A stretch of DNA of 64,000 nt from Leifsonia sp. PS1209. Lineage in GTDB: Bacteria; Actinomycetota; Actinomycetes; Actinomycetales; Microbacteriaceae. Below are positions 1 through 64,000 of the stretch, one piece after another (within the stretch, counting starts at the first letter, position 1; each line of letters begins with the position of its first letter). The DNA lies in the NCBI RefSeq assembly GCF_012317045.1, contig NZ_CP051154.1:3782001-3846000 (forward strand). Reading direction: 5' to 3'. The position numbers and the translations under genes are program-made. The notes beneath the pieces were generated by a model. It was not told the DNA's origin, made no database searches, and was given only the letters and a program-made list of their open reading frames with translations.

Positions 1-941
1 GAGGGGGTCAGGCTGAGCACGCGGGCGACGCTGAGGACTCCGGACCATCCGGCCTCGCCGGTCTGCCGGTCGTCGCGGCCCTCCTGCATCCAGCCCATGA
101 TGATGCGGCGGCCGCTCTCGTCGCGGAAGCTCTGAGGTGCATAGAAGTGGCGCAGCCCGAGGTCGAGGGGGCGCACCTCCTGCGGAGTGAACACGCCGTC
201 GGCGTAGCTGCCGGTGAAGTAGATGGGATAGTGGGTGTCGCCTTCGTCCCAGACGGACACGACGAGGATGTGGGTGCCGTCGAGCTCGAACAGGTCGACG
301 CACTCCCACATGGTGCCGGTCCACAGCGGCTCGGCGTCGGAGGCGCTGCCGACCAGGATCGGGCCGCGATAGGTCCAGCTGCGCAGATCCGGCGATTCGT
401 AGAGCAGCGCCGCACCACCGATGCCGCGGAATCCGCTGCCGATCAGCTGGAACCACGTGTCTCCCTTCCGCCACACGCAGTGATCCCGGAAGGCGGTGAC
501 GTCGGTCCCGACAGGGGGGCCGGAGAGCACCGGATTGGCCGGGTCCTTCGTCCACGTGTCGAGGGTGCTGTCACCGATGGCGAGGCAGGGCAGCTGGACG
601 TCGCCGGCGTGACCGGAGTAGACGATGGTCGGCACGCCGTCGTCGTCGACCAGGACGCCGGACCAGCATCCGTCACGGTCGGGGCCGTCGGCGTCGGGGG
701 TCAGCGCGATCGGCCGGTCCTGCCAGTTCACCAAGTCTGTGCTGGTGGCGTGCCCCCACAGGATGTTCGCGTGGCGAGGCGCATCGGGATTGAACTGATA
801 GAAGAGGTGGTAGGTGCCGTCCCACTGGGAGAGCCCGTTCGGGTCGTTCAGCCAGCCGGTCGGCGCGCCGAAGTGGAAGCGCGGTCGGGCGGGGTCGTTG
901 TCGTATGCGAGGCGGCGGGGCACGAGGGCGCTGTCGGTCAC
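1..941 (-). CDS. GH32 beta-fructofuranosidase/levanase-type enzyme, 3' end outside window
   Basis: A glycoside hydrolase family 32 enzyme, expected to split beta-linked fructose from sucrose, inulin or levan oligosaccharides. From the GTG at 941 the protein reads WLNDPNG at residues 30-36, so Asp33 is the expected nucleophile, and WEC at 212-214 gives the expected acid/base Glu213. The transition-state motif, usually RDP, reads FRDH at 151-154, an unusual His for Pro. There is no signal peptide, so it should act in the cytoplasm on imported sugar. About 313 codons are present; the family usually has 450-520, so the C-terminal beta-sandwich lies beyond position 1. The GTG overlaps the stop of the upstream ATPase gene (GTGA), which argues for translational coupling and fixes the start. 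It is the last visible gene of the fructan operon. Confidence 0.92.
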   Translation of the reverse strand, partial: MTDSALVPRRLAYDNDPARPRFHFGAPTGWLNDPNGLSQWDGTYHLFYQFNPDAPRHANILWGHATSTDLVNWQDRPIALTPDADGPDRDGCWSGVLVDDDGVPTIVYSGHAGDVQLPCLAIGDSTLDTWTKDPANPVLSGPPVGTDVTAFRDHCVWRKGDTWFQLIGSGFRGIGGAALLYESPDLRSWTYRGPILVGSASDAEPLWTGTMWECVDLFELDGTHILVVSVWDEGDTHYPIYFTGSYADGVFTPQEVRPLDLGLRHFYAPQSFRDESGRRIIMGWMQEGRDDRQTGEAGWSGVLSVARVLSLTP

Positions 942-2764
942 GTGGTTGCTCCTGAGGTGGTCTGGGTGGCCGGAAGGTCGCTGGTGGCAACCCAGTGGTC
1001 GGCGCTGATTCGGGTGCGGTCGAGGTCGGGGCTGGTCTTCACGGCCTTCACCCACGCCGTGGGCGTGCGGTTGGCGATGAGCTCAGCGATGGTCGCGCGC
1101 GTCTGCGCGCGCTCGTCCTTCTCGTACCGGGTGGTGCGTTCGGGGTCGGGGGCCGCGGAGACCAGAAGCTGGGTGTACGGGTGGATGGGGTTGTCCATCA
1201 CGACGCCGCTCGCGCCTCCCTCGACGAAGGATCCGCGCAGCATGACGATCGTGGTGTCGGCGATGAAGCGGGCCGATGCGAGGTCGTGGGTGATGTAGAG
1301 GATGGAGATGCCGCGCTCGTCGCGGAGCTTCTTCATCAGCTGCAGCACCCCCATCCGCACGGAGACATCGAGCATCGAGGTGGGCTCGTCGGCAAGGATC
1401 ACCTGCGGTTCCGCGGCCAGGGCACGGGCGAGCGAGACGCGCTGTCGCTGGCCACCGGAGAGTTCGTGCGGGTAGCGGTCGAGGAACGCGGGATCCAGTT
1501 CGACGGAGGTCATCAGGTCGGCCAGTACGGCGTCCATGTCCTTGCGCGGCTTCCGTCCGGAGTGGATCAGGACGGCCCTCTCCAGGAAGTGGCGGATGCG
1601 GTGGGAGGGGTTGAGGGAGCCGAAAGGGTCCTGGAACACCATCTGGACCGCGCCGCGGTAGCGGCGGGATGCGCGCTTGGGCTCGGACTGCAGGATGTCG
1701 GTCCCGTCGAGCAGTATCGAGCCGGCACTCGGCGATTCCAGCCGTGCCAGCATTCGGGCGACTGTGCTCTTGCCGCTGCCCGATTCACCGACGAGGGCGA
1801 GGATCTCTCCCGTATGGAGGTCGAAGTTGACGTCGTTCACGGCGACGTTCTCGCTGCGCGAGAACAGGCCGCCCTGGTGGAAGCTCTTGGAGAGCCCACG
1901 CACCGAGATCACGACATCGCGATCGTCTCCGCTCTCTGGCCGCCGCGCCGGATTGTGCTCGGCGGTGCCGCGGCTGACGGGAGGGAAGGCGGCGATGAGT
2001 TGCTGCGTGTACGGGTGCTGCGGGTCGCGGTACACCGTCCGCGATGGGCCGATCTCCAACAGTCGGCCTGTGCGCATCACGCCCAGGTTCTTGGTGACTT
2101 CGACCATGAGGGAGAGGTCATGCGTGATGAACAGGATGGCGAATCCGAGCTTCGCCTGGAGATCCTGGATCTCCTGGATGATCTCCTGCTGGACCACGAC
2201 ATCGAGCGCGGTCGTTGGCTCGTCCATGATCAGCAGCGCAGGGTTGAGCGCCAGTGCGGTGGCGATGACGGCACGCTGCCTCATGCCGCCGGAGAGCTGG
2301 TGCGGGTATGCACTGATCCGGCTCTGGTCGATCCCGACCAGCGTCAGCAGCTCGCGGGCTTTTGCTTTGGCCTGGCTGCGGGAGAGGTCGGTGTGCGTGG
2401 TGAACACATCGACGATCTGGTCGCCGATGGTCATGACCGGGTTGAGAGCATTCATGGCGCTCTGGAACACCATCGACACACTCTTCCAGCGGAAGTTGCG
2501 CAGATTCTCACCGGTCAGCGTGGACACGTCGGTGCCCTCGAACAGGATGCGGCCGGAGGTGACCCGGCCTCCTGCGAGCAGCCCGAGGATGGCGTTGGCG
2601 ATGGTGGACTTGCCGCTGCCGGACTCCCCAGCGAGGCCGAAGGTCTCACCGCGTCCGATGGTGAACGAGACGTCGTCGACAGCGAGGAATTGGCCGTCGT
2701 CGGTGTCGTAGGCGATGGAGAGGTTCTGGACGTCGAGGATGACGCCGTCGTGTTGGGTGGTCAT
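938..2764 (-). CDS. ABC transporter, fused double ATPase (DppD-DppF type)
   Basis: Cytoplasmic ATPase of a dipeptide/oligopeptide-type ABC importer in which the two ATPase subunits are fused into one 608-residue chain. Both halves have a Walker A GESGSGKST (first at about 46-54) and an ABC signature (LSGGMRQR in the first, LSGGQRQR in the second). Walker B stretches end in DEP. This importer class also carries oligosaccharides in many bacteria, and its place among GH32 and GH172 genes supports a sugar cargo. The ATG at 2764 overlaps the stop of the upstream permease gene as ATGA. A longer frame reaches 2887, but that part would lie inside the permease gene, so the overlap start is preferred. 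Confidence 0.93.
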   Translation of the reverse strand: MTTQHDGVILDVQNLSIAYDTDDGQFLAVDDVSFTIGRGETFGLAGESGSGKSTIANAILGLLAGGRVTSGRILFEGTDVSTLTGENLRNFRWKSVSMVFQSAMNALNPVMTIGDQIVDVFTTHTDLSRSQAKAKARELLTLVGIDQSRISAYPHQLSGGMRQRAVIATALALNPALLIMDEPTTALDVVVQQEIIQEIQDLQAKLGFAILFITHDLSLMVEVTKNLGVMRTGRLLEIGPSRTVYRDPQHPYTQQLIAAFPPVSRGTAEHNPARRPESGDDRDVVISVRGLSKSFHQGGLFSRSENVAVNDVNFDLHTGEILALVGESGSGKSTVARMLARLESPSAGSILLDGTDILQSEPKRASRRYRGAVQMVFQDPFGSLNPSHRIRHFLERAVLIHSGRKPRKDMDAVLADLMTSVELDPAFLDRYPHELSGGQRQRVSLARALAAEPQVILADEPTSMLDVSVRMGVLQLMKKLRDERGISILYITHDLASARFIADTTIVMLRGSFVEGGASGVVMDNPIHPYTQLLVSAAPDPERTTRYEKDERAQTRATIAELIANRTPTAWVKAVKTSPDLDRTRISADHWVATSDLPATQTTSGATT

Positions 2765-3705
2765 GCCTTCTTCGCCTTCTTGTGTCGCGCGAGGCGGGGG
2801 TTGGTGATCTGGTCGACGGCGTAGTTCATCATCGCCAGCGCGAACGCCACGAGGGCGATGCAGGTACCGGCCGGGACGAAGGTCCACCAGGCGCCGGTGA
2901 TGAGAGCGCCTTCGTTGTTCGCCCAGTAGAGGTCGGTGCCCCAGCTGACGGAGGCGAGGTCGCCGAGCCCGAGGAACTCGAGGCCTGCCTGGGCGCCGAT
3001 GCCGAAGATGACGCAGGCGAGGAAGGTGCTCATCACCACGGAGGCCATGTTGGGGAGGATCTCTCGGAACATGACGTAGCCGGGTCGTTCGCCGGTGACG
3101 ATGGCGGCGTCGATGAAGTCCTTACCGCGGAGGGATAAGGCCTGGGACCGGATGACGCGGGCGGAGCCTGCCCAGCCGGTGACGACCAAGACCAGGACGA
3201 TCGTCCCGGGGCCGGGAGGGAGGAACGCGGCGAGGATGATCAGGAGAGGCAGGCCGGGGATCAGCAGGAAGATGTTGGTGACCACCGAGAGGACGTCGTC
3301 GACGGCCTTGCCGAAGTAGGCAGAAGCGAGACCGACGATCAGGCCGACCAGGGTCGCCACGAGTCCGACTGCGAATCCGATCGCCAGGGAGCTGCGAGAT
3401 CCCCACAAGGTCAGTGCCAGGACGTCTTCGCCTTTGGCCGTGGTCCCGAGCAGGTACTGGGGTGACGGCGGGTTGGACCCGCTCGCGACAGGGTTGGTCG
3501 GATCGCCGGGGAAGAGCACCGGTGCGAGCAGGGCGAGGAGGACGAAGATCAGGATGACGACGGCGCCGAAGATCGCCTTTTTGTCCCGCAGGAGCCGGTG
3601 CACCAGGCTGCCGCGACGACGCTGGGCCGCCGGGGCGTCCCGGCTGGTCTCGGACTCCGAGATCTCCTCGTCGATGAGGGGTTGGAGCTGGTCAGGGATG
3701 GTCAT
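2761..3705 (-). CDS. ABC transporter permease, DppC type
   Basis: Inner-membrane permease of the same importer, 314 residues. A cytoplasmic N-terminal tail of about 45 residues is followed by a first membrane segment (about 46-70), the periplasm-facing loop typical of DppC/OppC, then five further segments. The EAA loop that docks on the ATPase is visible around DAAIVTGERPGYVMFREILPN (quoted span broken: key residues are the G in TGERPG and the LPN end). It starts four bases after the stop of the DppB-like gene, with a GAGGTGAG ribosome site inside the end of that gene, and its own stop overlaps the ATPase start. Confidence 0.92.
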   Translation of the reverse strand: MTIPDQLQPLIDEEISESETSRDAPAAQRRRGSLVHRLLRDKKAIFGAVVILIFVLLALLAPVLFPGDPTNPVASGSNPPSPQYLLGTTAKGEDVLALTLWGSRSSLAIGFAVGLVATLVGLIVGLASAYFGKAVDDVLSVVTNIFLLIPGLPLLIILAAFLPPGPGTIVLVLVVTGWAGSARVIRSQALSLRGKDFIDAAIVTGERPGYVMFREILPNMASVVMSTFLACVIFGIGAQAGLEFLGLGDLASVSWGTDLYWANNEGALITGAWWTFVPAGTCIALVAFALAMMNYAVDQITNPRLARHKKAKKA

Positions 3706-3709
3706 GATC

Positions 3710-4687
3710 TCACCTCACTCGCACGCGCGGGTCGAGCCGGACGTACACGATGTCGACTAGGAAGTTGGCCACGAGGACGGCGGCCGTGATGCTGAGGAAG
3801 ATGCCTTGCATGAGCGGGTAGTCCAGCGCCTGGACGGCGGTGAGCAGCTGGTAGCCGATGCCGGGGTAGGCGAAGACGACCTCGGTGAGAAGGGCGCCGC
3901 CGACGACGAAGCCGATCGACATGCCGAAGGAGGTGACCGAGGGGAGCATCGCGTTGCGGGCCGCGTACCGGAACATGATCCGGCCTTCCTTGAGGCCCTT
4001 GGCACGGGCCATGGTGATGTAGTCCTCGGCGGCGGTCGCGATCATGGTGTTGCGCATGCCGAGCATCCACCCGCCGATGGTGACGATGACGATGGTCGCC
4101 GCCGGCAGCACGAGATGGTAGAGGACATCTCCGATGAAGTCCCACGAGAAGCTGGGGGTGGTGCCGAGGGTGAACGCCTGCCCGATCGGGAACCAGCCGA
4201 GGGCTGCGCCGAAGATGTAGAGCGCCGCCATGGCGACGAAGAAGTACGGGAACGAGCCGACGAAGACCAGGATCGGCGGCAGCAGCGAGTCGAGGGCGCC
4301 ACCGCGTCGCCACGCGGCGAACACGCCGAGCAGGTTGCCGAGGACCACCGCGATGATCAGCGCTGTGCCGCCCAGGAGGATGGTCCAGCCGATCTGCGAT
4401 CCGATGACGGTGCTCACCGGGGTGGGGAACTTGGAGATCGAGATGCCCAGGTTGCCGGTGAAGACGTCGCCGATGTAGCGGAAGTACTGCTGCCAGACCG
4501 GTGTGTTGTCGAGGCCGAACAGGTGCCGGTAGCCGGCGACTTGGGAGTCGTCGAGGGTGCCCTTCATGGAGGAGAGCATCCTGCCGACCGGGTCGCCCGG
4601 CATCAGTCGGGGCAACAGGAAGTTCAGCGTCAGAGACGCCCAGAAGGCGATCAGGTAGTAGCCCAATCGGCGGAGCACGAAGATCAT
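3710..4687 (-). CDS. ABC transporter permease, DppB type
   Basis: Partner inner-membrane permease, 325 residues from the ATG at 4687. The N-terminal segment (MIFVLRRLGYYLIAFWASL) followed by a large extracytoplasmic loop is typical of DppB/OppB. The EAA loop is recognisable near ARAKGLKEGRIMFRYAARN, with conserved G and the downstream LP. The frame is open up to 4753, but the ATG at 4687 overlaps the stop of the GH172 gene (ATGA), which fits the arrangement of the whole operon. It forms the translocation channel with the DppC-like product. Confidence 0.92.
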   Translation of the reverse strand: MIFVLRRLGYYLIAFWASLTLNFLLPRLMPGDPVGRMLSSMKGTLDDSQVAGYRHLFGLDNTPVWQQYFRYIGDVFTGNLGISISKFPTPVSTVIGSQIGWTILLGGTALIIAVVLGNLLGVFAAWRRGGALDSLLPPILVFVGSFPYFFVAMAALYIFGAALGWFPIGQAFTLGTTPSFSWDFIGDVLYHLVLPAATIVIVTIGGWMLGMRNTMIATAAEDYITMARAKGLKEGRIMFRYAARNAMLPSVTSFGMSIGFVVGGALLTEVVFAYPGIGYQLLTAVQALDYPLMQGIFLSITAAVLVANFLVDIVYVRLDPRVRVR

Positions 4688-5790
4688 CGCGGCCTCCTCA
4701 GTTCTCTCGAGGCGATGGGGGTGCGGTCGGTGGCGAGCGGCGTCTGATACCAATAGGCGACGGCCGCGACGTCGTCGGAGCGCTCGACGATGTCCGGGCC
4801 GACCTGGCCGATCTGCTGGACGGTCACACGGAGGTTCTCGCTGAACAGGATCGGGTCCTGCACATGCCAGCGGTACATCCCGTGAACGGGCGCCATCGCG
4901 GTGGAGTAGACCGCCTGCTGCGAGGTGTCGTTGGTCGAATAGGTGGGGTAGCCGCAGTACGGAGCCGAGAATGTCAGGACCTCGGGCTCCGTCTCGGAGG
5001 AGAGCCGGTCCTGGAACGCCCAGGCGCCGCCGAAGTAGTCCTCGGTGCCGGTGCCACAGATGGTCGGGTACTCAGCGTCTCCGTCGATGAAGAACTTCAC
5101 CTCGCCCTCGCCGTACCAGTACCGCTCGAGGGCGACGATGTTCAGATAGGTGCCGAGGAAGGCGCCGCGGCCGTGGACGGTGTCGAGGATGGTGAAGTCC
5201 TCAGCGATCGTGGTGGGGTTCTCGCGCCGCCAGGTGGCGTGGAAGCGCAGGTCGGCGACCGTTTCGGGGTCCGGGCTGCTGAGGTAGTCGATCTGGTAGA
5301 ACAGGCCGCCCACATCCGCCGGGTGCTGGTTCTCGATCGTGATCCTGGCGCCATCGCGGAAGGGCATGGTGAAGTACGCGTTCATGCCGCCGGTCGGTGC
5401 GACGACGACCAGGTCGGACGTGACCAGGGCGCGCTCGCCGTTGCCGTTGCAGAAGAAGTCGCCGAGCGGGACTTCGACGGAGGGGGTCTCCGATCCGTCC
5501 CAGTACATCCGCAGCACGAGGTCCCGGAGGACGAATCCGACGGCCTCTGTGTGGGTGGCGACGGTCATCCAGATGTGGCGGATGGTGCCTGCTCCCTCGA
5601 TGTTCGCGAGCTCGGTGGTCTCCCCGGCGGGAAGGGTGATGCACGGACGTCCTTTGCGACCGGGACCAAGCGGGGAGGATGTCTGCCCACCGGCGCCACG
5701 TGCACCGGTGGGGTTCTCGGCGGTGATCGACGCGGACTGCTCGCCACGCTTGATCCGCTCCTGGATGTCATTGACCCAGTCGTTGTTCAT
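4684..5790 (-). CDS. GH172 (DUF2961) glycosidase, probable alpha-fructofuranosidase or difructose-anhydride enzyme
   Basis: A 368-residue protein with the DUF2961 fold motifs. GH172, founded on DUF2961 proteins, includes the difructose dianhydride I synthase/hydrolase (alpha-fructofuranosidase) of Bifidobacterium and exo-D-arabinofuranosidases. The two catalytic Glu regions are visible: GEGE at 227-230 before KFFIDGD, and GTGTEDYFGGAW from 246. By alignment from memory Glu228 and Glu250 would be the catalytic pair. There is no signal peptide. Its position between a GH32-like gene (ATGA overlap at 5787-5790) and the importer makes a fructose-containing substrate more likely than arabinan. That specificity is inference. 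The start at 5790 is set by the overlap; the frame is open further upstream. Confidence 0.85.
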   Translation of the reverse strand: MNNDWVNDIQERIKRGEQSASITAENPTGARGAGGQTSSPLGPGRKGRPCITLPAGETTELANIEGAGTIRHIWMTVATHTEAVGFVLRDLVLRMYWDGSETPSVEVPLGDFFCNGNGERALVTSDLVVVAPTGGMNAYFTMPFRDGARITIENQHPADVGGLFYQIDYLSSPDPETVADLRFHATWRRENPTTIAEDFTILDTVHGRGAFLGTYLNIVALERYWYGEGEVKFFIDGDAEYPTICGTGTEDYFGGAWAFQDRLSSETEPEVLTFSAPYCGYPTYSTNDTSQQAVYSTAMAPVHGMYRWHVQDPILFSENLRVTVQQIGQVGPDIVERSDDVAAVAYWYQTPLATDRTPIASRELRRPR

Positions 5791-7190
5791 CGCTGGACCT
5801 CCTCGTCCTGCTGGATGACGGTCAGCTCCGCGTCGGAGACGGCCACCTCGCCTTCGGTGGCGAAGACACCGAACTCGGTGCCGGTGCGGTCGTAGCCACG
5901 GAGCGTGATCGCCTGCTCGTCGTTGATGTAGATGACGTAGAGCTCGCCCTGCGTCTCGATGCGCAGCTGCACCTCCGAGCCGCCGGTGTATGGGCGGATG
6001 TCGTATGGGCGATCGGCGCCGAACCGGTCGAGGCGGTCGACCAGGAGTCGGGAGAGCGGCGGTTCGAAGGTGACGGAGTAGCCGTGGTTTCGTTCCGGTG
6101 TAGTGCGCAACTCGATGCCGAAGGCCTTCGTCTCGGGCTCGGCGGTGAGGGTGATGTCGATCATCCCAGCGTGAGGCAGCCGGGCGATCGTGCTGGTCGC
6201 GAACCCGTTCGCCGAACCGACCTGCTTCGCAGGCATCGGGGTCCGTGACTGCGCCCGGCTCTCGAGCACGGCGCGGCTGATCTCTGGCTGCTTCACGAGG
6301 AGCCGTCCGTCGTCCTGCTGGACGAGCTCGTGGACGACGAGGTTGCCGCCCCAGAGCCACCCGGCGCCGTCTTGACCGGCGGTGTTATTGGTCGCCCACC
6401 CGACGAGGTAGCGGTTGGCTCCGTCGGAGATCGTCTTGGCCGCGTAGAGCCCGAGCCCATCGAGCTCGTCGTCGGCGGGGCTGATCCACGGGCCGTCGAG
6501 TGTGCGGCTCATGCGGTAGCGGGTGACGGTGCGGTCGGTGAGTGTGGAGTAGACGAGGTACCACCAGTCGCCCATGCGGAACAGGTCGGGGCACTCGTGC
6601 ATGGAGTAGATGCCCGGAGCCCAGAACGGCTCAGGGCTGATGGTCCATTCGTCGGTGGTCTCGGATTCTGCGAGCACAGTGGCGCCGCGGCGCAGGACAG
6701 GCCCGGTGAGGGTCTGACCGGCGACCAGCATCTGGTAGCGCTGCCGTTCGGTGTTGAAGAACACGAACGGGTCGCGCCATTCGTCAGCGTTGTAGTGGTC
6801 CTTATCGGACAGCAACGCGAACTCCGGGTCCTTGGTCCACGTGATCAGGTCGGTGCTGCGGGCGCGAAGAACCGTCTGGTGCCGTCCAGCGCTCGTGCCG
6901 TCCCACTTTCGGAACCCGGTGTAGTAGGCGTGGAATTCGTCGCCGACGCGGATGACGCTGCCCGTGGCGGCGGAGAAGTCGGGGTCACTGACGCCGCCCT
7001 TCGGGATGGCGACCCCGTGGTCGACGAAGTCGACGAAGTCGGTGGTGGAGATGTGGCACCAGTCCGTTTCTACCCGGTCGTGGGTGTCGTCGGCGAAGCG
7101 CTTGAGGAAGAAGACGTGGTACACGCCGTCCCAGTAGAAGGGGATGGTGTCTCCGAGTCGGGCGCCGACGGGCTTGTAGAAGCGGGTCAT
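5787..7190 (-). CDS. GH32-family glycoside hydrolase, divergent subgroup
   Basis: A 467-residue cytoplasmic protein with a five-bladed-propeller GH32 signature of an uncommon kind. LGDTIPFYWDGVYH near the N terminus carries Asp14 where the usual WMNDPNG nucleophile sits. WRDP at 138-141 is the transition-state motif, and HECPDLF has Glu199 as the expected acid/base. The last 150 residues look like the GH32 C-terminal beta-sandwich. The replaced NDPNG motif suggests a substrate other than plain sucrose, perhaps a fructose disaccharide or an anhydride product passed on by the GH172 neighbour. It is the first enzyme gene after the binding-protein gene, separated by 82 bases holding a hairpin. 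Confidence 0.85.
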   Translation of the reverse strand: MTRFYKPVGARLGDTIPFYWDGVYHVFFLKRFADDTHDRVETDWCHISTTDFVDFVDHGVAIPKGGVSDPDFSAATGSVIRVGDEFHAYYTGFRKWDGTSAGRHQTVLRARSTDLITWTKDPEFALLSDKDHYNADEWRDPFVFFNTERQRYQMLVAGQTLTGPVLRRGATVLAESETTDEWTISPEPFWAPGIYSMHECPDLFRMGDWWYLVYSTLTDRTVTRYRMSRTLDGPWISPADDELDGLGLYAAKTISDGANRYLVGWATNNTAGQDGAGWLWGGNLVVHELVQQDDGRLLVKQPEISRAVLESRAQSRTPMPAKQVGSANGFATSTIARLPHAGMIDITLTAEPETKAFGIELRTTPERNHGYSVTFEPPLSRLLVDRLDRFGADRPYDIRPYTGGSEVQLRIETQGELYVIYINDEQAITLRGYDRTGTEFGVFATEGEVAVSDAELTVIQQDEEVQR

Positions 7191-7227
7191 CGTTGTCTCT
7201 CTGTTTCGATATGGGCGAAGGGGGAGG

Positions 7228-7263
7228 GTGCCGCGGCCGGGGGGGGGGGGCCGACCGCGGCAC
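7228..7263 (-). terminator. hairpin between binding-protein gene and enzyme genes (attenuator-like)
   Basis: A perfect 9-bp inverted repeat, GTGCCGCGG at 7228-7236 and CCGCGGCAC at 7255-7263, encloses an 18-base loop that holds a run of twelve G on the plus strand (twelve C in the mRNA). There is no T tract after it on the minus strand. Hairpins after the binding-protein gene are common in ABC operons and give excess binding protein over the membrane parts; that role is inferred here. Confidence 0.6.
7239..7250. repeat. homopolymer run of 12 G
   Basis: Twelve consecutive G on the plus strand inside the loop of the intergenic hairpin. It lies outside coding sequence, so length change would not shift a frame but could alter the hairpin loop. 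Long G runs are also prone to sequencing length error. Confidence 0.9.
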
Positions 7264-7272
7264 TCCGGGTGT

Positions 7273-8940
7273 TCAGCCGCGCGGCTTCACGGTGGTCAGC
7301 ACGAGAACGGTGCTCGACTCACCCGGGGAGAGCGTCGCGTACGGGTTCTTCTCGCTGGGCCAGCCGGTGAAGTTCTTGCTGTTGTAGATCCCCCAGTCGG
7401 GGCCCGGGAACAGTGGAACGGTCGGGGCCAGCTGGTTGTAGAGGGCCTGCAGCTTGTTCATGATCGAGTGCTGCTCGCTCTCCGAGGTGGCGGCCGCGAA
7501 CTGGTTGAGCAGCTCGTCGGCTTCCTTGCTGCAGTAGCGCTGGAAGTTCTGCGAGGTCTGCTCGCCGACCGGCTTGACCGTCTGGCAGGACATGGCGCTG
7601 CGGTAGTACTCGAACGGCGTCACGCCCGCCTGGCTCCAGGCGATGTTGCCGGTGAACGTACCGCCGAACAGTGCGGTGTTGATCTGCGACCAGTCCTTGA
7701 CGTTCAGCTTGGCGTCCACGCCGATCTGCTTCAGGTTGCGGGAGATGACCTGGGCGACCGAGATCCAGTCGGTCGAGGCCGAACCGACGCCGATGGTGAA
7801 GCTGATCGGCTTGCCTGCCTTGTCGGTGCGGATGCCGTTCGAGCCCTTGGGGTAGCCGGAGTCGTCGAGCAGCTTGTTGGCGGCAGCGACGTCCTTCTTG
7901 GTCCAGGTGCAGTTGTCGGCGATGCTTGCATCGCGCCAGGACTTGTATGCGTCGCTGAGGCCCGTGCAGTCGGCGGGGTGGGCGTAACCGCTCATGCCGG
8001 TCTTGACGACCTCGTTGCGGTCGATGGCCATACTGATCGCCTTGCGCACGTTGGCATCGTCGAACGGAGCCACGGTGGTGTTCAGGGTGAGGGCGATGGT
8101 TGAGCCGACCGGCGGGAACCAGTAGCCGCGGTACTTGGGGTCCTTGTCCACGTATGTCTTCTGGACGTCCTGGATGTAGCCAAGGCCCCAGTCGAGCTGC
8201 CCGTTGATGCCGGCGATGTTCGCCGCGTCGTTGCCCGAGTATGCGATCAGCCGGATGCCGGAGTACTTCGCCTTGTCCTTCTGCCAGTAGTGCGGGTTGC
8301 GCAGCAGGTCGAACGACTGTGCCGAGAAGTTCGTCACCTGGGTGAAGGGGCCGGAGCCGACCGGGTCCGGGTTCTGCCAGGTCGACGGGTTCTTCTGCGA
8401 TTCCCAGACGTGCTTGGGAACGATCACCTGCTGCCCGAGCTCGTAGAGCCCCGGCGTGTACTTCCGGTTCAGAGTGAAGACGACCGTCGCGGGGTCCTTG
8501 GCCTGAACATCCGACACGTAGTCGAACGTGGTCGGGCCGAGCACCGTGCGCGCCAGCCCGAAGGTGTAGACGACATCCTCCGCGGTGAGCTTCTGGCCGT
8601 CCGACCAGGTCGCGTCCGGCTGGAGGTGGAAGGTCAGGCTGAGTCCGTCGGAACTCCAGTCGTACGACTTCGCCAGCCACGGCACGACGTTGCCCTTGGC
8701 CAGGTTGGTGACGATCATCGACTCGTAGACCGCGTGTGTGGTCATGCCGAGGGCGGTGGGCGAGAACGGATTGAAGTTGCGGACGAACGACGCGTTGCCG
8801 ATCGCCGCGATCCGGAGGGTCTGAGAGGACCCCTTGTTCGCCGTGGACGAGCACGCGGCGAGTGCGCCGGAGACTCCGACGGCTAGGGCCACGCCGAGAA
8901 CTAACGCGCGCCAGAAGCGGCGCGTGCGAGTGGGTTTCAT
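7273..8940 (-). CDS. ABC transporter family-5 solute-binding lipoprotein
   Basis: Extracellular substrate-binding lipoprotein, 555 residues, that captures the oligomer and hands it to the permeases encoded downstream. The N terminus has Arg-rich start, hydrophobic core and the lipobox LAAC (Cys at about 30), so it should be lipid-anchored to the outer face of the membrane. The mature part reads like the SBP_bac_5 family: an early NPFSP segment, LTAEDVVYTF and the domain-closing FTGWPSEKNPYA region. Family-5 proteins bind peptides, nickel or oligosaccharides; operon context points to a sugar. ATG at 8940 is preceded by an AAAGG site. The half-site CTAACGCG at 8901-8908, inside its first codons, resembles one arm of the LacI operators upstream. 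Confidence 0.92.
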   Translation of the reverse strand: MKPTRTRRFWRALVLGVALAVGVSGALAACSSTANKGSSQTLRIAAIGNASFVRNFNPFSPTALGMTTHAVYESMIVTNLAKGNVVPWLAKSYDWSSDGLSLTFHLQPDATWSDGQKLTAEDVVYTFGLARTVLGPTTFDYVSDVQAKDPATVVFTLNRKYTPGLYELGQQVIVPKHVWESQKNPSTWQNPDPVGSGPFTQVTNFSAQSFDLLRNPHYWQKDKAKYSGIRLIAYSGNDAANIAGINGQLDWGLGYIQDVQKTYVDKDPKYRGYWFPPVGSTIALTLNTTVAPFDDANVRKAISMAIDRNEVVKTGMSGYAHPADCTGLSDAYKSWRDASIADNCTWTKKDVAAANKLLDDSGYPKGSNGIRTDKAGKPISFTIGVGSASTDWISVAQVISRNLKQIGVDAKLNVKDWSQINTALFGGTFTGNIAWSQAGVTPFEYYRSAMSCQTVKPVGEQTSQNFQRYCSKEADELLNQFAAATSESEQHSIMNKLQALYNQLAPTVPLFPGPDWGIYNSKNFTGWPSEKNPYATLSPGESSTVLVLTTVKPRG

Positions 8941-8980
8941 TGCTTGCCTTTCGTCTTTGAAGGGGGGATGTGTTGCGGTG

Positions 8981-9979
8981 TTAGATGGACTCTCGGATCA
9001 CGGTCGGGCAGTTGACCACGACGGTTTCGCGAGGGCCTTCCTCGCCGCGCTCCATCTGCATGAGGAGCTCGGCGCCGATCCGACCCATCTCCCGGAACGG
9101 GAGGGAGATGGTGGTCAGCGCGGGGCGAAGGAAGCTAGAGATGAGTTCTTGGTTGTCGAAGCCGACGACCCCGATGTCTTCGGGGATGCGCAGCCCGGCC
9201 TCGCGAATGGCGTCGTAGGCGCCCATCGCGAGGCGGTCGTTCGCGCAGAAGATCCCGTCGGGGATGAGCGGCTGCTGCAGTAGGTGCTTAGCAGCCCGGT
9301 AGCCGTCGGTCGCGTCGGCGCCGCCGGTGACGATCAGTGCGGGGTCGACGGCGAGGCCGGCGTCGTTCAGCGCTCGTTCGAAGCCGACGCGTCGGCCCTC
9401 CGCCGCCGTGAGGCCCTCGGGAAGATTGATCATGGCGATCCTCTTCCGGCCACTGTCGGCAAGCAGAGACCCGGCTTCGTATCCGCCGGCGACCTCGTCG
9501 GGGAGGACGGAGGGATAGTGCCCGTCGATGTCCGAGCAGTGCACCAGCGCCATGGGGACGCCGCTCAGCACACTGGGGACCTTGATCGTGCGGTTCCACG
9601 TCGTCGCGAAGAGGACTCCGCCCACGCGGTGCTCGAGCATCATCTCGACGGAACGCCGGTCGGGATGATCCGGCGTGTTCGTCCCGGCGATGATCAGGGA
9701 CTTGCCGTGCCGCCAGAAGGTCTCCTGGGCACCGGCGATCAAGTCGCCGGCGAACGGGGTGGTGACGATGTCCGTGACCAGTCCGTAGAGACCGGTCGTC
9801 TGCGAGGCCAGGGCGCGAGCGCCGGCGTTCGGTCGGTAGCCGAGCTCCGCCGCCTTTTCGACGACGCGGCGGCGAGTCTCCTCGGACACCTGGTTCTCGT
9901 TGTTCAACGCAAAGGAGACAGCGGATCGCGAAACACCCAACGCTCGAGCGAGGTCGCTCATGGTCACGGGGCGCGTCAT
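8981..9979 (-). CDS. LacI-family transcriptional repressor of the fructan operon
   Basis: A 332-residue LacI-type regulator: N-terminal helix-turn-helix (residues about 7-27, MSDLARALGVSRSAVSFALN) and hinge helix ending at ARALASQTTG, then the periplasmic-binding-protein-like sensor domain (from about 62) with a typical NDRLAMGAYDAIREAGL segment near the C terminus. It is the first gene of the operon, 40 bases before the binding-protein gene, and two LacI-type palindromes lie just upstream, so autoregulation together with control of the sugar genes is likely. The inducer would be a fructose-containing mono- or oligosaccharide; that is inference. Confidence 0.92.
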   Translation of the reverse strand: MTRPVTMSDLARALGVSRSAVSFALNNENQVSEETRRRVVEKAAELGYRPNAGARALASQTTGLYGLVTDIVTTPFAGDLIAGAQETFWRHGKSLIIAGTNTPDHPDRRSVEMMLEHRVGGVLFATTWNRTIKVPSVLSGVPMALVHCSDIDGHYPSVLPDEVAGGYEAGSLLADSGRKRIAMINLPEGLTAAEGRRVGFERALNDAGLAVDPALIVTGGADATDGYRAAKHLLQQPLIPDGIFCANDRLAMGAYDAIREAGLRIPEDIGVVGFDNQELISSFLRPALTTISLPFREMGRIGAELLMQMERGEEGPRETVVVNCPTVIRESI

Positions 9980-10000
9980 CGCGGTGGTCCTTTCCGGAAA

Positions 10001-10014
10001 CTAACCCGCGTTAG
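10001..10014 (-). promoter_or_regulatory. LacI-type operator 1
   Basis: CTAACCCGCGTTAG, a near-perfect palindrome with the CG centre usual for LacI-family sites. It lies 22 bases before the lacI-type start codon, downstream of the promoter, where bound repressor would block elongation or initiation. Confidence 0.75.
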
Positions 10015-10031
10015 CTGCGGGGGTGATGGGA

Positions 10032-10049
10032 CACTAACACGCGTTAGTG
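10032..10049 (-). promoter_or_regulatory. LacI-type operator 2 over the promoter
   Basis: CACTAACACGCGTTAGTG, the same core CTAACnCGCGTTAG as operator 1 with longer arms. Its centre is 33 bases (about three helical turns) from that of operator 1. On the minus strand TTGACC (10055-10060) followed after 17 bases by TTAGTG would be a promoter, and the operator covers its spacer and -10. The TTGACC overlaps the stop codon of the next upstream gene. Confidence 0.75.
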
Positions 10050-10056
10050 AGTTTGG

Positions 10057-11007
10057 TCAACATCCACCCACCGCCGCGTCGAAGTCCTCCTCCACAAGCG
10101 CGCCGTTCACCGCCCCGCCCGCGAGGGCCCCGGCGCCGACGGCCATCGGGACGGTGGCCATCGGGTTGATCACGTTGCCTGCCGCCCAGATTCGGGGGTG
10201 GCTCGTCGCGCCTGCCTGGTCGACGGTGAGGAAGGAGCCGAGGCCGGCGGGGAGGTCCGTGCGTGCCAGGACGAGGCCGGTCAGGAAGGTGTCGTGCGGG
10301 CGGGGCGCTCCGGCGGTGAAGAGGGCGTCGAGGGGGGTCAGCGTTCCGTCAGCGGTGCGGACACCGGTGAGCTGTGGGCCGTCGCCGAGCACCTCCGCGA
10401 TCGGGGAGGTGACGACGATCACGCCTCTCGCACGCAGGCGGGCCTCGTCGGCCGGGGCGAGTTCGCCTGCGGCGGCGGAGAAGAAAGTGACGTGGTCGCT
10501 CCACTGGCGCACGAGCTTGGCTTGGTGCAGGGCCATCGGCGACGTCGCCAGCACGCCGAGGCGGCGGTCGCGGACCTCCCAGCCGTGGCAGTACGGGCAG
10601 TGCAGCACGGTCGTGCCCCAGCGCTCCGCCAGGCCCGGGATGGTGGGCAGCTCGTCGGTGATGCCCGTCGCCACGACGAGGGCGCGCGTCGGCAGTTCGC
10701 GGCCGTCGGTGAGCGTCACCGTGACGGTGGCGCCGTTGTCGGTCACGCTGTCGACGGTGGCATCCAGGAATTCGACGCCGTATGCGGCGGCCTCCGCGCG
10801 GCCTGCGCGCACGAAGTCCGCTGGCGATGTTCCGTCGTTGCCGAGGACGCCGTGCATGTGATCGGCGAAACGGTTGCGCGGGAAGCCGGCGTCGATGACG
10901 AGCACACGGCGGCGCGCCCTGCCCAGCATGAGCGCGGCGGAGAGGCCGGCCGCGCTGCCGCCGATGATGATCGCATCCCGAACGGTGGGGGTGTCTGCAG
11001 TGTTCAT
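10057..11007 (-). CDS. thioredoxin-reductase-like FAD/NAD(P)H oxidoreductase
   Basis: A 316-residue flavoprotein of the thioredoxin-reductase fold. IIIGGSAAGLSAALMLGRA (residues about 13-31) is the FAD-binding Rossmann motif. HCPYCHGWE contains the CxxC redox pair at the place where low-molecular-weight thioredoxin reductases carry theirs. The C-terminal end has RIWAAGNVINPM, the second FAD contact. The usual NADPH motif GxGxxA is not clear: that stretch reads LGVLATSPMA. Proteins of this group are often annotated as NAD(P)/FAD oxidoreductases of unknown partner. It is divergent from the XRE-cupin regulator gene, which probably controls it. The ATG at 11007 is chosen over a long upstream extension that would overlap that regulator. 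Confidence 0.85.
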   Translation of the reverse strand: MNTADTPTVRDAIIIGGSAAGLSAALMLGRARRRVLVIDAGFPRNRFADHMHGVLGNDGTSPADFVRAGRAEAAAYGVEFLDATVDSVTDNGATVTVTLTDGRELPTRALVVATGITDELPTIPGLAERWGTTVLHCPYCHGWEVRDRRLGVLATSPMALHQAKLVRQWSDHVTFFSAAAGELAPADEARLRARGVIVVTSPIAEVLGDGPQLTGVRTADGTLTPLDALFTAGAPRPHDTFLTGLVLARTDLPAGLGSFLTVDQAGATSHPRIWAAGNVINPMATVPMAVGAGALAGGAVNGALVEEDFDAAVGGC

Positions 11008-11097
11008 GTCGACAGTCCAGACCACGGGTGAGAGAATGGCAAGGCGGTTTGCGGAAACAGCAAGGCAGGCAACGGCAGCACAGGCGGGAGACAGTGG

Positions 11098-11664
11098 ATG
11101 CGCGACGAGCTGGCACAGGTGGGCGCGAGGCTCAGGATCGTGCGGCGCTCGCGCGGCTGGACGCTGGATGAGCTCGCGTCCCGCGCCGGCATGTCGGCGA
11201 GCACGCTGTCCCGGCTGGAGTCCGGCAAGCGGCAGGCGAGCCTCGAGCTGCTGCTGCCGCTGACCAGGCAGCTGGGCATCCGGGTCGACGATCTGATCAG
11301 TGTCGACGCGAGCGATCCGCGCATCCATCGTCCGGTGATCCGGCGGGACGGGCTCGTGATCGCGCCGCTCGCGCCCGAGAGCTCGCCCGTGCACACGTAC
11401 AAGATCACGTATCCGCCGGTTGCCGTGCTTCCCGAGCTGCGGGTGCACGACGGGTACGAGTGGATCTACGTGCTCGCCGGCCGACTGCGTCTGCGGCTCG
11501 GGGATCAGGACCTCACCCTCACGCGCGGCGAGGCCGCCGAGTTCGACACGCGCACACCGCACGCCATCTCGGCAGCGGGCGGCAAACCGGCGCAGGTGAT
11601 CAGCATCTTCAACGACGACGGAGTCAGGATGCACACCCACGCCCCCGAGCCGCAGGACCCCTGA
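11098..11664 (+). CDS. XRE-family regulator with C-terminal cupin domain
   Basis: A 188-residue regulator: an XRE helix-turn-helix at about 5-62 (VGARLRIVRRSRGWTLDEL then SASTLSRLESGKR) and a small-molecule-sensing cupin barrel at about 100-180 (HDGYEWIYVLAGRLRLRLGD, then a TPHAIS metal-site-like segment). This two-domain layout is common for small repressors of detoxification or redox genes. It is read away from the flavoprotein gene with 90 bases between the starts, so control of that gene and of itself is likely. GGGAGA lies before the ATG. Confidence 0.88.
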   Translation: MRDELAQVGARLRIVRRSRGWTLDELASRAGMSASTLSRLESGKRQASLELLLPLTRQLGIRVDDLISVDASDPRIHRPVIRRDGLVIAPLAPESSPVHTYKITYPPVAVLPELRVHDGYEWIYVLAGRLRLRLGDQDLTLTRGEAAEFDTRTPHAISAAGGKPAQVISIFNDDGVRMHTHAPEPQDP

Positions 11665-11712
11665 GCGCCGGGGCCGAGCATCCACCCCGCCACGCTGCGA
11701 TAGCGTCGTCCC

Positions 11713-12207
11713 ATGCCCGCCGCCCTCACGATCACCCGCGCCGACTTCGCCTCACCGTCCCTGCTCGCGTTCCTGCAGGCGCACCTCGACGACCTCGAGC
11801 CGACCGCGCCGCCGGAGAGCAGGCACGCGCTCGACCTCGCCGGACTGCAGCTGCCGCGGGTGCGGATGTGGACGGCGGTCGATGGCGACGACGTGGTGGG
11901 GACGGTCGCGCTCGCCACGCTCGACGAGCCGGGGCACGAGGAACTGAAATCCATGCGCACCGACCCGGAGCGGCGGGGTCAGGGGATCGCCGCGGCACTG
12001 CTCGCCCACGCGCTCGACGACGCTCGGGCACGGGATGTGCGGAGAGTGTCGCTGGAGACCGGATCGATGGACTTCTTCGTGCCGGCGCGGCGGCTGTACG
12101 CCAAGGCCGGGTTCGTGGAGTGCGGGCCGTACGGGTCGTACACGGACGACCCGTACAGCGCCTTCATGACCCTGGACATCGACGCCCGACGAGAGGACCG
12201 AGCATGA
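11713..12207 (+). CDS. GNAT-family N-acetyltransferase
   Basis: A 164-residue protein with the GNAT acetyl-CoA site RRGQGIAAALLAHALDDAR (motif A, about 95-113) and the following beta-strand RVSLETGSMDFFVPARRLYAKAGF. The substrate cannot be told from sequence. TAGCGT at 11701-11706 lies exactly six bases before the ATG and there is no ribosome site, so a leaderless transcript is likely. Its stop overlaps the start of the NIPSNAP-like gene by ATGA. Confidence 0.88.
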   Translation: MPAALTITRADFASPSLLAFLQAHLDDLEPTAPPESRHALDLAGLQLPRVRMWTAVDGDDVVGTVALATLDEPGHEELKSMRTDPERRGQGIAAALLAHALDDARARDVRRVSLETGSMDFFVPARRLYAKAGFVECGPYGSYTDDPYSAFMTLDIDARREDRA

Positions 12208-12509
12208 TCACCGTTCACCTGCGCTACGAGATCGACGCCGACAAACTCGAGGAGTTCACCGAGTACGGCAGGCGGTGGATCCGGCTGGTCGAGAAGCTGG
12301 GCGGACAGCACCACGGCTACTTCATGCCGAGCGAAGGGGACAGCGACGAGGCGTTCGCGCTGTTCACGTTCCCCTCCCTGGCCGAGTACGAGAAGTACCG
12401 CATAGCCGCTGCGTCGGACCCCGAATGCATCGCGGCGTTCCAGTACGCGCGCGACACCGGATGCATCCGCCGCTACGAGCGCCGCTTCACGACGCCGGTC
12501 TTCGAGTAG
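12204..12509 (+). CDS. NIPSNAP-like small alpha/beta-barrel protein
   Basis: A 101-residue protein resembling the NIPSNAP family of dimeric ferredoxin-like folds: MITVHLRYEIDADKLEEFTEYG at the start, then GGQHHGYFMPSEGD and the Phe/Tyr-rich FTFPSLAEYEKYRIAAASDP. The biochemical role of bacterial members is poorly known. It is translationally coupled to the GNAT gene (ATGA at 12204-12207), so the two products may act together. Confidence 0.8.
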   Translation: MITVHLRYEIDADKLEEFTEYGRRWIRLVEKLGGQHHGYFMPSEGDSDEAFALFTFPSLAEYEKYRIAAASDPECIAAFQYARDTGCIRRYERRFTTPVFE

Positions 12510-12521
12510 CGAGCCGCAGGG

Positions 12522-13757
12522 TCACCCGAGTCGCGCATCCAGCCAGTCGAACATGCGCTGGTCGACCAGCGAGCGGGCGAGCGGCTCGCAGTGGAAGTTG
12601 GCGCCCTCGTCCGCGGTGAACGGGACGACGGTGGAGACGCCGGGCGTCAGCTCGGCGAGGCGGCGGGACTGGCCAGGCCAGAACTGCTCGTCCTCCGGTT
12701 CGGTGATCAGCAGCGGCGTGGTGATGGACGACGCGACGTTGTCCAGGCGGTAGTTGAGGACCGCCTTGACCGTCTCGAAATAGCTGTCCTTCCTGTACGG
12801 CCTGGCCCGGAACTCCCACGTGCGGGCGAGATCCGGGGAGAACTTCATCGCGAGCTCCATGTCGCGGTCGAACTTCTCGCTCTCGCCGTCGGCCAGGAGC
12901 TTCAGCATGCTCTTGGGGAGGTGGCCGGTCCACGAGGTCGACACATCCACGACGCCCGGGTCGACGACGGCGGCCGCGATGCGGTGCTCGAACGCGAGCG
13001 CCCTCGGCACCCAGTACCCGCCCTGGCTGATGCCGCAGATCGCCAGCTTGTCGCGGTCGACGTCGTCGCGGCCGAGGAGGTAGTCGACCACCGGGGTGAT
13101 CACCGCCTCCCAGTCGTGACGGAACGGCATCCCGCGCTCGAACAGCATCGACTGCTGGCCCGGGCCGTCGAACATCAGCACGTTGTATCCGCGCTGCAAC
13201 GCTCCAGCGCCGCCGCTCGCCCACATCGAACTGATCGCACCGTCGCTGCCGTTGTTCATGATGAGCGTCCGGCCCGACCCCGCCGTGCCCCACGGCCGGA
13301 AGAAGTAGCCGGGAAGCGACGTGCCCTCATACGGGATGTTCACCCGGTGGATCGAGACGGGAGTCGTGTCGACGAAACGGTCCCAGGCCGCACGGTGCTC
13401 GCGGAACGTCGGCAGCAGCGCATCCGACGACGGCAGGGAGGCGACCGCGTTCAGCGCCGCACCCAGATACGTGGATGCGCGGAGATACGACCGCGAAGCG
13501 CTGATGTCGTTCCCCGCAGCCGCCTGATCGTCCCCGGCGGCGCGCAGCCGCGAGCCGAGCGCCAGCCACGCGGCGAACCAGGCCTCGTGGTCCCGCTCCC
13601 CGACGGACTCCACCGCGGCGAGCACCTCACCGGTGTCCGCCGCCCCGGAGAACGCGTGACCGAGCACGACGCGGAGGTCGTAATCGAAGTCGTGGTTGTG
13701 GAAGAACCCGTCGGTGAACGGGCCGTGCGGGTGGTGCAGAGGTGAGCCGAGAGCCAT
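12522..13757 (-). CDS. alpha/beta hydrolase with N-terminal helical cap (FrsA/dipeptidyl-peptidase-like)
   Basis: A 411-residue serine hydrolase. GISQGGY (about residue 245-251) holds the nucleophile. A Asp candidate lies in ITEPEDEQFW and the final His in ANFHCEP, in the right order for a triad. The first 130 residues are helical (DHEAWFAAWLALGSRLRAAGD) as in proteins related to FrsA and to 2,6-dihydroxypseudooxynicotine hydrolase. No signal peptide is seen. A strong GGAGG precedes the ATG. It converges on the NIPSNAP-like gene with 12 bases between stops. Substrate unknown; C-C or ester bond cleavage is possible. Confidence 0.82.
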   Translation of the reverse strand: MALGSPLHHPHGPFTDGFFHNHDFDYDLRVVLGHAFSGAADTGEVLAAVESVGERDHEAWFAAWLALGSRLRAAGDDQAAAGNDISASRSYLRASTYLGAALNAVASLPSSDALLPTFREHRAAWDRFVDTTPVSIHRVNIPYEGTSLPGYFFRPWGTAGSGRTLIMNNGSDGAISSMWASGGAGALQRGYNVLMFDGPGQQSMLFERGMPFRHDWEAVITPVVDYLLGRDDVDRDKLAICGISQGGYWVPRALAFEHRIAAAVVDPGVVDVSTSWTGHLPKSMLKLLADGESEKFDRDMELAMKFSPDLARTWEFRARPYRKDSYFETVKAVLNYRLDNVASSITTPLLITEPEDEQFWPGQSRRLAELTPGVSTVVPFTADEGANFHCEPLARSLVDQRMFDWLDARLG

Positions 13758-13867
13758 GTCCGGCCTCCTTCGACGAAGCGGCTGACATTTCGGAGCCTAA
13801 TCCTGCCGTGCGCTCTGCGCCAGGAGGTCCCTTCCCGGCCGCCGACGCCGACCCCTATGCTGTGCGC

Positions 13868-14239
13868 ATGAGCACCAAGAGCAGGCAGGGACCCCACAAG
13901 GAAGAGACGCTCGACATCAGTGCCGGTGTCGGTCGGGGCGCGTGGGGCGCCTTCGCCGGGCTGATCGTCGCCGTGCTGATCGCATACCCGCTGTCCGCGT
14001 GCATCGCGTTCGCCACGCATCCCGCGACGCAGAAGCTGTTCGGCGGACGCCTCGAATCGGCGTCTCAGTTCGGCTTTCAGGCGTTCTGGTGGATCCTCGC
14101 CCTCGGCTGCCTCGCCCTGCCGTTCCTCGTCGGGTTCGGCATCGCCAAGCTGTCGAAGCGCACCCTGGGCGTGATCGGCGGGATCGTGGGCGTGTTCCTC
14201 ATCCTGGTGATCGTGTTCGGTCAGGTGTTCGCGTTTTGA
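13868..14239 (+). CDS. small membrane protein, three predicted segments, unknown function
   Basis: A 123-residue protein that I do not recognise. A charged N terminus of about 28 residues precedes three hydrophobic segments (about 29-52, 73-97 and 100-123), so the C terminus ends inside the last segment. TATGCT at 13856-13861 is six bases before the ATG and no ribosome site is present, which suggests a leaderless message. Its last 41 bases overlap the end of the convergent histidine kinase gene. The frame is open to 13742, but that part overlaps the promoter region and lacks a suitable start. Confidence 0.72.
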   Translation: MSTKSRQGPHKEETLDISAGVGRGAWGAFAGLIVAVLIAYPLSACIAFATHPATQKLFGGRLESASQFGFQAFWWILALGCLALPFLVGFGIAKLSKRTLGVIGGIVGVFLILVIVFGQVFAF

Positions 14240-15443
14240 GGTCGGCCGGGAGCCGGACGGTGACGATTGCGCCGCCGTCCTTCCCGTCGTTCGCCACCGC
14301 GACGGTGCCGCCGTGCCTGGCGACGACGTCGGCGACGAGGGCGAGACCCAGGCCGTAGTGCCTGCCCGCCTGGTCGGCGGTGCGCGTCGACGCGAACCGC
14401 TCGAACACGCGGCGATCGGCGCCGTCCGCGAATCCGGGGCCGTCGTCGCTGACGGTGAGCACCACGTCCCCTCCTGCGCGCCCGACGTCGACGACCACTC
14501 GGGATGCGGCGTGATCGACGGCGTTGTCGACCAGCGCCACCACCATCCTCCTCAGCGACACCGGGGTCCCGGACACCTCGGCGGACTCCCCCGCGCCGCC
14601 GACCTCGATCACCACGTCGCGTTCTGCGGCCCGCGCCTCCGCCGCCCGCGCCACCGCTGCCGCGACAACCGCGAGGTCCACCCGTTCCGCCCCCGCCGCC
14701 TGCCGGGGGTCGGCCGCGATCAGCAGGTCTTCGACGATCTCCGTGAGCGCCTTGCTGTCGTCGACGATCTCGTCGATGCCGGACCTGACCTCCTGGTCGA
14801 CGGCGGAGGACGCATCCCGTGCCCGGCGGCGCACCAGCTGGGCGCGCGTGCTGAGCAGGGTCAGCGGGGTGCGCAGTTCGTGGCTCGCGTCGGCGACGAA
14901 CCGGCGCTGCAGGGCGAGGGCGTCAGCGAGCGGCCGCATGGCGCGGCGCGCGAAGAAGACGGCGAGGAACGCACCGGCCACCACGGCGACGACGCCCGAG
15001 ATGACGAGCGCCCCGACGAGGCGGCCCAACTCCTCGGCCTGCTCGCCCAGCCCGTACGACACCTGAACCACCTTCCCGCGGCGGACGTCGGTGACGGTGA
15101 GGTAGCTCTGTCCTCCGGCCTCGACGGTGGAGGTCTCCGCCGGGCCGCCCGCCTGCACGCGCGCGAGCGCCGCTTCGTCCGGCAGCCCGTCCGGCAGCCC
15201 GGGCGAACTCTCCCTGCCCTGCGGCGAGATGACCGTGACGAGGAGGTTGCGCGGTGCGTCGTGCACCGAGTCGACCTGGGAGGCGTCGGCCAGCGTGCGC
15301 TTGGCCGCTTCGGCCTGCCCTGCCGACACGACCAGCAGGACAACGGCACCAAGCACCACGAACAGCACCAGGATGGTCGCCGTGAACTGGAGCGCGAGCC
15401 TGGTCGCCGCCGAGCGGGCCTCCGTGCGTTCGGGCGAGGTCAC
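14199..15443 (-). CDS. sensor histidine kinase of the electron-transfer module
   Basis: A 414-residue membrane kinase. Two membrane segments (about 18-41 and 143-165) flank an extracytoplasmic sensor of about 100 residues, followed by a short HAMP-like linker and the dimerisation box FVADASHELRTPL with phospho-accepting His188. The ATPase has the N box (LVDNAVDHA), DDGPGF and a degenerate G2 (HYGLGLALV). The GTG at 15443 is the only reasonable start after the regulator gene ends at 15457. It is the partner of the response regulator encoded just upstream in the same transcript, downstream of the apbE and ferric-reductase genes. Its 3' end overlaps the opposite-strand small membrane gene. Confidence 0.9.
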   Translation of the reverse strand: MTSPERTEARSAATRLALQFTATILVLFVVLGAVVLLVVSAGQAEAAKRTLADASQVDSVHDAPRNLLVTVISPQGRESSPGLPDGLPDEAALARVQAGGPAETSTVEAGGQSYLTVTDVRRGKVVQVSYGLGEQAEELGRLVGALVISGVVAVVAGAFLAVFFARRAMRPLADALALQRRFVADASHELRTPLTLLSTRAQLVRRRARDASSAVDQEVRSGIDEIVDDSKALTEIVEDLLIAADPRQAAGAERVDLAVVAAAVARAAEARAAERDVVIEVGGAGESAEVSGTPVSLRRMVVALVDNAVDHAASRVVVDVGRAGGDVVLTVSDDGPGFADGADRRVFERFASTRTADQAGRHYGLGLALVADVVARHGGTVAVANDGKDGGAIVTVRLPADLKTRTPDRTRSPG

Positions 15444-15456
15444 GACGCTGCACCCG

Positions 15457-16125
15457 TCACGACAGCGGGCCCATCCGGTAGCCGAGGCCGCGGACCGTCT
15501 CGATGAGGTCGCGGCCGAACTTCTTGCGCAGGTGGTGCACGTAGGTGTCGACCACTCCCGGGTCGTCGGCGTCGGCGAACACGGTGTCCAGCAGCACGGC
15601 GCGCGAGAACACCTGGGTCGGCCGCCGCGCCAGCTGTTCGAGCAGGGCGGACTCGCGCTCGGAGAGCACGACGCGGTCGCCCTGGGAGGTGACGACCGTG
15701 CGGTTGCCGACCTCGAGCATCCCGCCCGGGAACCGCACAGCGGGGGTGGTGGATGCGCTCCTCCGCCGGAGCACCCGCAGCCGCGCGAGCAGTTCGTCGA
15801 TGTCGAACGGCTTGGCCAGGTAGTCCTCCGCGCCGCCGTCCAGCCCCTCGACCCTGTGTGCGGCGTTGCCGAGGGCGGAGAGGATGAGCACGGGGACGGT
15901 GACGCCGTTGTCGCGCAGGCGGCCGAGCACATCCAGGCCGTCCAGGATGGGCAGCCCGCGGTCGAGGATCACGACGTCGACCTCCTCGGTGAGGCCGAGG
16001 TGGAGGGCGCGCTGGCCGTCTGTGGCGACGACGACCTCGTAGCCCTCCGAGGTGAGGAGTTCGGTCAGCATCCCGGCAAGGCGCGCGTCGTCCTCGGCTA
16101 CCAGCACCCGGGGCATCCCGCTCAC
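15457..16125 (-). CDS. OmpR-family response regulator
   Basis: A 222-residue regulator: receiver domain with acidic pair (AEDD), phospho-acceptor Asp55 in VVILDRGLP and Lys in LAKPF, then a winged-helix OmpR/PhoB output domain ending RDLIETVRGLGYRMG. Three starts are possible: ATG at 16155 (overlapping the apbE stop as ATGA), GTG at 16125, or ATG at 16116. I chose the GTG because TATACT lies exactly six bases before it, the spacing seen at other leaderless starts here. Read-through from apbE may still translate the longer form. It should receive phosphate from the kinase encoded next. Confidence 0.88.
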   Translation of the reverse strand: MSGMPRVLVAEDDARLAGMLTELLTSEGYEVVVATDGQRALHLGLTEEVDVVILDRGLPILDGLDVLGRLRDNGVTVPVLILSALGNAAHRVEGLDGGAEDYLAKPFDIDELLARLRVLRRRSASTTPAVRFPGGMLEVGNRTVVTSQGDRVVLSERESALLEQLARRPTQVFSRAVLLDTVFADADDPGVVDTYVHHLRKKFGRDLIETVRGLGYRMGPLS

Positions 16126-16131
16126 TGTCGC

Positions 16132-16137
16132 AGTATA
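16132..16137 (-). promoter_or_regulatory. internal -10 box for the response regulator (leaderless type)
   Basis: TATACT on the minus strand, six bases before the GTG at 16125. It would let the regulator-kinase pair be transcribed apart from the ferric-reductase operon. No good -35 is seen upstream. Confidence 0.5.
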
Positions 16138-16151
16138 GGTCGCGGGCTCGG

Positions 16152-16904
16152 TCATGCCGCCGGCCGCGCGAAGTGGATGGTGCCGGAGACGAGGAGCTGC
16201 CCGCTGTCGGTGAGTGCGAGCACGCCGGTGGCGCCGTGCCCGACCGCCCAGTCGACGCCGGGGCGGCCCAGGGCGAAGACCGCGGTGGCGAGGATGTCGG
16301 CGGTGGTGAGGTCGCCCGCGACGACGGTGGCGCTGAGCAACCCCGCGGCGGGCGCGCCCGTGCGACCGTCGACGATGTGGGCTCCGCGCTCGTACGCGCC
16401 GGAGGTGGCAACCGCGGCGTTCTCCGCGGCGAGCACGGCCAGGATCGCGTCGGGATCGCTCGGTGCCCGCACGCCGACGTTCCAGGCCGGCGCGGCATCC
16501 GGAGCGTCGCCGACCACCACGTCGCCGCCCGCGTTCAGACAGAAGCGGCGCATCCCGTGGTTGCGCAACGCCTCGGCCGCGCGCTCCGCCGCCCATCCCT
16601 TGACGACGCCGTCGAGGTCGAGCGTCCCGTCCGGCTTCCGGATTCGGAACGCACCGCCCGACGCCCGCTCGGCCTCGTCGCCCAGCGCAATCACGGCGGT
16701 CAGCTCGTCGCTGAACGCGGACGATGGATGTTCGCCACGGTTGGCCGCGCTTACCTCGGAGTCCGGACGGTAGACGCTGAACCGCTCGTCCGCCTCCCTC
16801 AGCACCGCGAAGGCCCCGGTGGCAGCATCCGCCGCCGCGTTGTCCTCCGCATCCCGGAGGTCGATAGACATCGGGATGCCCATCACCGTCTCCACGAACC
16901 TCAC
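16152..16904 (-). CDS. apbE: FAD:protein FMN transferase ApbE
   Basis: A 250-residue transferase that attaches FMN through a phosphodiester bond to a Ser/Thr of a target protein. Family marks: MGIPMSIDL near the N terminus, DLDGVVKGWAAERA (nucleotide contact), FCLNAGGDVVVG and the metal/FAD-binding TADILATAVFALG near the C terminus. There is no signal peptide or lipobox. ApbE proteins of this short, cytosolic kind occur in Actinobacteria. The GTG at 16904 overlaps the stop of the FMN-binding protein gene (GTGA), so enzyme and probable substrate are made together. Confidence 0.92.
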   Translation of the reverse strand: MRFVETVMGIPMSIDLRDAEDNAAADAATGAFAVLREADERFSVYRPDSEVSAANRGEHPSSAFSDELTAVIALGDEAERASGGAFRIRKPDGTLDLDGVVKGWAAERAAEALRNHGMRRFCLNAGGDVVVGDAPDAAPAWNVGVRAPSDPDAILAVLAAENAAVATSGAYERGAHIVDGRTGAPAAGLLSATVVAGDLTTADILATAVFALGRPGVDWAVGHGATGVLALTDSGQLLVSGTIHFARPAA

Positions 16905-17425
16905 CGCTGGTCGATCGCCGATTGCAGGGACCGCATGTAGCCCTCGGACGTGTACGTGGCGCCGGAGACGGTGTCGATCGACGCCGACTGCGAGGCCAGC
17001 GCCTCCTGGGTGAGGATCGGCACCGCCTGCTCGTTGATGGAGACGCTGCGGCCATCCTGATCGGGGGTCTGCAGGGCGGTGATCGCGGTGATCGTCGTGC
17101 CGGAGAAGGTGACCTGCAACTGGATGGGGCCGTAGCGGGTGTCGACGGTGCTGCCGGTGACGACCGTGCTGGCGGAGGCGGGCGCGGTCGCCGGGGTGGA
17201 GGTCGCGGACGGGGACGAGGTGGTGGAGGTGCCGGTGCTGCCAGTGCCGGTGGTTCCCGACGAGCCCGTGCCCGTGCTCGCACCCGCGCTCGTCCGCCCC
17301 GCCACCGCCGCCGTGGTCGCGGTCTGCGTCTCCCCCAGCCCGTACAGCTTGAGGCCGATCGTCCCGCCCATCACCACCACGATGATCGTGAACAGGATGG
17401 TTCCTCGCCACTTCTTCTGGCTCAT
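16901..17425 (-). CDS. membrane-anchored FMN-binding domain protein
   Basis: A 174-residue protein with one N-terminal membrane segment (about 9-29), a long low-complexity linker of Gly, Ser, Thr and Ala (about 35-90) and a C-terminal FMN-binding domain. The flavinylation motif SGATYTS starts at Ser154, so Thr157 is the expected FMN attachment site. The domain should sit outside the membrane and take electrons from the ferric-reductase-like protein encoded just upstream. The ATG at 17425 overlaps that gene's stop (ATGA). The linker length suggests reach through the cell wall. Confidence 0.92.
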   Translation of the reverse strand: MSQKKWRGTILFTIIVVVMGGTIGLKLYGLGETQTATTAAVAGRTSAGASTGTGSSGTTGTGSTGTSTTSSPSATSTPATAPASASTVVTGSTVDTRYGPIQLQVTFSGTTITAITALQTPDQDGRSVSINEQAVPILTQEALASQSASIDTVSGATYTSEGYMRSLQSAIDQR

Positions 17426-18792
17426 GACATGCTCAGTTCTTCTCGGTGGATGAAGCGCCCGGGCATCCCGAGCTCTCGGAGGGTCTGCTCTGCGCGGTCG
17501 GCCATCCCCTGCGGTCCACAGATGAACGCCTCCCAGTCGCGCAGCGCAGGGATGAACCGCTGCATCGGCTCGACGTCGAGCGGGTCGTAGCCGAGTTCGC
17601 TGCGGCGGCCGGGCACCGGCACGACCGTGACCCCCGGCATGGCCTGCAGCTCGGCGGCCAGCGCCAGGTGCGCCGTCGAGTGCGCCCGGTACAGCACCAC
17701 CGGCTGCGCCCCGCGGGCCACGAGTTCTTCGGCGAGCGCCCTGATCGGCCCGATGCCCGCACCACCGGCGATCAGCAGGATGCGCGGCCTGGTCGCCCTG
17801 TCCGCGGTGAAGTGCCCGAACGGGCCTTCCGCGAACACCAGCGTGCCCTTCTTCAGCCCGGACAGGCGCGTCGAGTGGTCGCCGAGCGCCCCGACCGTGA
17901 TCCGCAGATACCCGTCGGTGGGCAGGCGCGACACCGAGTACGGGTGCGCCGTGAGCAGGTGACCCCAGGCGAGGAAGCGGAAGTTCAGGAAGTTGCCTCC
18001 GCGCACGCCGAGTTCGTGCATCCGGTTGCCGGTGAGCCAGACGCTCGACATGCCCTCGCCCTCCGGCACCACGGCGGCGACGCGCATCCTGTGCCGCCAC
18101 GCATCCATTGTCGGCAGGACGAAACGCCAGGTGAGCACGGCGGCGGCCGTCCCCAGGTACAGCGCGATCCACAGGATGCGCGCGAACGGCTGCCCGACGA
18201 AGTGCGTGCCTCCGCTCAGCTGGTGCAGGAAGGTGAGGAAGATCGCGACGTAGGTGGACAGGTGCAGCCAGTACCAGACCTCGTAGGACAGCTTCGCGCG
18301 CACCAGCCGGGCGCTGCTCAGCCCAACGGCGAGGAACGCGATGGTGCCGACGAAGGCGGTGAGCATGTCCGGGTAGTCCTGCAGCATCGCGACGAACGCA
18401 TCCCACGGCATCGTCTTCGACAGGATCTCTGCGCCCAGCACCATGAACACGACATGCGTGATCACGAGCAGGACGACGGATGCGCCGAGCGACCGGTGCC
18501 AGGAGACCAGCCGGTCGAGCCCGACCGCCCGCTCGAACCATGGCACTCGCGCGATCAGGAGCACCTGGGCGCAGACCAGGTATGCGCCGAGCAGCCCGCT
18601 CAGCTCGCCGACGGTGGTGGCGACGCTGGCGGGCGTTGCGGTGAAGCCCGCCGGGACGCCGACCCACCACAGCCAGAGCACGCCGACGAGGCCCACCGCC
18701 AGCACGACGCGCACGGTCACCGAACCGTGGCGCCTGGCCGGACGGCTCGTCTCCGCAGCGGCCGCCGGGGGCGGTGTCGCGATCGCGGTCAT
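17422..18792 (-). CDS. ferric-reductase-like membrane flavocytochrome with ferredoxin-reductase domain
   Basis: A 456-residue protein with about six membrane segments and a cytoplasmic flavin/NAD(P)H reductase half. Candidate haem ligands are the His of SWHRSLG, ITHVV, YWLHLSTY and FLHQL. HPYSVS is the FAD motif, GGAGIGPIRAL the NAD(P)H ribose/pyrophosphate loop and FICGPQGM the C-terminal nucleotide contact. It should pass electrons from cytoplasmic NAD(P)H across the membrane, here probably to the flavinylated protein encoded next. GGAG precedes the ATG. It is the first gene of an operon with the FMN-binding protein, apbE and the two-component system. Confidence 0.92.
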   Translation of the reverse strand: MTAIATPPPAAAAETSRPARRHGSVTVRVVLAVGLVGVLWLWWVGVPAGFTATPASVATTVGELSGLLGAYLVCAQVLLIARVPWFERAVGLDRLVSWHRSLGASVVLLVITHVVFMVLGAEILSKTMPWDAFVAMLQDYPDMLTAFVGTIAFLAVGLSSARLVRAKLSYEVWYWLHLSTYVAIFLTFLHQLSGGTHFVGQPFARILWIALYLGTAAAVLTWRFVLPTMDAWRHRMRVAAVVPEGEGMSSVWLTGNRMHELGVRGGNFLNFRFLAWGHLLTAHPYSVSRLPTDGYLRITVGALGDHSTRLSGLKKGTLVFAEGPFGHFTADRATRPRILLIAGGAGIGPIRALAEELVARGAQPVVLYRAHSTAHLALAAELQAMPGVTVVPVPGRRSELGYDPLDVEPMQRFIPALRDWEAFICGPQGMADRAEQTLRELGMPGRFIHREELSMS

Positions 18793-18841
18793 GGTCTGAT
18801 CTCCATGCTTCCAACGATCGCGGCTGATTCTTGCCGGATTC

Positions 18842-19618
18842 TTAGTTCTCCTGGGGAGGGGCTGCGGGGTTGCTATGGGTTAGCCCAGTGACGCGCATCC
18901 GGTTGCGGCCGCTGCTGATGCCGACCACCACGATGATGGCGACGAACAGCGCCAGACTCACCTGGCCGGTGCCGAGGCCCAGCCCGTGGCGCGCGTGCGA
19001 CACCGCCAGCCAGTCCGAGATGGATGCGCCGAACGGCCTGGTCAGTACATACGACGCCCAGAACGCGGCCGTGGCGCCGAGCCCCCACCAGCGGTACCCG
19101 GCGCCCGGCAGTGCGAACAGCACCAGGAAGACGACCCCGGAGGCGAGGTAGCCGAGCCCGAAGGTGACCGCGGTGAGGTCGCCGACCGCGGTGCCGAGCG
19201 CGAACGTGGTGAGCACGGCGCACCAGTAGAAGAACTCCCGCGGCCGCGTGTTGATGCTGTGCACCGAGAGGGTCCGCTGCGTCGCGTACCAGAGCGCGAA
19301 CACCGCGGCGAGGACCACCAGGAACACCGTCGTCGACACCAGGTAGGGCACCCCGAACTGCACGTGGATGACGTCGGCGACCATGGTCCCGAACACCGCC
19401 ACCATCAGCACCGCGAACCAGTACACCCACGAGATGTACCTGCGCACCGCGAACTGCAGCACCAGGGCGACCCCCAGCACGACGGCGGCCCCGGCGACCG
19501 CCACGGGAGGGTCGATCCGGTGCACGAGGAAATCGGAGGTCGTCTCGCCCATCGCGGTGGTCAGCACTTTGGCCACCCAGAACAGGGCGGTCACTTCGGG
19601 GACTTTGTTGCGCAGCAC
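18842..19618 (-). CDS. COG4705-type multi-span membrane protein
   Basis: A 258-residue integral membrane protein with about eight segments. It has an internal duplication: the segment PEVTALFWVAKVLTTAMGET is echoed by FFYWCAVLTTFALGTAVGD. This pattern is that of the COG4705 membrane-anchored family, whose function is not established. GTG at 19618 is the start; the upstream hexamer CAGAGT six bases before it may be a weak leaderless -10. It lies 49 bases ahead of the ferric-reductase gene's upstream region and could share its control. Confidence 0.8.
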   Translation of the reverse strand: MLRNKVPEVTALFWVAKVLTTAMGETTSDFLVHRIDPPVAVAGAAVVLGVALVLQFAVRRYISWVYWFAVLMVAVFGTMVADVIHVQFGVPYLVSTTVFLVVLAAVFALWYATQRTLSVHSINTRPREFFYWCAVLTTFALGTAVGDLTAVTFGLGYLASGVVFLVLFALPGAGYRWWGLGATAAFWASYVLTRPFGASISDWLAVSHARHGLGLGTGQVSLALFVAIIVVVGISSGRNRMRVTGLTHSNPAAPPQEN

Positions 19619-19693
19619 CAGGACACTCTGGCGCTGCGGTTCCCAGAAATCGCTAAGAGGCGGGGATCACACGCGTCGCGGCGCCACTCCCGA

Positions 19694-20437
19694 TCAATGG
19701 ATGCTCTGCACCTGCACGTGCGGCGTCCCCCGCGTCACCGCCCACACGGTTCCCGCGCCGGCCGCGCGCAGCGGACCGGACCCGACAGACAGCACCGTGT
19801 GCTCGTCGATGGCGACGCCGCCGTCGACGAGTTGCGCATCCACTGCCGCGATCAGCCGCGAGAGGTTGCCCCACTGCACCGCGTGCACGTCGACGGTCAC
19901 GTCCACGAGCCCGAGTCCGGGGACGACGGTGACCTCGTCCAGCTCCTCGGAGCCGTCCTCCGGGGAGACCTCGACGCCACCGATGCGCCAGCCTCCGATG
20001 AGGGCGCGATCCGGCGCGATCATCGCGCCCGCGGAGAAGCCGAGGTACGGCATCCCGTCGACGACGGCCGCCTGGATGGTCTCGGCCGAGGGGAGCAGGG
20101 CGTCGAGGTAGGCGGGCGTGAGGCCTCCGCCGACCACCAGGGCGTCGATGCCCTCCAGCGCGCTCGGGTCGACCAGCTGGCCCTCCGCGAAGGCGCCGAT
20201 CACCGGCTCGATGCTCACGCCACCGGCCGCTTCCGACGCCGCTGCGGTCGTCAGCGCCTCCGCGAGCCGGGCGGCGTGGTCGGCCTCGCCACCCTCGCGG
20301 ACCGTGATCACGGCGATTCTGGCCGTCGCATCCGGTTCGCGTCTCGCGGCACGCTGCGACGCCTCGATCACGAAGCCTGTGTACACGTCGATGTCGTAGC
20401 GCGGGTCATTGCCGCCGCCGACCAAGTGGATGCCCAT
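19694..20437 (-). CDS. peptidase S51/cyanophycinase-like protein
   Basis: A 247-residue class I glutamine-amidotransferase-like fold. GFSAGAM (about residue 134-140) carries the expected nucleophile Ser as in peptidase E and cyanophycinase, with VVGGGLTPAYLDAL before it and HAVQWGN after it holding a possible His. It may cleave Asp- or beta-Asp-linked dipeptides, but the protein is shorter than cyanophycinase. TAGCGT lies six bases before the ATG at 20437 with no ribosome site, so the transcript is probably leaderless. Confidence 0.8.
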   Translation of the reverse strand: MGIHLVGGGNDPRYDIDVYTGFVIEASQRAARREPDATARIAVITVREGGEADHAARLAEALTTAAASEAAGGVSIEPVIGAFAEGQLVDPSALEGIDALVVGGGLTPAYLDALLPSAETIQAAVVDGMPYLGFSAGAMIAPDRALIGGWRIGGVEVSPEDGSEELDEVTVVPGLGLVDVTVDVHAVQWGNLSRLIAAVDAQLVDGGVAIDEHTVLSVGSGPLRAAGAGTVWAVTRGTPHVQVQSIH

Positions 20438-20510
20438 CCCATCACGCTACCGTCGATCGCCCTTCACCCCGTGGGAGCGCGACCGGACGGTGGGCATGTA
20501 GATTCGCTGC

Positions 20511-20831
20511 ATGATCGAAGCCGTGCGGGGGAACAAGGGCATCACTGCGCTGCTGGTGGTGGGTGCGCTGGCGACCATCGGCGGCCTGATCGTGACCTGG
20601 GTGGCGAGACCGGTGGACACGATCGTGGTGATCTCGAAGGGCCCGATCCCGACGCTCCCCGTGAACACGTACACCCAGTACACCCAAGCCGGGACCTCGA
20701 TGCCGGTCATCCCCGTTGCCGACTACTCCGGCATGTGGATCGGCATCGTGATCGGCGTCATCGGGGTCGCTCTGCTGCTGACCGGAGTCGTCCTCGCCGT
20801 GAGGAGGGCGCGGAGCGCTCATGGAGCGTGA
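20511..20831 (+). CDS. small two-segment membrane protein upstream of a two-component system
   Basis: A 106-residue protein with hydrophobic segments at about 10-32 and 73-97 and a polar loop between them outside or inside the cell. Not a family I recognise. TAGATT is six bases before the ATG (leaderless type). Its end overlaps the response regulator gene by 11 bases, so it is co-translated and could act as an accessory sensor or target of that system. Confidence 0.75.
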   Translation: MIEAVRGNKGITALLVVGALATIGGLIVTWVARPVDTIVVISKGPIPTLPVNTYTQYTQAGTSMPVIPVADYSGMWIGIVIGVIGVALLLTGVVLAVRRARSAHGA

Positions 20832-21486
20832 ACGGCAGCGCGTGCTGCTGGTCGAGGACGACCAGCGCCTCGGCCCGCTGATCGAACAGGTGCTCGCGGA
20901 GACCTATGAGGTGACGCTGATCGCCGACGGCGACGCCGGGCTGCGCGCCGGGCTCGACGGGACGTTCGACGCCATCGTGGTGGACCGACGACTGCCCGGC
21001 ACGGACGGGGTGACCATCGTGGAGACGCTGCGGGCGCGCCGCGTCGTCACGCCCATTCTCATGCTGACGGCGCTCGGTGGTCTCGCCGACCGCGTCGGTG
21101 GGCTGGATGCCGGGGCGAACGACTACCTCGTGAAGCCGTTCGAGTTCGACGAACTGCTCGCGCGGCTGCGCGCCATCACGCGCACGTTCACGGGCGAGGG
21201 GCCGGTGATCGCGGTGGGCGATTGGCAGTTCTACCCGGAGAGCCGCTGCATCTACTCGCCGTACGACGGGCGCATCCAGTTGACCGCGCGGGAGACCGCT
21301 CTGCTGCGCCTGCTGGCGGAGAACCCGCTGCGCACGTTCAGCCGTCGCCAGATCCTGAGCGAGGTGTTCGAGAACGACGAACAGCCCGGGACCGTGGACA
21401 CCTACGTGCACTACGTGCGGCGCAAGACCGACAAAGACCTCATCAGCACGGTGCGCGGCGAGGGATACCGACTGGGGGCGCTGTGA
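20821..21486 (+). CDS. OmpR-family response regulator
   Basis: A 221-residue regulator. Receiver: VEDD acidic pair, Asp55 in AIVVDRRLPG, Lys in LVKPF. Output: winged helix ending KDLISTVRGEGYRLG, the OmpR recognition and wing pattern. It resembles the regulator at 15,457-16,125 throughout, so the two are likely paralogues. It overlaps the small membrane gene before it and the kinase gene after it (GTGA at 21,483), giving one tight transcription unit. Confidence 0.92.
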   Translation: MERERQRVLLVEDDQRLGPLIEQVLAETYEVTLIADGDAGLRAGLDGTFDAIVVDRRLPGTDGVTIVETLRARRVVTPILMLTALGGLADRVGGLDAGANDYLVKPFEFDELLARLRAITRTFTGEGPVIAVGDWQFYPESRCIYSPYDGRIQLTARETALLRLLAENPLRTFSRRQILSEVFENDEQPGTVDTYVHYVRRKTDKDLISTVRGEGYRLGAL

Positions 21487-22559
21487 AGCGCGGAGTGCGC
21501 GGCGGGCGCGACGGGCGCGGAGTGCGCGGCGGTCGGGCCGGGGCCGATGCGACCGACGTCGACGCGACGGCCGTGCGGCGCGCATCCCGTGTGGTCGGGG
21601 TGCAGCTGACCATCGCATCCGGGGCGCTCGTGGTCGCGGCCATCGGGGTGGCGTTCTTCTTCGTGCTCGATCAGCTGCGGCCCGCCGAGCTGGCGGAGAA
21701 GCCGCGGCCGGGCGAGCACAAGATCTACATCGACACCACGGAGGCGATGATCGCGTTCGTGGTGGTCGGCGTGCTCGCGGTCGCGGTGGCCGGGGCGGCC
21801 AGCCTGATCATCACCCGCCGGGCCGTGCGTCCGCTCGGCCGTGCACTGCAGATGCAGCGGACGTTCGTGCAGGATGCGAGCCACGAGCTGCGCACCCCGC
21901 TCGCCGTGCTCGACGCGCGGTTGCAGATCCTGCAGCGCACGCTGCCGCCCGACGACCCGTCGTCGCCGGTCGTCGCCGAGCTGCGCACCGACGCGCGCGC
22001 CCTCATCGACATCGTCGACGACCTGCTGCTTGCCGCAGAGCCAGTCCAGGATGCCCACGGAGACCCCACCCCGGTGCTCGCCGCCGTCGACCGCGCGGCC
22101 GACGCCATGCGGGTGCTCGCCGAGCCGCGCGGCATCGACGTGCGACTGGATGCTCCTGCCGGGCACGACGCGCTCGTCGCGATGCCCGCCGCGAGCCTGC
22201 AACGCTGCGTGACGGCGCTGGTCGACAATGCGCTCGCGCACTCGCCGGACGGGTCTACGATCACCGTCGCCGTGCGCGTGCAGGGGCGGACGGTGACGCT
22301 GACGGTGGCCGACCAGGGGACGGGCATCCGGGGCATCGACCCTCGGCGGATCTTCGACCGGTTCGCTCGGGCGCCGCAGGCGTCGGCGGGCGCGGCGGGC
22401 GCGGGCGCGTCGGGGACCAGCCCCACCCCCGTCCGTCCCAGCTTCGGCATCGGCCTCGCCCTCGTGCGCGACATCGCGGCGCGGTCCGGCGGCAGCGTCG
22501 ATGTCGCCGCCACCAGCGACGCGGGAACAGTGCTCAGACTGACCCTGCCGACGCTGTAA
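21483..22559 (+). CDS. sensor histidine kinase
   Basis: A 358-residue kinase starting at a GTG that overlaps the regulator stop. The first 30 residues are Arg/Gly-rich, then membrane segments at about 40-63 and 89-111 flank a sensor loop of only about 25 residues, too short for a ligand domain, so it may sense within the membrane or through the upstream small membrane protein. The dimerisation box DASHELRTPL has His134. N box VDNALAHS, DQGTGI, and a G2 region with an Ala/Gly-rich insertion before FGIGLALV complete the ATPase. Confidence 0.9.
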   Translation: MKRGVRGGRDGRGVRGGRAGADATDVDATAVRRASRVVGVQLTIASGALVVAAIGVAFFFVLDQLRPAELAEKPRPGEHKIYIDTTEAMIAFVVVGVLAVAVAGAASLIITRRAVRPLGRALQMQRTFVQDASHELRTPLAVLDARLQILQRTLPPDDPSSPVVAELRTDARALIDIVDDLLLAAEPVQDAHGDPTPVLAAVDRAADAMRVLAEPRGIDVRLDAPAGHDALVAMPAASLQRCVTALVDNALAHSPDGSTITVAVRVQGRTVTLTVADQGTGIRGIDPRRIFDRFARAPQASAGAAGAGASGTSPTPVRPSFGIGLALVRDIAARSGGSVDVAATSDAGTVLRLTLPTL

Positions 22560-22650
22560 CCCTGAACACCCTGCCGATCCGCTCAGGTTCGTAGCGCATT
22601 CCTCCATCTTGGAGGATTCTGGGACTCAACAGGATGAACTGAGGGGAAGA

Positions 22651-22677
22651 GTTCGCCTGTGAGGGTTCGCCTGTGAG
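22651..22677 (+). repeat. tandem direct repeat before the glycosyltransferase gene
   Basis: GTTCGCCTGTGAG occurs at 22651-22663 and again at 22665-22677, in the leader just upstream of the ribosome site GGAGG (22681-22685). It may be a recent duplication; no function is evident. Confidence 0.6.
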
Positions 22678-22692
22678 AGGGGAGGTCGCCCC

Positions 22693-24231
22693 GTGTCACT
22701 CGTCGCGACGCGCCAAGCGCCTCTCCGAGCGCGGCCGCTCACCGGCTCGGTGTGGTTCGTCGCCACCGTCGCCGGGCTCCTGTCGACGCTGCTCGCCGCT
22801 GCGGGGTCGTGGATCCCGTCGCTCTGGGGAGACGAGGCGGCCAGTCTCCTCTCGGCCGAGCGCTCCCTGCCGTCGCTTGCCACGATGCTCGGTCACGTGG
22901 ACGCCGTGCACGGCGCTTACTACCTGGGCCTGCACTGGTGGATCAGTGTGTTCGGAACCTCGCCGTTCGCCCTCCGCTTCCCGAGCGCCGTCGCGGTCGG
23001 GCTGACGACCGCCGCGGTCGTGGTGCTCGTCTGGCGCCTCGACGGCCGCCGACTGGCCGTGCTGGCCGGTGCGGTGTGCATGATCCTCCCGCGCGTGACG
23101 TATATGGCAGAGGAAGCACGGTCGTACGCGTTCAGCGCGGCCGTCGTCGCCTGGCTGACCGTGCTGCTGGTGGAGATCCTGCACCGCAGAGAGGTCGGGA
23201 CGGGCTGGTGGGTCGGCTACGCGGCCCTCCTGGCGGTCGGCACGTACGTGTTCCTCTACGTGGCGCTCTTCGTCGCGGTGCATGCGGTGATCCTCGCCAC
23301 CCTCCGGGTCCGGCGTGCGACCCTGATCGGTTGGGCGGCGGCCGTCGCCTGCGCGATGCTCGCCGCCGTTCCCCTCGGCGTCGTCGGCCTGCTGGAACGC
23401 AACCAGATCTCCTACCTGGCGACCACCGACCAGTCCTCGTTCGAGACGATGTTCCGCTCGCTCTGGTTCGGGTCGTGGTGGGTGGCCACTGCGGCGTGGG
23501 CGCTCATGGTGGCCGCGGTGTGCATCCCGTGGCTGCTGCGCGTGCGGTCCGGCGTCCGCAACACGTGGATGCTCACCCGTAGCACCCCGACGCCGCTCGC
23601 CCTGGCCGTGGCCTGGCTGGTCGTGCCGACGGTCATCCTCGTCTCCGCGCAGGCGGTGATCCCCGGCTTCACGGCCAGGTATGTCTCGTTCTGTGCGCCG
23701 GCGGCGGCGATCCTGATCGCCTGCGGGGTGCGCTCGCTGTTCCGTCTGCGGGCGTGGGCCGGGATCACGGCGGGGGCGCTGCTGCTCGCCCTGATCGTGC
23801 CGGTCTACGTCGGCCAGCGGACGGCATACGCGAAGAACGACAGCGACTGGGCCGAGCTGAGCGCGGTGGTCGGCGCCCACGCGCACCCGGGAGACGGCGT
23901 GATCTTCGACGAATCGGTCCGCCCCTCCCGCCGCCCCCGGCTGGCGATGCACACGTACCCGGCCGGGTTCGCCGGGCTGGTCGACGTGACCCTCCAGACC
24001 CCGTACCAGCAGAACGACACCTGGCACGACGCCGCGTACTCGGTCGACCAGGCGGACGCGCGCGACCGCCTGGAGGGCGTCGAACGCATCTGGCTGATCG
24101 AATACGTCGACGCCGAGACCCCGAAGCAGCCGGACAGCTGGGGGCTGCTGCCGCTGGAGCGCGAAGGGTTCGTACAGACCGGGCTGCGGGTGGCGACGCA
24201 TCGGGAGCTGGTGATCGAGCTCACGCGGTGA
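22693..24231 (+). CDS. GT39-like membrane glycosyltransferase (mannosyltransferase type)
   Basis: A 512-residue polytopic protein of the GT-C fold. SLWGDEAAS at about 34-42 in the first extracytoplasmic loop is the DE-type catalytic motif of GT39/ArnT-like enzymes, followed by HGAYYLGLHWWISVFG and RFPSA. About 10-11 membrane segments cover residues 15-380, and the C-terminal 120 residues form an external domain. It should transfer a sugar from a polyprenyl-phosphate donor to a wall polymer or protein; acceptor unknown. Start is GTG at 22693 with GGAGG seven bases before it. Confidence 0.85.
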   Translation: MSLVATRQAPLRARPLTGSVWFVATVAGLLSTLLAAAGSWIPSLWGDEAASLLSAERSLPSLATMLGHVDAVHGAYYLGLHWWISVFGTSPFALRFPSAVAVGLTTAAVVVLVWRLDGRRLAVLAGAVCMILPRVTYMAEEARSYAFSAAVVAWLTVLLVEILHRREVGTGWWVGYAALLAVGTYVFLYVALFVAVHAVILATLRVRRATLIGWAAAVACAMLAAVPLGVVGLLERNQISYLATTDQSSFETMFRSLWFGSWWVATAAWALMVAAVCIPWLLRVRSGVRNTWMLTRSTPTPLALAVAWLVVPTVILVSAQAVIPGFTARYVSFCAPAAAILIACGVRSLFRLRAWAGITAGALLLALIVPVYVGQRTAYAKNDSDWAELSAVVGAHAHPGDGVIFDESVRPSRRPRLAMHTYPAGFAGLVDVTLQTPYQQNDTWHDAAYSVDQADARDRLEGVERIWLIEYVDAETPKQPDSWGLLPLEREGFVQTGLRVATHRELVIELTR

Positions 24232-24259
24232 CGGTGGGGGCGGGTGGCTTCGCGGATCA

Positions 24260-25234
24260 CTATTGCGGACCGCGGCCGAGCTCCTGGCTCTTCAGAGCAA
24301 GAAGCACACCGACAGCTTCGTCCGCATCCGGGGTGGTGACGGCGATCTCGGCCCCGCTGTGAAGTGTCGCGACAATAGCTGGACCGCCCCGAAGAACGAG
24401 AGCCATACCTCGAGGGCCGACGCGATAGCCCCATCCAGCCCACCGCGAGGGTTCGAGTCGGGTCACAACCGCCTTGTCAATCTCGTTCAATCGAACCGAC
24501 ATGAGCCGAATTCCTAGCGTTGCGGACCGTGCACGAAGCCCTCGAAGGTCTACCGATACGCGCACTCGAGCACATACGCAGAACATTGCAGCGAGGCTCG
24601 ACGCCACGATCGCGACGCTGAGATTGGACGCCACGATTCCTGTCATCACCATCGGCAGGTAGCCGAGCGCGATCGCCACCAGACCGCTGATCGCAGTCGC
24701 CCAGGCAAAAAGCGGTACAAACTGCGCTCGCGACCACGCAAGGGTCTCGTTGGCTTTCAGCACGATCTCAGCAGGTTCACCGGTGGAGTCCGCCTGAGCG
24801 CGAGACGGTGCGAAAGCGAAAGGGATGAAGCCGTAGAACACTGCAGCCACCGCCACGAGCCCGGCGGCACCGATCTCCTGGCCGGACGTACGAGCGGCGC
24901 TTGCGCTGATCAGCCACGCCGCGGCGGTGACTGCCCCGACCGACCCCGCGATGAGGAAGACCCGCCGGGGGCGGTCGTAGTGTTCGGGCCGGACTGCAGC
25001 GTGCCAGGCAAAGGCCGAGGCTACAGCGGAAATCACGACTGCCATCCCAGCGAACACCCACGTGGGAAGTCGCGAGACCACCTCTGCTCCCGACCACTGT
25101 GAAGGCAGCTCAGCGGGCAGAGAATCGCCCCAGACAACGAGCGACCACACGATCGCGACGGATGTGGCCGTGACCAACATCGCCGCGAAACCTCTTCGTG
25201 CACCATCGAACCGAACCACGGGGCTAACACTCAT
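24260..25234 (-). CDS. DUF1648-like membrane protein
   Basis: A 324-residue protein with about six membrane segments. The stretch LPAELPSQWSG just after the first segment resembles the DUF1648 mark (LPxxIPxHW), with Gln in place of His. The last 110 residues are soluble and PH-like (VRVSVDLRGLRAR...). DUF1648 proteins often follow a small GntR-type regulator in Microbacteriaceae and other Gram-positives; here the preceding gene is only a remnant whose stop overlaps this ATG. GGAGG lies ten bases before the start. Base composition is less GC-rich than in the flanks. Confidence 0.75.
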   Translation of the reverse strand: MSVSPVVRFDGARRGFAAMLVTATSVAIVWSLVVWGDSLPAELPSQWSGAEVVSRLPTWVFAGMAVVISAVASAFAWHAAVRPEHYDRPRRVFLIAGSVGAVTAAAWLISASAARTSGQEIGAAGLVAVAAVFYGFIPFAFAPSRAQADSTGEPAEIVLKANETLAWSRAQFVPLFAWATAISGLVAIALGYLPMVMTGIVASNLSVAIVASSLAAMFCVCARVRVSVDLRGLRARSATLGIRLMSVRLNEIDKAVVTRLEPSRWAGWGYRVGPRGMALVLRGGPAIVATLHSGAEIAVTTPDADEAVGVLLALKSQELGRGPQ

Positions 25235-25425
25235 GTCGACGTTTCCTCCAGATACCTGACCAGCTGCGGGAGCGAGACGCCCCGCCTTGCTGCACCCCTG
25301 ACGAGGGCATCAATGGCGGCGACGACATCCGCGGGCAGATCGTCCGGAGATGGGAGCACACGAGCCCCGCGGCCCTGGCGAGCCCATCGAGAGGACCGCG
25401 ACCATAGCTGTCTTTGCCATCTTTT
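25231..25425 (-). pseudogene. C-terminal remnant of a small regulator (GntR/YtrA-like)
   Basis: A 64-codon open stretch with no start codon in a usable place, closed upstream by an in-frame TGA at 25426-25428. It reads ARQGRGARVLPSPDDL, then DVVAAIDALVRGAARRG and VSLPQLVRYLEE, like the end of a YtrA-type GntR regulator (wing with GRGxxV followed by two helices). Its TGA overlaps the ATG of the DUF1648-like gene (ATGA), which is good evidence that this was a real coupled gene. The helix-turn-helix half is missing. A MKKMAKTAMVAV-like start in another frame covers the same DNA and may be chance. Confidence 0.5.
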
Positions 25426-25646
25426 TCATGAATTGACTCCAATCTCGATACATCGCCATCGACCGCCTGAGCGCTTCATCGCGATACCAACACGGTATAT
25501 GCGGGTCGCGCGCATCTAAAATTTTTCTATAAGAATGCAACGTTTTGTGTGAGAAGTGGGGCCGCTTTCACTTATCCAATGCGACGTGCATCCGACTCCC
25601 GCGGCGCACCGGTAGATTGCAGTGCAGAGACGAACGGGGGACGTGG
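25426..25646. other. AT-rich spacer with no recognisable gene
   Basis: Between the regulator remnant and the epimerase gene. The part 25,490-25,550 is unusually AT-rich for this genome, with runs such as AAAATTTTT. TAGATT at 25612-25617 could be the -10 of the epimerase operon, whose leader then carries a GGGGGA ribosome site. I see no complete gene here. Confidence 0.5.
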
Positions 25647-26579
25647 ATGCGCGCGGTCGTGCTGGGCGGGACGGGAGCCATCGGAGGGGCGACGGCGGAG
25701 AGGCTCGCGCTGAGCGGCTGGACGGTCGACGTCACCGGTCGCGACGCGGCGGCGATGCCCGCCGAACTCGCCGAGGCCGGGGTGCGGTTCCATGCGCTGC
25801 CGCGGACCGACGCATCCGGGATCGGACGGCTGGTCGGCGACGACACCGACCTGCTGGTCGACCTGGTGGCCTACTCAGCACGGGATGTGCGCAGCCTGCT
25901 CCCCGTGATGGGCTCGGTCGCGCACACGGTCGTCATCTCGACCAGGGCCGTCTACGTCGACGCGGACGGGCGACACATCAACGGCGACGAGCCGCCGCGG
26001 TTCGCCGTTCCGCTGCGCGAAGACAATCCGACGCTTCCCCCTGCCGGCGACGACGTCGACCCGTACACGCGCGACGGGTACGCGCCGTCGAAGGTCGCCG
26101 TGGAGCTGGCGGCGCTCAGCAGCGGACTGCCCGTCACGGTGGTCCGGCCGTCGAAGGTGCACGGGCGCTGGGCGCGCAATGCACGCAGCCGGCACTTCGT
26201 CGAGCGGATGCTGCGCGGAGACGAACGGATCGACCTGGCCGAGGGTGGGCGGTCCGTCGACCACCTGACCGCTGCGGCGAACACGGCCGCGCTCATCGAG
26301 GCCATCGCGGGCACGCCGGGGACGCGCATCCTGAACAGTGCCGACCCGGACACGCCGACGGCGGAAGAGATCGCGCGGGCGATCGGCGTGCGGGTGGGCT
26401 GGCAGGGAGTGCTCGACCTCGTGGATGCGCCGGACGACGGCGAGCGCGGGCACCACCCGTGGCGCACGGTGCACCCGATCGTGCTCGACACGACCGCATC
26501 CACGTCGCTCGGCTACACGCCGGTCGGGCGCGGGATCGACCTGCTGATGGACGAAGTGGATTGGGTGCGCCGTGGCTGA
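25647..26579 (+). CDS. NAD-dependent epimerase/dehydratase-family protein
   Basis: A 310-residue extended-SDR-like protein. VVLGGTGAIGGATAERL (3-19) is the nucleotide-binding Gly motif; VVISTRAVYVD and the later GYAPSK give the active-site Ser/Tyr-Lys pattern with a shifted Tyr. The HGRWARNARSRHFVERML segment and the C-terminal half resemble isoflavone-reductase/epimerase-type enzymes acting on nucleotide sugars or small ketones; substrate unknown. The ATG at 25647 is chosen because it begins the beta-strand directly; the frame is open upstream to 25545. It overlaps the next gene by 8 bases. Confidence 0.82.
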   Translation: MRAVVLGGTGAIGGATAERLALSGWTVDVTGRDAAAMPAELAEAGVRFHALPRTDASGIGRLVGDDTDLLVDLVAYSARDVRSLLPVMGSVAHTVVISTRAVYVDADGRHINGDEPPRFAVPLREDNPTLPPAGDDVDPYTRDGYAPSKVAVELAALSSGLPVTVVRPSKVHGRWARNARSRHFVERMLRGDERIDLAEGGRSVDHLTAAANTAALIEAIAGTPGTRILNSADPDTPTAEEIARAIGVRVGWQGVLDLVDAPDDGERGHHPWRTVHPIVLDTTASTSLGYTPVGRGIDLLMDEVDWVRRG

Positions 26580-27639
26580 TCGCGTCATCAGTTCGCTCCG
26601 CTCGCCCGGGAAGCTGCGACCCGGCGACAGGATCGCGGTGCTGTCCCCGTCGTTCGCCGCGCCGGGGTTTGCGCCGGAGGTGCACGAACAGGCCATGCGG
26701 CGGCTCGCCGAGGCGACCGGGCTGGTGCCGGTCGAATACCCGACCACCCGGATGCTCGGCGCGACACCGGAGGCGCGCGCCGCCGACCTGAACGCCGCGT
26801 TCGGCGACCCGGACATCCGGGCGATCATCGCGACGATCGGCGGCGACGACCAGATCACGGTCGTCCCGCATCTCGACGCCGCCCTCCCCACCGCGAACCC
26901 CACGCTCTTCCTCGGCTACAGCGACAACACGAACATCCTGAACTGGATGTGGCACCTCGGGATCGAGGCGTACTACGGCGGTTCCACCCAGGTGCACCTG
27001 GGCCCCGGTCCCGGCATCGACCCCATCCACCTGGCGTCGCTGCGGGCTGCACTGCTCGACGGAGGCCGCCTCGACGTGACCGATCCCGGCGACTCCGAAG
27101 ACTTCGGGATCGACTGGCGTTCGCCGCGCGCGCTGACCGACCACGGCGACCGCGAGACGACCGAACCCTGGGTGTGGGCCGGACCCGCCGCGCGCGTCAC
27201 CGGACGCACCTGGGGCGGATGCATCGAGGTGGTCGACCAGCTGGCGGTCGCCGACCGGCTCCCCGCACTCGACGCGCTGCGCGGCGCGGTGCTCATCCTC
27301 GAGACGAGTGAGGAGGTGCCACCCGCGCGACTGATCCGGCGATGGATGCGCGCCCTCGGCGAGCGCGGCATCCTCGGCGCGGTGGCGGGCGTGATCGTCG
27401 CGCGGCCGGCCGCAAGTGAGTTCGGCGACGTTCCGCCCGCGGCGGACCGGGCCGCATACCGGGCCGAGCAGAGCGCGACCGTCATCGACGAGGTCGCGCG
27501 GTACAACCCAGATGCGGTGGTTTGCGCGGGCGTGCCCTTCGGGCACACGCGGCCGCAGTGGATACTGCCGTACGGCGGCGTGGTGGAGCTGGACGGTGCG
27601 GCGCGGACGCTGGTGGCGGACTACGGCGCGGCCGGCTAG
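26572..27639 (+). CDS. S66 peptidase, LD-carboxypeptidase/MccF-like
   Basis: A 355-residue cytoplasmic serine peptidase of family S66. FLGYSDNT holds the nucleophile Ser (about 118), ILETSEE the Glu (about 244) and PFGHTRPQ the His (about 325), the order of the S66 Ser-Glu-His triad. LRPGDRIAVLSPSF at the start is also typical. The family splits between LD-carboxypeptidases, which recycle murein tetrapeptides, and MccF, which detoxifies microcin C-like peptidyl nucleotides. The GYSDNT form and the WGG loop after the linker fit MccF a little better. GTG start overlaps the epimerase gene, so the two are coupled. Confidence 0.88.
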   Translation: MADRVISSLRSPGKLRPGDRIAVLSPSFAAPGFAPEVHEQAMRRLAEATGLVPVEYPTTRMLGATPEARAADLNAAFGDPDIRAIIATIGGDDQITVVPHLDAALPTANPTLFLGYSDNTNILNWMWHLGIEAYYGGSTQVHLGPGPGIDPIHLASLRAALLDGGRLDVTDPGDSEDFGIDWRSPRALTDHGDRETTEPWVWAGPAARVTGRTWGGCIEVVDQLAVADRLPALDALRGAVLILETSEEVPPARLIRRWMRALGERGILGAVAGVIVARPAASEFGDVPPAADRAAYRAEQSATVIDEVARYNPDAVVCAGVPFGHTRPQWILPYGGVVELDGAARTLVADYGAAG

Positions 27640-27670
27640 ACCGCGCCGCCCGCGTGCCGCCCCGCTGGCC

Positions 27671-27730
27671 GCGAGATGCCAGCAACTGTCGCGCATCCCG
27701 GGCGTTTCGCGACAGTTACTGGTGTCTCGC
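27671..27730. terminator. long inverted repeat between convergent genes, probable bidirectional terminator
   Basis: A 23-base arm at 27671-27693 pairs with 27708-27730, with 20 of 23 matches (22 of 23 when G-U pairs are allowed in the plus-strand RNA) around a 14-base loop. It sits between the stops of the S66 peptidase gene and of the serine hydrolase gene. No T run follows. The arms are longer than most terminators, so it could also be a dispersed palindromic element. Confidence 0.6.
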
Positions 27731-27740
27731 GTGGGGGGCG

Positions 27741-28637
27741 TCAGCCGCGCAGGTGCTCGTAGAGGGCGCGGGCAGCGGCGCCGAGGGCGGCCTCGGCGGC
27801 CGGCTGCACCGATGCGGGGACCGTGGATGCGCTCAGCGCGACGATCGCGAAGCGGGAGCCGTCCGCGTTCTCGAGCACACCGGCCTCGTGCCGCAGGTTG
27901 AGGAGTGTGCCGGTCTTGGACGCCCAGCGGGCGTCGTCGGCGGCCAGGTCGGGGGCGAGGCGGTGGCGGATCGCGTTGCCGTGCAGGTGCTCGCGCAGCC
28001 GTGACGCGGCCACGGGCGGGATGCCGCGCTCGCGCCAGATCGCTTCGAGCAGGTCGGCGAAACCGGCGGCGGTGACCGTGTTGGTGCGCGCGACGTCGAG
28101 CTGCCGCACGGGATGGCCGTGGGCGGGGGTGCTGCCCCGGATGGCGAGGGTGTGGGCGAGGTGCGCGTCGTCGGGCGCGAACCGTTCGAGCGGGGTGTCG
28201 GACAGGTCGGCGAACGGGTGGCGGACGGCGATGCCGCGGATGCCCAGCGCATCCAGGTCGGCCATGACGTCGGCGGCGGGCACCAGGGCGAGGAGGGCGT
28301 CGGCTGCTCCGTTGTCGCTGATGGTGAGAGCGAGCGAGACGAGGTCGTCGACGGCGATGGTCGACGGGTGACGGAACCGGCCGGTGCCCGGGGTGCCCTC
28401 CGCCGGGTCGCCGGGCGGGACGGTCACGGGCGCAGCGCCGCCGATCCGGCCGTCGGCGATGCGGAGGAGGACGGACAGCGCGATCGGCACCTTCGCGAGC
28501 GAGGCGGCCGGGGTGGGGACGTCGGCGTCGATGGCGACCTCGCGGCCGGCGTCGATGTCCCGGACGACGATGGATGCGCGCAGCCCCGCGGCAGCGAGGT
28601 CGGCACGCACGGCGGAGAGGAGGCGGTGGTCAGCCAC
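27741..28637 (-). CDS. class A beta-lactamase-fold serine hydrolase without signal peptide
   Basis: A 298-residue protein of the serine beta-lactamase/DD-peptidase fold: SLAK at 46-49 (Ser46 nucleophile), SDN at 107-109 and KTGT at 240-243. The Glu-xx-Leu-Asn omega loop of true class A enzymes is absent; that region reads LERFAPDDAH. No signal peptide is present, so a cytoplasmic or non-Sec role is implied, which is unusual for this fold. The GTG at 28637 overlaps the LysR gene stop and has GGAGGCG before it, so both come from one transcript. Confidence 0.85.
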   Translation of the reverse strand: MADHRLLSAVRADLAAAGLRASIVVRDIDAGREVAIDADVPTPAASLAKVPIALSVLLRIADGRIGGAAPVTVPPGDPAEGTPGTGRFRHPSTIAVDDLVSLALTISDNGAADALLALVPAADVMADLDALGIRGIAVRHPFADLSDTPLERFAPDDAHLAHTLAIRGSTPAHGHPVRQLDVARTNTVTAAGFADLLEAIWRERGIPPVAASRLREHLHGNAIRHRLAPDLAADDARWASKTGTLLNLRHEAGVLENADGSRFAIVALSASTVPASVQPAAEAALGAAARALYEHLRG

Positions 28638-29523
28638 GCGACGCCTCCGCCCCGAGCGCTGCCGCCAGCTCGTCGGCGACCGCCGTGCGCACCGCATCCA
28701 CGTCGTGGGCGCTGTCGCCGGCAAGCGCGAAACCGCGTGCGAGCGGCAGGCCGGTGAACGGCCGCCAGTGCAGGCCGAGGTCGCGGGCTTCCGCGCTGGT
28801 GCACAGCAGCAGGTCGCCGTCGGCGAGCACCGCGGCGAGCGCGGACGTGACCGACGCATCCACCGGCAGCTGCCCGGGGAGCAGGCCCGCCGCGTACGCC
28901 GCCCTGGTGAGGGGGTCGCGGAGGTGCGGCAGGTCGTCCTCGGGGGCGATCCGGATGCGGGCGCCGGCGTCCGCATCTCTGGTGCTGCGCCCGCGGCGGC
29001 TCGGCCGGAGCGCTTCGAGGCGGAGGGCGCGGTCGGAGGGGCGACGTCCGGCTGCTCCGAGTTCGGCGACCCACTCCGCCTCGTCGACGGGGACGGCGAG
29101 CACGGCAACGCGGACCGCGAGCGTGCTGGCGAGCTCTGCTCTGCGCGGCGGCGGCGCGGCGCGGAACTCGAGGCGCAGGCCGGCCGCGCTCCCGGCCGCG
29201 ACGGTGACGGCGAGGTCGCGTGTCGAGCATCCGGTGGGTACGGCGACCGTCACCGGCCGCAGTCTGGCGCGCTCGGCATCCAGTTCGACCTCGTCGGCGA
29301 GCCGCACGAGGCGACGGGCCGACGGCACGAGGTCGCGCCCGAACGCGGTGAGCACGGCGTGGCGGGCGTTGCGTTCGAGCAGCGGGGCGCCGAGCTGCCG
29401 TTCGAGTGCCAGGATGCGGCGGCTCGCGACCGACTGGGCAACATCCAGGGCTGCCGCGGCGCGCGTCACCGAGCCGCGCTCGTCGATCTCGACGAGCACC
29501 CGGTACGCCGCGATCAGGTCCAC
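28630..29523 (-). CDS. LysR-family regulator
   Basis: A 297-residue LysR-type activator: N-terminal winged helix (MDLIAAYRVLVEIDERGSVTR, then AAAALDVAQSVASRRI) and a periplasmic-binding-like sensor domain. It is read opposite to the class A beta-lactamase gene and in front of a second serine hydrolase gene, the layout of AmpR-type control of a beta-lactamase. The GTG at 29523 is preferred to an ATG 33 bases upstream because TAGGCT lies seven bases before the GTG, fitting a leaderless message. Confidence 0.88.
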   Translation of the reverse strand: MDLIAAYRVLVEIDERGSVTRAAAALDVAQSVASRRILALERQLGAPLLERNARHAVLTAFGRDLVPSARRLVRLADEVELDAERARLRPVTVAVPTGCSTRDLAVTVAAGSAAGLRLEFRAAPPPRRAELASTLAVRVAVLAVPVDEAEWVAELGAAGRRPSDRALRLEALRPSRRGRSTRDADAGARIRIAPEDDLPHLRDPLTRAAYAAGLLPGQLPVDASVTSALAAVLADGDLLLCTSAEARDLGLHWRPFTGLPLARGFALAGDSAHDVDAVRTAVADELAAALGAEASRG

Positions 29524-29539
29524 GCCAAGCAGCCTAACG

Positions 29540-29558
29540 TCATGCTGTTTGCGCATGA
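29540..29558. promoter_or_regulatory. inverted repeat in the LysR/beta-lactamase divergent promoter
   Basis: TCATGC at 29540-29545 and GCATGA at 29553-29558, perfect arms with a 7-base spacer. It lies just upstream of the likely -10 of the lysR gene and about 54 bases before the beta-lactamase start, a good place for a LysR operator. Confidence 0.55.
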
Positions 29559-29611
29559 GTCGGCGCGATCCGGTCTTGGACGGGATAAGTGGCGGCGGTG
29601 AGGCTGGAGGC

Positions 29612-30610
29612 ATGAACGCTCGAACACGAATCGTCCTCCGCGCGGCCGCCGCCACCGTCGCCGCCACCGTGCTGCTGTCCGGGTGCCAGGCGGCGCTCGC
29701 CGCGACAGGGGTGGGGGTGTCCGCGGCGGCGTCCGGGGTGCACGGCACGGCCGGGGCGCCTGCCGCATCCGGCGCCCTCGCTGCATCCGGCATCCCCGGC
29801 ACCCCCGCCGCCCCCGCCGCATCCACCGCCACCAGCCGCGCCTTCGCGGCCCTCGAACGCACCCACGGCGCCACCCTCGGAGTGACCGCCGTCGACACCG
29901 GCAACGGGCGTGCGGTGGGCTACCGGTCGGGTGAGCGGTTCCCGTTCGCGTCGTCCAACAAGACGTTCATCGCCGCCGCCACCCTGCAGCGCACGACCAC
30001 CGCCGACCTCGGCACGGTCATCCACTACACGCGCGCGGATCTGCTCGACTACGCGCCGATCACGAGCCGTTTCGTCGACACCGGCATGACGGTGCGCGAG
30101 CTCCTCGACGCGATGCTCCGCTTCAGCGACAACACCGCGGCCAACCTGCTGGTCGCCCGGCTCGGCGGCCCGGATGCGGTCGAACAGTGGATGCGCGGCA
30201 TCGGCGACCGAGTCACCAACGTCGACCGCGTCGAGCCCGACCTCAACGAGGCCCTACCCGGCGACCCCCGCGACACGACCACCCCTGCCCAGTTCGCCGC
30301 CGACCTGCGCACGGTCGTTCTCGGGAAGACGCTGGAGGCGGCCGATCGGACGCTGCTCCGCAACACGATGCTCGACAACACGACAGGCGACGAGACGATC
30401 CGCGCCGGAGTGGACCCCGCATGGCCGGTCGCCGACAAGACGGGCACGGGTGAATACGGCGTGCGCGACGACATCGCGGTGGTGTACCCGGCAGGCAGGG
30501 CGCCGGTGATCGTCGTGGTGCTGACGCGGAAGGACACGCCGGATGCCACGCCGGACAACGCACTGGTGGCGGAGGCGGCGAAGGTGGCGGTGCGGGCGCT
30601 GGGGCGGTAG
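29612..30610 (+). CDS. class A beta-lactamase, lipoprotein
   Basis: A 332-residue secreted enzyme expected to hydrolyse beta-lactams. N terminus with hydrophobic core and lipobox LSGC, so probably lipid-anchored outside the membrane, then an Ala/Gly/Pro-rich linker to about residue 75. Catalytic marks in order: FASSNK (Ser at about 115, Lys three on), SDN at about 171, EPDLN (omega-loop Glu and Asn, about 208-212) and DKTGTG at about 276. All class A key residues are present. A clear GGAGG precedes the ATG. It is divergent from the lysR gene with the palindrome between them. Confidence 0.92.
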   Translation: MNARTRIVLRAAAATVAATVLLSGCQAALAATGVGVSAAASGVHGTAGAPAASGALAASGIPGTPAAPAASTATSRAFAALERTHGATLGVTAVDTGNGRAVGYRSGERFPFASSNKTFIAAATLQRTTTADLGTVIHYTRADLLDYAPITSRFVDTGMTVRELLDAMLRFSDNTAANLLVARLGGPDAVEQWMRGIGDRVTNVDRVEPDLNEALPGDPRDTTTPAQFAADLRTVVLGKTLEAADRTLLRNTMLDNTTGDETIRAGVDPAWPVADKTGTGEYGVRDDIAVVYPAGRAPVIVVVLTRKDTPDATPDNALVAEAAKVAVRALGR

Positions 30611-30638
30611 GGGGGCTGGCGGGCATCGCGCATCCCCC

Positions 30639-31577
30639 TCACCGCCGCGACAGCATCGTCTCCTCGCCCACGCGAGTCAGCTTCTGGGGGTTGCGGACGA
30701 AGTAGAGGCCGACGATGCGGCCGTCGGCGACCTGGGCGGCGAGGACGCCGTCCATCTCGCCGTCGACGCTGAGGACCAGGGCTGGGTTGCCGTTGACGGT
30801 CGTCGCCGCTCCGGTGACGGATGCGCCCGTCTTGCGGATGCCTCCTGCGATGAAGCGGGCGACCTTGTCGGCGCCGACGATCGGGCGGAGGGCTGCCTGT
30901 TTCACTCCGCCGCCGTCGCTGACGAGCACCACATCCGGGGCCAGCACGGCGAGGACGCCCTGCGTGTCTCCCGTCTCGACCGCGACCCGGAAGGCTTCGA
31001 GGGCCGCTCTGGCCTCGCCGGCCGTGACGGTGACGCGGGGGCGCCGCGCCTCCACGTGGCCGCGGGCGCGGTGGGCGATCTGGCGCACGGCGGCCGGGGT
31101 CCTGTCGACGGCGGCGGCGATCTCGTCGAAGCCGAAACCAAACACCTCGCGCAGCACGAATACGACCCGCTCGGTGGGGCCGAGGGTTTCCAGCACCACC
31201 ATGAGCGCAATCGAGACGGACTCGGCGAGTTCGGCGTCGTCGGCCACATCCGGGGCGGTCAGCAGTGGCTCGGGCAGCCACGGGCCCACGTACGCCTCGC
31301 GGCGGCGCTGCACGGAACGCAGGCGGTTGAGGGCGAGCCGGGTCGCGATCCTGACCAGGTACGCACGCTCGTTGCGCACCTCCGCTCTGTCGACCCTCAC
31401 CCAGCGCAGCCAGGTCTCCTGCAGCACGTCCTCCGCGTCGGCGGCCGAGCCGAGCATCTCGTACGCGACGGTGAACAGCAGGTTCCGGTGGGCGACGAAG
31501 AACTCGGTGGCGTCACCGGATGCGTCGCCCGCCGGGCCGTCCTGCCGGTCCGCATCCTCCGCCTCGTCGTCGCTCAC
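30639..31577 (-). CDS. ECF41-type RNA polymerase sigma factor (SigJ-like) with SnoaL-like C-terminal domain
   Basis: A 312-residue extracytoplasmic-function sigma factor. Region 2 spans about 25-90 (LLFTVAYEMLGSAADAEDVLQETWLRW) and region 4 about 130-185 (ERVVFVLREVFGFGFDEIAAAVD). The linker mark WLPEPL and the C-terminal VRNPQKL, together with a SnoaL-like domain at about 195-305, are the hallmarks of group ECF41, in which the extra domain takes the place of an anti-sigma factor. The GTG at 31577 overlaps the stop of the oxidoreductase gene (GTGA). ECF41 genes are typically next to an oxidoreductase, carboxymuconolactone decarboxylase or epimerase gene that they control, as here. Confidence 0.92.
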   Translation of the reverse strand: MSDDEAEDADRQDGPAGDASGDATEFFVAHRNLLFTVAYEMLGSAADAEDVLQETWLRWVRVDRAEVRNERAYLVRIATRLALNRLRSVQRRREAYVGPWLPEPLLTAPDVADDAELAESVSIALMVVLETLGPTERVVFVLREVFGFGFDEIAAAVDRTPAAVRQIAHRARGHVEARRPRVTVTAGEARAALEAFRVAVETGDTQGVLAVLAPDVVLVSDGGGVKQAALRPIVGADKVARFIAGGIRKTGASVTGAATTVNGNPALVLSVDGEMDGVLAAQVADGRIVGLYFVRNPQKLTRVGEETMLSRR

Positions 31578-32809
31578 GCCAGCTCCCCTCCACCCGAAAC
31601 CGCACCAGCACCCACACCCGACGCGGCACCCACACCCGCACCCGCTTCTGCGAGCATACGGCGGCGCTCCCGATCTCCGAAGGCCGCCGGGAGTCGCGTC
31701 GCCCCGGGATGGCGCGCCTCGATGACCAGCGACTCGACCGTTCCCCAGCACACCACCTCTTTCACTTTCGCTCCCGCGCGCCCGGAGATGTACACCCCCG
31801 TCGCGGTGTCGTTCCTGTGCTCGAACTGGAAGATGCCGCTGCGCCGTCCGAGGCTGATGCACAGTCCGACGAAGCCGAGCACGAACGGCGCCGGCTGCCC
31901 TCCGGCGATGCGGCGCAGTACCGTGTCCGCCGCCGAACCGCCGAGCGGGCCGGCTGCCTGGCAGCTCATCCGCACCGCGAGCCCCGACGGGGCGGCCGAG
32001 TCTCCCGCCGCCACGATGCGGTCGTCGTCCACGCTGGTCAGCGTCTCGTCGGTGACGAGGCGGCCGATGGCGTCCGCGGTCAACCCGCTGCTCCGCGCCA
32101 GTTGCGGCACGCCGAAACCGGTCGCCCACACGGTCACCGCGCTCGGGATGCTGCGTCCGTCCGCCAGCTGGACCGCATCCGATGTCACCGCGGTGACCCG
32201 CGAGCCCTGGCCGTCCTCGATGCGGACGCCGAGCGCCGTCAGCCGTCGCTCGACTGTCCGCCGGGCGCGCTGGTGCAGCGTCGGACCGAGCGGACCGGCG
32301 CAGAACAGTACGACGTCGCGGCCCTGCTCGGCGAGCTCCGCCGCGGTCTCGATGCCCGCCGGGCCACCGCCCACGACGGTGACGGGAGCCGCATCACCTG
32401 CTGCCGCGAGCGCATCCCGCAGCCGTTCGGCGTCGGCCAGGTCGGCGATCGGATGAGCGAACTCAGCCGCGCCCGGCACCTCCAGCACCGCGCGCCCGCT
32501 GCCGAGGGCGTAGACGAGGTAGTCGTAGCCGAGCACGGCACCGGATGCGAGCTGCACGGTCCGCGCATCCCGGTCGATGCGGTCGGCGGTGTCGACCACG
32601 AGCCGGATGCCGTCGGCGAGCACTTTCGCGTATTCGACCACGGCGTCGTCCGAGCCACCGGCCAGCTGGTGCAGCCGGATGCGCTCGACGAAGACGGGTC
32701 GCGCGTTGACAAGGGTCACGGCGATGTCGCCGCGCGTGGTCAGGCGGTTTGCTGCTGTCACTCCTGCGTATCCTCCGCCGATGACGACGACCTGGATCGG
32801 GGTGGTCAT
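31574..32809 (-). CDS. NAD(P)/FAD-dependent oxidoreductase (NDH-2-like), ECF41 partner
   Basis: A 411-residue pyridine-nucleotide disulfide-type flavoenzyme. VVVIGGGYAGVTAANRL is the FAD-binding motif near the N terminus, VTVVGGGPAGIETAAEL the NAD(P)H motif in the middle, and VTVWATGFGVPQLA with DDDRIVAAGDSAAP completes the second FAD contact. It resembles type II NADH dehydrogenases and related quinone reductases but has no obvious C-terminal membrane helix. The ATG at 32809 has AAGGAGA before it and an ECF41-like promoter upstream. It is the probable direct target and functional partner of the co-transcribed sigma factor. Confidence 0.9.
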   Translation of the reverse strand: MTTPIQVVVIGGGYAGVTAANRLTTRGDIAVTLVNARPVFVERIRLHQLAGGSDDAVVEYAKVLADGIRLVVDTADRIDRDARTVQLASGAVLGYDYLVYALGSGRAVLEVPGAAEFAHPIADLADAERLRDALAAAGDAAPVTVVGGGPAGIETAAELAEQGRDVVLFCAGPLGPTLHQRARRTVERRLTALGVRIEDGQGSRVTAVTSDAVQLADGRSIPSAVTVWATGFGVPQLARSSGLTADAIGRLVTDETLTSVDDDRIVAAGDSAAPSGLAVRMSCQAAGPLGGSAADTVLRRIAGGQPAPFVLGFVGLCISLGRRSGIFQFEHRNDTATGVYISGRAGAKVKEVVCWGTVESLVIEARHPGATRLPAAFGDRERRRMLAEAGAGVGAASGVGAGAVSGGGELA

Positions 32810-32842
32810 GAGATCTCCTTCGTTCGACTCTCTGCCCCTTGA

Positions 32843-32869
32843 GACACCGGTGGAGGCGGACGTGTGACA
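32843..32869 (-). promoter_or_regulatory. ECF41-type promoter of the oxidoreductase-sigma operon
   Basis: On the minus strand TGTCACA (32863-32869) is followed after exactly 16 bases by TGTC (32843-32846). The published ECF41 consensus, as I recall it, is TGTCACA with CGTC at the -10. The -10 element lies 33 bases before the oxidoreductase ATG, so the sigma factor should drive its own operon. Confidence 0.75.
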
Positions 32870-32899
32870 CGCGCGGCGGAACAATTCCCGGTTGCCGAG

Positions 32900-32918
32900 T
32901 TAGGTAAGGCTGCCCTAA
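32900..32918 (+). promoter_or_regulatory. IdeR/DtxR iron box
   Basis: TTAGGTAAGGCTGCCCTAA, a close match to the 19-base DtxR/IdeR consensus. It overlaps a TAAGCT -10 candidate (32915-32920) for the siderophore transporter operon starting at 32930. Iron-loaded IdeR would block transcription. Confidence 0.85.
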
Positions 32919-32929
32919 GCTCTTGCATC

Positions 32930-33790
32930 GTGACCTCCCGCCGCCCGACGCATCCCGAGCATCACGCCGGGCTTCGTGCCACCGCCGTCACGGTCGCGTA
33001 CGACGGGGTGGATGTGGTCCACGGCGCCGACCTCGACCTCCCGGCCGGGCGCGTCACGGCGCTGATCGGCCCGAACGGGAGCGGCAAATCCACGCTGCTG
33101 CGCGCCATCGCCCGGCTGCACGCCGCCCGCGCCGGTCGCGTGACGCTGCACGGCGACGGCGACCCGACCGACGCCCTCACCCTCTCCCGCACCGCCTTCG
33201 CCCGCCGAATCACCCTCCTCGCCCAGAGCCGCCCCACCCCCGCCGGCCTGAGCGTGCGCGACGTCGTCGGTTTCGGCCGCCACCCGCACCGGCAGCGGTT
33301 CCGCGGCACCGACCAGGACGGCCCGGCGACCGTCGAGCGCGCCATGTCGCTGACCGGCGTCTCCGAGTTCGCCGAGCGCGGCGTCGAGAGCCTGTCCGGC
33401 GGACAGCTGCAGCGGGTGTGGCTGGCGTGCTGTCTCGCGCAGGACACCGACGTGCTGCTGCTCGACGAGCCGACCACCTACCTCGACCTGCGCTACCAGG
33501 TGGAGATCCTCGACCTCATCCGGGAGCTCGCCGACGTGCACGGCGTGACCATCGGCGTCGTCCTGCACGACCTCGACCAGGCGGCGGCCGTCGCGGATCA
33601 GGTCGTGCTGCTCTCGGCCGGTCGCGTCGTCGCATCCGGCACCGCCGAGCAGGTCTACGACCCCGCGCTCCTCACCGAGACGTACGGCATCCGGATCGAC
33701 GTGGATGTGAACCCGTCGACCGGCATGCCACGAACACACCCGATGGGCAGCCATCACCTGAGAACCGAAAGGACCCCCACCCCCTCATGA
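32930..33790 (+). CDS. siderophore/iron ABC transporter ATPase (FecE/FepC type)
   Basis: A 286-residue ATPase of the ferric-siderophore/B12 importer class. Walker A GPNGSGKST, Q-loop LAQSRPTPAG, signature LSGGQLQR, Walker B VLLLDEPTTYLDL and switch His in VLHDLDQA. The GTG at 32930 is chosen because it follows the iron box and its -10; the frame is open upstream to 32864, but that start would place the operator inside the gene. It is the first gene of a three-gene operon and overlaps the binding-protein gene by ATGA. Confidence 0.92.
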   Translation: MTSRRPTHPEHHAGLRATAVTVAYDGVDVVHGADLDLPAGRVTALIGPNGSGKSTLLRAIARLHAARAGRVTLHGDGDPTDALTLSRTAFARRITLLAQSRPTPAGLSVRDVVGFGRHPHRQRFRGTDQDGPATVERAMSLTGVSEFAERGVESLSGGQLQRVWLACCLAQDTDVLLLDEPTTYLDLRYQVEILDLIRELADVHGVTIGVVLHDLDQAAAVADQVVLLSAGRVVASGTAEQVYDPALLTETYGIRIDVDVNPSTGMPRTHPMGSHHLRTERTPTPS

Positions 33791-34758
33791 TCAGACACCG
33801 GATCGCAGCAGCGCTCGCCGTCGCCACCGTGCTCGCCCTCACCGGATGCGGCACCACGGAGGCACCGGCGGCGAACGGCTCAGCAGCGGGCGCGCTCACC
33901 ATCACCGACGCGCGCGGCGAGAAGGTGAAGCTCGACGGCCCGGCCAAGCGCGTCGTCGGGACCGAGTGGGGTGTCGTCGAGACGCTGGTGAGCCTGGGCG
34001 TCGACCCGGTCGGCGTCGCCGACGTGAAGGGGTACACCGCGTACGACACGGCCGCGCCGCTGCCCAAGGACGTGAAGGACATCGGCACCCGCGGAGAGCC
34101 CAGTCTCGACACGGTCGCCGCACTCAAGCCGGACCTGATCGTCGCCACCACCGACCTCACCGACTCGGCCATCGCGCAGCTCGAGAAGGTGGGACCGGTG
34201 ATCGTCGTGCGGTCGGCGGACGCGTCGAAGCAGATCGACCAGATGATCGAGAACACCGAGCTGATCGCCGAGGCGACGGGCACCGAGTCCCAGGCGAAGG
34301 CCGAGATCGCGGGCTTCAAGAAGACGGTCAGCGACGGCAAGGCGAAGCTGGAGGCCGCCGGTCTCGGCGGGACGCCGCTCGCGTTCGCCGACGGCTGGCA
34401 GGAGGGCAACCAGGTCTCGGTGCGCCCGTACGTCACCGGTTCGCTGATCGCCGACATCAACACCGAACTCGGCCTCACCGACCCGTGGAAGCTCGAAGGC
34501 GACAAGGCGTACGGCCTCGCCGCCACCGACGTCGAGGGCCTCACGAAGCTCGGCGACGTGCGCTTCGCATACATCGCCAACGACTCCGACGGAGGAGACC
34601 CGTTCGCGGACGGCCTCAAGGACAACGCCGTCTGGAAGTCCCTGCCGTTCGTGCAGAAGGGCACCGTCTACCGCCTGCCGGACGGCATCTGGATGTTCGG
34701 CGGCACGGCCTCCGCGCAGCAGTACGTCGACGCCGTCGTGAAGGCTCTGACGAACTGA
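33787..34758 (+). CDS. iron-siderophore-binding lipoprotein
   Basis: A 323-residue FecB/FepB-type binding protein on the outer membrane face. Signal peptide with lipobox LTGC (Cys about 20). The mature part has the class III pattern: ITDARGEKVKLDGPAKRVVGTEWGVVETLVSLGVDPVGVAD, an early Glu for docking, and LKPDLIVATTD. It would collect a ferric siderophore made by this or another organism; no siderophore synthesis gene is seen in the operon. ATG overlaps the ATPase stop. Confidence 0.92.
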   Translation: MIRHRIAAALAVATVLALTGCGTTEAPAANGSAAGALTITDARGEKVKLDGPAKRVVGTEWGVVETLVSLGVDPVGVADVKGYTAYDTAAPLPKDVKDIGTRGEPSLDTVAALKPDLIVATTDLTDSAIAQLEKVGPVIVVRSADASKQIDQMIENTELIAEATGTESQAKAEIAGFKKTVSDGKAKLEAAGLGGTPLAFADGWQEGNQVSVRPYVTGSLIADINTELGLTDPWKLEGDKAYGLAATDVEGLTKLGDVRFAYIANDSDGGDPFADGLKDNAVWKSLPFVQKGTVYRLPDGIWMFGGTASAQQYVDAVVKALTN

Positions 34759-34760
34759 CC

Positions 34761-36818
34761 GTGAACGTCCGCTCCCAACGAAGCGGCCGCCTCCCCGTCC
34801 TCGCGGGCATCGCTGTGGTGGCGATCGGCGTCCTCGCCGTGATCCACCTGGGCCAGGGCACCGCATCCATCGACCCGTCGGCGCTCTGGAGGGCGCTGAC
34901 GGGGTCGGGTGCAGGGACAGTGGATGCGCAGGCCGACGCCGTGCTCATCAGCTCGCGGCTGCCCCGGCTCGTGGTGGGCCTGGTCGTCGGCTGCGCGCTC
35001 GGCGCATCCGGTGCCGCCCTGCAGTCGGTCTCGCGCAACGTGCTCGCATCGCCGGACACGCTGGCGGTGAACGCGGGAGCGTACCTGGCGGTGGTCTCCG
35101 TCGCGGCGTTCGGCATCGCGCTGCCCGCCCTCCCCGCCGGCGGGGCGGCGTTCCTCGGCGGCCTGATCGCCGCCGGGATCGTGCTCGGCCTGTCGCGCGC
35201 CGGGGCTGGACCGATCCGGCTGGTGCTCGCCGGTTCGGCGCTGACGCTGGCGTTCAGCGGGGTGAGCGGGATGCTGCTGCTCCTGCGCCAGCAGCAGACC
35301 ACCGGACTGTTCGCCTGGGGCAACGGCTCGCTCGCCCAGATCGGGATGCAGGGCGTGCAGCAGCTGGCGCCGGTCGCGCTGGTCGCACTGGCCGGGCTCC
35401 TGGTGCTCGGACGCCGGCTCGACATCCTCTCCATCGGGGACGACGGCGCTGCCGCAGTGGGCATCAATCCGCGTCTCACGCGCAGCATCGCCGTCGTCCT
35501 GTCCGTGCTGCTCGCCGCGGTCGCTGTGACCCTCGCCGGTCCGATCGGGTTCGTGGGGCTGTGCGCTCCCGCGATCGTGCGGTTGGTCGCCACCCGCGTG
35601 CCCGGCCTGATGAAGCACTACGCGTTCATCCCGGCCTCCGCGGTGGCCGGTGTGATCGTGGTGCTCGGCTCCGACGTGCTTCTGCGCGCGGTGTTCGGGG
35701 CGCAGGCGAGCGTGGCCGTGCCGACGGGCATCGTCACCACGATCCTCGGCGCCGGGGTGCTGGTGTGGCTGGCGTACCGGTCCCGGGACACCAGCTCGAA
35801 CACCGCATCCACTGCGTTCACCCGGCTGCGCAGCCGCAGGGCGTTCATCCTGACGCTGGTGATCTCGTCGGCTGCGCTGCTGGCCGCCATCGTCGCGGCG
35901 ACACTGCTGGGGGATGCTCGGCTGCTGCTCGGCGACATCGCCAACTGGGCGACGGGTCAGGCCGGACGCGTGGTGACGTTCGTGCTCGACACCCGCCTGC
36001 CGCGCGTGGCCGCAGCACTGCTGGCGGGGGCGGCGCTCGCGGTCGCCGGCGCCGTGGTGCAGGCGGTGTCGCGGAACCCGCTGGCCGAGCCCGGCATCCT
36101 GGGCGTGGTCGGCGGGGCGGGTGTCGGCGCCGTAGCGGTGGTGACCGCGATCCCGCTGGCGAGCTTCTGGCTGATCGGCTCGGCGGCGCTGGCCGGGGCG
36201 GTCGCTGCGGCGGCCGTGGTGTTCGGTCTCGCGGCCCGGCGCGGCCTCGAACAGAACAGGCTGGTGCTGATCGGCATCGGCATCTCGGCGGGGACAACCT
36301 CGATCGTGAGCCTGCTCATCGTGCTCACCGATCCGTACAACGCGGCGAAGGCGCTGGTCTGGCTGTCCGGCTCGACATACGGGCGCACGTTCCCGCAGGT
36401 GCTCCCGGTGCTGATCGCGCTGGTCTGCGCACTGCCGATCCTCGCCGCGATGAGCCGGAGGCTCGACCTGATCGGGCTGGATGCGGACACCCCGCGCCTG
36501 CTCGGCGTGCGCCTCGGCTCCACCCGGCTCGCCCTGCTGAGCATCGCGGTCGTGCTGACGGCCGCCTCCGTCGCCGCGGTCGGCGTGATCAGTTTCGTCG
36601 GGCTGGTCGCGCCGCACGCCGCCCGCGCCCTGGTCGGACAGCGACACGCGCGGGTGATCCCGGTCGCCGCGATCCTGGGCGCGCTGCTGGTGTGCGTGGC
36701 CGACACCGTCGGCCGCACCCTGATCGCGCCCGCGCAGATCCCGGTGGGGCTGGTGACCGCCGTGATCGGGGCGCCGTACTTCCTGTGGCTGCTGTGGCGG
36801 TCGCGGCGGGAAGCGTGA
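34761..36818 (+). CDS. double-length FecCD-type iron permease (FhuB-like fusion)
   Basis: A 685-residue permease made of two fused FecCD/BtuC halves, each with about ten membrane segments. Repeat marks are seen twice: SRLPRLVVGLVVGCALGASGAALQSVSRNVLASPD in the first half and TRLPRVAAALLAGAALAVAGAVVQAVSRNPLAEPG in the second (conserved RLPR, GxxLxxxG and NPLAxP-type ends), and GFVGLCAPAIVR matching SFVGLVAPHAAR. The fusion gives a single-chain pseudo-dimer as in E. coli FhuB. GTG at 34761 starts two bases after the binding-protein stop. Confidence 0.92.
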   Translation: MNVRSQRSGRLPVLAGIAVVAIGVLAVIHLGQGTASIDPSALWRALTGSGAGTVDAQADAVLISSRLPRLVVGLVVGCALGASGAALQSVSRNVLASPDTLAVNAGAYLAVVSVAAFGIALPALPAGGAAFLGGLIAAGIVLGLSRAGAGPIRLVLAGSALTLAFSGVSGMLLLLRQQQTTGLFAWGNGSLAQIGMQGVQQLAPVALVALAGLLVLGRRLDILSIGDDGAAAVGINPRLTRSIAVVLSVLLAAVAVTLAGPIGFVGLCAPAIVRLVATRVPGLMKHYAFIPASAVAGVIVVLGSDVLLRAVFGAQASVAVPTGIVTTILGAGVLVWLAYRSRDTSSNTASTAFTRLRSRRAFILTLVISSAALLAAIVAATLLGDARLLLGDIANWATGQAGRVVTFVLDTRLPRVAAALLAGAALAVAGAVVQAVSRNPLAEPGILGVVGGAGVGAVAVVTAIPLASFWLIGSAALAGAVAAAAVVFGLAARRGLEQNRLVLIGIGISAGTTSIVSLLIVLTDPYNAAKALVWLSGSTYGRTFPQVLPVLIALVCALPILAAMSRRLDLIGLDADTPRLLGVRLGSTRLALLSIAVVLTAASVAAVGVISFVGLVAPHAARALVGQRHARVIPVAAILGALLVCVADTVGRTLIAPAQIPVGLVTAVIGAPYFLWLLWRSRREA

Positions 36819-36853
36819 GGGCTGGGGCCGCCGCAACCGCGGACCGCCACCGC

Positions 36854-39790
36854 TCACCCGTCCAGCAGCCCCCGGATGTCGTCGGCGCTGAAGCTGGCAT
36901 CGAACGCGCCGCCCGGGTCGTCCATCAGCGCTTCGAACAGGCGCGCCTTGCGCTCCTTCAGCGCCATCACCTTGTCTTCGATCGTCTCGTCCGCGATCAT
37001 CCGGTAGACCATCACGTTCGAGCGCTGGCCGATGCGGTGGGTGCGATCGATCGCCTGCGACTCCGCCGCCGGGTTCCACCACGGGTCGAGCAGGAAGACG
37101 TAGTCGGCCTCCGTCAGGTTGAGGCCGAAGCCGCCCGCTTTCAGGCTGATCAGGAAGGCGGGGGCGTCTCCGTCGCGGAAGCCGTCGATCACCTCGGCGC
37201 GACGGCGCGTCGACCCGTCGAGGTAGCTGTACGCGATGCCGCGCTCGTCGAGCCGCTGCGCCACCTTCCGCAGCAGGCTGGTGAACTGGCTGAAGATCAG
37301 CGCGCGGTGCCCACCGGCCACCACGTCGTCCAGCTCCTCCAGCAGCACGTCGATCTTCGCCGACGGGATGCTCGCATACTGTTCGTCGACGATGGAGGCG
37401 TCGAGCGCCAGCATCCGCAGCAGCGTCAGCGAGCGGAACACGATGAACCGGTTGCGGTCGAGGTCGTCGACCAGGCCGAGGATCTTCTGGCGCTCGCGCT
37501 GCAGCACGAGGTCGTAGAGCTTGCGGTGGCGAGGCGCCAGCTCGACGCGCAGCACCTGCTCCTGCTTGGGCGGCAGCTCGGACGCGACCGCCTCCTTGGT
37601 GCGGCGCAGCATGAGCGGGCGCACCCGTTGCCGCAGCCGCAGCAGCAGGTCCGGCCTGTCTCCGGCGGCGAGCGGCTTGAGGTACCGGTCGGTGAACGCC
37701 GAGCGGGGAGGCAGCAGGCCGGGCGAGACCACCCGGAAGATCGACCACACGTCGAGCAGGTCGTTCTCCATCGGGGTGCCGGTGATCGCCAGCTTGAACG
37801 GCACCCGCAGGTCTTTCGCGGCGTCGTGCGCCTTGGAGGTGCGGTTCTTGATGAGCTGCGCCTCGTCGAGCACGAGCCCCGCCCATCCGGTGGCGTGATA
37901 GCGGGCGATGTCGAGCCGGAACAGCGCGTACGAGGTGACGACCACGTCCGCCCCGTCTGCGATGTCGCTGAGCGGGCGGCGGCTCTTCGCCTGGGTGGCG
38001 GTGACGGCGCGCACGGTGAGCCCTGGCGTGAACCGGGCGGCCTCGCTCACCCAGTTGGGCACGACGGAGGTGGGCGCGACCACCAGGAAGGGCGGAGCAT
38101 CCGGGCGCCTGCTGCGGGCGTGCGCGATCATGGCGAGCGTCTGCAGGGTCTTGCCGAGCCCCATGTCGTCGGCGAGGACACCGCCGAGCCCGTGCTCCCA
38201 GAGGAACGCCAGCCAGCGGAACCCGTCGACCTGATACGGCCGCAGGGTGGCGGTGACCGCATCCGGGACAGCCAGGTCGCCGGGCGACTCCCCGTCGCGG
38301 ATGGCGCGCAGCCCGTCGGCGGTTCTGCGCCACGACTCCGCCTGGTGCGCCTCGTCGGCGAGCTCGACGAACTCGGACCAGAGGCTCGCCTGGTACCGGC
38401 TGATCCTGAGCGAGCCCGGCTCCCACTCGTCCAGCGACTTCGCCTCGTCGATGAGCGCCCGGAGCCTGTCGAACACGGGCTGCTGCAACGACAGATAGGA
38501 CTTGTCGACCAGCAGCAGCTTCTGCCGCCCCTGCGACAGGGCCGTGAAGAGCGGAGTGAACGGGATGGTGCGCCCCTCCACCGTGACGAGCACGCCGAGG
38601 TCGAACCAGTCGCGCTTGTCGGTCTCCACGGTGGTCACCACGAGTTTCGGCGTATCCACCAGCTCGCGGTAGTCCGGGCGCTCGCCGACGATGTCGACGC
38701 GGACATCCCTTCGCCGTTCGAGGGCCGGGAGGGTGGTGGCGGAGAACTCGGCGGCATCCAGTCCAGACAGCTCTGCCGGATGCGGCCGCCAGCCGAGCAT
38801 CTTGGTGACCGCATCCGGCACGGGATGCGCGCCGAGCGGCTCCGCGCCGGTCGCGGACACCCAGCCCCAGTCGAGTTCCAGCCTGTCGTTCGCGCCGAAC
38901 GTGGCCGTGAGCACGAGCACGGGCGGCAGGACCTCGGGGAACACGACGGAGGCGTCCGTACTGGTCACGCTGACCAGGCTCTGCAACCGCGGGTAGTACT
39001 GCCCGAGGAACTCGTCGGTCTCCTCTGCGGGAACCTCGATGGTGTCCCCGGCTGCGAGCAGGCGCCGCTGCTCGGCCGTGAGCGGGGCGGCAGCACGCGC
39101 CAGGGTGAACCGCGGCTCGGGCTTCAGCGCCCACAGGTAGACGCCGTGATCCCCGATGGCGCCGGCCGTCGATCCGGGATGCGCGGTGCCATCCACCACG
39201 GCGACCGTGCGCAACCGCAGCCCGCCATCCGGAAGCTTGGTGGCGTCGACGGCCACGCGGGCGCCGTCGGTCACGAGCACGTCCGTCTCCCGCTTGCCGG
39301 TGACCAGGGCGACACCGACACGCTCCGCCTCGTCGAGCAGCGGCCAGAGCAGCGGACTGGCGAACTCGTCGACGAACAACCAGTCGGCCTCCCCCGGCAC
39401 GTACACGTCGCGCCCGGCACGGTGCAGCGCGGCGAACTGCCCGAACCAGGCATGCTGCGCAGGATCGAGCGCGAGCCGGTTGAGCAGGTGCGGCAGGGCA
39501 GACCAGGTGAGCGACCCGCGCACCCAGTTGCCGGTGGCGCTGAGCATGACCGGGCGCACGCCGAGGCGGAGGAGGCGGGGGGTGGTTGTGCCGGTAGTGG
39601 CTGTCGCGGCCGCGGCCGCCGTCGCGGGGCGCGACTTGGGCGCGTCCCATCGGCCGGTGGATGCGCGGGTCCGCTCCCGCAGCTCGAACTGCAGCCCCAT
39701 GCGCGTCGCGCCGGTGGCGGGTCGCGGGGCCGAGCGGGTGAGCCCGGAGACGCTCGCCTTCCACCCGGAGGAGGCGGGGGTGTCGGGCAT
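36854..39790 (-). CDS. SNF2-family DNA helicase/translocase
   Basis: A 978-residue bacterial SWI2/SNF2 ATPase. The motor takes the C-terminal half: motif I DDMGLGKTLQTLA (about 541), Ia VVAPTSVVPNW, motif II DEAQ (about 641, DEAQLIKNRTSKAH), III ITGTPMEND, then helicase lobe 2 with IFSQFTSLL, GSTRRR, SLKAGGFGLNL and the motif VI region AIDRTHRIGQ. The first 480 residues are less conserved and are likely the bacterial SNF2-associated region. Such proteins remodel RNA polymerase or DNA-protein complexes; a precise role is unknown. Convergent with the iron permease. Confidence 0.92.
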   Translation of the reverse strand: MPDTPASSGWKASVSGLTRSAPRPATGATRMGLQFELRERTRASTGRWDAPKSRPATAAAAATATTGTTTPRLLRLGVRPVMLSATGNWVRGSLTWSALPHLLNRLALDPAQHAWFGQFAALHRAGRDVYVPGEADWLFVDEFASPLLWPLLDEAERVGVALVTGKRETDVLVTDGARVAVDATKLPDGGLRLRTVAVVDGTAHPGSTAGAIGDHGVYLWALKPEPRFTLARAAAPLTAEQRRLLAAGDTIEVPAEETDEFLGQYYPRLQSLVSVTSTDASVVFPEVLPPVLVLTATFGANDRLELDWGWVSATGAEPLGAHPVPDAVTKMLGWRPHPAELSGLDAAEFSATTLPALERRRDVRVDIVGERPDYRELVDTPKLVVTTVETDKRDWFDLGVLVTVEGRTIPFTPLFTALSQGRQKLLLVDKSYLSLQQPVFDRLRALIDEAKSLDEWEPGSLRISRYQASLWSEFVELADEAHQAESWRRTADGLRAIRDGESPGDLAVPDAVTATLRPYQVDGFRWLAFLWEHGLGGVLADDMGLGKTLQTLAMIAHARSRRPDAPPFLVVAPTSVVPNWVSEAARFTPGLTVRAVTATQAKSRRPLSDIADGADVVVTSYALFRLDIARYHATGWAGLVLDEAQLIKNRTSKAHDAAKDLRVPFKLAITGTPMENDLLDVWSIFRVVSPGLLPPRSAFTDRYLKPLAAGDRPDLLLRLRQRVRPLMLRRTKEAVASELPPKQEQVLRVELAPRHRKLYDLVLQRERQKILGLVDDLDRNRFIVFRSLTLLRMLALDASIVDEQYASIPSAKIDVLLEELDDVVAGGHRALIFSQFTSLLRKVAQRLDERGIAYSYLDGSTRRRAEVIDGFRDGDAPAFLISLKAGGFGLNLTEADYVFLLDPWWNPAAESQAIDRTHRIGQRSNVMVYRMIADETIEDKVMALKERKARLFEALMDDPGGAFDASFSADDIRGLLDG

Positions 39791-39855
39791 GCCCTCAGCC
39801 TCTCACGGGCCGGTGACAGCCGAGGGCGCGCTGGCCAGGCTCGGCGCGCGCGGGC

Positions 39856-41058
39856 TCACGCGACGCGGGTGCGCCGCATCGCCGCCTGGATGCGGCGGTC
39901 CAGGTCGTCGAGCTCCGCGATCAGGTCGGCTGCGACCCAGACCCTGCCGCGCTTCCTGCCGGTGATCTCGCGGATGATCCCGGCACCGGCGAGACGGTCG
40001 AGCGCCTTGAACGTCTGCGATTCCCCGGAGCCGGACAGCCGCTCCGCATCCTCCGACGTCATCACCGGATGGTCGAAGAACGCCGGGATGAGGTTGAAGA
40101 TGGCCGAACCTCTGCGGGTGTCCATCTCGGCATGCCACTCGTCCGGCAGCAGCGAGAGCTGCCCGATGGACACGCGCGCCTCCACTGCGGCGACCCGCGT
40201 CGCCGTCGCGATGATCCGGATGATGTCGGTCGGGTGGCCGGAGCGGTAGGTGGTGAGCGCGTCGAAGTAGTCGTCTTTGCGGGCGAGGATCCCGCTCGCG
40301 AGCGGGATGACGGTGTTCGCCGTGACACCGCGACGCCACAGCACCGCACTGATGAGCGCGCGACCGATGCGCCCGTTGCCGTCCGTGAAGGGGTGGATCG
40401 ACTCGAACTGCGCGTGCGCGATGGCCGCCTGCACGAGCACGGGCACGTCGTCCCGGTTCAGGTACGAGACCAGATCCTCCAGCAGCTCCGGGATGCGCTC
40501 GGGCGCAGGAGGAACGTGCAGTGCGCCGCGCGGCGAGTGGTCGCTGCCGCCGATCCAGTTCTGCATGTCGCGTACACGGCCCGCATACCGGGCCTCGTAC
40601 TCGTCCTCCTCCATCAGGGCACTGTGAGCGGCGAGCATCCCGTCGATGGTGATCGTGCCGGACTCTCCCGCGTCGCGCACGAGCGTGTGCAGGGCGACGG
40701 AGGCGGCGACCATGCTCGTGGCGCTGCTGTTGCCCCGCCCGCCCGCGATCGCGCGGGCGAAGTCCTCCGCCGACGCCTCGATCCTCTCGATCTTGGAGGA
40801 GGCGACGGACTCGGTGCGCAGCATGAAGCGGGACAGCGCTGCGCTGTGGCCTTCCGCCGCGGTGTCGGCGACGGCGGCGGCGAGCAGCGCCCGCTCGCTG
40901 TCCCGCACGATGTCGAGCGACGGCTCGTAACTGAGCGCGGCGATGTGCGGCGGGATGGTCGCGGCCACCTCGGTCATCATCCGGTCGTCGCGCGTGCCCG
41001 CTCGCTGCGTCTGGCGCCACGGAAGCGTCTCGCTGCCGTGAGCTGGCCAGGAGGTCAT
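39856..41058 (-). CDS. Fic-family protein with N-terminal regulatory helix and C-terminal winged helix
   Basis: A 400-residue Fic protein. The active-site loop HPFTDGNGRIGR (His at about 219) is intact, so nucleotide transfer to a hydroxyl side chain (AMPylation) is expected. An N-terminal helix carries SSKIER, matching the class II autoinhibitory motif S/T-xxx-E-G/N except that Arg replaces Gly/Asn. The end (TFKALDRLAGAGIIREITG...) is a winged-helix DNA-binding domain, as in Fic proteins that may control their own gene. The promoter region carries three copies of a shared motif. Class II Fic proteins act within the cell; the target is unknown. Confidence 0.9.
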   Translation of the reverse strand: MTSWPAHGSETLPWRQTQRAGTRDDRMMTEVAATIPPHIAALSYEPSLDIVRDSERALLAAAVADTAAEGHSAALSRFMLRTESVASSKIERIEASAEDFARAIAGGRGNSSATSMVAASVALHTLVRDAGESGTITIDGMLAAHSALMEEDEYEARYAGRVRDMQNWIGGSDHSPRGALHVPPAPERIPELLEDLVSYLNRDDVPVLVQAAIAHAQFESIHPFTDGNGRIGRALISAVLWRRGVTANTVIPLASGILARKDDYFDALTTYRSGHPTDIIRIIATATRVAAVEARVSIGQLSLLPDEWHAEMDTRRGSAIFNLIPAFFDHPVMTSEDAERLSGSGESQTFKALDRLAGAGIIREITGRKRGRVWVAADLIAELDDLDRRIQAAMRRTRVA

Positions 41059-41077
41059 AAGCCGGAGTACCTCTCGC

Positions 41078-41132
41078 GTTACTGTGGTTTATGGTCATTA
41101 AAGCACAGTAACGGTGTCGGTACTGTGGTTTA
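41078..41132. promoter_or_regulatory. three-copy operator array upstream of the Fic gene
   Basis: GTTACTGTGGTTTA at 41078-41091 and its inverted copy TAAAGCACAGTAAC at 41099-41112 (one mismatch, 7-base spacer) form a palindrome. A third, direct copy TACTGTGGTTTA lies at 41121-41132. The array starts 20 bases before the fic ATG. Autoregulation by the Fic winged helix is the simplest idea. Confidence 0.7.
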
Positions 41133-41146
41133 TCTCGCTGACGACC

Positions 41147-42340
41147 TCACCCCGCCGCCCCGCCCCCGTTCGCATCCAGCCACTCCAGCACGCGCGGAAT
41201 CGCCTTGTCCGCCACCGTCCCGTGCGTCGCGCCGGGGATCCTGTCGTACGTCACCGCGGTGCCCTCCGCCTTCTCGCGCGCGACGAACGCATCCGTGGCC
41301 GACGGGCGCACCAGCTTGTCGGAGAGACCCTGCGCGACGAACAGCGGCACAGCGATCCGGGATGCGCCCGGCGTGTTCGCGGCGAGGAGGCCGGACCACG
41401 GTTCCGTCGTCTCCGGATCCGCCGAGAGGAACGCGCCGATCAGCGGCTTCGCGATCTTGTGGAGGGCCGAGTTCTGGGTGAGGAGGCAGAAGGTGTTCAT
41501 GGTGGGCAGCGCATCCACTGCCGCCCGGGTCAGGATGCTCTGCAGGGGCTGGTCGTACACCGCCGCGTATGCCGCGAAGGCGTACGACGCGATGCTCACC
41601 CCTGAGACGTCGCCGATGTCGGCGCGCATGAGGCTGGCCAAGTCGGTGGCCGGGGCGGCGACCGCGGCGGCGCGCACGTCTAGGTCCGGCGCGTATGAAG
41701 CGGCCAGCTGCGCAGCGAAGAGCACGGCCTGGCCGCCTTGCGAGTGGCCCCAGAGCACGACGCGCTCGCTGGCCTCGGGGCCGAGCACCGTCCGAGCCGC
41801 GCGGGCGGCGTCGAGCACGTTTCGTCCCTCGGTTTCGCCGACGAGATAGGAGTCCGGGCCCGGCACGCCCATCCCGGTGTAGTCGGTGTAGACCACGGCG
41901 TATCCGCGGTCGAGGAGGTCGGTGAGCCCCTCGACGAAGACGTACGGGTCGAAGAAGCGGGACGGCGCGCACTTCTCCGCGCTGCCCGTGGTCGGGTGGC
42001 CCCAGGAGACGATGGTTCGCCCGCCCGCCGGAGCAGGCGTATCGGGAACGACGAGAAGGCCGCTGTTCACGACCGGCTTGCCGGTGAGGTCGGTGGAGCG
42101 GAACAGGATGCGCCAGGCCGCTGCGCCGTCCGGCTGGCCGGGCGCCTGCTCGGTGGCGATCAGGGTGCCGGGCGCGCCGCTCGGCAGCGGGGACGGAACC
42201 GTGTAGAAGTCGCCGACATAGGGCCTCGCGCCCAGATCCTCCTCGATGCGCACGGGCTGGCTGGACGAGCATCCGGCCAGCACGGCCACCGCCGCCACCA
42301 CCACGGCGACGGCCCCCAAGCGCAACACTCGCCGGCTCAC
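41147..42340 (-). CDS. secreted lipase-like alpha/beta hydrolase, lipoprotein
   Basis: A 397-residue enzyme with signal peptide and lipobox LAGC (Cys about 24). The catalytic nucleophile is in GHSQGG; AQGLSDKLVRP supplies the likely Asp and GATHGT the His, in the order of actinobacterial secretory lipases (LIP family). It should act outside the membrane on lipids or esters. The start is GTG at 42340 with TAGCGT exactly six bases upstream, so the message is probably leaderless. It is divergent from the ligase gene across a large inverted repeat. Confidence 0.88.
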   Translation of the reverse strand: MSRRVLRLGAVAVVVAAVAVLAGCSSSQPVRIEEDLGARPYVGDFYTVPSPLPSGAPGTLIATEQAPGQPDGAAAWRILFRSTDLTGKPVVNSGLLVVPDTPAPAGGRTIVSWGHPTTGSAEKCAPSRFFDPYVFVEGLTDLLDRGYAVVYTDYTGMGVPGPDSYLVGETEGRNVLDAARAARTVLGPEASERVVLWGHSQGGQAVLFAAQLAASYAPDLDVRAAAVAAPATDLASLMRADIGDVSGVSIASYAFAAYAAVYDQPLQSILTRAAVDALPTMNTFCLLTQNSALHKIAKPLIGAFLSADPETTEPWSGLLAANTPGASRIAVPLFVAQGLSDKLVRPSATDAFVAREKAEGTAVTYDRIPGATHGTVADKAIPRVLEWLDANGGGAAG

Positions 42341-42370
42341 ACCCCGACGCTACCGTTCCCTGCCGCCCCT

Positions 42371-42450
42371 CCCCAAGCAATCGAGCCGGGACTTATGCAC
42401 GCGACACGCCGGGCGGGAGCGTGCATAAGTCCCGGTTCGATTGCTTGGGG
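42371..42450. repeat. 80-base inverted repeat between divergent genes
   Basis: A 32-base arm at 42371-42402 matches the reverse complement of 42419-42450 with a single mismatch; the 16-base loop is GC-rich. Each outer end reads TTGGGG outward, and on the minus strand this sits 18 bases from the TAGCGT -10 of the lipase gene. Being between divergent promoters it is not a terminator. It may be a regulator site, a cruciform, or a small palindromic repeat element. Confidence 0.85.
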
Positions 42451-42481
42451 TGGTGTCGGGGGTCGGTGGGAGGATGTGGGC

Positions 42482-44005
42482 GTGCTGGTTGATGAGCTGG
42501 TGAAGACGTCGAGTGCGGTCGCGGGCACGCGGTCGCGGCTGGCGAAAGTGGATGCGCTGGCCGCTCTGCTCGCGCAGCTCGCGCCGGAGGAGATCGCCCC
42601 GGCCGTCGGGCTGCTCGTCGGCAAGCCGCGCCAGGGAAGGGTCGGCGTCGGCTGGCGCGGGCTCTCGGCCGCGATGGGCACCCCGGCCGCACAGCCCAGC
42701 CTCACCGTCGACGACCTGGATGCGCTGCTCGACCGCCTGGCCGCGCTGTCCGGTGCAGGGTCGGCGGGCGACCGCACCCGCGAACTGCGCGAGTTCACCG
42801 AGCGCGCGACGGCGGAAGAACAGGACTTCATCGCCAGGGCACTGCTCGGCGAGATGCGCACGGGCGCCCTGGAGGGCGTGCTCACCGACGCCATCGCGCG
42901 GGCGGCAGACCGGCCGGGCGACGCGGTGCGGCGCGCGGCGATGCTCACCGGCGATCTCGGCGAGACCGCCAGGCTCGCCATCACCGGCACGGCGGCCGAG
43001 CTCGACGAGGTCGGGCTGGTGCCGGGGCGTCCGGTGCAGCCGATGCTCGCCGCGACGGCCGCGAGCGCGTCGGCCGCGCTGGCGACGACGGGCGAGGCGT
43101 CGGTGGAGTTCAAGCTGGACGGTGCGCGCATCCAGGTGCACCGGGTGGGCGACGACGTGCGCGTGTTCACCAGGAACCTCGCCGACATCACCCGGCGCGT
43201 GCCCGAGGTCGTCGAGGTGGTGCGCGGGATGCCGGTGCACGACGTCATCCTCGACGGCGAGACGCTGTCGCTCGACGAGGACGGAGCGCCGCGGCCGTTC
43301 CAGGAGACGATGTCACGCTTCGGGGCGGAGGCGGCGAGGGAGACGGTGCTGCACCCCTGGTTCTTCGACGTGCTCCACGTCGACGGCCGCGACCTGCTCG
43401 ACGAACCGCTCTCGACCCGCCTGGCCGAACTGCAGCGGATCGCGGGCGAGCACCGCATCCCGGGCGAGGTGACGGACGATCCGGCTGTCGCGGAGCGCGT
43501 GGCCCAGGATGCGCTGGCCGCCGGGCAGGAAGGCGTCGTCGTGAAGGCGATCGACTCTCCGTACGCGGCGGGTCGGCGCGGTTCGTCGTGGATCAAGGTC
43601 AAGCCGGTGCACACCTACGATCTGGTGGTGCTGGCCTGCGAGTGGGGCTCTGGGCGCAGGCAGGGCTGGCTCTCGAACCTCCACCTCGGCGCGCTCGACC
43701 CGACCGGGGAGTTCGGCGAGCCGGGCGGGTTCGTGATGGTGGGCAAGACGTTCAAGGGCCTCACCGACGAGCTGCTGCGCTGGCAGACGGAGCACTTCCA
43801 GCAGATCGAGACACGCCGCACGGCCGGCACGGTGTGGGTGACGCCGACGACGGTGGTCGAGATCGCGATCGACGGCGTGCAGCGTTCGAGCCGCTACCCG
43901 GGCGGGATCGCTCTGCGGTTCGCGCGCGTGAAGCGGTATCGCGACGACAAGGACGCCACGGAGGCCGACACGATCCAGACGCTGCGGGTGCTGCTGCGGG
44001 AGTAG
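42482..44005 (+). CDS. ligB: ATP-dependent DNA ligase, LigB type
   Basis: A 507-residue ligase, the same length as mycobacterial LigB. An N-terminal DNA-binding domain (to about 200) is followed by nucleotidyl motif I EFKLDGARIQ (Lys at about 211 takes AMP), IIIa VILDGE, IV EGVVVK and V SSWIKVK, then an OB domain. It is an accessory ligase that seals nicks with ATP, beside the NAD-dependent replicative enzyme found elsewhere in such genomes. GTG at 42482 is chosen because GGGAGG lies eight bases before it; the in-frame GTG at 42476 is too close. Confidence 0.92.
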   Translation: MLVDELVKTSSAVAGTRSRLAKVDALAALLAQLAPEEIAPAVGLLVGKPRQGRVGVGWRGLSAAMGTPAAQPSLTVDDLDALLDRLAALSGAGSAGDRTRELREFTERATAEEQDFIARALLGEMRTGALEGVLTDAIARAADRPGDAVRRAAMLTGDLGETARLAITGTAAELDEVGLVPGRPVQPMLAATAASASAALATTGEASVEFKLDGARIQVHRVGDDVRVFTRNLADITRRVPEVVEVVRGMPVHDVILDGETLSLDEDGAPRPFQETMSRFGAEAARETVLHPWFFDVLHVDGRDLLDEPLSTRLAELQRIAGEHRIPGEVTDDPAVAERVAQDALAAGQEGVVVKAIDSPYAAGRRGSSWIKVKPVHTYDLVVLACEWGSGRRQGWLSNLHLGALDPTGEFGEPGGFVMVGKTFKGLTDELLRWQTEHFQQIETRRTAGTVWVTPTTVVEIAIDGVQRSSRYPGGIALRFARVKRYRDDKDATEADTIQTLRVLLRE

Positions 44006-44041
44006 GGGTATGAGGCGGGCGGCGCGCGATAGTCTGCGACG

Positions 44042-44428
44042 ATGCTCCGCCTTCAGAACGTCACCTATCTCGTCCGCGACCACGAGGAGGCGCTCGCATT
44101 CTTCGTGGACGCGCTCGGCTTCGCGGTGCGCCAGGACGACACCTTCGACGGCGGCTGGCGCAGGGTGGTGGTCGGCCCAGCAGACGGAGGCACGGGATTC
44201 GTGCTCGCCCTGCACCCGGATGCGTCCGCCACCGGCAGCCAGGCGGGCGGCGACGTCGCGTTCTTCCTGGAGACCGACGACTTCGCCGCGCAGCACGAGC
44301 GGATGGTCGCGCACGGCGTGCGCTTCCGCGAAGAACCCCGGCACGAGAGCTACGGAACGGTCGCTGTATTCGAGGACCTGTACGGGATGCCGTGGGACCT
44401 CATCCAGCCGCCGAGGGCGCGAGCCTAG
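44042..44428 (+). CDS. VOC-family (glyoxalase/bleomycin-resistance fold) protein
   Basis: A 128-residue protein with paired beta-alpha-beta-beta-beta units: LQNVTYLVRDHEEALAFFVDALGF and, in the second half, VAFFLETDDFAAQHERMVAHGV ending in VFEDLYGMPWDLIQP. The metal-site Glu of the second unit may be the final E/D in this region. Such proteins are dioxygenases, isomerases or drug-binding proteins; substrate unknown. TAGTCT lies six bases before the ATG, with no ribosome site (leaderless type). Confidence 0.85.
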   Translation: MLRLQNVTYLVRDHEEALAFFVDALGFAVRQDDTFDGGWRRVVVGPADGGTGFVLALHPDASATGSQAGGDVAFFLETDDFAAQHERMVAHGVRFREEPRHESYGTVAVFEDLYGMPWDLIQPPRARA

Positions 44429-44598
44429 AAGTCCTCGCGGCCTTCCGCATCCACATCCAGTGTCTTCTCGTCCTCCGCCCAGGCGGCGAGCGCGAGGTCG
44501 AGTTGCCGCCGCAGCCAGTCCGGTGGCAGCGGGCCCTCCGCGTCGAGGGCGGCGAGGCGGCGTGCGCGCTCGACCGATGAACCGGTGAGGTCGTCCAT
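44425..44598 (-). CDS. 57-residue hypothetical protein
   Basis: A short ORF from ATG at 44598 with a GGGA site before it: MDDLTGSSVERARRLAALD, then LPPDWLRRQLDLALAAWAE and an acidic tail ending REDF. It is mostly helical and acidic, without membrane segment. Its stop overlaps the end of the convergent VOC gene by four bases. The codon third positions are GC-rich throughout, as in real genes here. Function unknown; a small partner protein or regulator is possible. Confidence 0.6.
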   Translation of the reverse strand: MDDLTGSSVERARRLAALDAEGPLPPDWLRRQLDLALAAWAEDEKTLDVDAEGREDF

Positions 44599-44676
44599 GA
44601 TCGTTCCCTTCCGTCACCGATCATCCTCCTCGGGATGCGCGACGGGAACAGGCGGATGCCGGATGAAGGAGCCCTC

Positions 44677-44706
44677 TTGCCACGGGTAGAGCCGCGAGTC
44701 TATCCT
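44677..44706 (+). promoter_or_regulatory. promoter of the surface-protein gene
   Basis: TTGCCA at 44677-44682 and TATCCT at 44701-44706 with an 18-base spacer, about 50 bases before the surface-protein ATG. A transcript from here would contain a six-codon leader ORF at 44728-44748 with its own AGAGGGG site. Confidence 0.5.
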
Positions 44707-44755
44707 CAGTTGCGAAGAGGGGATGCCATGAGAGGCGACACCAGGTAGTCCGGTC

Positions 44756-47700
44756 ATGAGTCGGAGCACGGGGAAGCTCGACTCGCCACGCCGCTCACGC
44801 GGCGCGCTCTCACTGGTGCGTTCCGTCGCCGCCGCCGGGGTCGCTCTGCTCGGGCTGGGCGTCCTGGGCACCGGTCCAGCACTGGCTGCGCCGGGCAGTC
44901 CCGGTGTGCCGCGGGCGCCCGCGACCAATGTGTTCTTCGAGAACTTCCAGAACCAGGTCGCCACGAACGGCATCCGGATCGGGCAGTACACCGGCGGGGC
45001 GGCGGCGAACACCTCCACCTACGTGGCGAGCCCGAACTGGTCGCCGGCCGGCGACCAGTGCAACGGCTGGCTGCTGCGGTCGAGCACGCCACGCAACGCC
45101 ACCGTGACGGGCATCGACTCCGGATGCGACGTCACGGCCTGGGGCTACCTGCAGGGGATGGCGACCGCGATCGGCCTCTACCGGGGCGAGCCGCTCGCGA
45201 CAGCGCAGACCAACCAGATCCTGTCCGCGTACACGAACGGCGGGTCGAATCCCGGGCCGGGCGTCCAGGTGCAGACGGCGAAGCCGATCACCGGGACCAT
45301 CGTTCCCGGGCACTTCTACCTGATCAGCGCGATCTACGGTGCGGCGAACTGCGTGTCGGAGGGCCCCACCCTGAACAGGCAGGACCCGAGCCTCAGCTTC
45401 AACCTCATCCAGAATCAGACGGGGAGCGGGCCGCCGCCGGGGACGGGAACCGGCACGGTCACCACTCTCGCATCCGGTCTGAACCCGTGCACCGACGCCC
45501 ACACGCGCGTCATCACGACCGGCGGCCGCACCTTCCACGTCGCGCAGCTGAACTCGGCGGGCTTCCGCATGCCGGCGGGCGTCACGTCACTGGGCGTCCA
45601 GCTCTACAACGCAGCAGGCGCATTCCGCGGCAACGACTCCGGGTTCGACGATCCGACGATCGTGGATGCGACCCCGCAACTCGACAAGGTCTTCTCCCCG
45701 TCGACGCTGCCGGCCGGGCAGAGCACGACGTTGACGTTCACGATCACGAACACCGACGAGCTCTCCGCGAAGAACGGCTGGTCGTTCACGGACACGCTGC
45801 CCGCCGGGCTCCGGTTCTCCGGGGCGCCGGCGACCGACTGCCCCGCCGGGGTGGCGACCGTGACGGGCACGTCGGTCAGCGGAAGCGGGAACCTCGACGC
45901 CGGGATGGCGTCCTGCACCGTCACCGTTCCCGTCACGTCGGACACGACGGGCACCTTCACCAACGGGCCGAGCAACATCGGGCCGCTCGACGGCCTCCTC
46001 GAGCCCGGGACCAGCACGGTCGTGTTCACCGAGCCCGATCAGCCGGCCATCTCGCTCATCAAGTCCACCGACCTCACCGCCCCGACGCAGTACGTCGTCG
46101 GACGCGTCGTCACGTATTCGTTCCTCGTGACGAACACGGGCAATGTCCCGCTGACCGCCCTCTCGGTGGCGGAGACCGCCTTCAGCGGGTCGGGGACGCC
46201 GCCCGTCGCCTCGTGTCCGGCCACCACGCTCGCGGCCGGGGACTCCGTCACCTGCACGGGCACGTACACGATCACCCAGGCGGACGTGAATGCGGGGAGC
46301 GTCACGAACACGGCCGTCGCGACGGGAACGCCGCCCACCGGGCCACCCGTGACCGCCACCTCCGACGCCCTCATCTCGGGAAGCGAGGCGCCGTCCCTCG
46401 ACCTCGTCAAGACGGCGAACGCGAGCGGGGTGAGCTCCCCCGCCGCGGTGGGCGACTCCGTCTCGTACACGGTCACCGTCACGAACACCGGCAACGTGAC
46501 GCTGCTCGGCGTCACCGTCACCGACACGCTTCTCGGCGCCGGTCTCGCCCTGGCGTGGCCGGGCACGGCCGGCACCCTCGCGCCCGGCGAATCGGTCGTC
46601 GGCACGGGCACGCACGCGGTGACGCAGGCCGAGATCGACGTCGGCCACGTCGACAACACGGCGACCGCCGCCGGGTCGACGGCGGGCGGCACCGACGTCA
46701 CCGCCGGGCCGCAGAGCACGGTCACCCCGCTGCCGCCCGGCCCGCACCTGACGCTGCAGAAGAGCGCATCGGCAGCCCTCTCCACGCCGGCGGCCGTCGG
46801 AGACCTGATCACCTACAGTTTCACGATCACGAACGACGGCAACCTCACCCTGCACGCCGTCTCGTTCACCGACCGCCTGCCTGGCCTGTCGGTGCCGACG
46901 TACAGCTGGCCCGGTCCAGCCGGTGAGCTCGCCCCCGGCGGCGTCGCCACCGCGACGGCGACGTACCCGATCACGCAGGCGGACATCGACGCCGGACAGG
47001 TGCTCAACTCCGCCATCGCCACGGGCACGACACCGGCGGGAGCGGAGACGCCGTCCGATCCGGCCGACACCGTGACGCCCATCCCGAACGTGTCGCAACT
47101 GGGCCTGACGAAGTCGGCTGACGCATCCGGTATTCAGAAGCCGACGCGGCCGGGCGACCCCATCGTCTACACGTTCGTGGTGACCAACACCGGCAACACG
47201 ACGCTCACAGGCGTCACGATCGCCGACCAGCTCGCGGGCCTCGGAACGTTCACCTTCACCTGGCCTGGTGCTGACGGCGAGCTCGCCCCCGGGCAGCAGG
47301 CCACCGCCATCGCGACGTATGCGGTGACCAGTGCCGACATCGCAGCCGGGCAGGTCGTGAACAGCGCCGTCGCATCCGGGACGGCACCGGACAGCAGCAC
47401 GGTCGACTCGCCACCGGCGGGCACGACGACCCCGCTCGGCGCCGTCGCCGCCCTCTCGCTCGTGAAATCCGTGGCACCGAACGGTCCGGCCGAGTTCGTG
47501 GTCGGCCAGGTCGTCACGTACACGTTCGTGGTGACAAACACCGGCAACGTTCCGGTTGGCGCTGTCTCCATTGCGGAGACCGCCTTCTCGGGGAGCGGCA
47601 CTCTGCCGCCCGCGGTCTGCCCGCCGACGGTGCTCGCCCCGGGGAGCCAGCTCGTCTGCACCACGACGTACACGCTCACCCAGGCAGACATCGACGCGGG

Positions 47701-48340
47701 CGAGGTGACCAACACGGCGACAGCCTCGGGATCCGCACCGGACGCGAGCACGGTGACCTCCAACGAGTCCGGCACGATCATCCCGGCCGACCCGGCGCCC
47801 GCCCTCACGCTCGTCAAGGCAGCGGACCTGACGGAGGTGACGGACGCCGGCCAGACCGTGAACTACACGTACACACTGACCAACGCCGGCAACGTCACCC
47901 TCACCGCGTTCACGGTGACCGAGACGATCTTCACCGGGGTCGGAACGCCTCCCGCGCCGACCTGCCCGGCCGACCCCGCCAGCCTGGCACCGGGGCAGAG
48001 CGTCGTCTGCACGGCGACGTACGAGGTGGATGCGGCCGACCTCACGGGGCAGCCGATCGTCAACACCGCGACGGCGACCGCCGACCCGCCGGGCGGACAG
48101 AGCGTGACCACGCCGCCGTCGAGTGCGTCGGTGGATACGGTGGTCCCCACGACGCCGACGCCGACGCCCACGCCGACGCCGCCTGGCCCGGGGCCCGGGC
48201 CGTCGGGCGGAGGGTCGAGCCCGCTGGCGGGGACGGGGTCCGTGCTGCCGATCGCGGGGATCGTGATCGGGGCGCTGCTGGTGGCGGCCGGAGCGGTACT
48301 GCTGGCGGTGCGGTGGCGGCGGAGGGCCGCGCGGCGGTAG
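44756..48340 (+). CDS. sortase-anchored surface protein with six DUF11-like repeats
   Basis: A 1194-residue wall protein. Signal peptide to about residue 45 (cleavage after GPALAA), an N-terminal unique domain to about 300, a domain of conserved-repeat type (about 300-425), then six tandem repeats of about 115-120 residues (about 425-1130). Each repeat has the pattern T(N)TGNV...L...V, then Ala-Pro-Gly and an NTATA-like end, typical of DUF11/Ig-like stalks. A TP-rich linker is followed by LAGTG, a hydrophobic stretch and RWRRRAARR, so it should be anchored by a class E sortase (LAxTG). No sortase gene is in the window. Probably an adhesin or structural stalk. Confidence 0.9.
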   Translation: MSRSTGKLDSPRRSRGALSLVRSVAAAGVALLGLGVLGTGPALAAPGSPGVPRAPATNVFFENFQNQVATNGIRIGQYTGGAAANTSTYVASPNWSPAGDQCNGWLLRSSTPRNATVTGIDSGCDVTAWGYLQGMATAIGLYRGEPLATAQTNQILSAYTNGGSNPGPGVQVQTAKPITGTIVPGHFYLISAIYGAANCVSEGPTLNRQDPSLSFNLIQNQTGSGPPPGTGTGTVTTLASGLNPCTDAHTRVITTGGRTFHVAQLNSAGFRMPAGVTSLGVQLYNAAGAFRGNDSGFDDPTIVDATPQLDKVFSPSTLPAGQSTTLTFTITNTDELSAKNGWSFTDTLPAGLRFSGAPATDCPAGVATVTGTSVSGSGNLDAGMASCTVTVPVTSDTTGTFTNGPSNIGPLDGLLEPGTSTVVFTEPDQPAISLIKSTDLTAPTQYVVGRVVTYSFLVTNTGNVPLTALSVAETAFSGSGTPPVASCPATTLAAGDSVTCTGTYTITQADVNAGSVTNTAVATGTPPTGPPVTATSDALISGSEAPSLDLVKTANASGVSSPAAVGDSVSYTVTVTNTGNVTLLGVTVTDTLLGAGLALAWPGTAGTLAPGESVVGTGTHAVTQAEIDVGHVDNTATAAGSTAGGTDVTAGPQSTVTPLPPGPHLTLQKSASAALSTPAAVGDLITYSFTITNDGNLTLHAVSFTDRLPGLSVPTYSWPGPAGELAPGGVATATATYPITQADIDAGQVLNSAIATGTTPAGAETPSDPADTVTPIPNVSQLGLTKSADASGIQKPTRPGDPIVYTFVVTNTGNTTLTGVTIADQLAGLGTFTFTWPGADGELAPGQQATAIATYAVTSADIAAGQVVNSAVASGTAPDSSTVDSPPAGTTTPLGAVAALSLVKSVAPNGPAEFVVGQVVTYTFVVTNTGNVPVGAVSIAETAFSGSGTLPPAVCPPTVLAPGSQLVCTTTYTLTQADIDAGEVTNTATASGSAPDASTVTSNESGTIIPADPAPALTLVKAADLTEVTDAGQTVNYTYTLTNAGNVTLTAFTVTETIFTGVGTPPAPTCPADPASLAPGQSVVCTATYEVDAADLTGQPIVNTATATADPPGGQSVTTPPSSASVDTVVPTTPTPTPTPTPPGPGPGPSGGGSSPLAGTGSVLPIAGIVIGALLVAAGAVLLAVRWRRRAARR

Positions 48341-48396
48341 CGGTGGTGGGCTTCGGCGGTGCGCGGCGTCGCTGGGGTGAGGTGAGGTGAGCCGCG

Positions 48397-49542
48397 CTAC
48401 CCGATCCGACGGGCCAGCACAGCACCCGCTTCTCGCGCCCAGCGCCGCGGGTCGGCGAGGGCGGCGTCTGCGCTTCCCGCGAGTTCGGTGAGCGACACGG
48501 CGGCCGCGAAGGCGTCGGTGGGCGCCTGGATCGCGCCAGCGGCGAGCAGGGCCGGGACACCCGCATCCCGTGCCAGGTGCGACACGTAGGCGGGAACCTT
48601 GCCCGCCGCCGACTGGCTGTCGAAGCGGCCCTCGCCGGTGATCACGACGTCGGCGGTCGCCACCAGGGCGGGGAGCCCGAGGGCGTCGCCCACCGCCGCG
48701 GATCCGGGAGCGAGTGAGGCGCCCCAGGCCAGTAGGCCGTAGCCGGTGCCGCCCGCCGCGCCCGCGCCCGGGGTGGTGGCCCGGAGTTGCCTGCCGCCAC
48801 GCTCAGCACCCGCATCGGGCGCCGCCGCCCGCACCCGGCCGCCGCCGAGCACGCGCGCCAGCCGCGCGAGCCCCGACTCCATCCCGGCCGCCTGCTCCGG
48901 GGTCGCGCCTTTCTGCGGGCCGAACACGGCCGCTGCGCCCGTCGGGCCGAGCAGCGGGTTGGTGACGTCGCTCAGGATGCGCACCCCGCCGGGCGGTAGC
49001 GGCGGAAGTCCGCTGAGGTCGGCCTTGGCGAGCGTGCCGAGGCCGCGGTTGCCCAGGCGGATGGGGCGGCCCGTCGGGTCGGTGAAGTGTGCGCCGAGGG
49101 CGGCGAGGGCTCCGACGCCGCCGTCCGTGGAGGAGCTGCCGCCGATCGCCAGGAGGAGTCCGGTCGCGCCGGAGGCGAGGGCTGCCGCGATCGCCTGTCC
49201 GAAACCGTAGGTGTGCGCGTCGAGCGGGGCGAGCGTCGGCAGGTGGGCGAGGCCGCTCGTCTCGGCGAGTTCGACGACCGCCGTGCCGTCCGGGAGGGAC
49301 AGCCAGGACGCATCCAGGTCGGCGCCCGCCGGACCGAGCACCGTGATGGCGTGCCTGACCGAGCCGGGGACGGCGACCTCGAACGCGTCGAGGGTGCCCT
49401 CGCCGCCGTCGGCCATCGGGGCGAGGACGAGCCTGTCGTCGGAGCGCACCGACGACCAGCCGGATGCGAGGGCCTCGGCGACCGCGGTGGCGGTCGCCGA
49501 GCCCTTGAACGAGTCCGGCGCGACGACGACGGTGTACGGCAT
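48397..49542 (-). CDS. glycerate kinase (GlxK/GarK family)
   Basis: A 381-residue glycerate 2-kinase, which phosphorylates D-glycerate to 2-phosphoglycerate with ATP. APDSFKGSATATAVAEAL at the N terminus, APMADGGEGTLDAF, GGSSSTDGGVGALAALGA and the C-terminal ITGEGRFDSQSAAGKVP are the clear family motifs. It links glyoxylate or sugar-acid breakdown to glycolysis. There is an Ala/Gly-rich insertion at about 235-262 near GAERGGRQLRATTPGAGAAGG. It stands alone, convergent with the surface-protein gene. Confidence 0.92.
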   Translation of the reverse strand: MPYTVVVAPDSFKGSATATAVAEALASGWSSVRSDDRLVLAPMADGGEGTLDAFEVAVPGSVRHAITVLGPAGADLDASWLSLPDGTAVVELAETSGLAHLPTLAPLDAHTYGFGQAIAAALASGATGLLLAIGGSSSTDGGVGALAALGAHFTDPTGRPIRLGNRGLGTLAKADLSGLPPLPPGGVRILSDVTNPLLGPTGAAAVFGPQKGATPEQAAGMESGLARLARVLGGGRVRAAAPDAGAERGGRQLRATTPGAGAAGGTGYGLLAWGASLAPGSAAVGDALGLPALVATADVVITGEGRFDSQSAAGKVPAYVSHLARDAGVPALLAAGAIQAPTDAFAAAVSLTELAGSADAALADPRRWAREAGAVLARRIG

Positions 49543-49577
49543 CCCCCTACAGTGGCACGCCGACGCCCTCGATCAGC

Positions 49578-50480
49578 TCAGGCGGCCGCACGGAAGTAGT
49601 ACCCGGCGGCGAGATCGTCCAGCAGTCCAGGATGCGTCGGCGTCCAGCCGAGGAGTTCCCGCGTCAGCGCGCTCGACGCGGGGACGTCGGCGCCGAAGAA
49701 CTGTCCGAGCCAGCCGAAGTGCTCCGGCGCGTCCTCCGCCGGGATGGAGACGACGGGCAGGCCGAGTCCCTGCCCGATGGCCGTCGCGATGTCACGGGTC
49801 GGCACGCCCTCCTCGGCGACCGCGTGCACGACGCTGCCCGCCGGGGCGCCGTCGAGCGCGAGGCGCACCAGATGGGCGGCGTCGAGCCGGTGGACGGCGG
49901 GCCAGCGGTTGGCGCCGTCGCCGATGTAGGCGGCCACGCCGGTGCGGCGGGCGATGTCGACGAGCGCGGCCGTGAAGCCGTGGTCGCCGTCGCCGTGGAC
50001 GGTCGGCGCGAAGCGCAGGCTGACCGGGCGCACGCCCCGCTCCGCGTAGCCGAAGGCGAGCGGCTCTGCTCCGCCGCGCGGGGCGTCCGGCCCGCTGTAC
50101 GGCGACACGTCGCGCTCGGTCGCCAAGCGGCCGGGTGCGAGCAGGGCGACGCCGGAGGCGAACAGGAACGGACGGTCGGAACCTTCGAGCTCGCCGGCGA
50201 GGGTCTCGATGGCGGCGCGCTCTGTGCGCCCGGCGCCCTGGTAGTCGGAGAAGTCGTGCTTGAACGCCAGGTGGATGACCCCGTCCGACTCCGCCGCGCC
50301 CGCCTTCAGCGATGCCAGGTCGTCGAGGCTGCCGCGGTGGGCCTGGGCACCGACGGCTTCGAGCGCGGCGGCCGATGCGTCCGACCGGGCGAGGCCGACG
50401 ACCGTGTGGCCGGCGGAGAGGAGTTCTGGGACGACGGCGGAGCCGATCCAGCCGGATGCTCCCGTGACGAATACGCGCAT
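49578..50480 (-). CDS. extended-SDR NAD-dependent epimerase/dehydratase-like protein
   Basis: A 300-residue atypical extended SDR. VFVTGASGWIGSAVVPEL is the nucleotide motif; the usual YxxxK active site is not clear: the region reads FGYAERGVRPVSLR. Such proteins are common, TetR-controlled and of unknown substrate (flavonoid-reductase or nucleoside-diphosphate-sugar epimerase-like). ATG at 50480 with AGAGG before it; a longer frame to 50516 would run into the operator. It is divergent from the TetR gene with two palindromes in between and is its likely target. Confidence 0.85.
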   Translation of the reverse strand: MRVFVTGASGWIGSAVVPELLSAGHTVVGLARSDASAAALEAVGAQAHRGSLDDLASLKAGAAESDGVIHLAFKHDFSDYQGAGRTERAAIETLAGELEGSDRPFLFASGVALLAPGRLATERDVSPYSGPDAPRGGAEPLAFGYAERGVRPVSLRFAPTVHGDGDHGFTAALVDIARRTGVAAYIGDGANRWPAVHRLDAAHLVRLALDGAPAGSVVHAVAEEGVPTRDIATAIGQGLGLPVVSIPAEDAPEHFGWLGQFFGADVPASSALTRELLGWTPTHPGLLDDLAAGYYFRAAA

Positions 50481-50498
50481 GTGACGCCTCTTTCCTTT

Positions 50499-50517
50499 GA
50501 TGTCAGTAACTGTCATC
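50499..50517. promoter_or_regulatory. TetR-type operator proximal to the epimerase gene
   Basis: GATGTCAGT-A-ACTGTCATC, a 19-base palindrome with one mismatch pair, 18 bases before the epimerase ATG. Same core as the second site at 50531-50547; centres are 31 bases apart. Confidence 0.7.
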
Positions 50518-50530
50518 AGGCTAGCACCAC

Positions 50531-50547
50531 ATGACAGTGACTGTCAT
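50531..50547. promoter_or_regulatory. TetR-type operator proximal to the regulator gene
   Basis: ATGACAGT-G-ACTGTCAT, a perfect 17-base palindrome. It ends three bases before the TAGAAT -10 (50551-50556) of the regulator gene, so it covers its promoter and suggests autorepression. Confidence 0.75.
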
Positions 50548-50562
50548 CAGTAGAATCATCTC

Positions 50563-51168
50563 GTGGCACGATGGGAACCGGATGCGCGCGGCCGCCTCGC
50601 CGTCTCCGCGCTCGAGCTGTACGCGGAGCGCGGCTACGACCGAACGACGGTCGCCGACATCGCCGAGCGCGCCGGTGTGACGGAGCGCACCTTCTTCCGC
50701 CACTTCGCCGACAAGCGCGAGGTGCTGTTCGACGGCTCCAACGCGCTCCAGAACGCCACGGTCGCTGGAATCGCGGACGCACCCGCCGACGCCGCCCCGC
50801 TCGAGATCGCGGGCGAAGCGCTCGCACTGGCCTCGCGCATCCTGGAGGATCGCCGGCCGTTCGCGCTGTTGCGCGCGCAGGTCATCGCCGCGAACACGAG
50901 CCTGCTGGAGCGCGAGCTGCTCAAGATGTGGGCGCTTGGGGCCGCCGCGGGGGACGCGCTCCGCGCCCGCGGGGTGCCGGCCGCGGAGGCGAACCTGGCC
51001 GCCGAGTCTGCGGTGACGGTGTTCCGCGCCGCGTTCGCGCGCTGGATCGCGGCAGAGCCCGGCACCACCATCGACGACTACGTGCGCGCCGCCCTCGCCG
51101 ACCTCAAGGCCCTCACCGCCACCGCAGACACCGCCACTACATCGTCGGACGCATCCCGCCGTCGATGA
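50563..51168 (+). CDS. TetR-family regulator
   Basis: A 201-residue repressor. The N-terminal helix-turn-helix is typical: ALELYAERGYDRTTVADIAERAGVTERTFFRHFADKREVLF, with conserved T-VADIA, GVTERTFFRHF. The rest is an all-helical ligand/dimer domain. GTG start with TAGAAT exactly six bases upstream and no ribosome site. It is divergent from the epimerase gene and two shared palindromes lie between. Its last 32 bases overlap the convergent SDR gene. Confidence 0.9.
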   Translation: MARWEPDARGRLAVSALELYAERGYDRTTVADIAERAGVTERTFFRHFADKREVLFDGSNALQNATVAGIADAPADAAPLEIAGEALALASRILEDRRPFALLRAQVIAANTSLLERELLKMWALGAAAGDALRARGVPAAEANLAAESAVTVFRAAFARWIAAEPGTTIDDYVRAALADLKALTATADTATTSSDASRRR

Positions 51169-51913
51169 CCACGTCGGCCCCGGTCAGGTTGCCGAGCCGC
51201 GGGCTGGACAGCATGACGGCCAGGTCGGCCACCTCCTCAGGCCGGGTGAACCTCCCGGTCGCCATCTGGCTCTCCGCGCCCGCACGCACCGCCGCCGGGT
51301 CGATGTTCTGCGCCTTCGAGACCGTCGCCGCCACCCCGCTGTCACCGAGCCAGAGCGCCGTCTCGACCGGTCCCGGACTGATCGAGTTCACCCGGAACCC
51401 TCGCGGCCCGAGCTCCTTCGACAGCGACTTCGTCACGCTCAGCAGGGCGGCCTTCGCCGCGCTGTAGTCGAGCACCTGCGGGTCGGCGAGGATCGCGTTC
51501 TCCGACACGATGTTCAGGATGCTCCCCTGCTCGGCCAGCCGCGGAAGTGCCGACCGGCAGGCGCGCACCGCCGCGAGCAGGTTGAGCCCGATGGTCTGCG
51601 CCCACGTCTCGTCGTCGATCGACGCGAAGCCGCCCGGCCGCACGGGAGCCGACCCGACGTTGTTCACGAGCACGTCGATCTGGCCCGGGAACGCATCCAC
51701 CATCGCCGCCGGACCTGCCGGGTCGGAGAGGTCGACGCCGAAGAACGAGAACCGGTCGTCGGCGTCCACCAGCGCCGTCGTCTCGTCCGTCGCGCGGCGG
51801 GAGGCGCCGACCACCGTCGCGCCCTCCGCGAGGAACGCACGCACGATCGCCAGCCCGATCCCCCGCCCTGCGCCGGTGACGAGCACCCGCTTTCCGTCGA
51901 GTCCGAGGTCCAT
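51137..51913 (-). CDS. classical short-chain dehydrogenase/reductase
   Basis: A 258-residue SDR. VLVTGAGRGIGLAIVRAFL is the cofactor motif (TGxxxGIG), VLVNNVG the NNxG mark, NIVSENA gives the Ser and YSAAK the catalytic Tyr-Lys. ISPGPVETALW is the usual PG motif after the active site. Arg at the end of the second strand (GASRR) suggests NADP preference. Reduces or oxidises a ketone/alcohol of unknown kind. GGAAGGGC precedes the ATG. It is transcribed with the next hydrolase gene upstream, 48 bases apart. Confidence 0.9.
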   Translation of the reverse strand: MDLGLDGKRVLVTGAGRGIGLAIVRAFLAEGATVVGASRRATDETTALVDADDRFSFFGVDLSDPAGPAAMVDAFPGQIDVLVNNVGSAPVRPGGFASIDDETWAQTIGLNLLAAVRACRSALPRLAEQGSILNIVSENAILADPQVLDYSAAKAALLSVTKSLSKELGPRGFRVNSISPGPVETALWLGDSGVAATVSKAQNIDPAAVRAGAESQMATGRFTRPEEVADLAVMLSSPRLGNLTGADVVIDGGMRPTM

Positions 51914-51961
51914 GTCAGCCCTTCCTGCTCCGGATGCGCGGCCCGGCCACGTCGGCGCCGG

Positions 51962-52816
51962 TCATGACTCGACCGGCGCGAACTCCTGGACGAACTCGAG
52001 CGCGATGTCCGCGACCTCGCGCCAGCCGCTGTCGATCGTGAGCGAGTGGCCGCGGTTGGGCACCGTGGCGAGCCTGGTCACTCCCTCGTTGCGGGACTGG
52101 ATCTTGTAGCTGGCCTCGACGATCGACGCTGGCACCGTGTTGTCGCCCTCGCCCGAGATGAGCAGCAGCGGCCCGCGCTCCGGGTTCTTCGTGTCGACCT
52201 TGGTCTCGGCGAACGGGTTGAAGTTGGCCGTCGCTGCCTGGAACAGCGGCACTCCGGACGTGGGCACGTGGTACGTCTCGTACAGTTCGCGCGCTTCCGC
52301 CTCGTCGACGTGGTTGGCCCAGCCGTAGCGGAACTGCTCGAACGTGAGCGACACTGCCTTGCCGATGTTGGTCGGGTTGGTGAGCACCGGCGCCGCCGAC
52401 TTCAGCGACGAGGCGGGGAGCTGGAGCACGCCCTGGAACGGCGCGTTGTCGATCGACACCGTGGCCGCCGCGACGCCCTCCCCCGCGATCTTCTGCGCGA
52501 TCAGCCCGCCGAACGAGTGGCCGATCACCGCCGGCTCGTGCTCGAGGGCGTCGATCGCTTCGAGGTAGTGCTCTGTGACCTGCTTGACCATCTTCTTGGC
52601 GAAGACCTCGGGATCACGCCGCGCCTCCTCGACGCTGCCCGGGTCGTCCGGCCAGCCCGGCGCGATAGTGGCATAGCTCTGGTCTTCGAAGAGCGCCCGC
52701 CATTTGTCCCAGCTGCTCGACAGCAGCCACAGGCCGTGGACGAACACCACCGGTCGCCTGCCGCTCTCATTCGCTTTCGCGACTTCGTCCTGTTCCCATT
52801 GCGTCAAAGTGCCCAT
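51962..52816 (-). CDS. alpha/beta hydrolase
   Basis: A 284-residue cytoplasmic serine hydrolase. VVFVHGLWLLSSSWDKW gives the oxyanion region, AVIGHSFGG the nucleophile elbow (Ser about 99), LLLISGEGDNTVP the Asp and NRGHSLTID the His. A cap of about 60 residues sits between. Such proteins are esterases or lipases of broad type. I chose ATG at 52816, which has AGGGG about eight bases before it, over the GTG at 52822, which would overlap that site. Confidence 0.88.
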   Translation of the reverse strand: MGTLTQWEQDEVAKANESGRRPVVFVHGLWLLSSSWDKWRALFEDQSYATIAPGWPDDPGSVEEARRDPEVFAKKMVKQVTEHYLEAIDALEHEPAVIGHSFGGLIAQKIAGEGVAAATVSIDNAPFQGVLQLPASSLKSAAPVLTNPTNIGKAVSLTFEQFRYGWANHVDEAEARELYETYHVPTSGVPLFQAATANFNPFAETKVDTKNPERGPLLLISGEGDNTVPASIVEASYKIQSRNEGVTRLATVPNRGHSLTIDSGWREVADIALEFVQEFAPVES

Positions 52817-52903
52817 CGCCACACCCCTGCTCTCGGGTCAGCGCCCGACGGCGCGGACTGGTCTGAGCGTAGCGAGCGGGGAGGCCGCCGGATAGGGCCG
52901 GAA

Positions 52904-53116
52904 CTACTTCTTCTTGCGCTTCTCGTCCTGGAGCGCCGACTTCGCCCCGTGCTCCACGAGCACGGCGATGTAGTCGCGCAGCCTGGCGTTCTTGAAGGAG
53001 TCGTAGTTCTCCTCGACGAGCTTCTCGATGTGCTTGCCGGAGGCTTCCGGATACTTCTTCTTCAGACGCGTGATCACGTCGTCGATCGCTGCCCGCTCGC
53101 TCTTCTTCTCCGCCAT
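52904..53116 (-). CDS. small three-helix-bundle protein
   Basis: A 70-residue basic protein: three helices seen as SERAAIDDVITRLKKKYP, SGKHIEKLVEENYDSFKNA and RLRDYIAVLVEHGAKSAL, with a Lys-rich tail. It resembles small actinobacterial three-helix dimerisation proteins (DUF3562-like). Role not known; such proteins may bind nucleic acid or dimerise on partners. CACGCT lies six bases before the ATG and no ribosome site is seen, so leaderless initiation is possible. Confidence 0.75.
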   Translation of the reverse strand: MAEKKSERAAIDDVITRLKKKYPEASGKHIEKLVEENYDSFKNARLRDYIAVLVEHGAKSALQDEKRKKK

Positions 53117-53176
53117 GCTCGAAGCGTGCCGTGGCCAGGTGACCAAAACCTGTGAATCCCGTGGCACACTGAGCGC

Positions 53177-53686
53177 GTGTGCACCGGCGACCTCCTCCTT
53201 CGACGCGGCACAGCGGTCGACGGCCGGGCCATGCTGCGCGAGCTCGTGTCCGAGCTGGCCGCCGTGCCGGCCGACGACGTGCGCATCGCGGCGCGCTGCC
53301 CCGATTGCAGCGGCGAGCACGGGCGTCCCGTGGTGATGGCACCGGATGCGGCCACAGGGGTTCGCGTGTCCCTCGCGCACGCGGGCGATGTCACGGTGGC
53401 GGCGGCGCTGGCGGGCGGCTCGGTCGGAGTGGATGCGGAGCCCAGCACCGCGGCCGGGACCGCGACCACGGCCGCGGCCGGAGCCACCGACCTGCGCCAG
53501 TGGACGAGGATCGAGGCCGTCCTCAAGGCCGACGGCCGCGGGCTGCGGGTCGACCCGGCCGCCGTGGCCTTCGAGCACACCGGAGACCTGCTCATCGCGT
53601 CGGTCCCCGGCGATCCGCGCCGCTACGAGGTGCGGGATGCGCACCTCGGCGACGACCTGTACGTCACCGTCGCGATCGAACGGTGA
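53177..53686 (+). CDS. 4'-phosphopantetheinyl transferase-like protein (short Sfp type)
   Basis: A 169-residue protein with the order of Sfp-type motifs: ARCPDCSGEHGRPVV (about 40-54), VSLAHAGD, VGVDAEP (metal-binding Asp) and WTRIEAVLKADGRGL. Sfp enzymes load phosphopantetheine onto carrier-protein Ser; the NRPS gene 1.3 kb away has such a carrier. Glu and the later Lys of the W-xx-KEA-xxx-K motif are kept, but the first Lys is Ile, and the chain is shorter than usual, so activity should be checked. GTG start; CACACT six bases upstream may be its -10. Its end overlaps the M1 peptidase gene by 23 bases. Confidence 0.8.
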   Translation: MCTGDLLLRRGTAVDGRAMLRELVSELAAVPADDVRIAARCPDCSGEHGRPVVMAPDAATGVRVSLAHAGDVTVAAALAGGSVGVDAEPSTAAGTATTAAAGATDLRQWTRIEAVLKADGRGLRVDPAAVAFEHTGDLLIASVPGDPRRYEVRDAHLGDDLYVTVAIER

Positions 53687-55013
53687 CGCCCGTCGCGGGC
53701 AACGCGGGGAGTGGCAGGTCGTCCAGCCAGGCGTCGAAGAGCGCATCCAGGTCGGCGCCCGTCGTCTCGGCGGCGAACGAGCGGAAATCGTCGGTGGTGA
53801 CGGTCGCGAAGCGGTACGACGCGGTCCACGCGCGCAGCAGCGCGAAGAAGCGCGCGTCGCCGACCGTGAGTCGTAGCGCGTGCAGGGCGAGCGCTCCCCG
53901 CTTGTACACGCGGTCGTCGAACATGCTCGCCGCGCCCGGGTCGCTGAGCAGGATGTCCTGGGGCAGCCTCGCCAGCGCGGCGTGATACCTCCTGGCGAGG
54001 GTGTCCGCGTGCTCCTTGCCCGCCGCCTCCGACCACAGCCACTCCGCGTAGCAGGCGAAGCCCTCGTTGAGCCAGATGTGCTTCCAGGCCGCCAGGCCGA
54101 CGCTGTTGCCGAACCACTGGTGGGCGAGCTCGTGCGCGATCAGTCGCTCGGAGCCGCCCTCCCCGTCGACGTGGTTCGCGCCGAAGATCGCGGACGCCTG
54201 CGCTTCGAGCGGGATCTCGAGGTCGTCGGCGGTGACGACCACCGTGTACCGGTCGAACGGGTACGGCCCGAACGCCTCGGAGAAGTATCCGACCATGTCG
54301 GGCAGCCGCGCGAAGTCGGCGGAGAGCCGCTGCTCCAGCTCGGCCGGGTATGCGAAGCCGATCGCGGCGTCTGCGGCCTGCTGATCGGCCACCGCGTACC
54401 GGCCGATCTGCACGGTCGCGAGGTAGCTGGCGGTGGGCACGTCGCACTCGTACGTCCACGTCGCGCGCCCGGACGACACGGTCCGGTCGACCAGCTCACC
54501 CGTCGCCACCACCGTGTACGGCTGCTCGGCCGAGACCCGGATGCGGTACCTCGCCCGGTCGGACGGGTGGTCGTTGCAGGGGAACCACGTGGGCGCCCCG
54601 GACGGCTGCGCCGCCACGATGACGCCGTCGGTCAGCTCCTCCCAGCCGACCAGGCCCCAGGCACTGCGCCGCGGGGCGGGCGAGCCTGCATAGTCCACGG
54701 CGACCGTGAACGTCGCGCCGGCAGGGATCGGCTGCTCCGGTGTGACGACGAGCTTCGACGCCGCCTGCCGGAAACGGGTGCGACGGCCGCCGTCCACGGA
54801 CACCTTTCCCACCTTCAGCCGCACCAGGTCGAGGCTGAACGATGACAGCTCCTGGGTGGCCGTCGCGGTGATGACGGCCCGCGCATCGAGCCGGTTGGTG
54901 GCCACGCGGTAGCGCAGGTCGAGATCGTAGGCGTCGACGCCGTATCCACCGTTGCCGGAGTGCGGGAGGTAGTCGTCGCCGACGCCGCGGGAACCCGCGG
55001 ACGCCGAGGTCAT
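53664..55013 (-). CDS. M1-family zinc aminopeptidase
   Basis: A 449-residue gluzincin. HELAHQWFG (about 291) is the HExxH zinc site and NEGFACYAE supplies the third ligand Glu 18 residues later. The usual GxMEN exopeptidase motif is replaced by LEAQASAIF. The N-terminal beta-sandwich domain (about 15-190) is present, but the long C-terminal helical domain of classic M1 enzymes is mostly absent. No signal peptide. The ATG overlaps the stop of the NRPS gene (ATGA), so it is made with the synthetase; a role in trimming or degrading its product, or in immunity, is a fair inference. Confidence 0.9.
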   Translation of the reverse strand: MTSASAGSRGVGDDYLPHSGNGGYGVDAYDLDLRYRVATNRLDARAVITATATQELSSFSLDLVRLKVGKVSVDGGRRTRFRQAASKLVVTPEQPIPAGATFTVAVDYAGSPAPRRSAWGLVGWEELTDGVIVAAQPSGAPTWFPCNDHPSDRARYRIRVSAEQPYTVVATGELVDRTVSSGRATWTYECDVPTASYLATVQIGRYAVADQQAADAAIGFAYPAELEQRLSADFARLPDMVGYFSEAFGPYPFDRYTVVVTADDLEIPLEAQASAIFGANHVDGEGGSERLIAHELAHQWFGNSVGLAAWKHIWLNEGFACYAEWLWSEAAGKEHADTLARRYHAALARLPQDILLSDPGAASMFDDRVYKRGALALHALRLTVGDARFFALLRAWTASYRFATVTTDDFRSFAAETTGADLDALFDAWLDDLPLPALPATGVTVRSRR

Positions 55014-58000
55014 GAGACCGTCGCGTGGTAGTCGGCGACCTTGACCTCGCGCCACGGCCCGATCGGGTTGCCGCTCCACCTGCTGCGGTCGGGGACGAGC
55101 TCCCCGCGCATCACGAGCGACGCCGGTCCGACCGTCGCGTGCGCCCCGATCCTGGCGGCGGGGAGGATGACGCTGTGCGGCCCGAGAGTGCCGCCGGTCT
55201 CCAAAGTCACCGTGTCCATGCTCATGATTCGATCATGGAACAGGTGCGTTTGCACGACGCAGCCGCGATTCACAGTGGATGCGTCGCCCAGCCTCACCAG
55301 GTCGGCCTCCGGCAGCCAGTAGCTCTCGCACCACACCCCGCGCCCGATCCGCGCGCCGAGGCTGCGCAGCCACCACACCAGGGCAGGCGTGCCGGAGGCG
55401 GCCTGGGCGAACCACGGCGCCGCCACCATCTCGACGAACGCGTCGGACACCTCGCTGCGCCACACGAACGACGACCACAGCGGATGCTCCGCCACCCGGA
55501 TGCGCTGCACCAGTGCCCACTTCGCCACCGTGCTCACCGCCGCGGCGACCGCTCCGAACGCGAGCATCACCACGCCGCTGAGCAGCACGGCCGCCCACGG
55601 CCCCCAGGCTTCGGCGAGCGCCGTCAGCGTGAACAGCACGCCGAGCCCGATGGCGCAGGTGACGAACACGGGCACGATCCGGCACAGCTCCCAGAGCGCG
55701 CGGGCCACGCGGAGTCCCGCCGATGGGCTGTACGTGCGGCTGAGGTCGCCGCTCGCCGCGCTGCGCCGGAGTCGCACCGGGGGCGAGCCGAGCCACGACG
55801 ATCCCGGCTTGGACTTGCGCGGTGCGGCGGACAGCACGGCGACGAGCCCGTCCTTCGGCACGCGGTGCCCGGGCGCCGCCATGCCGGAGTTGCCGAGGAA
55901 GGCGCGCGCTCCGATGTCGGAGCGGGCCACCCTGACCCGCCCGCCGCCCAGTTCGTACGACGCGACCAGAGTGTCGTCCGCGAGGAAGGCGCCGTCCCTC
56001 ACCCGTGTCATCGCCGGGATGAGGAGCACCGTGGACGCCTCGACGTCCCTGCCGATGTCCGCCCCGAGCATCCGGAGCCAGACGGGGGTGAACAGGGAGG
56101 CGTAGAGCGGGAACAGCAAGGTGCGGGCGAGGTCGAGCACGCGCTCGGTCGCCCAGACCCCCCAGCCGACCGAGCTGCGCACCGGGTAGATGCCCTCGCG
56201 GAGCCCGAGGCCGAGCAGCCGCACGATCACGACCACGAGCCCGGCGAGCACGAACCCGGAGACCAGAGTGGCGGGAATGAGGGCCGCTGCGGCGCGCAGC
56301 GCAGCCTCGCCGATGGACGCCGACCCCGCCATCCCGAACGCGACGATCACGCCGCCGGCCGCGAACGCGACGATCGGCAGCAGCGCAACGACCACGCCGC
56401 CGACGGCGTATGCGGCCAGCCAGCGTTTGCGCAGCGGGGGCCGCTCCTCGTCCCACCACGGCTCGCTCGGGCCCACCCGCACCGCGGGGGATCCGGCCCA
56501 GCGCTCGCCCGACCGCACGCGGCCGAAGACCGACGAGCCCGGATCGATCTGCGCGTTCTTGCCGATGCGCGTTCCCGGCAGCAGGGTGCTCCGCGCGCCG
56601 ACGGTGCTGTTCGCGCCGATCCGCACGGCGCCGATGCGCAGCAGGTCGCCGTCGATCCAGTATCCGGAGAGGTCCACCTCCGGTTCGATGGCCGCGCCGT
56701 CGCCGATCCGGAGCATCCCGGTGACCGGCGGCAGTGCGTGCAGGTCGACGTTCGGCCCGATGCGGGCGCCGAGCGCCCGGGCGTAATAGGAGATCCAGGG
56801 CGCTCCGGCGAGGCTGACCGCGCCCACCTGGTGGGCCACCTGCTCGGCGAGCCACAACCGCAAGTGCACGCCGCCGCCGCGCGGGTAGTCGCCGGCGCGC
56901 ACCCCGGAGAGCAGCAGCCTGGCGCAGACGACCGAGATGGCCATCCGGCCGAACGGCGTCGCGAACACGAGCAGGCCGACGATCAGCAGCCAGGCCGGCG
57001 TCGCCGGCAGGAAGCCGAAGCCGTCGAAGAGCCGCAGGATCGCGGACGCCGTGAGGGCGTAGAGCAGCCAGCGCACACCGCTGAGGACGAACAGCGGCAC
57101 CCCGAGCACGGTCTGCAACCACTGCATCCTGGCCGGGGTGGGCGGCACGGCGTGGGTGGATGCCGTCGCCTCGCGTGCACCGGATGCGCGGGAGGCGAGC
57201 TCGGCCGCCATCGCCCCGAGCCGGGGATGCGCGTAGATGTCGGCCACCGTGAACTCCGGATCGCGCTGCCGGATGCGCGTGACCAGCTGCGCGGCGGAGA
57301 GCGAGCCGCCGCCGAGGTCGAAGAAGTTGTCTCCGTCGCCGGAGACGGGGAGGCCGAGCACCGCCTGCCAGTCGGCGGCGAGGGCGCTGAGCACCGGGTC
57401 GGCGTCGAGGCCGGTGTCGGCGTCCGGGCCGTCGCCAGTGCTACCCCCTGCGCCGCTGCCGGAAGCGCTGCGTGCCTGACCGGCAGGGAGCGGCCACGGC
57501 AACGCGGCTTTGTCCACCTTGCCGGACGTACGGGTCGGCAGCTCGCCGAGCACCGCGAGCAGGGGGACGAGCGCGGCGGGAAGCTCCTCGCGCAGCCGGG
57601 CGAGGGCGGCCGCCCTGTCGAACGCGCCGGGATCCACGGCGGACACGTAGCCGACGAGCACCTGGTTGCCCGACTCCGTCGTCCGCACGGCGACCGCGGC
57701 GGCGGAGACGCCGGGCAACTGCTGCAGTGCGGACTCGATCTCTCCCAGCTCGATGCGCCGGCCGCCGACCTTCACCTGGTCGTCCGCCCTGCCCTGGAAC
57801 AGCAGGCCGGCCGGGTCGAAGCGAACGAGGTCGCCGCTGCGGTACGCCCGCTCCCAGCCGAGCGTCGGCAACGGAGCGTACTTCTCCGCATCCTTCGCCG
57901 GGTCGAGGTAGCGGGCCAGCCCGACGCCGCCGATGATCAGCTCGCCCACCTCGCCGTCGCCCACCGGCATCCCGTCGGCGTCGACCACCGCCAGGTCCCA

Positions 58001-59032
58001 GCCGTCGAGCGGCAGACCGATCCGCACCGGCTCACCCGGCCGCAGGAGGGAACCGCAGGCCACCACCGTCGCCTCGGTCGGGCCGTAGGTGTTCCAGACC
58101 TCCCGCCCGTCGACGGCGAGCCTGTCCACCAGCTCCGGCGGGCACGCCTCCCCGCCGAAGATCAGCAGCCGCACGTTCTCCAGCGACTCGGCGGGCCACA
58201 GCGCGGCGAGCGTCGGCACCGTCGACACGATGGTGATGCCGCGCGTGGTCAGCCACGGACCGAGATCCATCCCGCTGCGCACCAGCGACCGCGGAGCGGG
58301 CACGAGGCACGCACCGTGCCGCCAGGCCAGCCACATCTCCTCGCACGACGCGTCGAACGCGACGGACAGCCCGGCGAGCACCCGGTCGCTCTGACCGATC
58401 GGCTCGTCCTGCAGAAACAGCCTGGCCTCCGCATCCACGAACGCCGCGGCGGACCGGTGGCTGACGGCGACGCCCTTCGGCGTGCCGGTGGAGCCGGACG
58501 TGAAGATGATCCAGGCGTCGTCGTCGGGGGTCGGCGCGGAGATGATCGGGGTGGTGGCGGTGCTGGGATGCGCCGGGGCGCCCTCGAAGAGCTGCGACGA
58601 CGCATCCACCGGCACAGCGTCGAGCGCATCGGCCGGGTCGGTGGGCAGGTACTCGGCGTCACCGGTGATGATGCCGCGCACGGCCGCCTCGCCGAAGACC
58701 AGCTCCGCCCGCTCCTCCGGGTCGTCCGCATCCACGGGAACGTACGCGGCCCCCGCGGCGATCACGGCGAGGATCGAGATGTACAGCTCGCGCGTTCCCG
58801 ACGCCAGGCGGATGCCCACCCTGTCGCCGCGCCGCACCCCGGCCAGCGTCAGCCGAGCGGCCACCCGCACGACCGCCGCCATCAGCTCGCGGTAGCTGAG
58901 CGCGCCGCGCCCGTCCTCCAGGGCGGACGCATCCGGATGCGCGGCCGCTGTGGCGCGCAGCACATCCAGCAGCGTGCGTGGCTCAGCGGCGAACGCGCCG
59001 CGGTCCAGGATGCCCGTGCGAGCTTCGGTCAC
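55010..59032 (-). CDS. Pls/PosA-type single-module NRPS (poly-amino-acid synthetase architecture)
   Basis: A 1340-residue protein with the layout of epsilon-poly-L-lysine synthetase (about 1319 residues): adenylation domain (about 20-510; A3 IIFTSGSTGTPKG, A5 NTYGPTEAT, A7 YRSGDLVRF, A10 TSGKVDKAALPW), carrier domain with DLGGGSL (Ser about 576), then about six membrane segments interleaved with three left-handed-beta-helix-rich tandem domains (IGANSTVGARSTLLPGTRIG in the first, IGAHATVGPASLV in the last). In Pls these C-terminal domains join monomers into an isopeptide chain without a thioesterase. The amino acid cannot be read with confidence; FDASCEE puts a Glu near the usual position 239. 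GTG start with GGAG; coupled to the M1 peptidase gene. Confidence 0.9.
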   Translation of the reverse strand: MTEARTGILDRGAFAAEPRTLLDVLRATAAAHPDASALEDGRGALSYRELMAAVVRVAARLTLAGVRRGDRVGIRLASGTRELYISILAVIAAGAAYVPVDADDPEERAELVFGEAAVRGIITGDAEYLPTDPADALDAVPVDASSQLFEGAPAHPSTATTPIISAPTPDDDAWIIFTSGSTGTPKGVAVSHRSAAAFVDAEARLFLQDEPIGQSDRVLAGLSVAFDASCEEMWLAWRHGACLVPAPRSLVRSGMDLGPWLTTRGITIVSTVPTLAALWPAESLENVRLLIFGGEACPPELVDRLAVDGREVWNTYGPTEATVVACGSLLRPGEPVRIGLPLDGWDLAVVDADGMPVGDGEVGELIIGGVGLARYLDPAKDAEKYAPLPTLGWERAYRSGDLVRFDPAGLLFQGRADDQVKVGGRRIELGEIESALQQLPGVSAAAVAVRTTESGNQVLVGYVSAVDPGAFDRAAALARLREELPAALVPLLAVLGELPTRTSGKVDKAALPWPLPAGQARSASGSGAGGSTGDGPDADTGLDADPVLSALAADWQAVLGLPVSGDGDNFFDLGGGSLSAAQLVTRIRQRDPEFTVADIYAHPRLGAMAAELASRASGAREATASTHAVPPTPARMQWLQTVLGVPLFVLSGVRWLLYALTASAILRLFDGFGFLPATPAWLLIVGLLVFATPFGRMAISVVCARLLLSGVRAGDYPRGGGVHLRLWLAEQVAHQVGAVSLAGAPWISYYARALGARIGPNVDLHALPPVTGMLRIGDGAAIEPEVDLSGYWIDGDLLRIGAVRIGANSTVGARSTLLPGTRIGKNAQIDPGSSVFGRVRSGERWAGSPAVRVGPSEPWWDEERPPLRKRWLAAYAVGGVVVALLPIVAFAAGGVIVAFGMAGSASIGEAALRAAAALIPATLVSGFVLAGLVVVIVRLLGLGLREGIYPVRSSVGWGVWATERVLDLARTLLFPLYASLFTPVWLRMLGADIGRDVEASTVLLIPAMTRVRDGAFLADDTLVASYELGGGRVRVARSDIGARAFLGNSGMAAPGHRVPKDGLVAVLSAAPRKSKPGSSWLGSPPVRLRRSAASGDLSRTYSPSAGLRVARALWELCRIVPVFVTCAIGLGVLFTLTALAEAWGPWAAVLLSGVVMLAFGAVAAAVSTVAKWALVQRIRVAEHPLWSSFVWRSEVSDAFVEMVAAPWFAQAASGTPALVWWLRSLGARIGRGVWCESYWLPEADLVRLGDASTVNRGCVVQTHLFHDRIMSMDTVTLETGGTLGPHSVILPAARIGAHATVGPASLVMRGELVPDRSRWSGNPIGPWREVKVADYHATVS

Positions 59033-59076
59033 GTGTCACTCCATCCGAACGGCGAGGAAACGAACCTATGGGGCCA

Positions 59077-59107
59077 CAGTAGCCAGCAGGTGAACGACCG
59101 GCTACTG
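59077..59107. promoter_or_regulatory. inverted repeat upstream of the NRPS gene
   Basis: CAGTAGCC at 59077-59084 and GGCTACTG at 59100-59107, perfect 8-base arms with a 15-base spacer, 45-75 bases before the NRPS start. A candidate operator for an unknown regulator; it could also form a weak hairpin at the end of the upstream gene. Confidence 0.45.
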
Positions 59108-59145
59108 CGACCCGCCCGACGCGTGGGTGCGGTGGCGCGCTGCGG

Positions 59146-59745
59146 TCAACTTGTGGCGGACAGAGCCTCCACGAGACGCGCCTTGGTCATCGACGAATAG
59201 CCGACGACACTGCGGCTGCGCGCTCTGCGTCGGAGTTCGACGACGGTGAGTTCGGCCAGCACCTCGCTGGCGGGGACTGGGGTGACGGCGGTGGAGGAGG
59301 AAGAGGAAGAGGTGGTGCGCTTCGCGGGGGTGGGGCGCTTGGCGGGAGACTTCGGGGCAGTGGCTTTCGCGGGAGTGGCTTTGGGAGCGCTGGCTTTCGG
59401 CGCTGTGACCTTCGGGGCGGCGACCGTCCGCCCGGTGGCTTTTGGCGCGGTGGCTTTGGTTGCCGCCTTGGTCGCGGCTGGCTTCGCCGCCTTCCCCGCG
59501 TCCTTCTTCCCGCTCGTCTTCGTCACGGGCGTCTTCGCAGGGGGCGTCTTCGCGGCGGGCTTCTTCGCGGCGGGCTTCCCCGCCGACTTCTTACGCAGCC
59601 GGTCGAACTCGCTTGCGAGTTCTTCGACTTTCTTCCTGGCCTTCTTGTCGACCTTCTTCGCCGCGCGTTTCGCGTCGGCGAGCGCCTCTTCCGCCTTCGC
59701 GAAGGCGTCGGCGGCGGACTTCTGGAGCTTGGACTGTTTCGGCAT
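59146..59745 (-). CDS. lysine/alanine-rich histone-like protein with SAP-type C-terminal motif
   Basis: A 199-residue basic protein. Residues 1-50 form a charged helix (KLQKSAADAFAKAEEALADAKRA), about 55-150 are a Lys-Ala-Pro-Thr-rich tail with repeats of the kind AAKPAATKA and TAPKA, like histone H1 or the HU tails of Actinobacteria, then a Ser run and a C-terminal segment LTVVELRRRARSRSVVGYSSMTKARLVEAL that resembles a SAP/Rho-N fold, which binds nucleic acid. It probably coats or organises DNA or RNA. GGAGG precedes the ATG. It lies 113 bases upstream of the NRPS gene on the same strand. Confidence 0.82.
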   Translation of the reverse strand: MPKQSKLQKSAADAFAKAEEALADAKRAAKKVDKKARKKVEELASEFDRLRKKSAGKPAAKKPAAKTPPAKTPVTKTSGKKDAGKAAKPAATKAATKATAPKATGRTVAAPKVTAPKASAPKATPAKATAPKSPAKRPTPAKRTTSSSSSSTAVTPVPASEVLAELTVVELRRRARSRSVVGYSSMTKARLVEALSATS

Positions 59746-59886
59746 TGCGGGCCTCCTCGGCGGATTTCCTGCGCGGCACGGCCAGTTTTGCACCATCCGG
59801 TCGCGCCGTCGACGAAATGTCGCCGGTTCTTTGCCTGTTGGTCACACTCCGCGCGTAGCGTGCGGTCCACCGACCAGGAGGTGGAC

Positions 59887-60102
59887 ATGACATATACCGA
59901 AGCTTTCGACGTGGTGGATGCCGGCGAAGGGCGCTGGGACATCCAACTCCGCGAGACCCTGCTCGTCGCAGGGCAGGTGTGGCGCACGGCCGCCGGTTTC
60001 CTGCTCTGGGACTGGGCGGACCGCCAGCTCGGCACCTTCCCCAGCCTCGCCGAAGCGCTCCGCACGCTCTGGGCGACGCAGTCCCGCGAGCGCCTCGTCT
60101 AG
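59887..60102 (+). CDS. 71-residue hypothetical protein
   Basis: A small soluble acidic protein, MTYTEAFDVVDAGEGRWDIQL then VWRTAAGFLLWDWADRQLGTF and SLAEALRTLW. Two beta-strand-rich stretches and a helix; not a family I know. A strong AGGAGG lies seven bases before the ATG, and TAGCGT at 59859-59864 could be its -10, so it is likely expressed well. Divergent from the lysine-rich protein gene. Confidence 0.72.
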   Translation: MTYTEAFDVVDAGEGRWDIQLRETLLVAGQVWRTAAGFLLWDWADRQLGTFPSLAEALRTLWATQSRERLV

Positions 60103-60151
60103 CGGCGCGTCCGCCGCGCCAGCGCAGCCACCGCACCGCCGCGCGCGTCTC

Positions 60152-61225
60152 CTACGCCGACGCGGCCAGCCCCGCGGCCAGCTCGGCGAACACGTCAGCG
60201 GCGTCGGCGGACCGCACCAGCGGTGCCGCCTGCCCGAGCCACAGCGACTGCAGGTCGCCGATGCCGCGGCGCGAGGCCTCGGCGCGGAAGCGTCCGGTGA
60301 GCCAGTTCTGCACGGGGAACGGGGCCACCGCTCCCGCCGCTTCGATGGTGCGCACCGCCCTGTTCGCCGCGCCGCGTGCCAGCCGTCCGCTCATCGAGCG
60401 GGTCAGCACCGTGCGATCGGCCGGTGTCTCCCTGATGGCCCTGCGGTGCGCATCCGTCGCCGCCGACTGGTTCGTGGCCAGGAACGCCGTGCCCACCTGC
60501 ACTCCGGATGCGCCGAGCGCGAGCGCAGCACGCACGCCCCGCCGGTCCGCGATGCCGCCGGCCGCGATGACGGGCACGTCCACCGCATCCACCACCTGCG
60601 GGATGAGCGCGAACGTGCCGATCAGCGACTCCTCGGCCGGACGCAGGAACGAGACGCGGTGCCCGGCCGCCTCCATCCCGGTGGCGACGATGGCGTCGAC
60701 GCCGCCGTCCCGCAGCGCGACGGCCTCCGCGACGGTCGTGGCGGTGCCGACCACCGCGATCCCTCGGGCGTGGGCGGCCTCGACCGCCTCGGGCGACGGC
60801 ACGCCGAACACGAAACTGATGGCGGCAGGGGATGCGGCGAGCGTCGCCTCGTACTGCTCCTCGAACGTCGGGAGGTAGCGGTCGGGGCGGGTGGGGAGTT
60901 CGAGGCCGAGCTCGTCGAAGATCGGGCGGAGCGCATCCACTGCCGCGGCGAACTCGGCGTCGGTCACGTCGGCCTCGCCCTGCTCGACGTGCGGGAGCCA
61001 CAGGTTGAGCGCGAACGGGCGCTCGGTGCCGGCGCGGAGTTCGGCGGCGGTCTGCTCGATGCGCGCCGCGTCATAGCCGTAGAGGCCGTAGCCGCCGAGC
61101 CCGCCGAGGTCGCTGACGGTGGCGGTCAGCTCCACCGAGGAGAGTCCGCCGAACGGCCCGAGCAGGATCGGGGTGTCGATCCCGAGCAGCGTGGTGAGTT
61201 CGGCGCTGCGCCTGTCTGTGCTCAT
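60152..61225 (-). CDS. nitronate monooxygenase/2-nitropropane dioxygenase-like FMN enzyme
   Basis: A 357-residue TIM-barrel flavoprotein. PILLGPFGGLSSVELTATVSDLGGLG at the start, VVGTATTVAEAVALRDGGVDAIVATGMEAAGH (with the conserved His) in the middle, and PVIAAGGIADRRGVRAALALGASGVQVGTAFLAT are the NMO/FabK-like phosphate- and FMN-binding stretches. It oxidises alkyl nitronates or related toxins using FMN and oxygen. It is read after the SDR gene (53-base gap) and may be in one operon with it. Confidence 0.9.
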   Translation of the reverse strand: MSTDRRSAELTTLLGIDTPILLGPFGGLSSVELTATVSDLGGLGGYGLYGYDAARIEQTAAELRAGTERPFALNLWLPHVEQGEADVTDAEFAAAVDALRPIFDELGLELPTRPDRYLPTFEEQYEATLAASPAAISFVFGVPSPEAVEAAHARGIAVVGTATTVAEAVALRDGGVDAIVATGMEAAGHRVSFLRPAEESLIGTFALIPQVVDAVDVPVIAAGGIADRRGVRAALALGASGVQVGTAFLATNQSAATDAHRRAIRETPADRTVLTRSMSGRLARGAANRAVRTIEAAGAVAPFPVQNWLTGRFRAEASRRGIGDLQSLWLGQAAPLVRSADAADVFAELAAGLAASA

Positions 61226-61278
61226 CGGCGTCCCTTCCTCGATCGTTCCGTGCCCATGATCCTCCGCCTCCGCGATCC

Positions 61279-62040
61279 TCAGCGCGCGGTCCAGCCGCCG
61301 TCCACGTGCAGGGTCTCCCCGCTGATCAGCGATGCGCCGTCCGAGGCCAGGAACACCACGGCGTCCGCGACCTCGCGCGGCTCTCCGATGCGGTGCAGTG
61401 CCGCGATCCGGTCGATCACGTCGGCCTCGAACGCGGGATCGGCCAGCATCTCCTCCGTGCCGTCCGTGCGCACGAAGGTCGGCGCGACGCAGTTCACCCG
61501 CACCCCGTGCACGCCCCACTCCACGGCGAAGCTCTTCGTCAGGTGCGCGACGGCCGCCTTGCTCAGGCAGTAGACCGCCTCGCCCGGCAGGGCGACCGAG
61601 CCGGCCTGCGAGCCGATGTTCACGATCGAGCCGCCGCCGTTGGCGATGAAATGTGCGCCGACGTACTGGCTGAGGAAGAAGGTCGACTTCACGTTGAGGT
61701 CGATGAGAGAGTCGAAGACGTCGACCGTGTACTCCTCGATCGGACGGTCGGGCACGCCGCCTCCCGCGTTGTTGACGAGCACATCCAGTCCGCCGAACTC
61801 CTCGATCGCGCGGTCGACGGCCGCGTAACTCTGCGCCAGGTCGGTCACATCCATCCGCACGGGAAGCGCGCGCCTGCCCAGCGCCTCGATCTCGGCGACC
61901 AGTCCGGAGACCGCCGTCTCGTCGCGCACACCGAGCGCCACATCCGCTCCCGCAGCAGCGCTCGCCACGGCGATCGCCCTGCCCAGTCCGCGCGCCGCAC
62001 CCGTCACCAGGACGCGACGTCCCTCCAGCTGATCGCCCAT
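61279..62040 (-). CDS. classical short-chain dehydrogenase/reductase
   Basis: A 253-residue SDR. VLVTGAARGLGRAIAVASAAAGAD is the cofactor site, VLVNNAGGG the NNAG mark, VNIGSQAG holds the Ser and YCLSKAA the Tyr-Lys pair. VNCVAPTFVRTDG follows the active site and HVDGGWTAR is the usual end. Close to 3-oxoacyl-ACP reductase/glucose dehydrogenase-like SDRs; substrate unknown. GGAGGAAGC lies before the ATG. Confidence 0.9.
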   Translation of the reverse strand: MGDQLEGRRVLVTGAARGLGRAIAVASAAAGADVALGVRDETAVSGLVAEIEALGRRALPVRMDVTDLAQSYAAVDRAIEEFGGLDVLVNNAGGGVPDRPIEEYTVDVFDSLIDLNVKSTFFLSQYVGAHFIANGGGSIVNIGSQAGSVALPGEAVYCLSKAAVAHLTKSFAVEWGVHGVRVNCVAPTFVRTDGTEEMLADPAFEADVIDRIAALHRIGEPREVADAVVFLASDGASLISGETLHVDGGWTAR

Positions 62041-62092
62041 GCTCTTGCTTCCTCCGACACGTTGACCCCGAGGTTGACCCCGGACGAGTCAA

Positions 62093-64000
62093 TCATCTCC
62101 CGGCGCCGCTCCCCTCGGGCGTGGTGAGCACGACCAGCTGCTGCGTCGCGCGCGTCATCGCCACATAGTGGTCGACCGCCCCCTCGATCCCCGTCCCGAA
62201 CGTCTCTGGATCGAGCAGCACGACGAGGTCGAACTCGAGGCCCTTCGACAGCTCGGGCGTCAGATACCGGATGCGCGGGGACGGCGCGAACAGGCCGGCG
62301 CCGTCGCGGCCCGCCCCGATCACGCAGGCGATGCCCTCGCCCTCCTCGTGGTCGGCGAGCCACGCATCCAGGATCGGCTGCAGCTCTGTCGCCGGCGCGT
62401 GGGTCACCGGCAGGCCGCTGCTCCGGATGGAGGTGGGCACGTTCGCGTCGGGCAGCACCGCCCGGATGACCGGCTCGGCCTCCGCCATGACCTCCTCCGG
62501 GGTGCGGTAGTTGATGGTGAGCGAGGCCAGCTCGGCGTGCGGCAGGCCGATCCTGCCGAGGCGTTCCTGCCAGGTCTCCGTGAAGCCGTGCCTGGCCTGG
62601 GCGCGGTCACCGACGATCGTGAAGCTGCGGGACGGGCAGCGGAGGAGCAGCATCCCCCATTCGGCGTCGGACAGCTCCTGCGCCTCGTCGACGATGATGT
62701 GCGCGAATGGCCCGGCCAGCAGGTCGGGGTCGACGCTCGGCAGCGCCGCCTCGTCGATGAGACTGTTCTGCGCATCCGGTCTGCGCAGCATCGACATCAC
62801 CAGCATCTCGGAGTCGTCTGCGGCGATCAGGTCGTCGATGACTTTCGCCATCTGCTCCCGCTCCGCCGCGAGGGTGGCGGCGCGGCGGCGGGCGCGCTTG
62901 GACGCCTCCGGGTCGCCGATGCGCCGCCGGGCCGCATCCAGGTAGGGGAGGTCAGAGACGGTCCAGGCCCGCGCATTCCTCCGGTGCAGCAGCTCCGCCT
63001 GCTCCGGCCTCAGCCACGGCGCGCACACCCGCAGGTATGCGGGCACCGACCAGAGGTCGCCGACGACGCCGACCGGGTCGAGCACGGGCCACGCGCGCGC
63101 GAACGTGCGGGTCAGCTCCTCGTTCTGCAACAGCGCCCTGCGCACCTGATGCGGGGGAACCTCCTCGTCGTCGAACCCGTCGGTGAGGATGTCGAGCAGT
63201 GCCTCCCAGACCTGGTCGCGCGCCTCGTTGTGCGGCGTGCCGGGGTCGGGCGCGTCGAACGCCTCCGCCCACTCCGCGGGGCTCAGCCGGAGATCCATCC
63301 AGGGCGTCTCGACCGTCAGGGCTGTGGAGGGGGGAACCTCGTAATACCGGACGGCCGCCTCCACCGCATCCAGCAGCGCGCCGGACGACTTCAGCGCAGC
63401 CACCCGCCGGTCGGCCTCCTCCTGCGCGTCTGCGCCTTCGGCGACGAGGTCACGGAGGGTGCAGATCTGCACGCTCTCCTCGCCGAGACCGGGCAGCACG
63501 TCGTCGACGTACGCGAGATAGCCCTGGCTCGGCCCGACGAACAGCACGCCGTCGTCGCCGCGCGAGATGCGCGGGTCGGAGTAGAGCAGGTAGGCGGCAC
63601 GGTGCAGCGCGACGACGGTCTTGCCCGTTCCCGGCCCGCCGTCGACCACCAGCGGCCCCCGCGAGCCCGCCCGGATGATCGCATCCTGGTCGGACTGGAT
63701 GGTGCTCAGCACGTCGCGCATCCTGGGCGAGCGGCTGCTGCCGAGGCTGGCGATGAAGGCGGACTGGTCGTCGAGCGCCGCCGCGTCCTGCAGGCCGTCC
63801 TCGGTGAAGACCTCGTCCCAGTAGTCGCTGACCCTGCCGCGCGTCCACCGGTAGCGCCGACGGCTGACGAGCCCCTGGGGATGCGCGTGCGTCGCCGCGA
63901 AGAACGGCTCGGCCGCCGGCGCCCTCCAGTCGATGAGCAGCCGCTTGCCGTCGCGATCGGACAGGCTGAGGCGCCCGATGTAGACGGGTTCCGAGCCGTC
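62093..64000 (-). CDS. helD: HelD/HelR-like RNA polymerase-recycling ATPase, 5' end outside window
   Basis: The last 635 codons of a UvrD/Rep-type ATPase of the HelD family. The opening part (VYIGRLSLSD, LLIDWRAPAAEPFF) is the HelD N-terminal segment, not that of a true UvrD. Motor motifs: DGGPGTGKT (I), FVGPSQGYLAYV (Ia), VDEAQELSD (II), VGDRAQ (III), TINYRTPEEV (IV). HelD proteins pull stalled RNA polymerase off DNA, and the actinobacterial HelR branch protects against rifampicin. The frame is open through the window end, so the start and the N-terminal coiled coil lie beyond 64000. An ATG at 63721 is internal. Confidence 0.9.
   Translation of the reverse strand, partial: DGSEPVYIGRLSLSDRDGKRLLIDWRAPAAEPFFAATHAHPQGLVSRRRYRWTRGRVSDYWDEVFTEDGLQDAAALDDQSAFIASLGSSRSPRMRDVLSTIQSDQDAIIRAGSRGPLVVDGGPGTGKTVVALHRAAYLLYSDPRISRGDDGVLFVGPSQGYLAYVDDVLPGLGEESVQICTLRDLVAEGADAQEEADRRVAALKSSGALLDAVEAAVRYYEVPPSTALTVETPWMDLRLSPAEWAEAFDAPDPGTPHNEARDQVWEALLDILTDGFDDEEVPPHQVRRALLQNEELTRTFARAWPVLDPVGVVGDLWSVPAYLRVCAPWLRPEQAELLHRRNARAWTVSDLPYLDAARRRIGDPEASKRARRRAATLAAEREQMAKVIDDLIAADDSEMLVMSMLRRPDAQNSLIDEAALPSVDPDLLAGPFAHIIVDEAQELSDAEWGMLLLRCPSRSFTIVGDRAQARHGFTETWQERLGRIGLPHAELASLTINYRTPEEVMAEAEPVIRAVLPDANVPTSIRSSGLPVTHAPATELQPILDAWLADHEEGEGIACVIGAGRDGAGLFAPSPRIRYLTPELSKGLEFDLVVLLDPETFGTGIEGAVDHYVAMTRATQQLVVLTTPEGSGAGR

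What the first reader, a model, noticed from the sequence alone, without database searches (positions are those of the whole stretch)
1..9979. A fructan or difructose-anhydride operon pairing two GH32 enzymes with a GH172 enzyme
GH172 includes a difructose dianhydride I synthase/hydrolase and GH32 includes beta-fructosidases. Both are here as cytoplasmic enzymes in one LacI-controlled operon with a family-5 ABC importer. One GH32 lacks the usual NDPNG nucleophile motif. A pathway that imports an intact difructose anhydride or fructan dimer, opens it with GH172 and splits it with GH32 would fit. Substrate is inference.
Basis: partly seen in the sequence, partly recalled or inferred. Interest (0 to 1): 0.75.

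Follow-up and report, generated by a model that had tools for sequence, protein, structure and literature searches.

The report
Operon for eating fructose-pair sugars
An actinobacterium carries one tightly packed gene cluster with an importer, three sugar-cutting enzymes and a sugar kinase that together would likely take up small sugars made of two joined fructoses and break them into fructose; a cluster of this kind is already published, but the key enzyme here sits in a separate, untested branch of its family.

Summary
Window 1-9979 holds lacI, a family-5 ABC importer, two GH32 genes and one GH172 gene on one strand, most junctions overlapping. The operon runs past the window's left edge: the second GH32 is completed there, followed by an aldo-keto reductase and a PfkB kinase nearest to solved fructokinases. 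The 'missing nucleophile motif' is no loss: that GH32 is of the endo-levanase BT1760 type and keeps all three catalytic acids. The GH172 is not close to the difructose dianhydride I enzyme. Its nearest solved relative is the D-arabinofuranosidase ExoMA1, but the residue published as ExoMA1's fructose-blocking Asn is Ala here. In the compared loci Ala, Ser, Gly or Cys marks a large branch, mostly with an Arg two residues before the active-site Trp; Asn marks ExoMA1-like genes, beside D-arabinan genes in 6 of 8 genomes examined. Both GH32 types flank GH172 in 5 of 5 loci of the window's clade. Import of a small fructose dimer with alpha and beta bonds, cut by GH172 and GH32, is the best reading; the substrate is unproven, and the dianhydride-I +1-site residues are absent. 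The Bifidobacterium dentium operon is published precedent: a new variant of a known kind.

The parts
10001..10014 (.). Near-palindromic operator-like site CTAACCCGCGTTAG, 22 bp upstream of lacI
   Evidence: two sites in 64 kb, each matched on both strands; 0 of 100 shuffles gave 4 matches (the pattern was taken from this stretch). CTAACGCGCGTTAG lies upstream of lacI in L131 and L008; none found in L003 or L210. LacI binding is inferred.
10034..10047 (.). Second operator-like site CTAACACGCGTTAG
8981..9979 (-). LacI-family regulator, first gene of the operon
   Evidence: LacI HTH 50.5 bits, Peripla_BP_3 122 bits; sugar ligand not assigned
7273..8940 (-). SBP_bac_5 substrate-binding protein of the ABC importer (lipobox-like LAAC by eye)
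   Evidence: PF00496 248.7 bits
5787..7190 (-). GH32-A, BT1760-type; triad Asp14/Asp140/Glu199; no signal peptide seen by eye
4684..5790 (-). GH172 (DUF2961); Glu228 acid/base, Glu250 nucleophile, Ala258 gatekeeper, Arg223 two before Trp225
3710..4687 (-). ABC permease B
   Evidence: BPD_transp_1 140.1 bits; ATGA overlap with GH172
2761..3705 (-). ABC permease C
   Evidence: BPD_transp_1 75.6 bits, OppC_N
938..2764 (-). Fused two-domain ABC ATPase (OppD/OppF type)
   Evidence: ATGA overlap with permease C
1..941 (-). GH32-B, canonical NDPNG beta-fructosidase, cut by the window edge; continues to genome 3781466 and is followed by an aldo-keto reductase (L002:8429-9454) and PfkB kinase (L002:7473-8432)
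   Evidence: (Frischella beta-fructofuranosidase 7vco 215.4 bits); GTGA overlap with the ATPase

Best explanation
This operon, whose genes and catalytic residues are read directly from the sequence, likely imports a small fructose dimer that holds one alpha- and one beta-fructofuranosyl bond (such as a difructose dianhydride) and would cut it inside the cell to free fructose. Proposed steps: (1) the family-5 ABC importer takes up the intact dimer (inferred); (2) GH172 opens the alpha-D-fructofuranosyl bond by a retaining mechanism with Glu228 as acid/base and Glu250 as nucleophile (residues shown, reaction inferred from the family); (3) the two GH32 enzymes, probably cytoplasmic, cut the remaining beta bond, the BT1760-type one possibly for 2,6-bonds and the canonical one for 2,1-bonds (inferred from nearest solved relatives); (4) PfkB phosphorylates fructose (inferred from nearest solved relatives); (5) LacI represses from two operator-like sites until a sugar ligand is present (inferred). 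The GH172 belongs to a branch apart from both characterised activities, with Ala/Ser/Gly/Cys at the position where ExoMA1 has its fructose-blocking Asn, and in nearly all rows an Arg two residues before the active-site Trp.
Confidence: 0.6

Rival explanations
1. An ordinary operon for short linear fructans (levan- or inulin-type oligosaccharides, sucrose): the GH32 pair does the main work and GH172 only clears side products or reducing-end forms.
For: GH32-A resembles an endo-levanase; GH32-B resembles ordinary beta-fructofuranosidases and scores 269.9 bits to the ScrB subfamily model, under its 356.4 cut-off.
Against: In the sample of 398 family genomes, close GH32-A orthologues occur only beside this GH172 (3 of 3), which an accessory role would not require; linear oligosaccharides would need GH32 alone.
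Confidence: 0.2
2. GH172 is a D-arabinofuranosidase and the operon handles D-arabinose-containing oligosaccharides.
For: Closest solved relative is ExoMA1; one source names two of the 120 listed relatives (P0018, P0070) D-arabinan exo-arabinofuranosidase.
Against: Ala instead of Asn253; no GH116 match and no GH183 match in the genome, while the same search found GH183 in 7 of the other 11 genomes; two GH32 genes and a PfkB kinase, where the Asn-type locus L142 has GH116 and an FGGY kinase.
Confidence: 0.1
3. The substrate is another alpha-fructofuranosyl or oxidised ketose glycoside, which would explain the aldo-keto reductase.
For: The reductase is closest to 7utf and DepB (422 bits) and has no role in a plain dianhydride pathway.
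Against: No reductase match was displayed in L003, L008, L131 or L132, so it may be an add-on; L210 was not examined for it.
Confidence: 0.1

Closest known systems
Bifidobacterium dentium alphaFFase1 operon (LacI, GH32, GH172 BBDE_2040, ABC transporter; PMC8605356)
   Same: LacI gene, GH172 and GH32 without signal sequence, ABC importer, proposed import and intracellular cleavage (passages, discussion part 1)
   Different: That GH172 is another branch (136 bits to the window's; Gly299, Glu85, Lys147); one GH32 named in that operon instead of two; no PfkB or reductase named in the passages read
ExoMA1, GH172 exo-alpha-D-arabinofuranosidase of Microbacterium arabinogalactanolyticum (8ic8; PMC10509167)
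   Same: Closest solved relative in sequence and predicted fold
   Different: Asn253 gate; no Arg at that place in its orthologue L143; D-arabinan gene context with GH183 and GH116
Blautia and Arthrobacter DFA III pathway (GH91 DFA-IIIase plus GH32 plus ABC importer; PMC11538131)
   Same: Same logic: import, opening to a difructose, GH32 cleavage (passages)
   Different: Opening enzyme is GH91, another family with an inverting, lyase-like reaction
Endo-levanase BT1760 (GH32; PMC6560043)
   Same: Nearest solved relative of GH32-A; same Asp/Asp/Glu triad with the nucleophile in a GD-x-x-P-F segment
   Different: BT1760 is a cell-surface enzyme made with a signal peptide; GH32-A shows none by eye and is 28% identical in the structural alignment

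Membership tests
GH172 (DUF2961) | Pfam PF11175 match above cut-off and double jelly-roll fold | tested here: met
   [not shown]
GH172 (DUF2961) | Two catalytic glutamates | tested here: met
   Both invariant in 229 of 229 aligned sequences
DFA I synthase/hydrolase (alphaFFase1 subgroup) | Small residue at position 299 admitting the fructose C1 group | tested here: met
   Ala258; the published residue is Gly
DFA I synthase/hydrolase (alphaFFase1 subgroup) | +1 subsite Glu85' and Lys147' | tested here: not met
   Gap at Glu85; Ala-Pro then a gap around Lys147; mutation of either left under 5% inulobiose activity in alphaFFase1
DFA I synthase/hydrolase (alphaFFase1 subgroup) | Reversible conversion of inulobiose and DFA I | not testable with these tools
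   Needs enzyme assay
ExoMA1-type D-arabinofuranosidase subgroup | Asn at the gatekeeper position | tested here: not met
   Ala; Asn in 10 of 115 rows, none of them in the window's clade
ExoMA1-type D-arabinofuranosidase subgroup | D-arabinan gene context (GH183, GH116) | tested here: not met
   No GH116 or GH183 match in the genome
GH32, BT1760-type (GH32-A) | GH32 fold with Asp nucleophile, RDP Asp and Glu acid/base | tested here: met
GH32, BT1760-type (GH32-A) | Endo-levanase activity | not testable with these tools
   Needs enzyme assay
PfkB fructokinase | NCBIfam fructokinase model above cut-off | tested here: inconclusive
   Best model is fructokinase (108.5 bits) but below its 450-bit cut-off; nearest solved chains are fructokinases, 185 bits

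The most novel reading that the evidence does not exclude
GH172 holds a third, widespread branch of alpha-D-fructofuranosidases, marked by an Arg two residues before the active-site Trp and Ala/Ser/Gly/Cys at the gate, present in Actinomycetota, Bacillota, Pseudomonadota and Spirochaetota, wired to at least four importer types (family-5 ABC, family-1 ABC, mannose-type PTS, LacY-type symporter), in which the Arg replaces the +1 site of alphaFFase1 and fits other difructose dianhydrides; the window's operon is its two-GH32 form.
Probability: 0.45. Interest if true: 0.6.

Novelty: new variant of a known kind. Interest (0 to 1): 0.42.

Why it matters
The papers read here characterise only a handful of GH172 members, some fructose-active and some D-arabinose-active. 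The comparison offers a cheap two-residue test for sorting unnamed GH172 genes (7942 matches) and for checking names that follow the nearest solved structure. If the branch is fructose-active, many bacteria, gut and bee-associated ones among them, would have an uncharacterised route to cyclic fructose sugars formed in caramel and by inulin-splitting microbes.

Tried and rejected
Rejected: that GH32-A has lost its nucleophile. Rejected as proof: the overall GH32-GH172 neighbourhood statistic, not significant across all small-gate loci. Rejected: naming the GH172 a DFA I synthase/hydrolase.

Led nowhere: several frames scanned gave no Pfam family, probably wrong frames in high-GC DNA. The four plasmid regions read show no gene annotated as GH91; GH91 itself was not searched in the genome, as no GH91 model or sequence was at hand. 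Paper searches on DFA IV hydrolase and alpha-fructofuranosidase listed nothing on this branch. One search used shifted coordinates for the L131 protein and matched only part of it; it is not used. For the Arthrobacter globiformis protein P0149 (52-53% to GH32-A) no published context was found. The GH183 search of the genome alone had no ringing control, so it was repeated with other genomes.

Dropped rows: one search left out GH172 rows under 200 bits or 250 aa, among them L010:15580 (96 bits), which also has both GH32 types near; L132 was left out as a duplicate of L008 but is counted. The tree holds 121 rows, by the quick method without bootstrap, and the place of the ExoMA1 branch relative to the others is not well resolved.

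Full report
What is there. On the minus strand the window holds, in order of transcription, lacI, a family-5 substrate-binding protein, GH32-A, GH172, two ABC permeases, a fused ABC ATPase and the start of GH32-B. GH32-A/GH172, GH172/permease B, permease C/ATPase and ATPase/GH32-B overlap by ATGA or GTGA, the usual sign of one translationally coupled operon. The window ends inside GH32-B; the genome stretch L002 shows its remainder, then an aldo-keto reductase 11 bases on and a PfkB kinase overlapping it by GTGA. Two near-palindromic sites, CTAACCCGCGTTAG and CTAACACGCGTTAG, lie just upstream of lacI: four matches (two sites, both strands) against a shuffle mean of 0.02, with a pattern taken from this very stretch. 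L131 and L008 carry CTAACGCGCGTTAG upstream of lacI; L003 and L210 gave none. That LacI binds there is inferred.

Comparison. I aligned GH172 sequences from 101 loci (80, 20, and L002) with the 120 listed proteins (of 7942 matches). Of the 120, the gate residue is A in 115, G in 3, C in 1, S in 1; of 109 locus rows A 41, S 36, G 15, N 10, C 7 (this includes L132, a duplicate of L008). The ten Asn rows score 252-284 bits to the window. One of them, L143, is an ExoMA1 orthologue at 797.6 bits; L142 and L143 carry GH116. GH183, the endo-D-arabinanase family, lies within about 6 kb of GH172 in 6 of 8 Asn-type genomes examined and in 0 of 4 of the window's clade; G970 has GH183 but over 600 kb away. 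A second mark goes with the gate: an Arg two residues before the active-site Trp (Arg223 here, mostly R-Y/F-W), in 207 of 211 small-gate rows and 0 of 10 Asn rows (the motif count on loci alone, gives 98 of 105 and 0 of 10). The alphaFFase1 orthologue L041:18868-20202 (587.6 bits) has GSW there. The +1-subsite residues Glu85' and Lys147' of alphaFFase1, whose mutants kept pNP-arabinoside activity but under 5% of inulobiose activity (section 8 of PMC8605356), are absent. The window's branch is therefore neither characterised subgroup; that the Arg builds a new +1 site is my inference.

The clade of the window. In the tree of 121 rows, L002, L008 (Rathayibacter sp. Leaf185), L131, L003 (Cellulomonas avistercoris) and L210 form one clade with SH-aLRT 99; all five carry both a GH32-A-type and a canonical GH32 within 4 kb on the same strand (the 4 kb limit was set). 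A separate group of three Bacillota loci (L034, L067, L075; SH-aLRT 94) shows the same trio. In a sample of 398 genomes of the family, GH172 above 620 bits and GH32-A above 590 bits occur in the same three genomes, the next scores being 465.9 and 262.1. Of 28 genus genomes only the window's own has this GH172 form (next 448.1 bits), so it is sporadic, which suggests transfer. L002, L008 and L131 share the family-5 binding protein (880 bits or more); L003's matches at 35 bits only. PfkB was seen in L002, L003 and L008, not in L131; L210 was examined for GH172 and GH32 only.

What speaks against a simple story. Most small-gate GH172 rows have no GH32 within 4 kb: 82 of 105. Their neighbours include mannose-type PTS, LacY-type symporter and family-1 ABC importers. 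The GH32 link across the whole set is not significant (p = 0.21), and the GH183 contrast has p = 0.06. The FGGY kinase cluster, found at five Asn-type loci, also occurs at small-gate locus L134. A small gate residue (Cys) also occurs in 8ah3, by its locus number the D-arabinan-active DgGH172c, so it permits rather than proves fructose. A third GH32-like gene at 65.7 bits lies elsewhere in the genome.

Known or new. A LacI-GH32-GH172-ABC operon with the same proposed logic is published for Bifidobacterium dentium, with growth on DFA I mentioned there as unpublished; a Streptomyces davawensis inulin route via DFA I is also proposed (PMC8605356: abstract, passages, sections 7, 8, 15 and part 1 of 10). 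GH91-based dianhydride clusters are known in Blautia (PMC11538131, passages). A survey of DUF2961 neighbourhoods exists (PMC8812541, passages; its supplement was not read). In paper searches I saw no report of this branch or of the two-GH32 form, in an open-licence library that lacks most subscription journals.

Verdict. Real, intact and coherent; likely a fructose-dimer operon with an untested GH172 branch. Substrate identity stays open until assayed.

Noticed in passing
L002:8429-9454: An aldo-keto reductase closest to 7utf and DepB (8hwn, 422 bits) sits inside the operon between GH32-B and PfkB; its role in fructose use is unexplained.
   Followed up: partly
L061, L063, L065, L068, L070, L074, L080, L081 (Gilliamella): Gilliamella (bee-gut bacteria, recalled) carry a small-gate GH172 beside a LacY-type symporter and a LacI regulator with no GH32 found near; other GH172 hosts in the set include Lactobacillus melliventris and Bifidobacterium aemilianum.
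   Followed up: partly
L229 (NZ_CP070108.1): A conjugative Klebsiella plasmid carries GH172 beside an oligosaccharide MFS transporter and LacI, with insertion sequences on both sides; of 129 plasmid records with a GH172 match 42 are Klebsiella and 50 Sinorhizobium.
   Followed up: no
L230 (NZ_CP018178.1): A Liquorilactobacillus hordei plasmid from water kefir has a mannose-type PTS, GH172, an insertion sequence and then fructokinase scrK.
   Followed up: no
L228 (NC_011881.1 128797-142884): Pseudarthrobacter plasmid pACHL02 has LacI, a sugar ABC importer, GH172 and a carbohydrate kinase, then a second LacI/ABC unit ending in a GH32-A-like gene annotated as family 43.
   Followed up: no
L041: Martelella mediterranea carries both an alphaFFase1 orthologue (18868-20202) and a small-gate GH172 about 8 kb apart, a natural pair for comparing the two branches.
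   Followed up: no
window 7239-7250: A run of twelve G lies in the gap between the SBP5 and GH32-A genes.
   Followed up: no
[not shown]
   Followed up: no
G000:C1:40208-40846 (L226): A third GH32-like gene (65.7 bits to PF00251) lies elsewhere in the genome, directly behind ABC permease genes.
   Followed up: no
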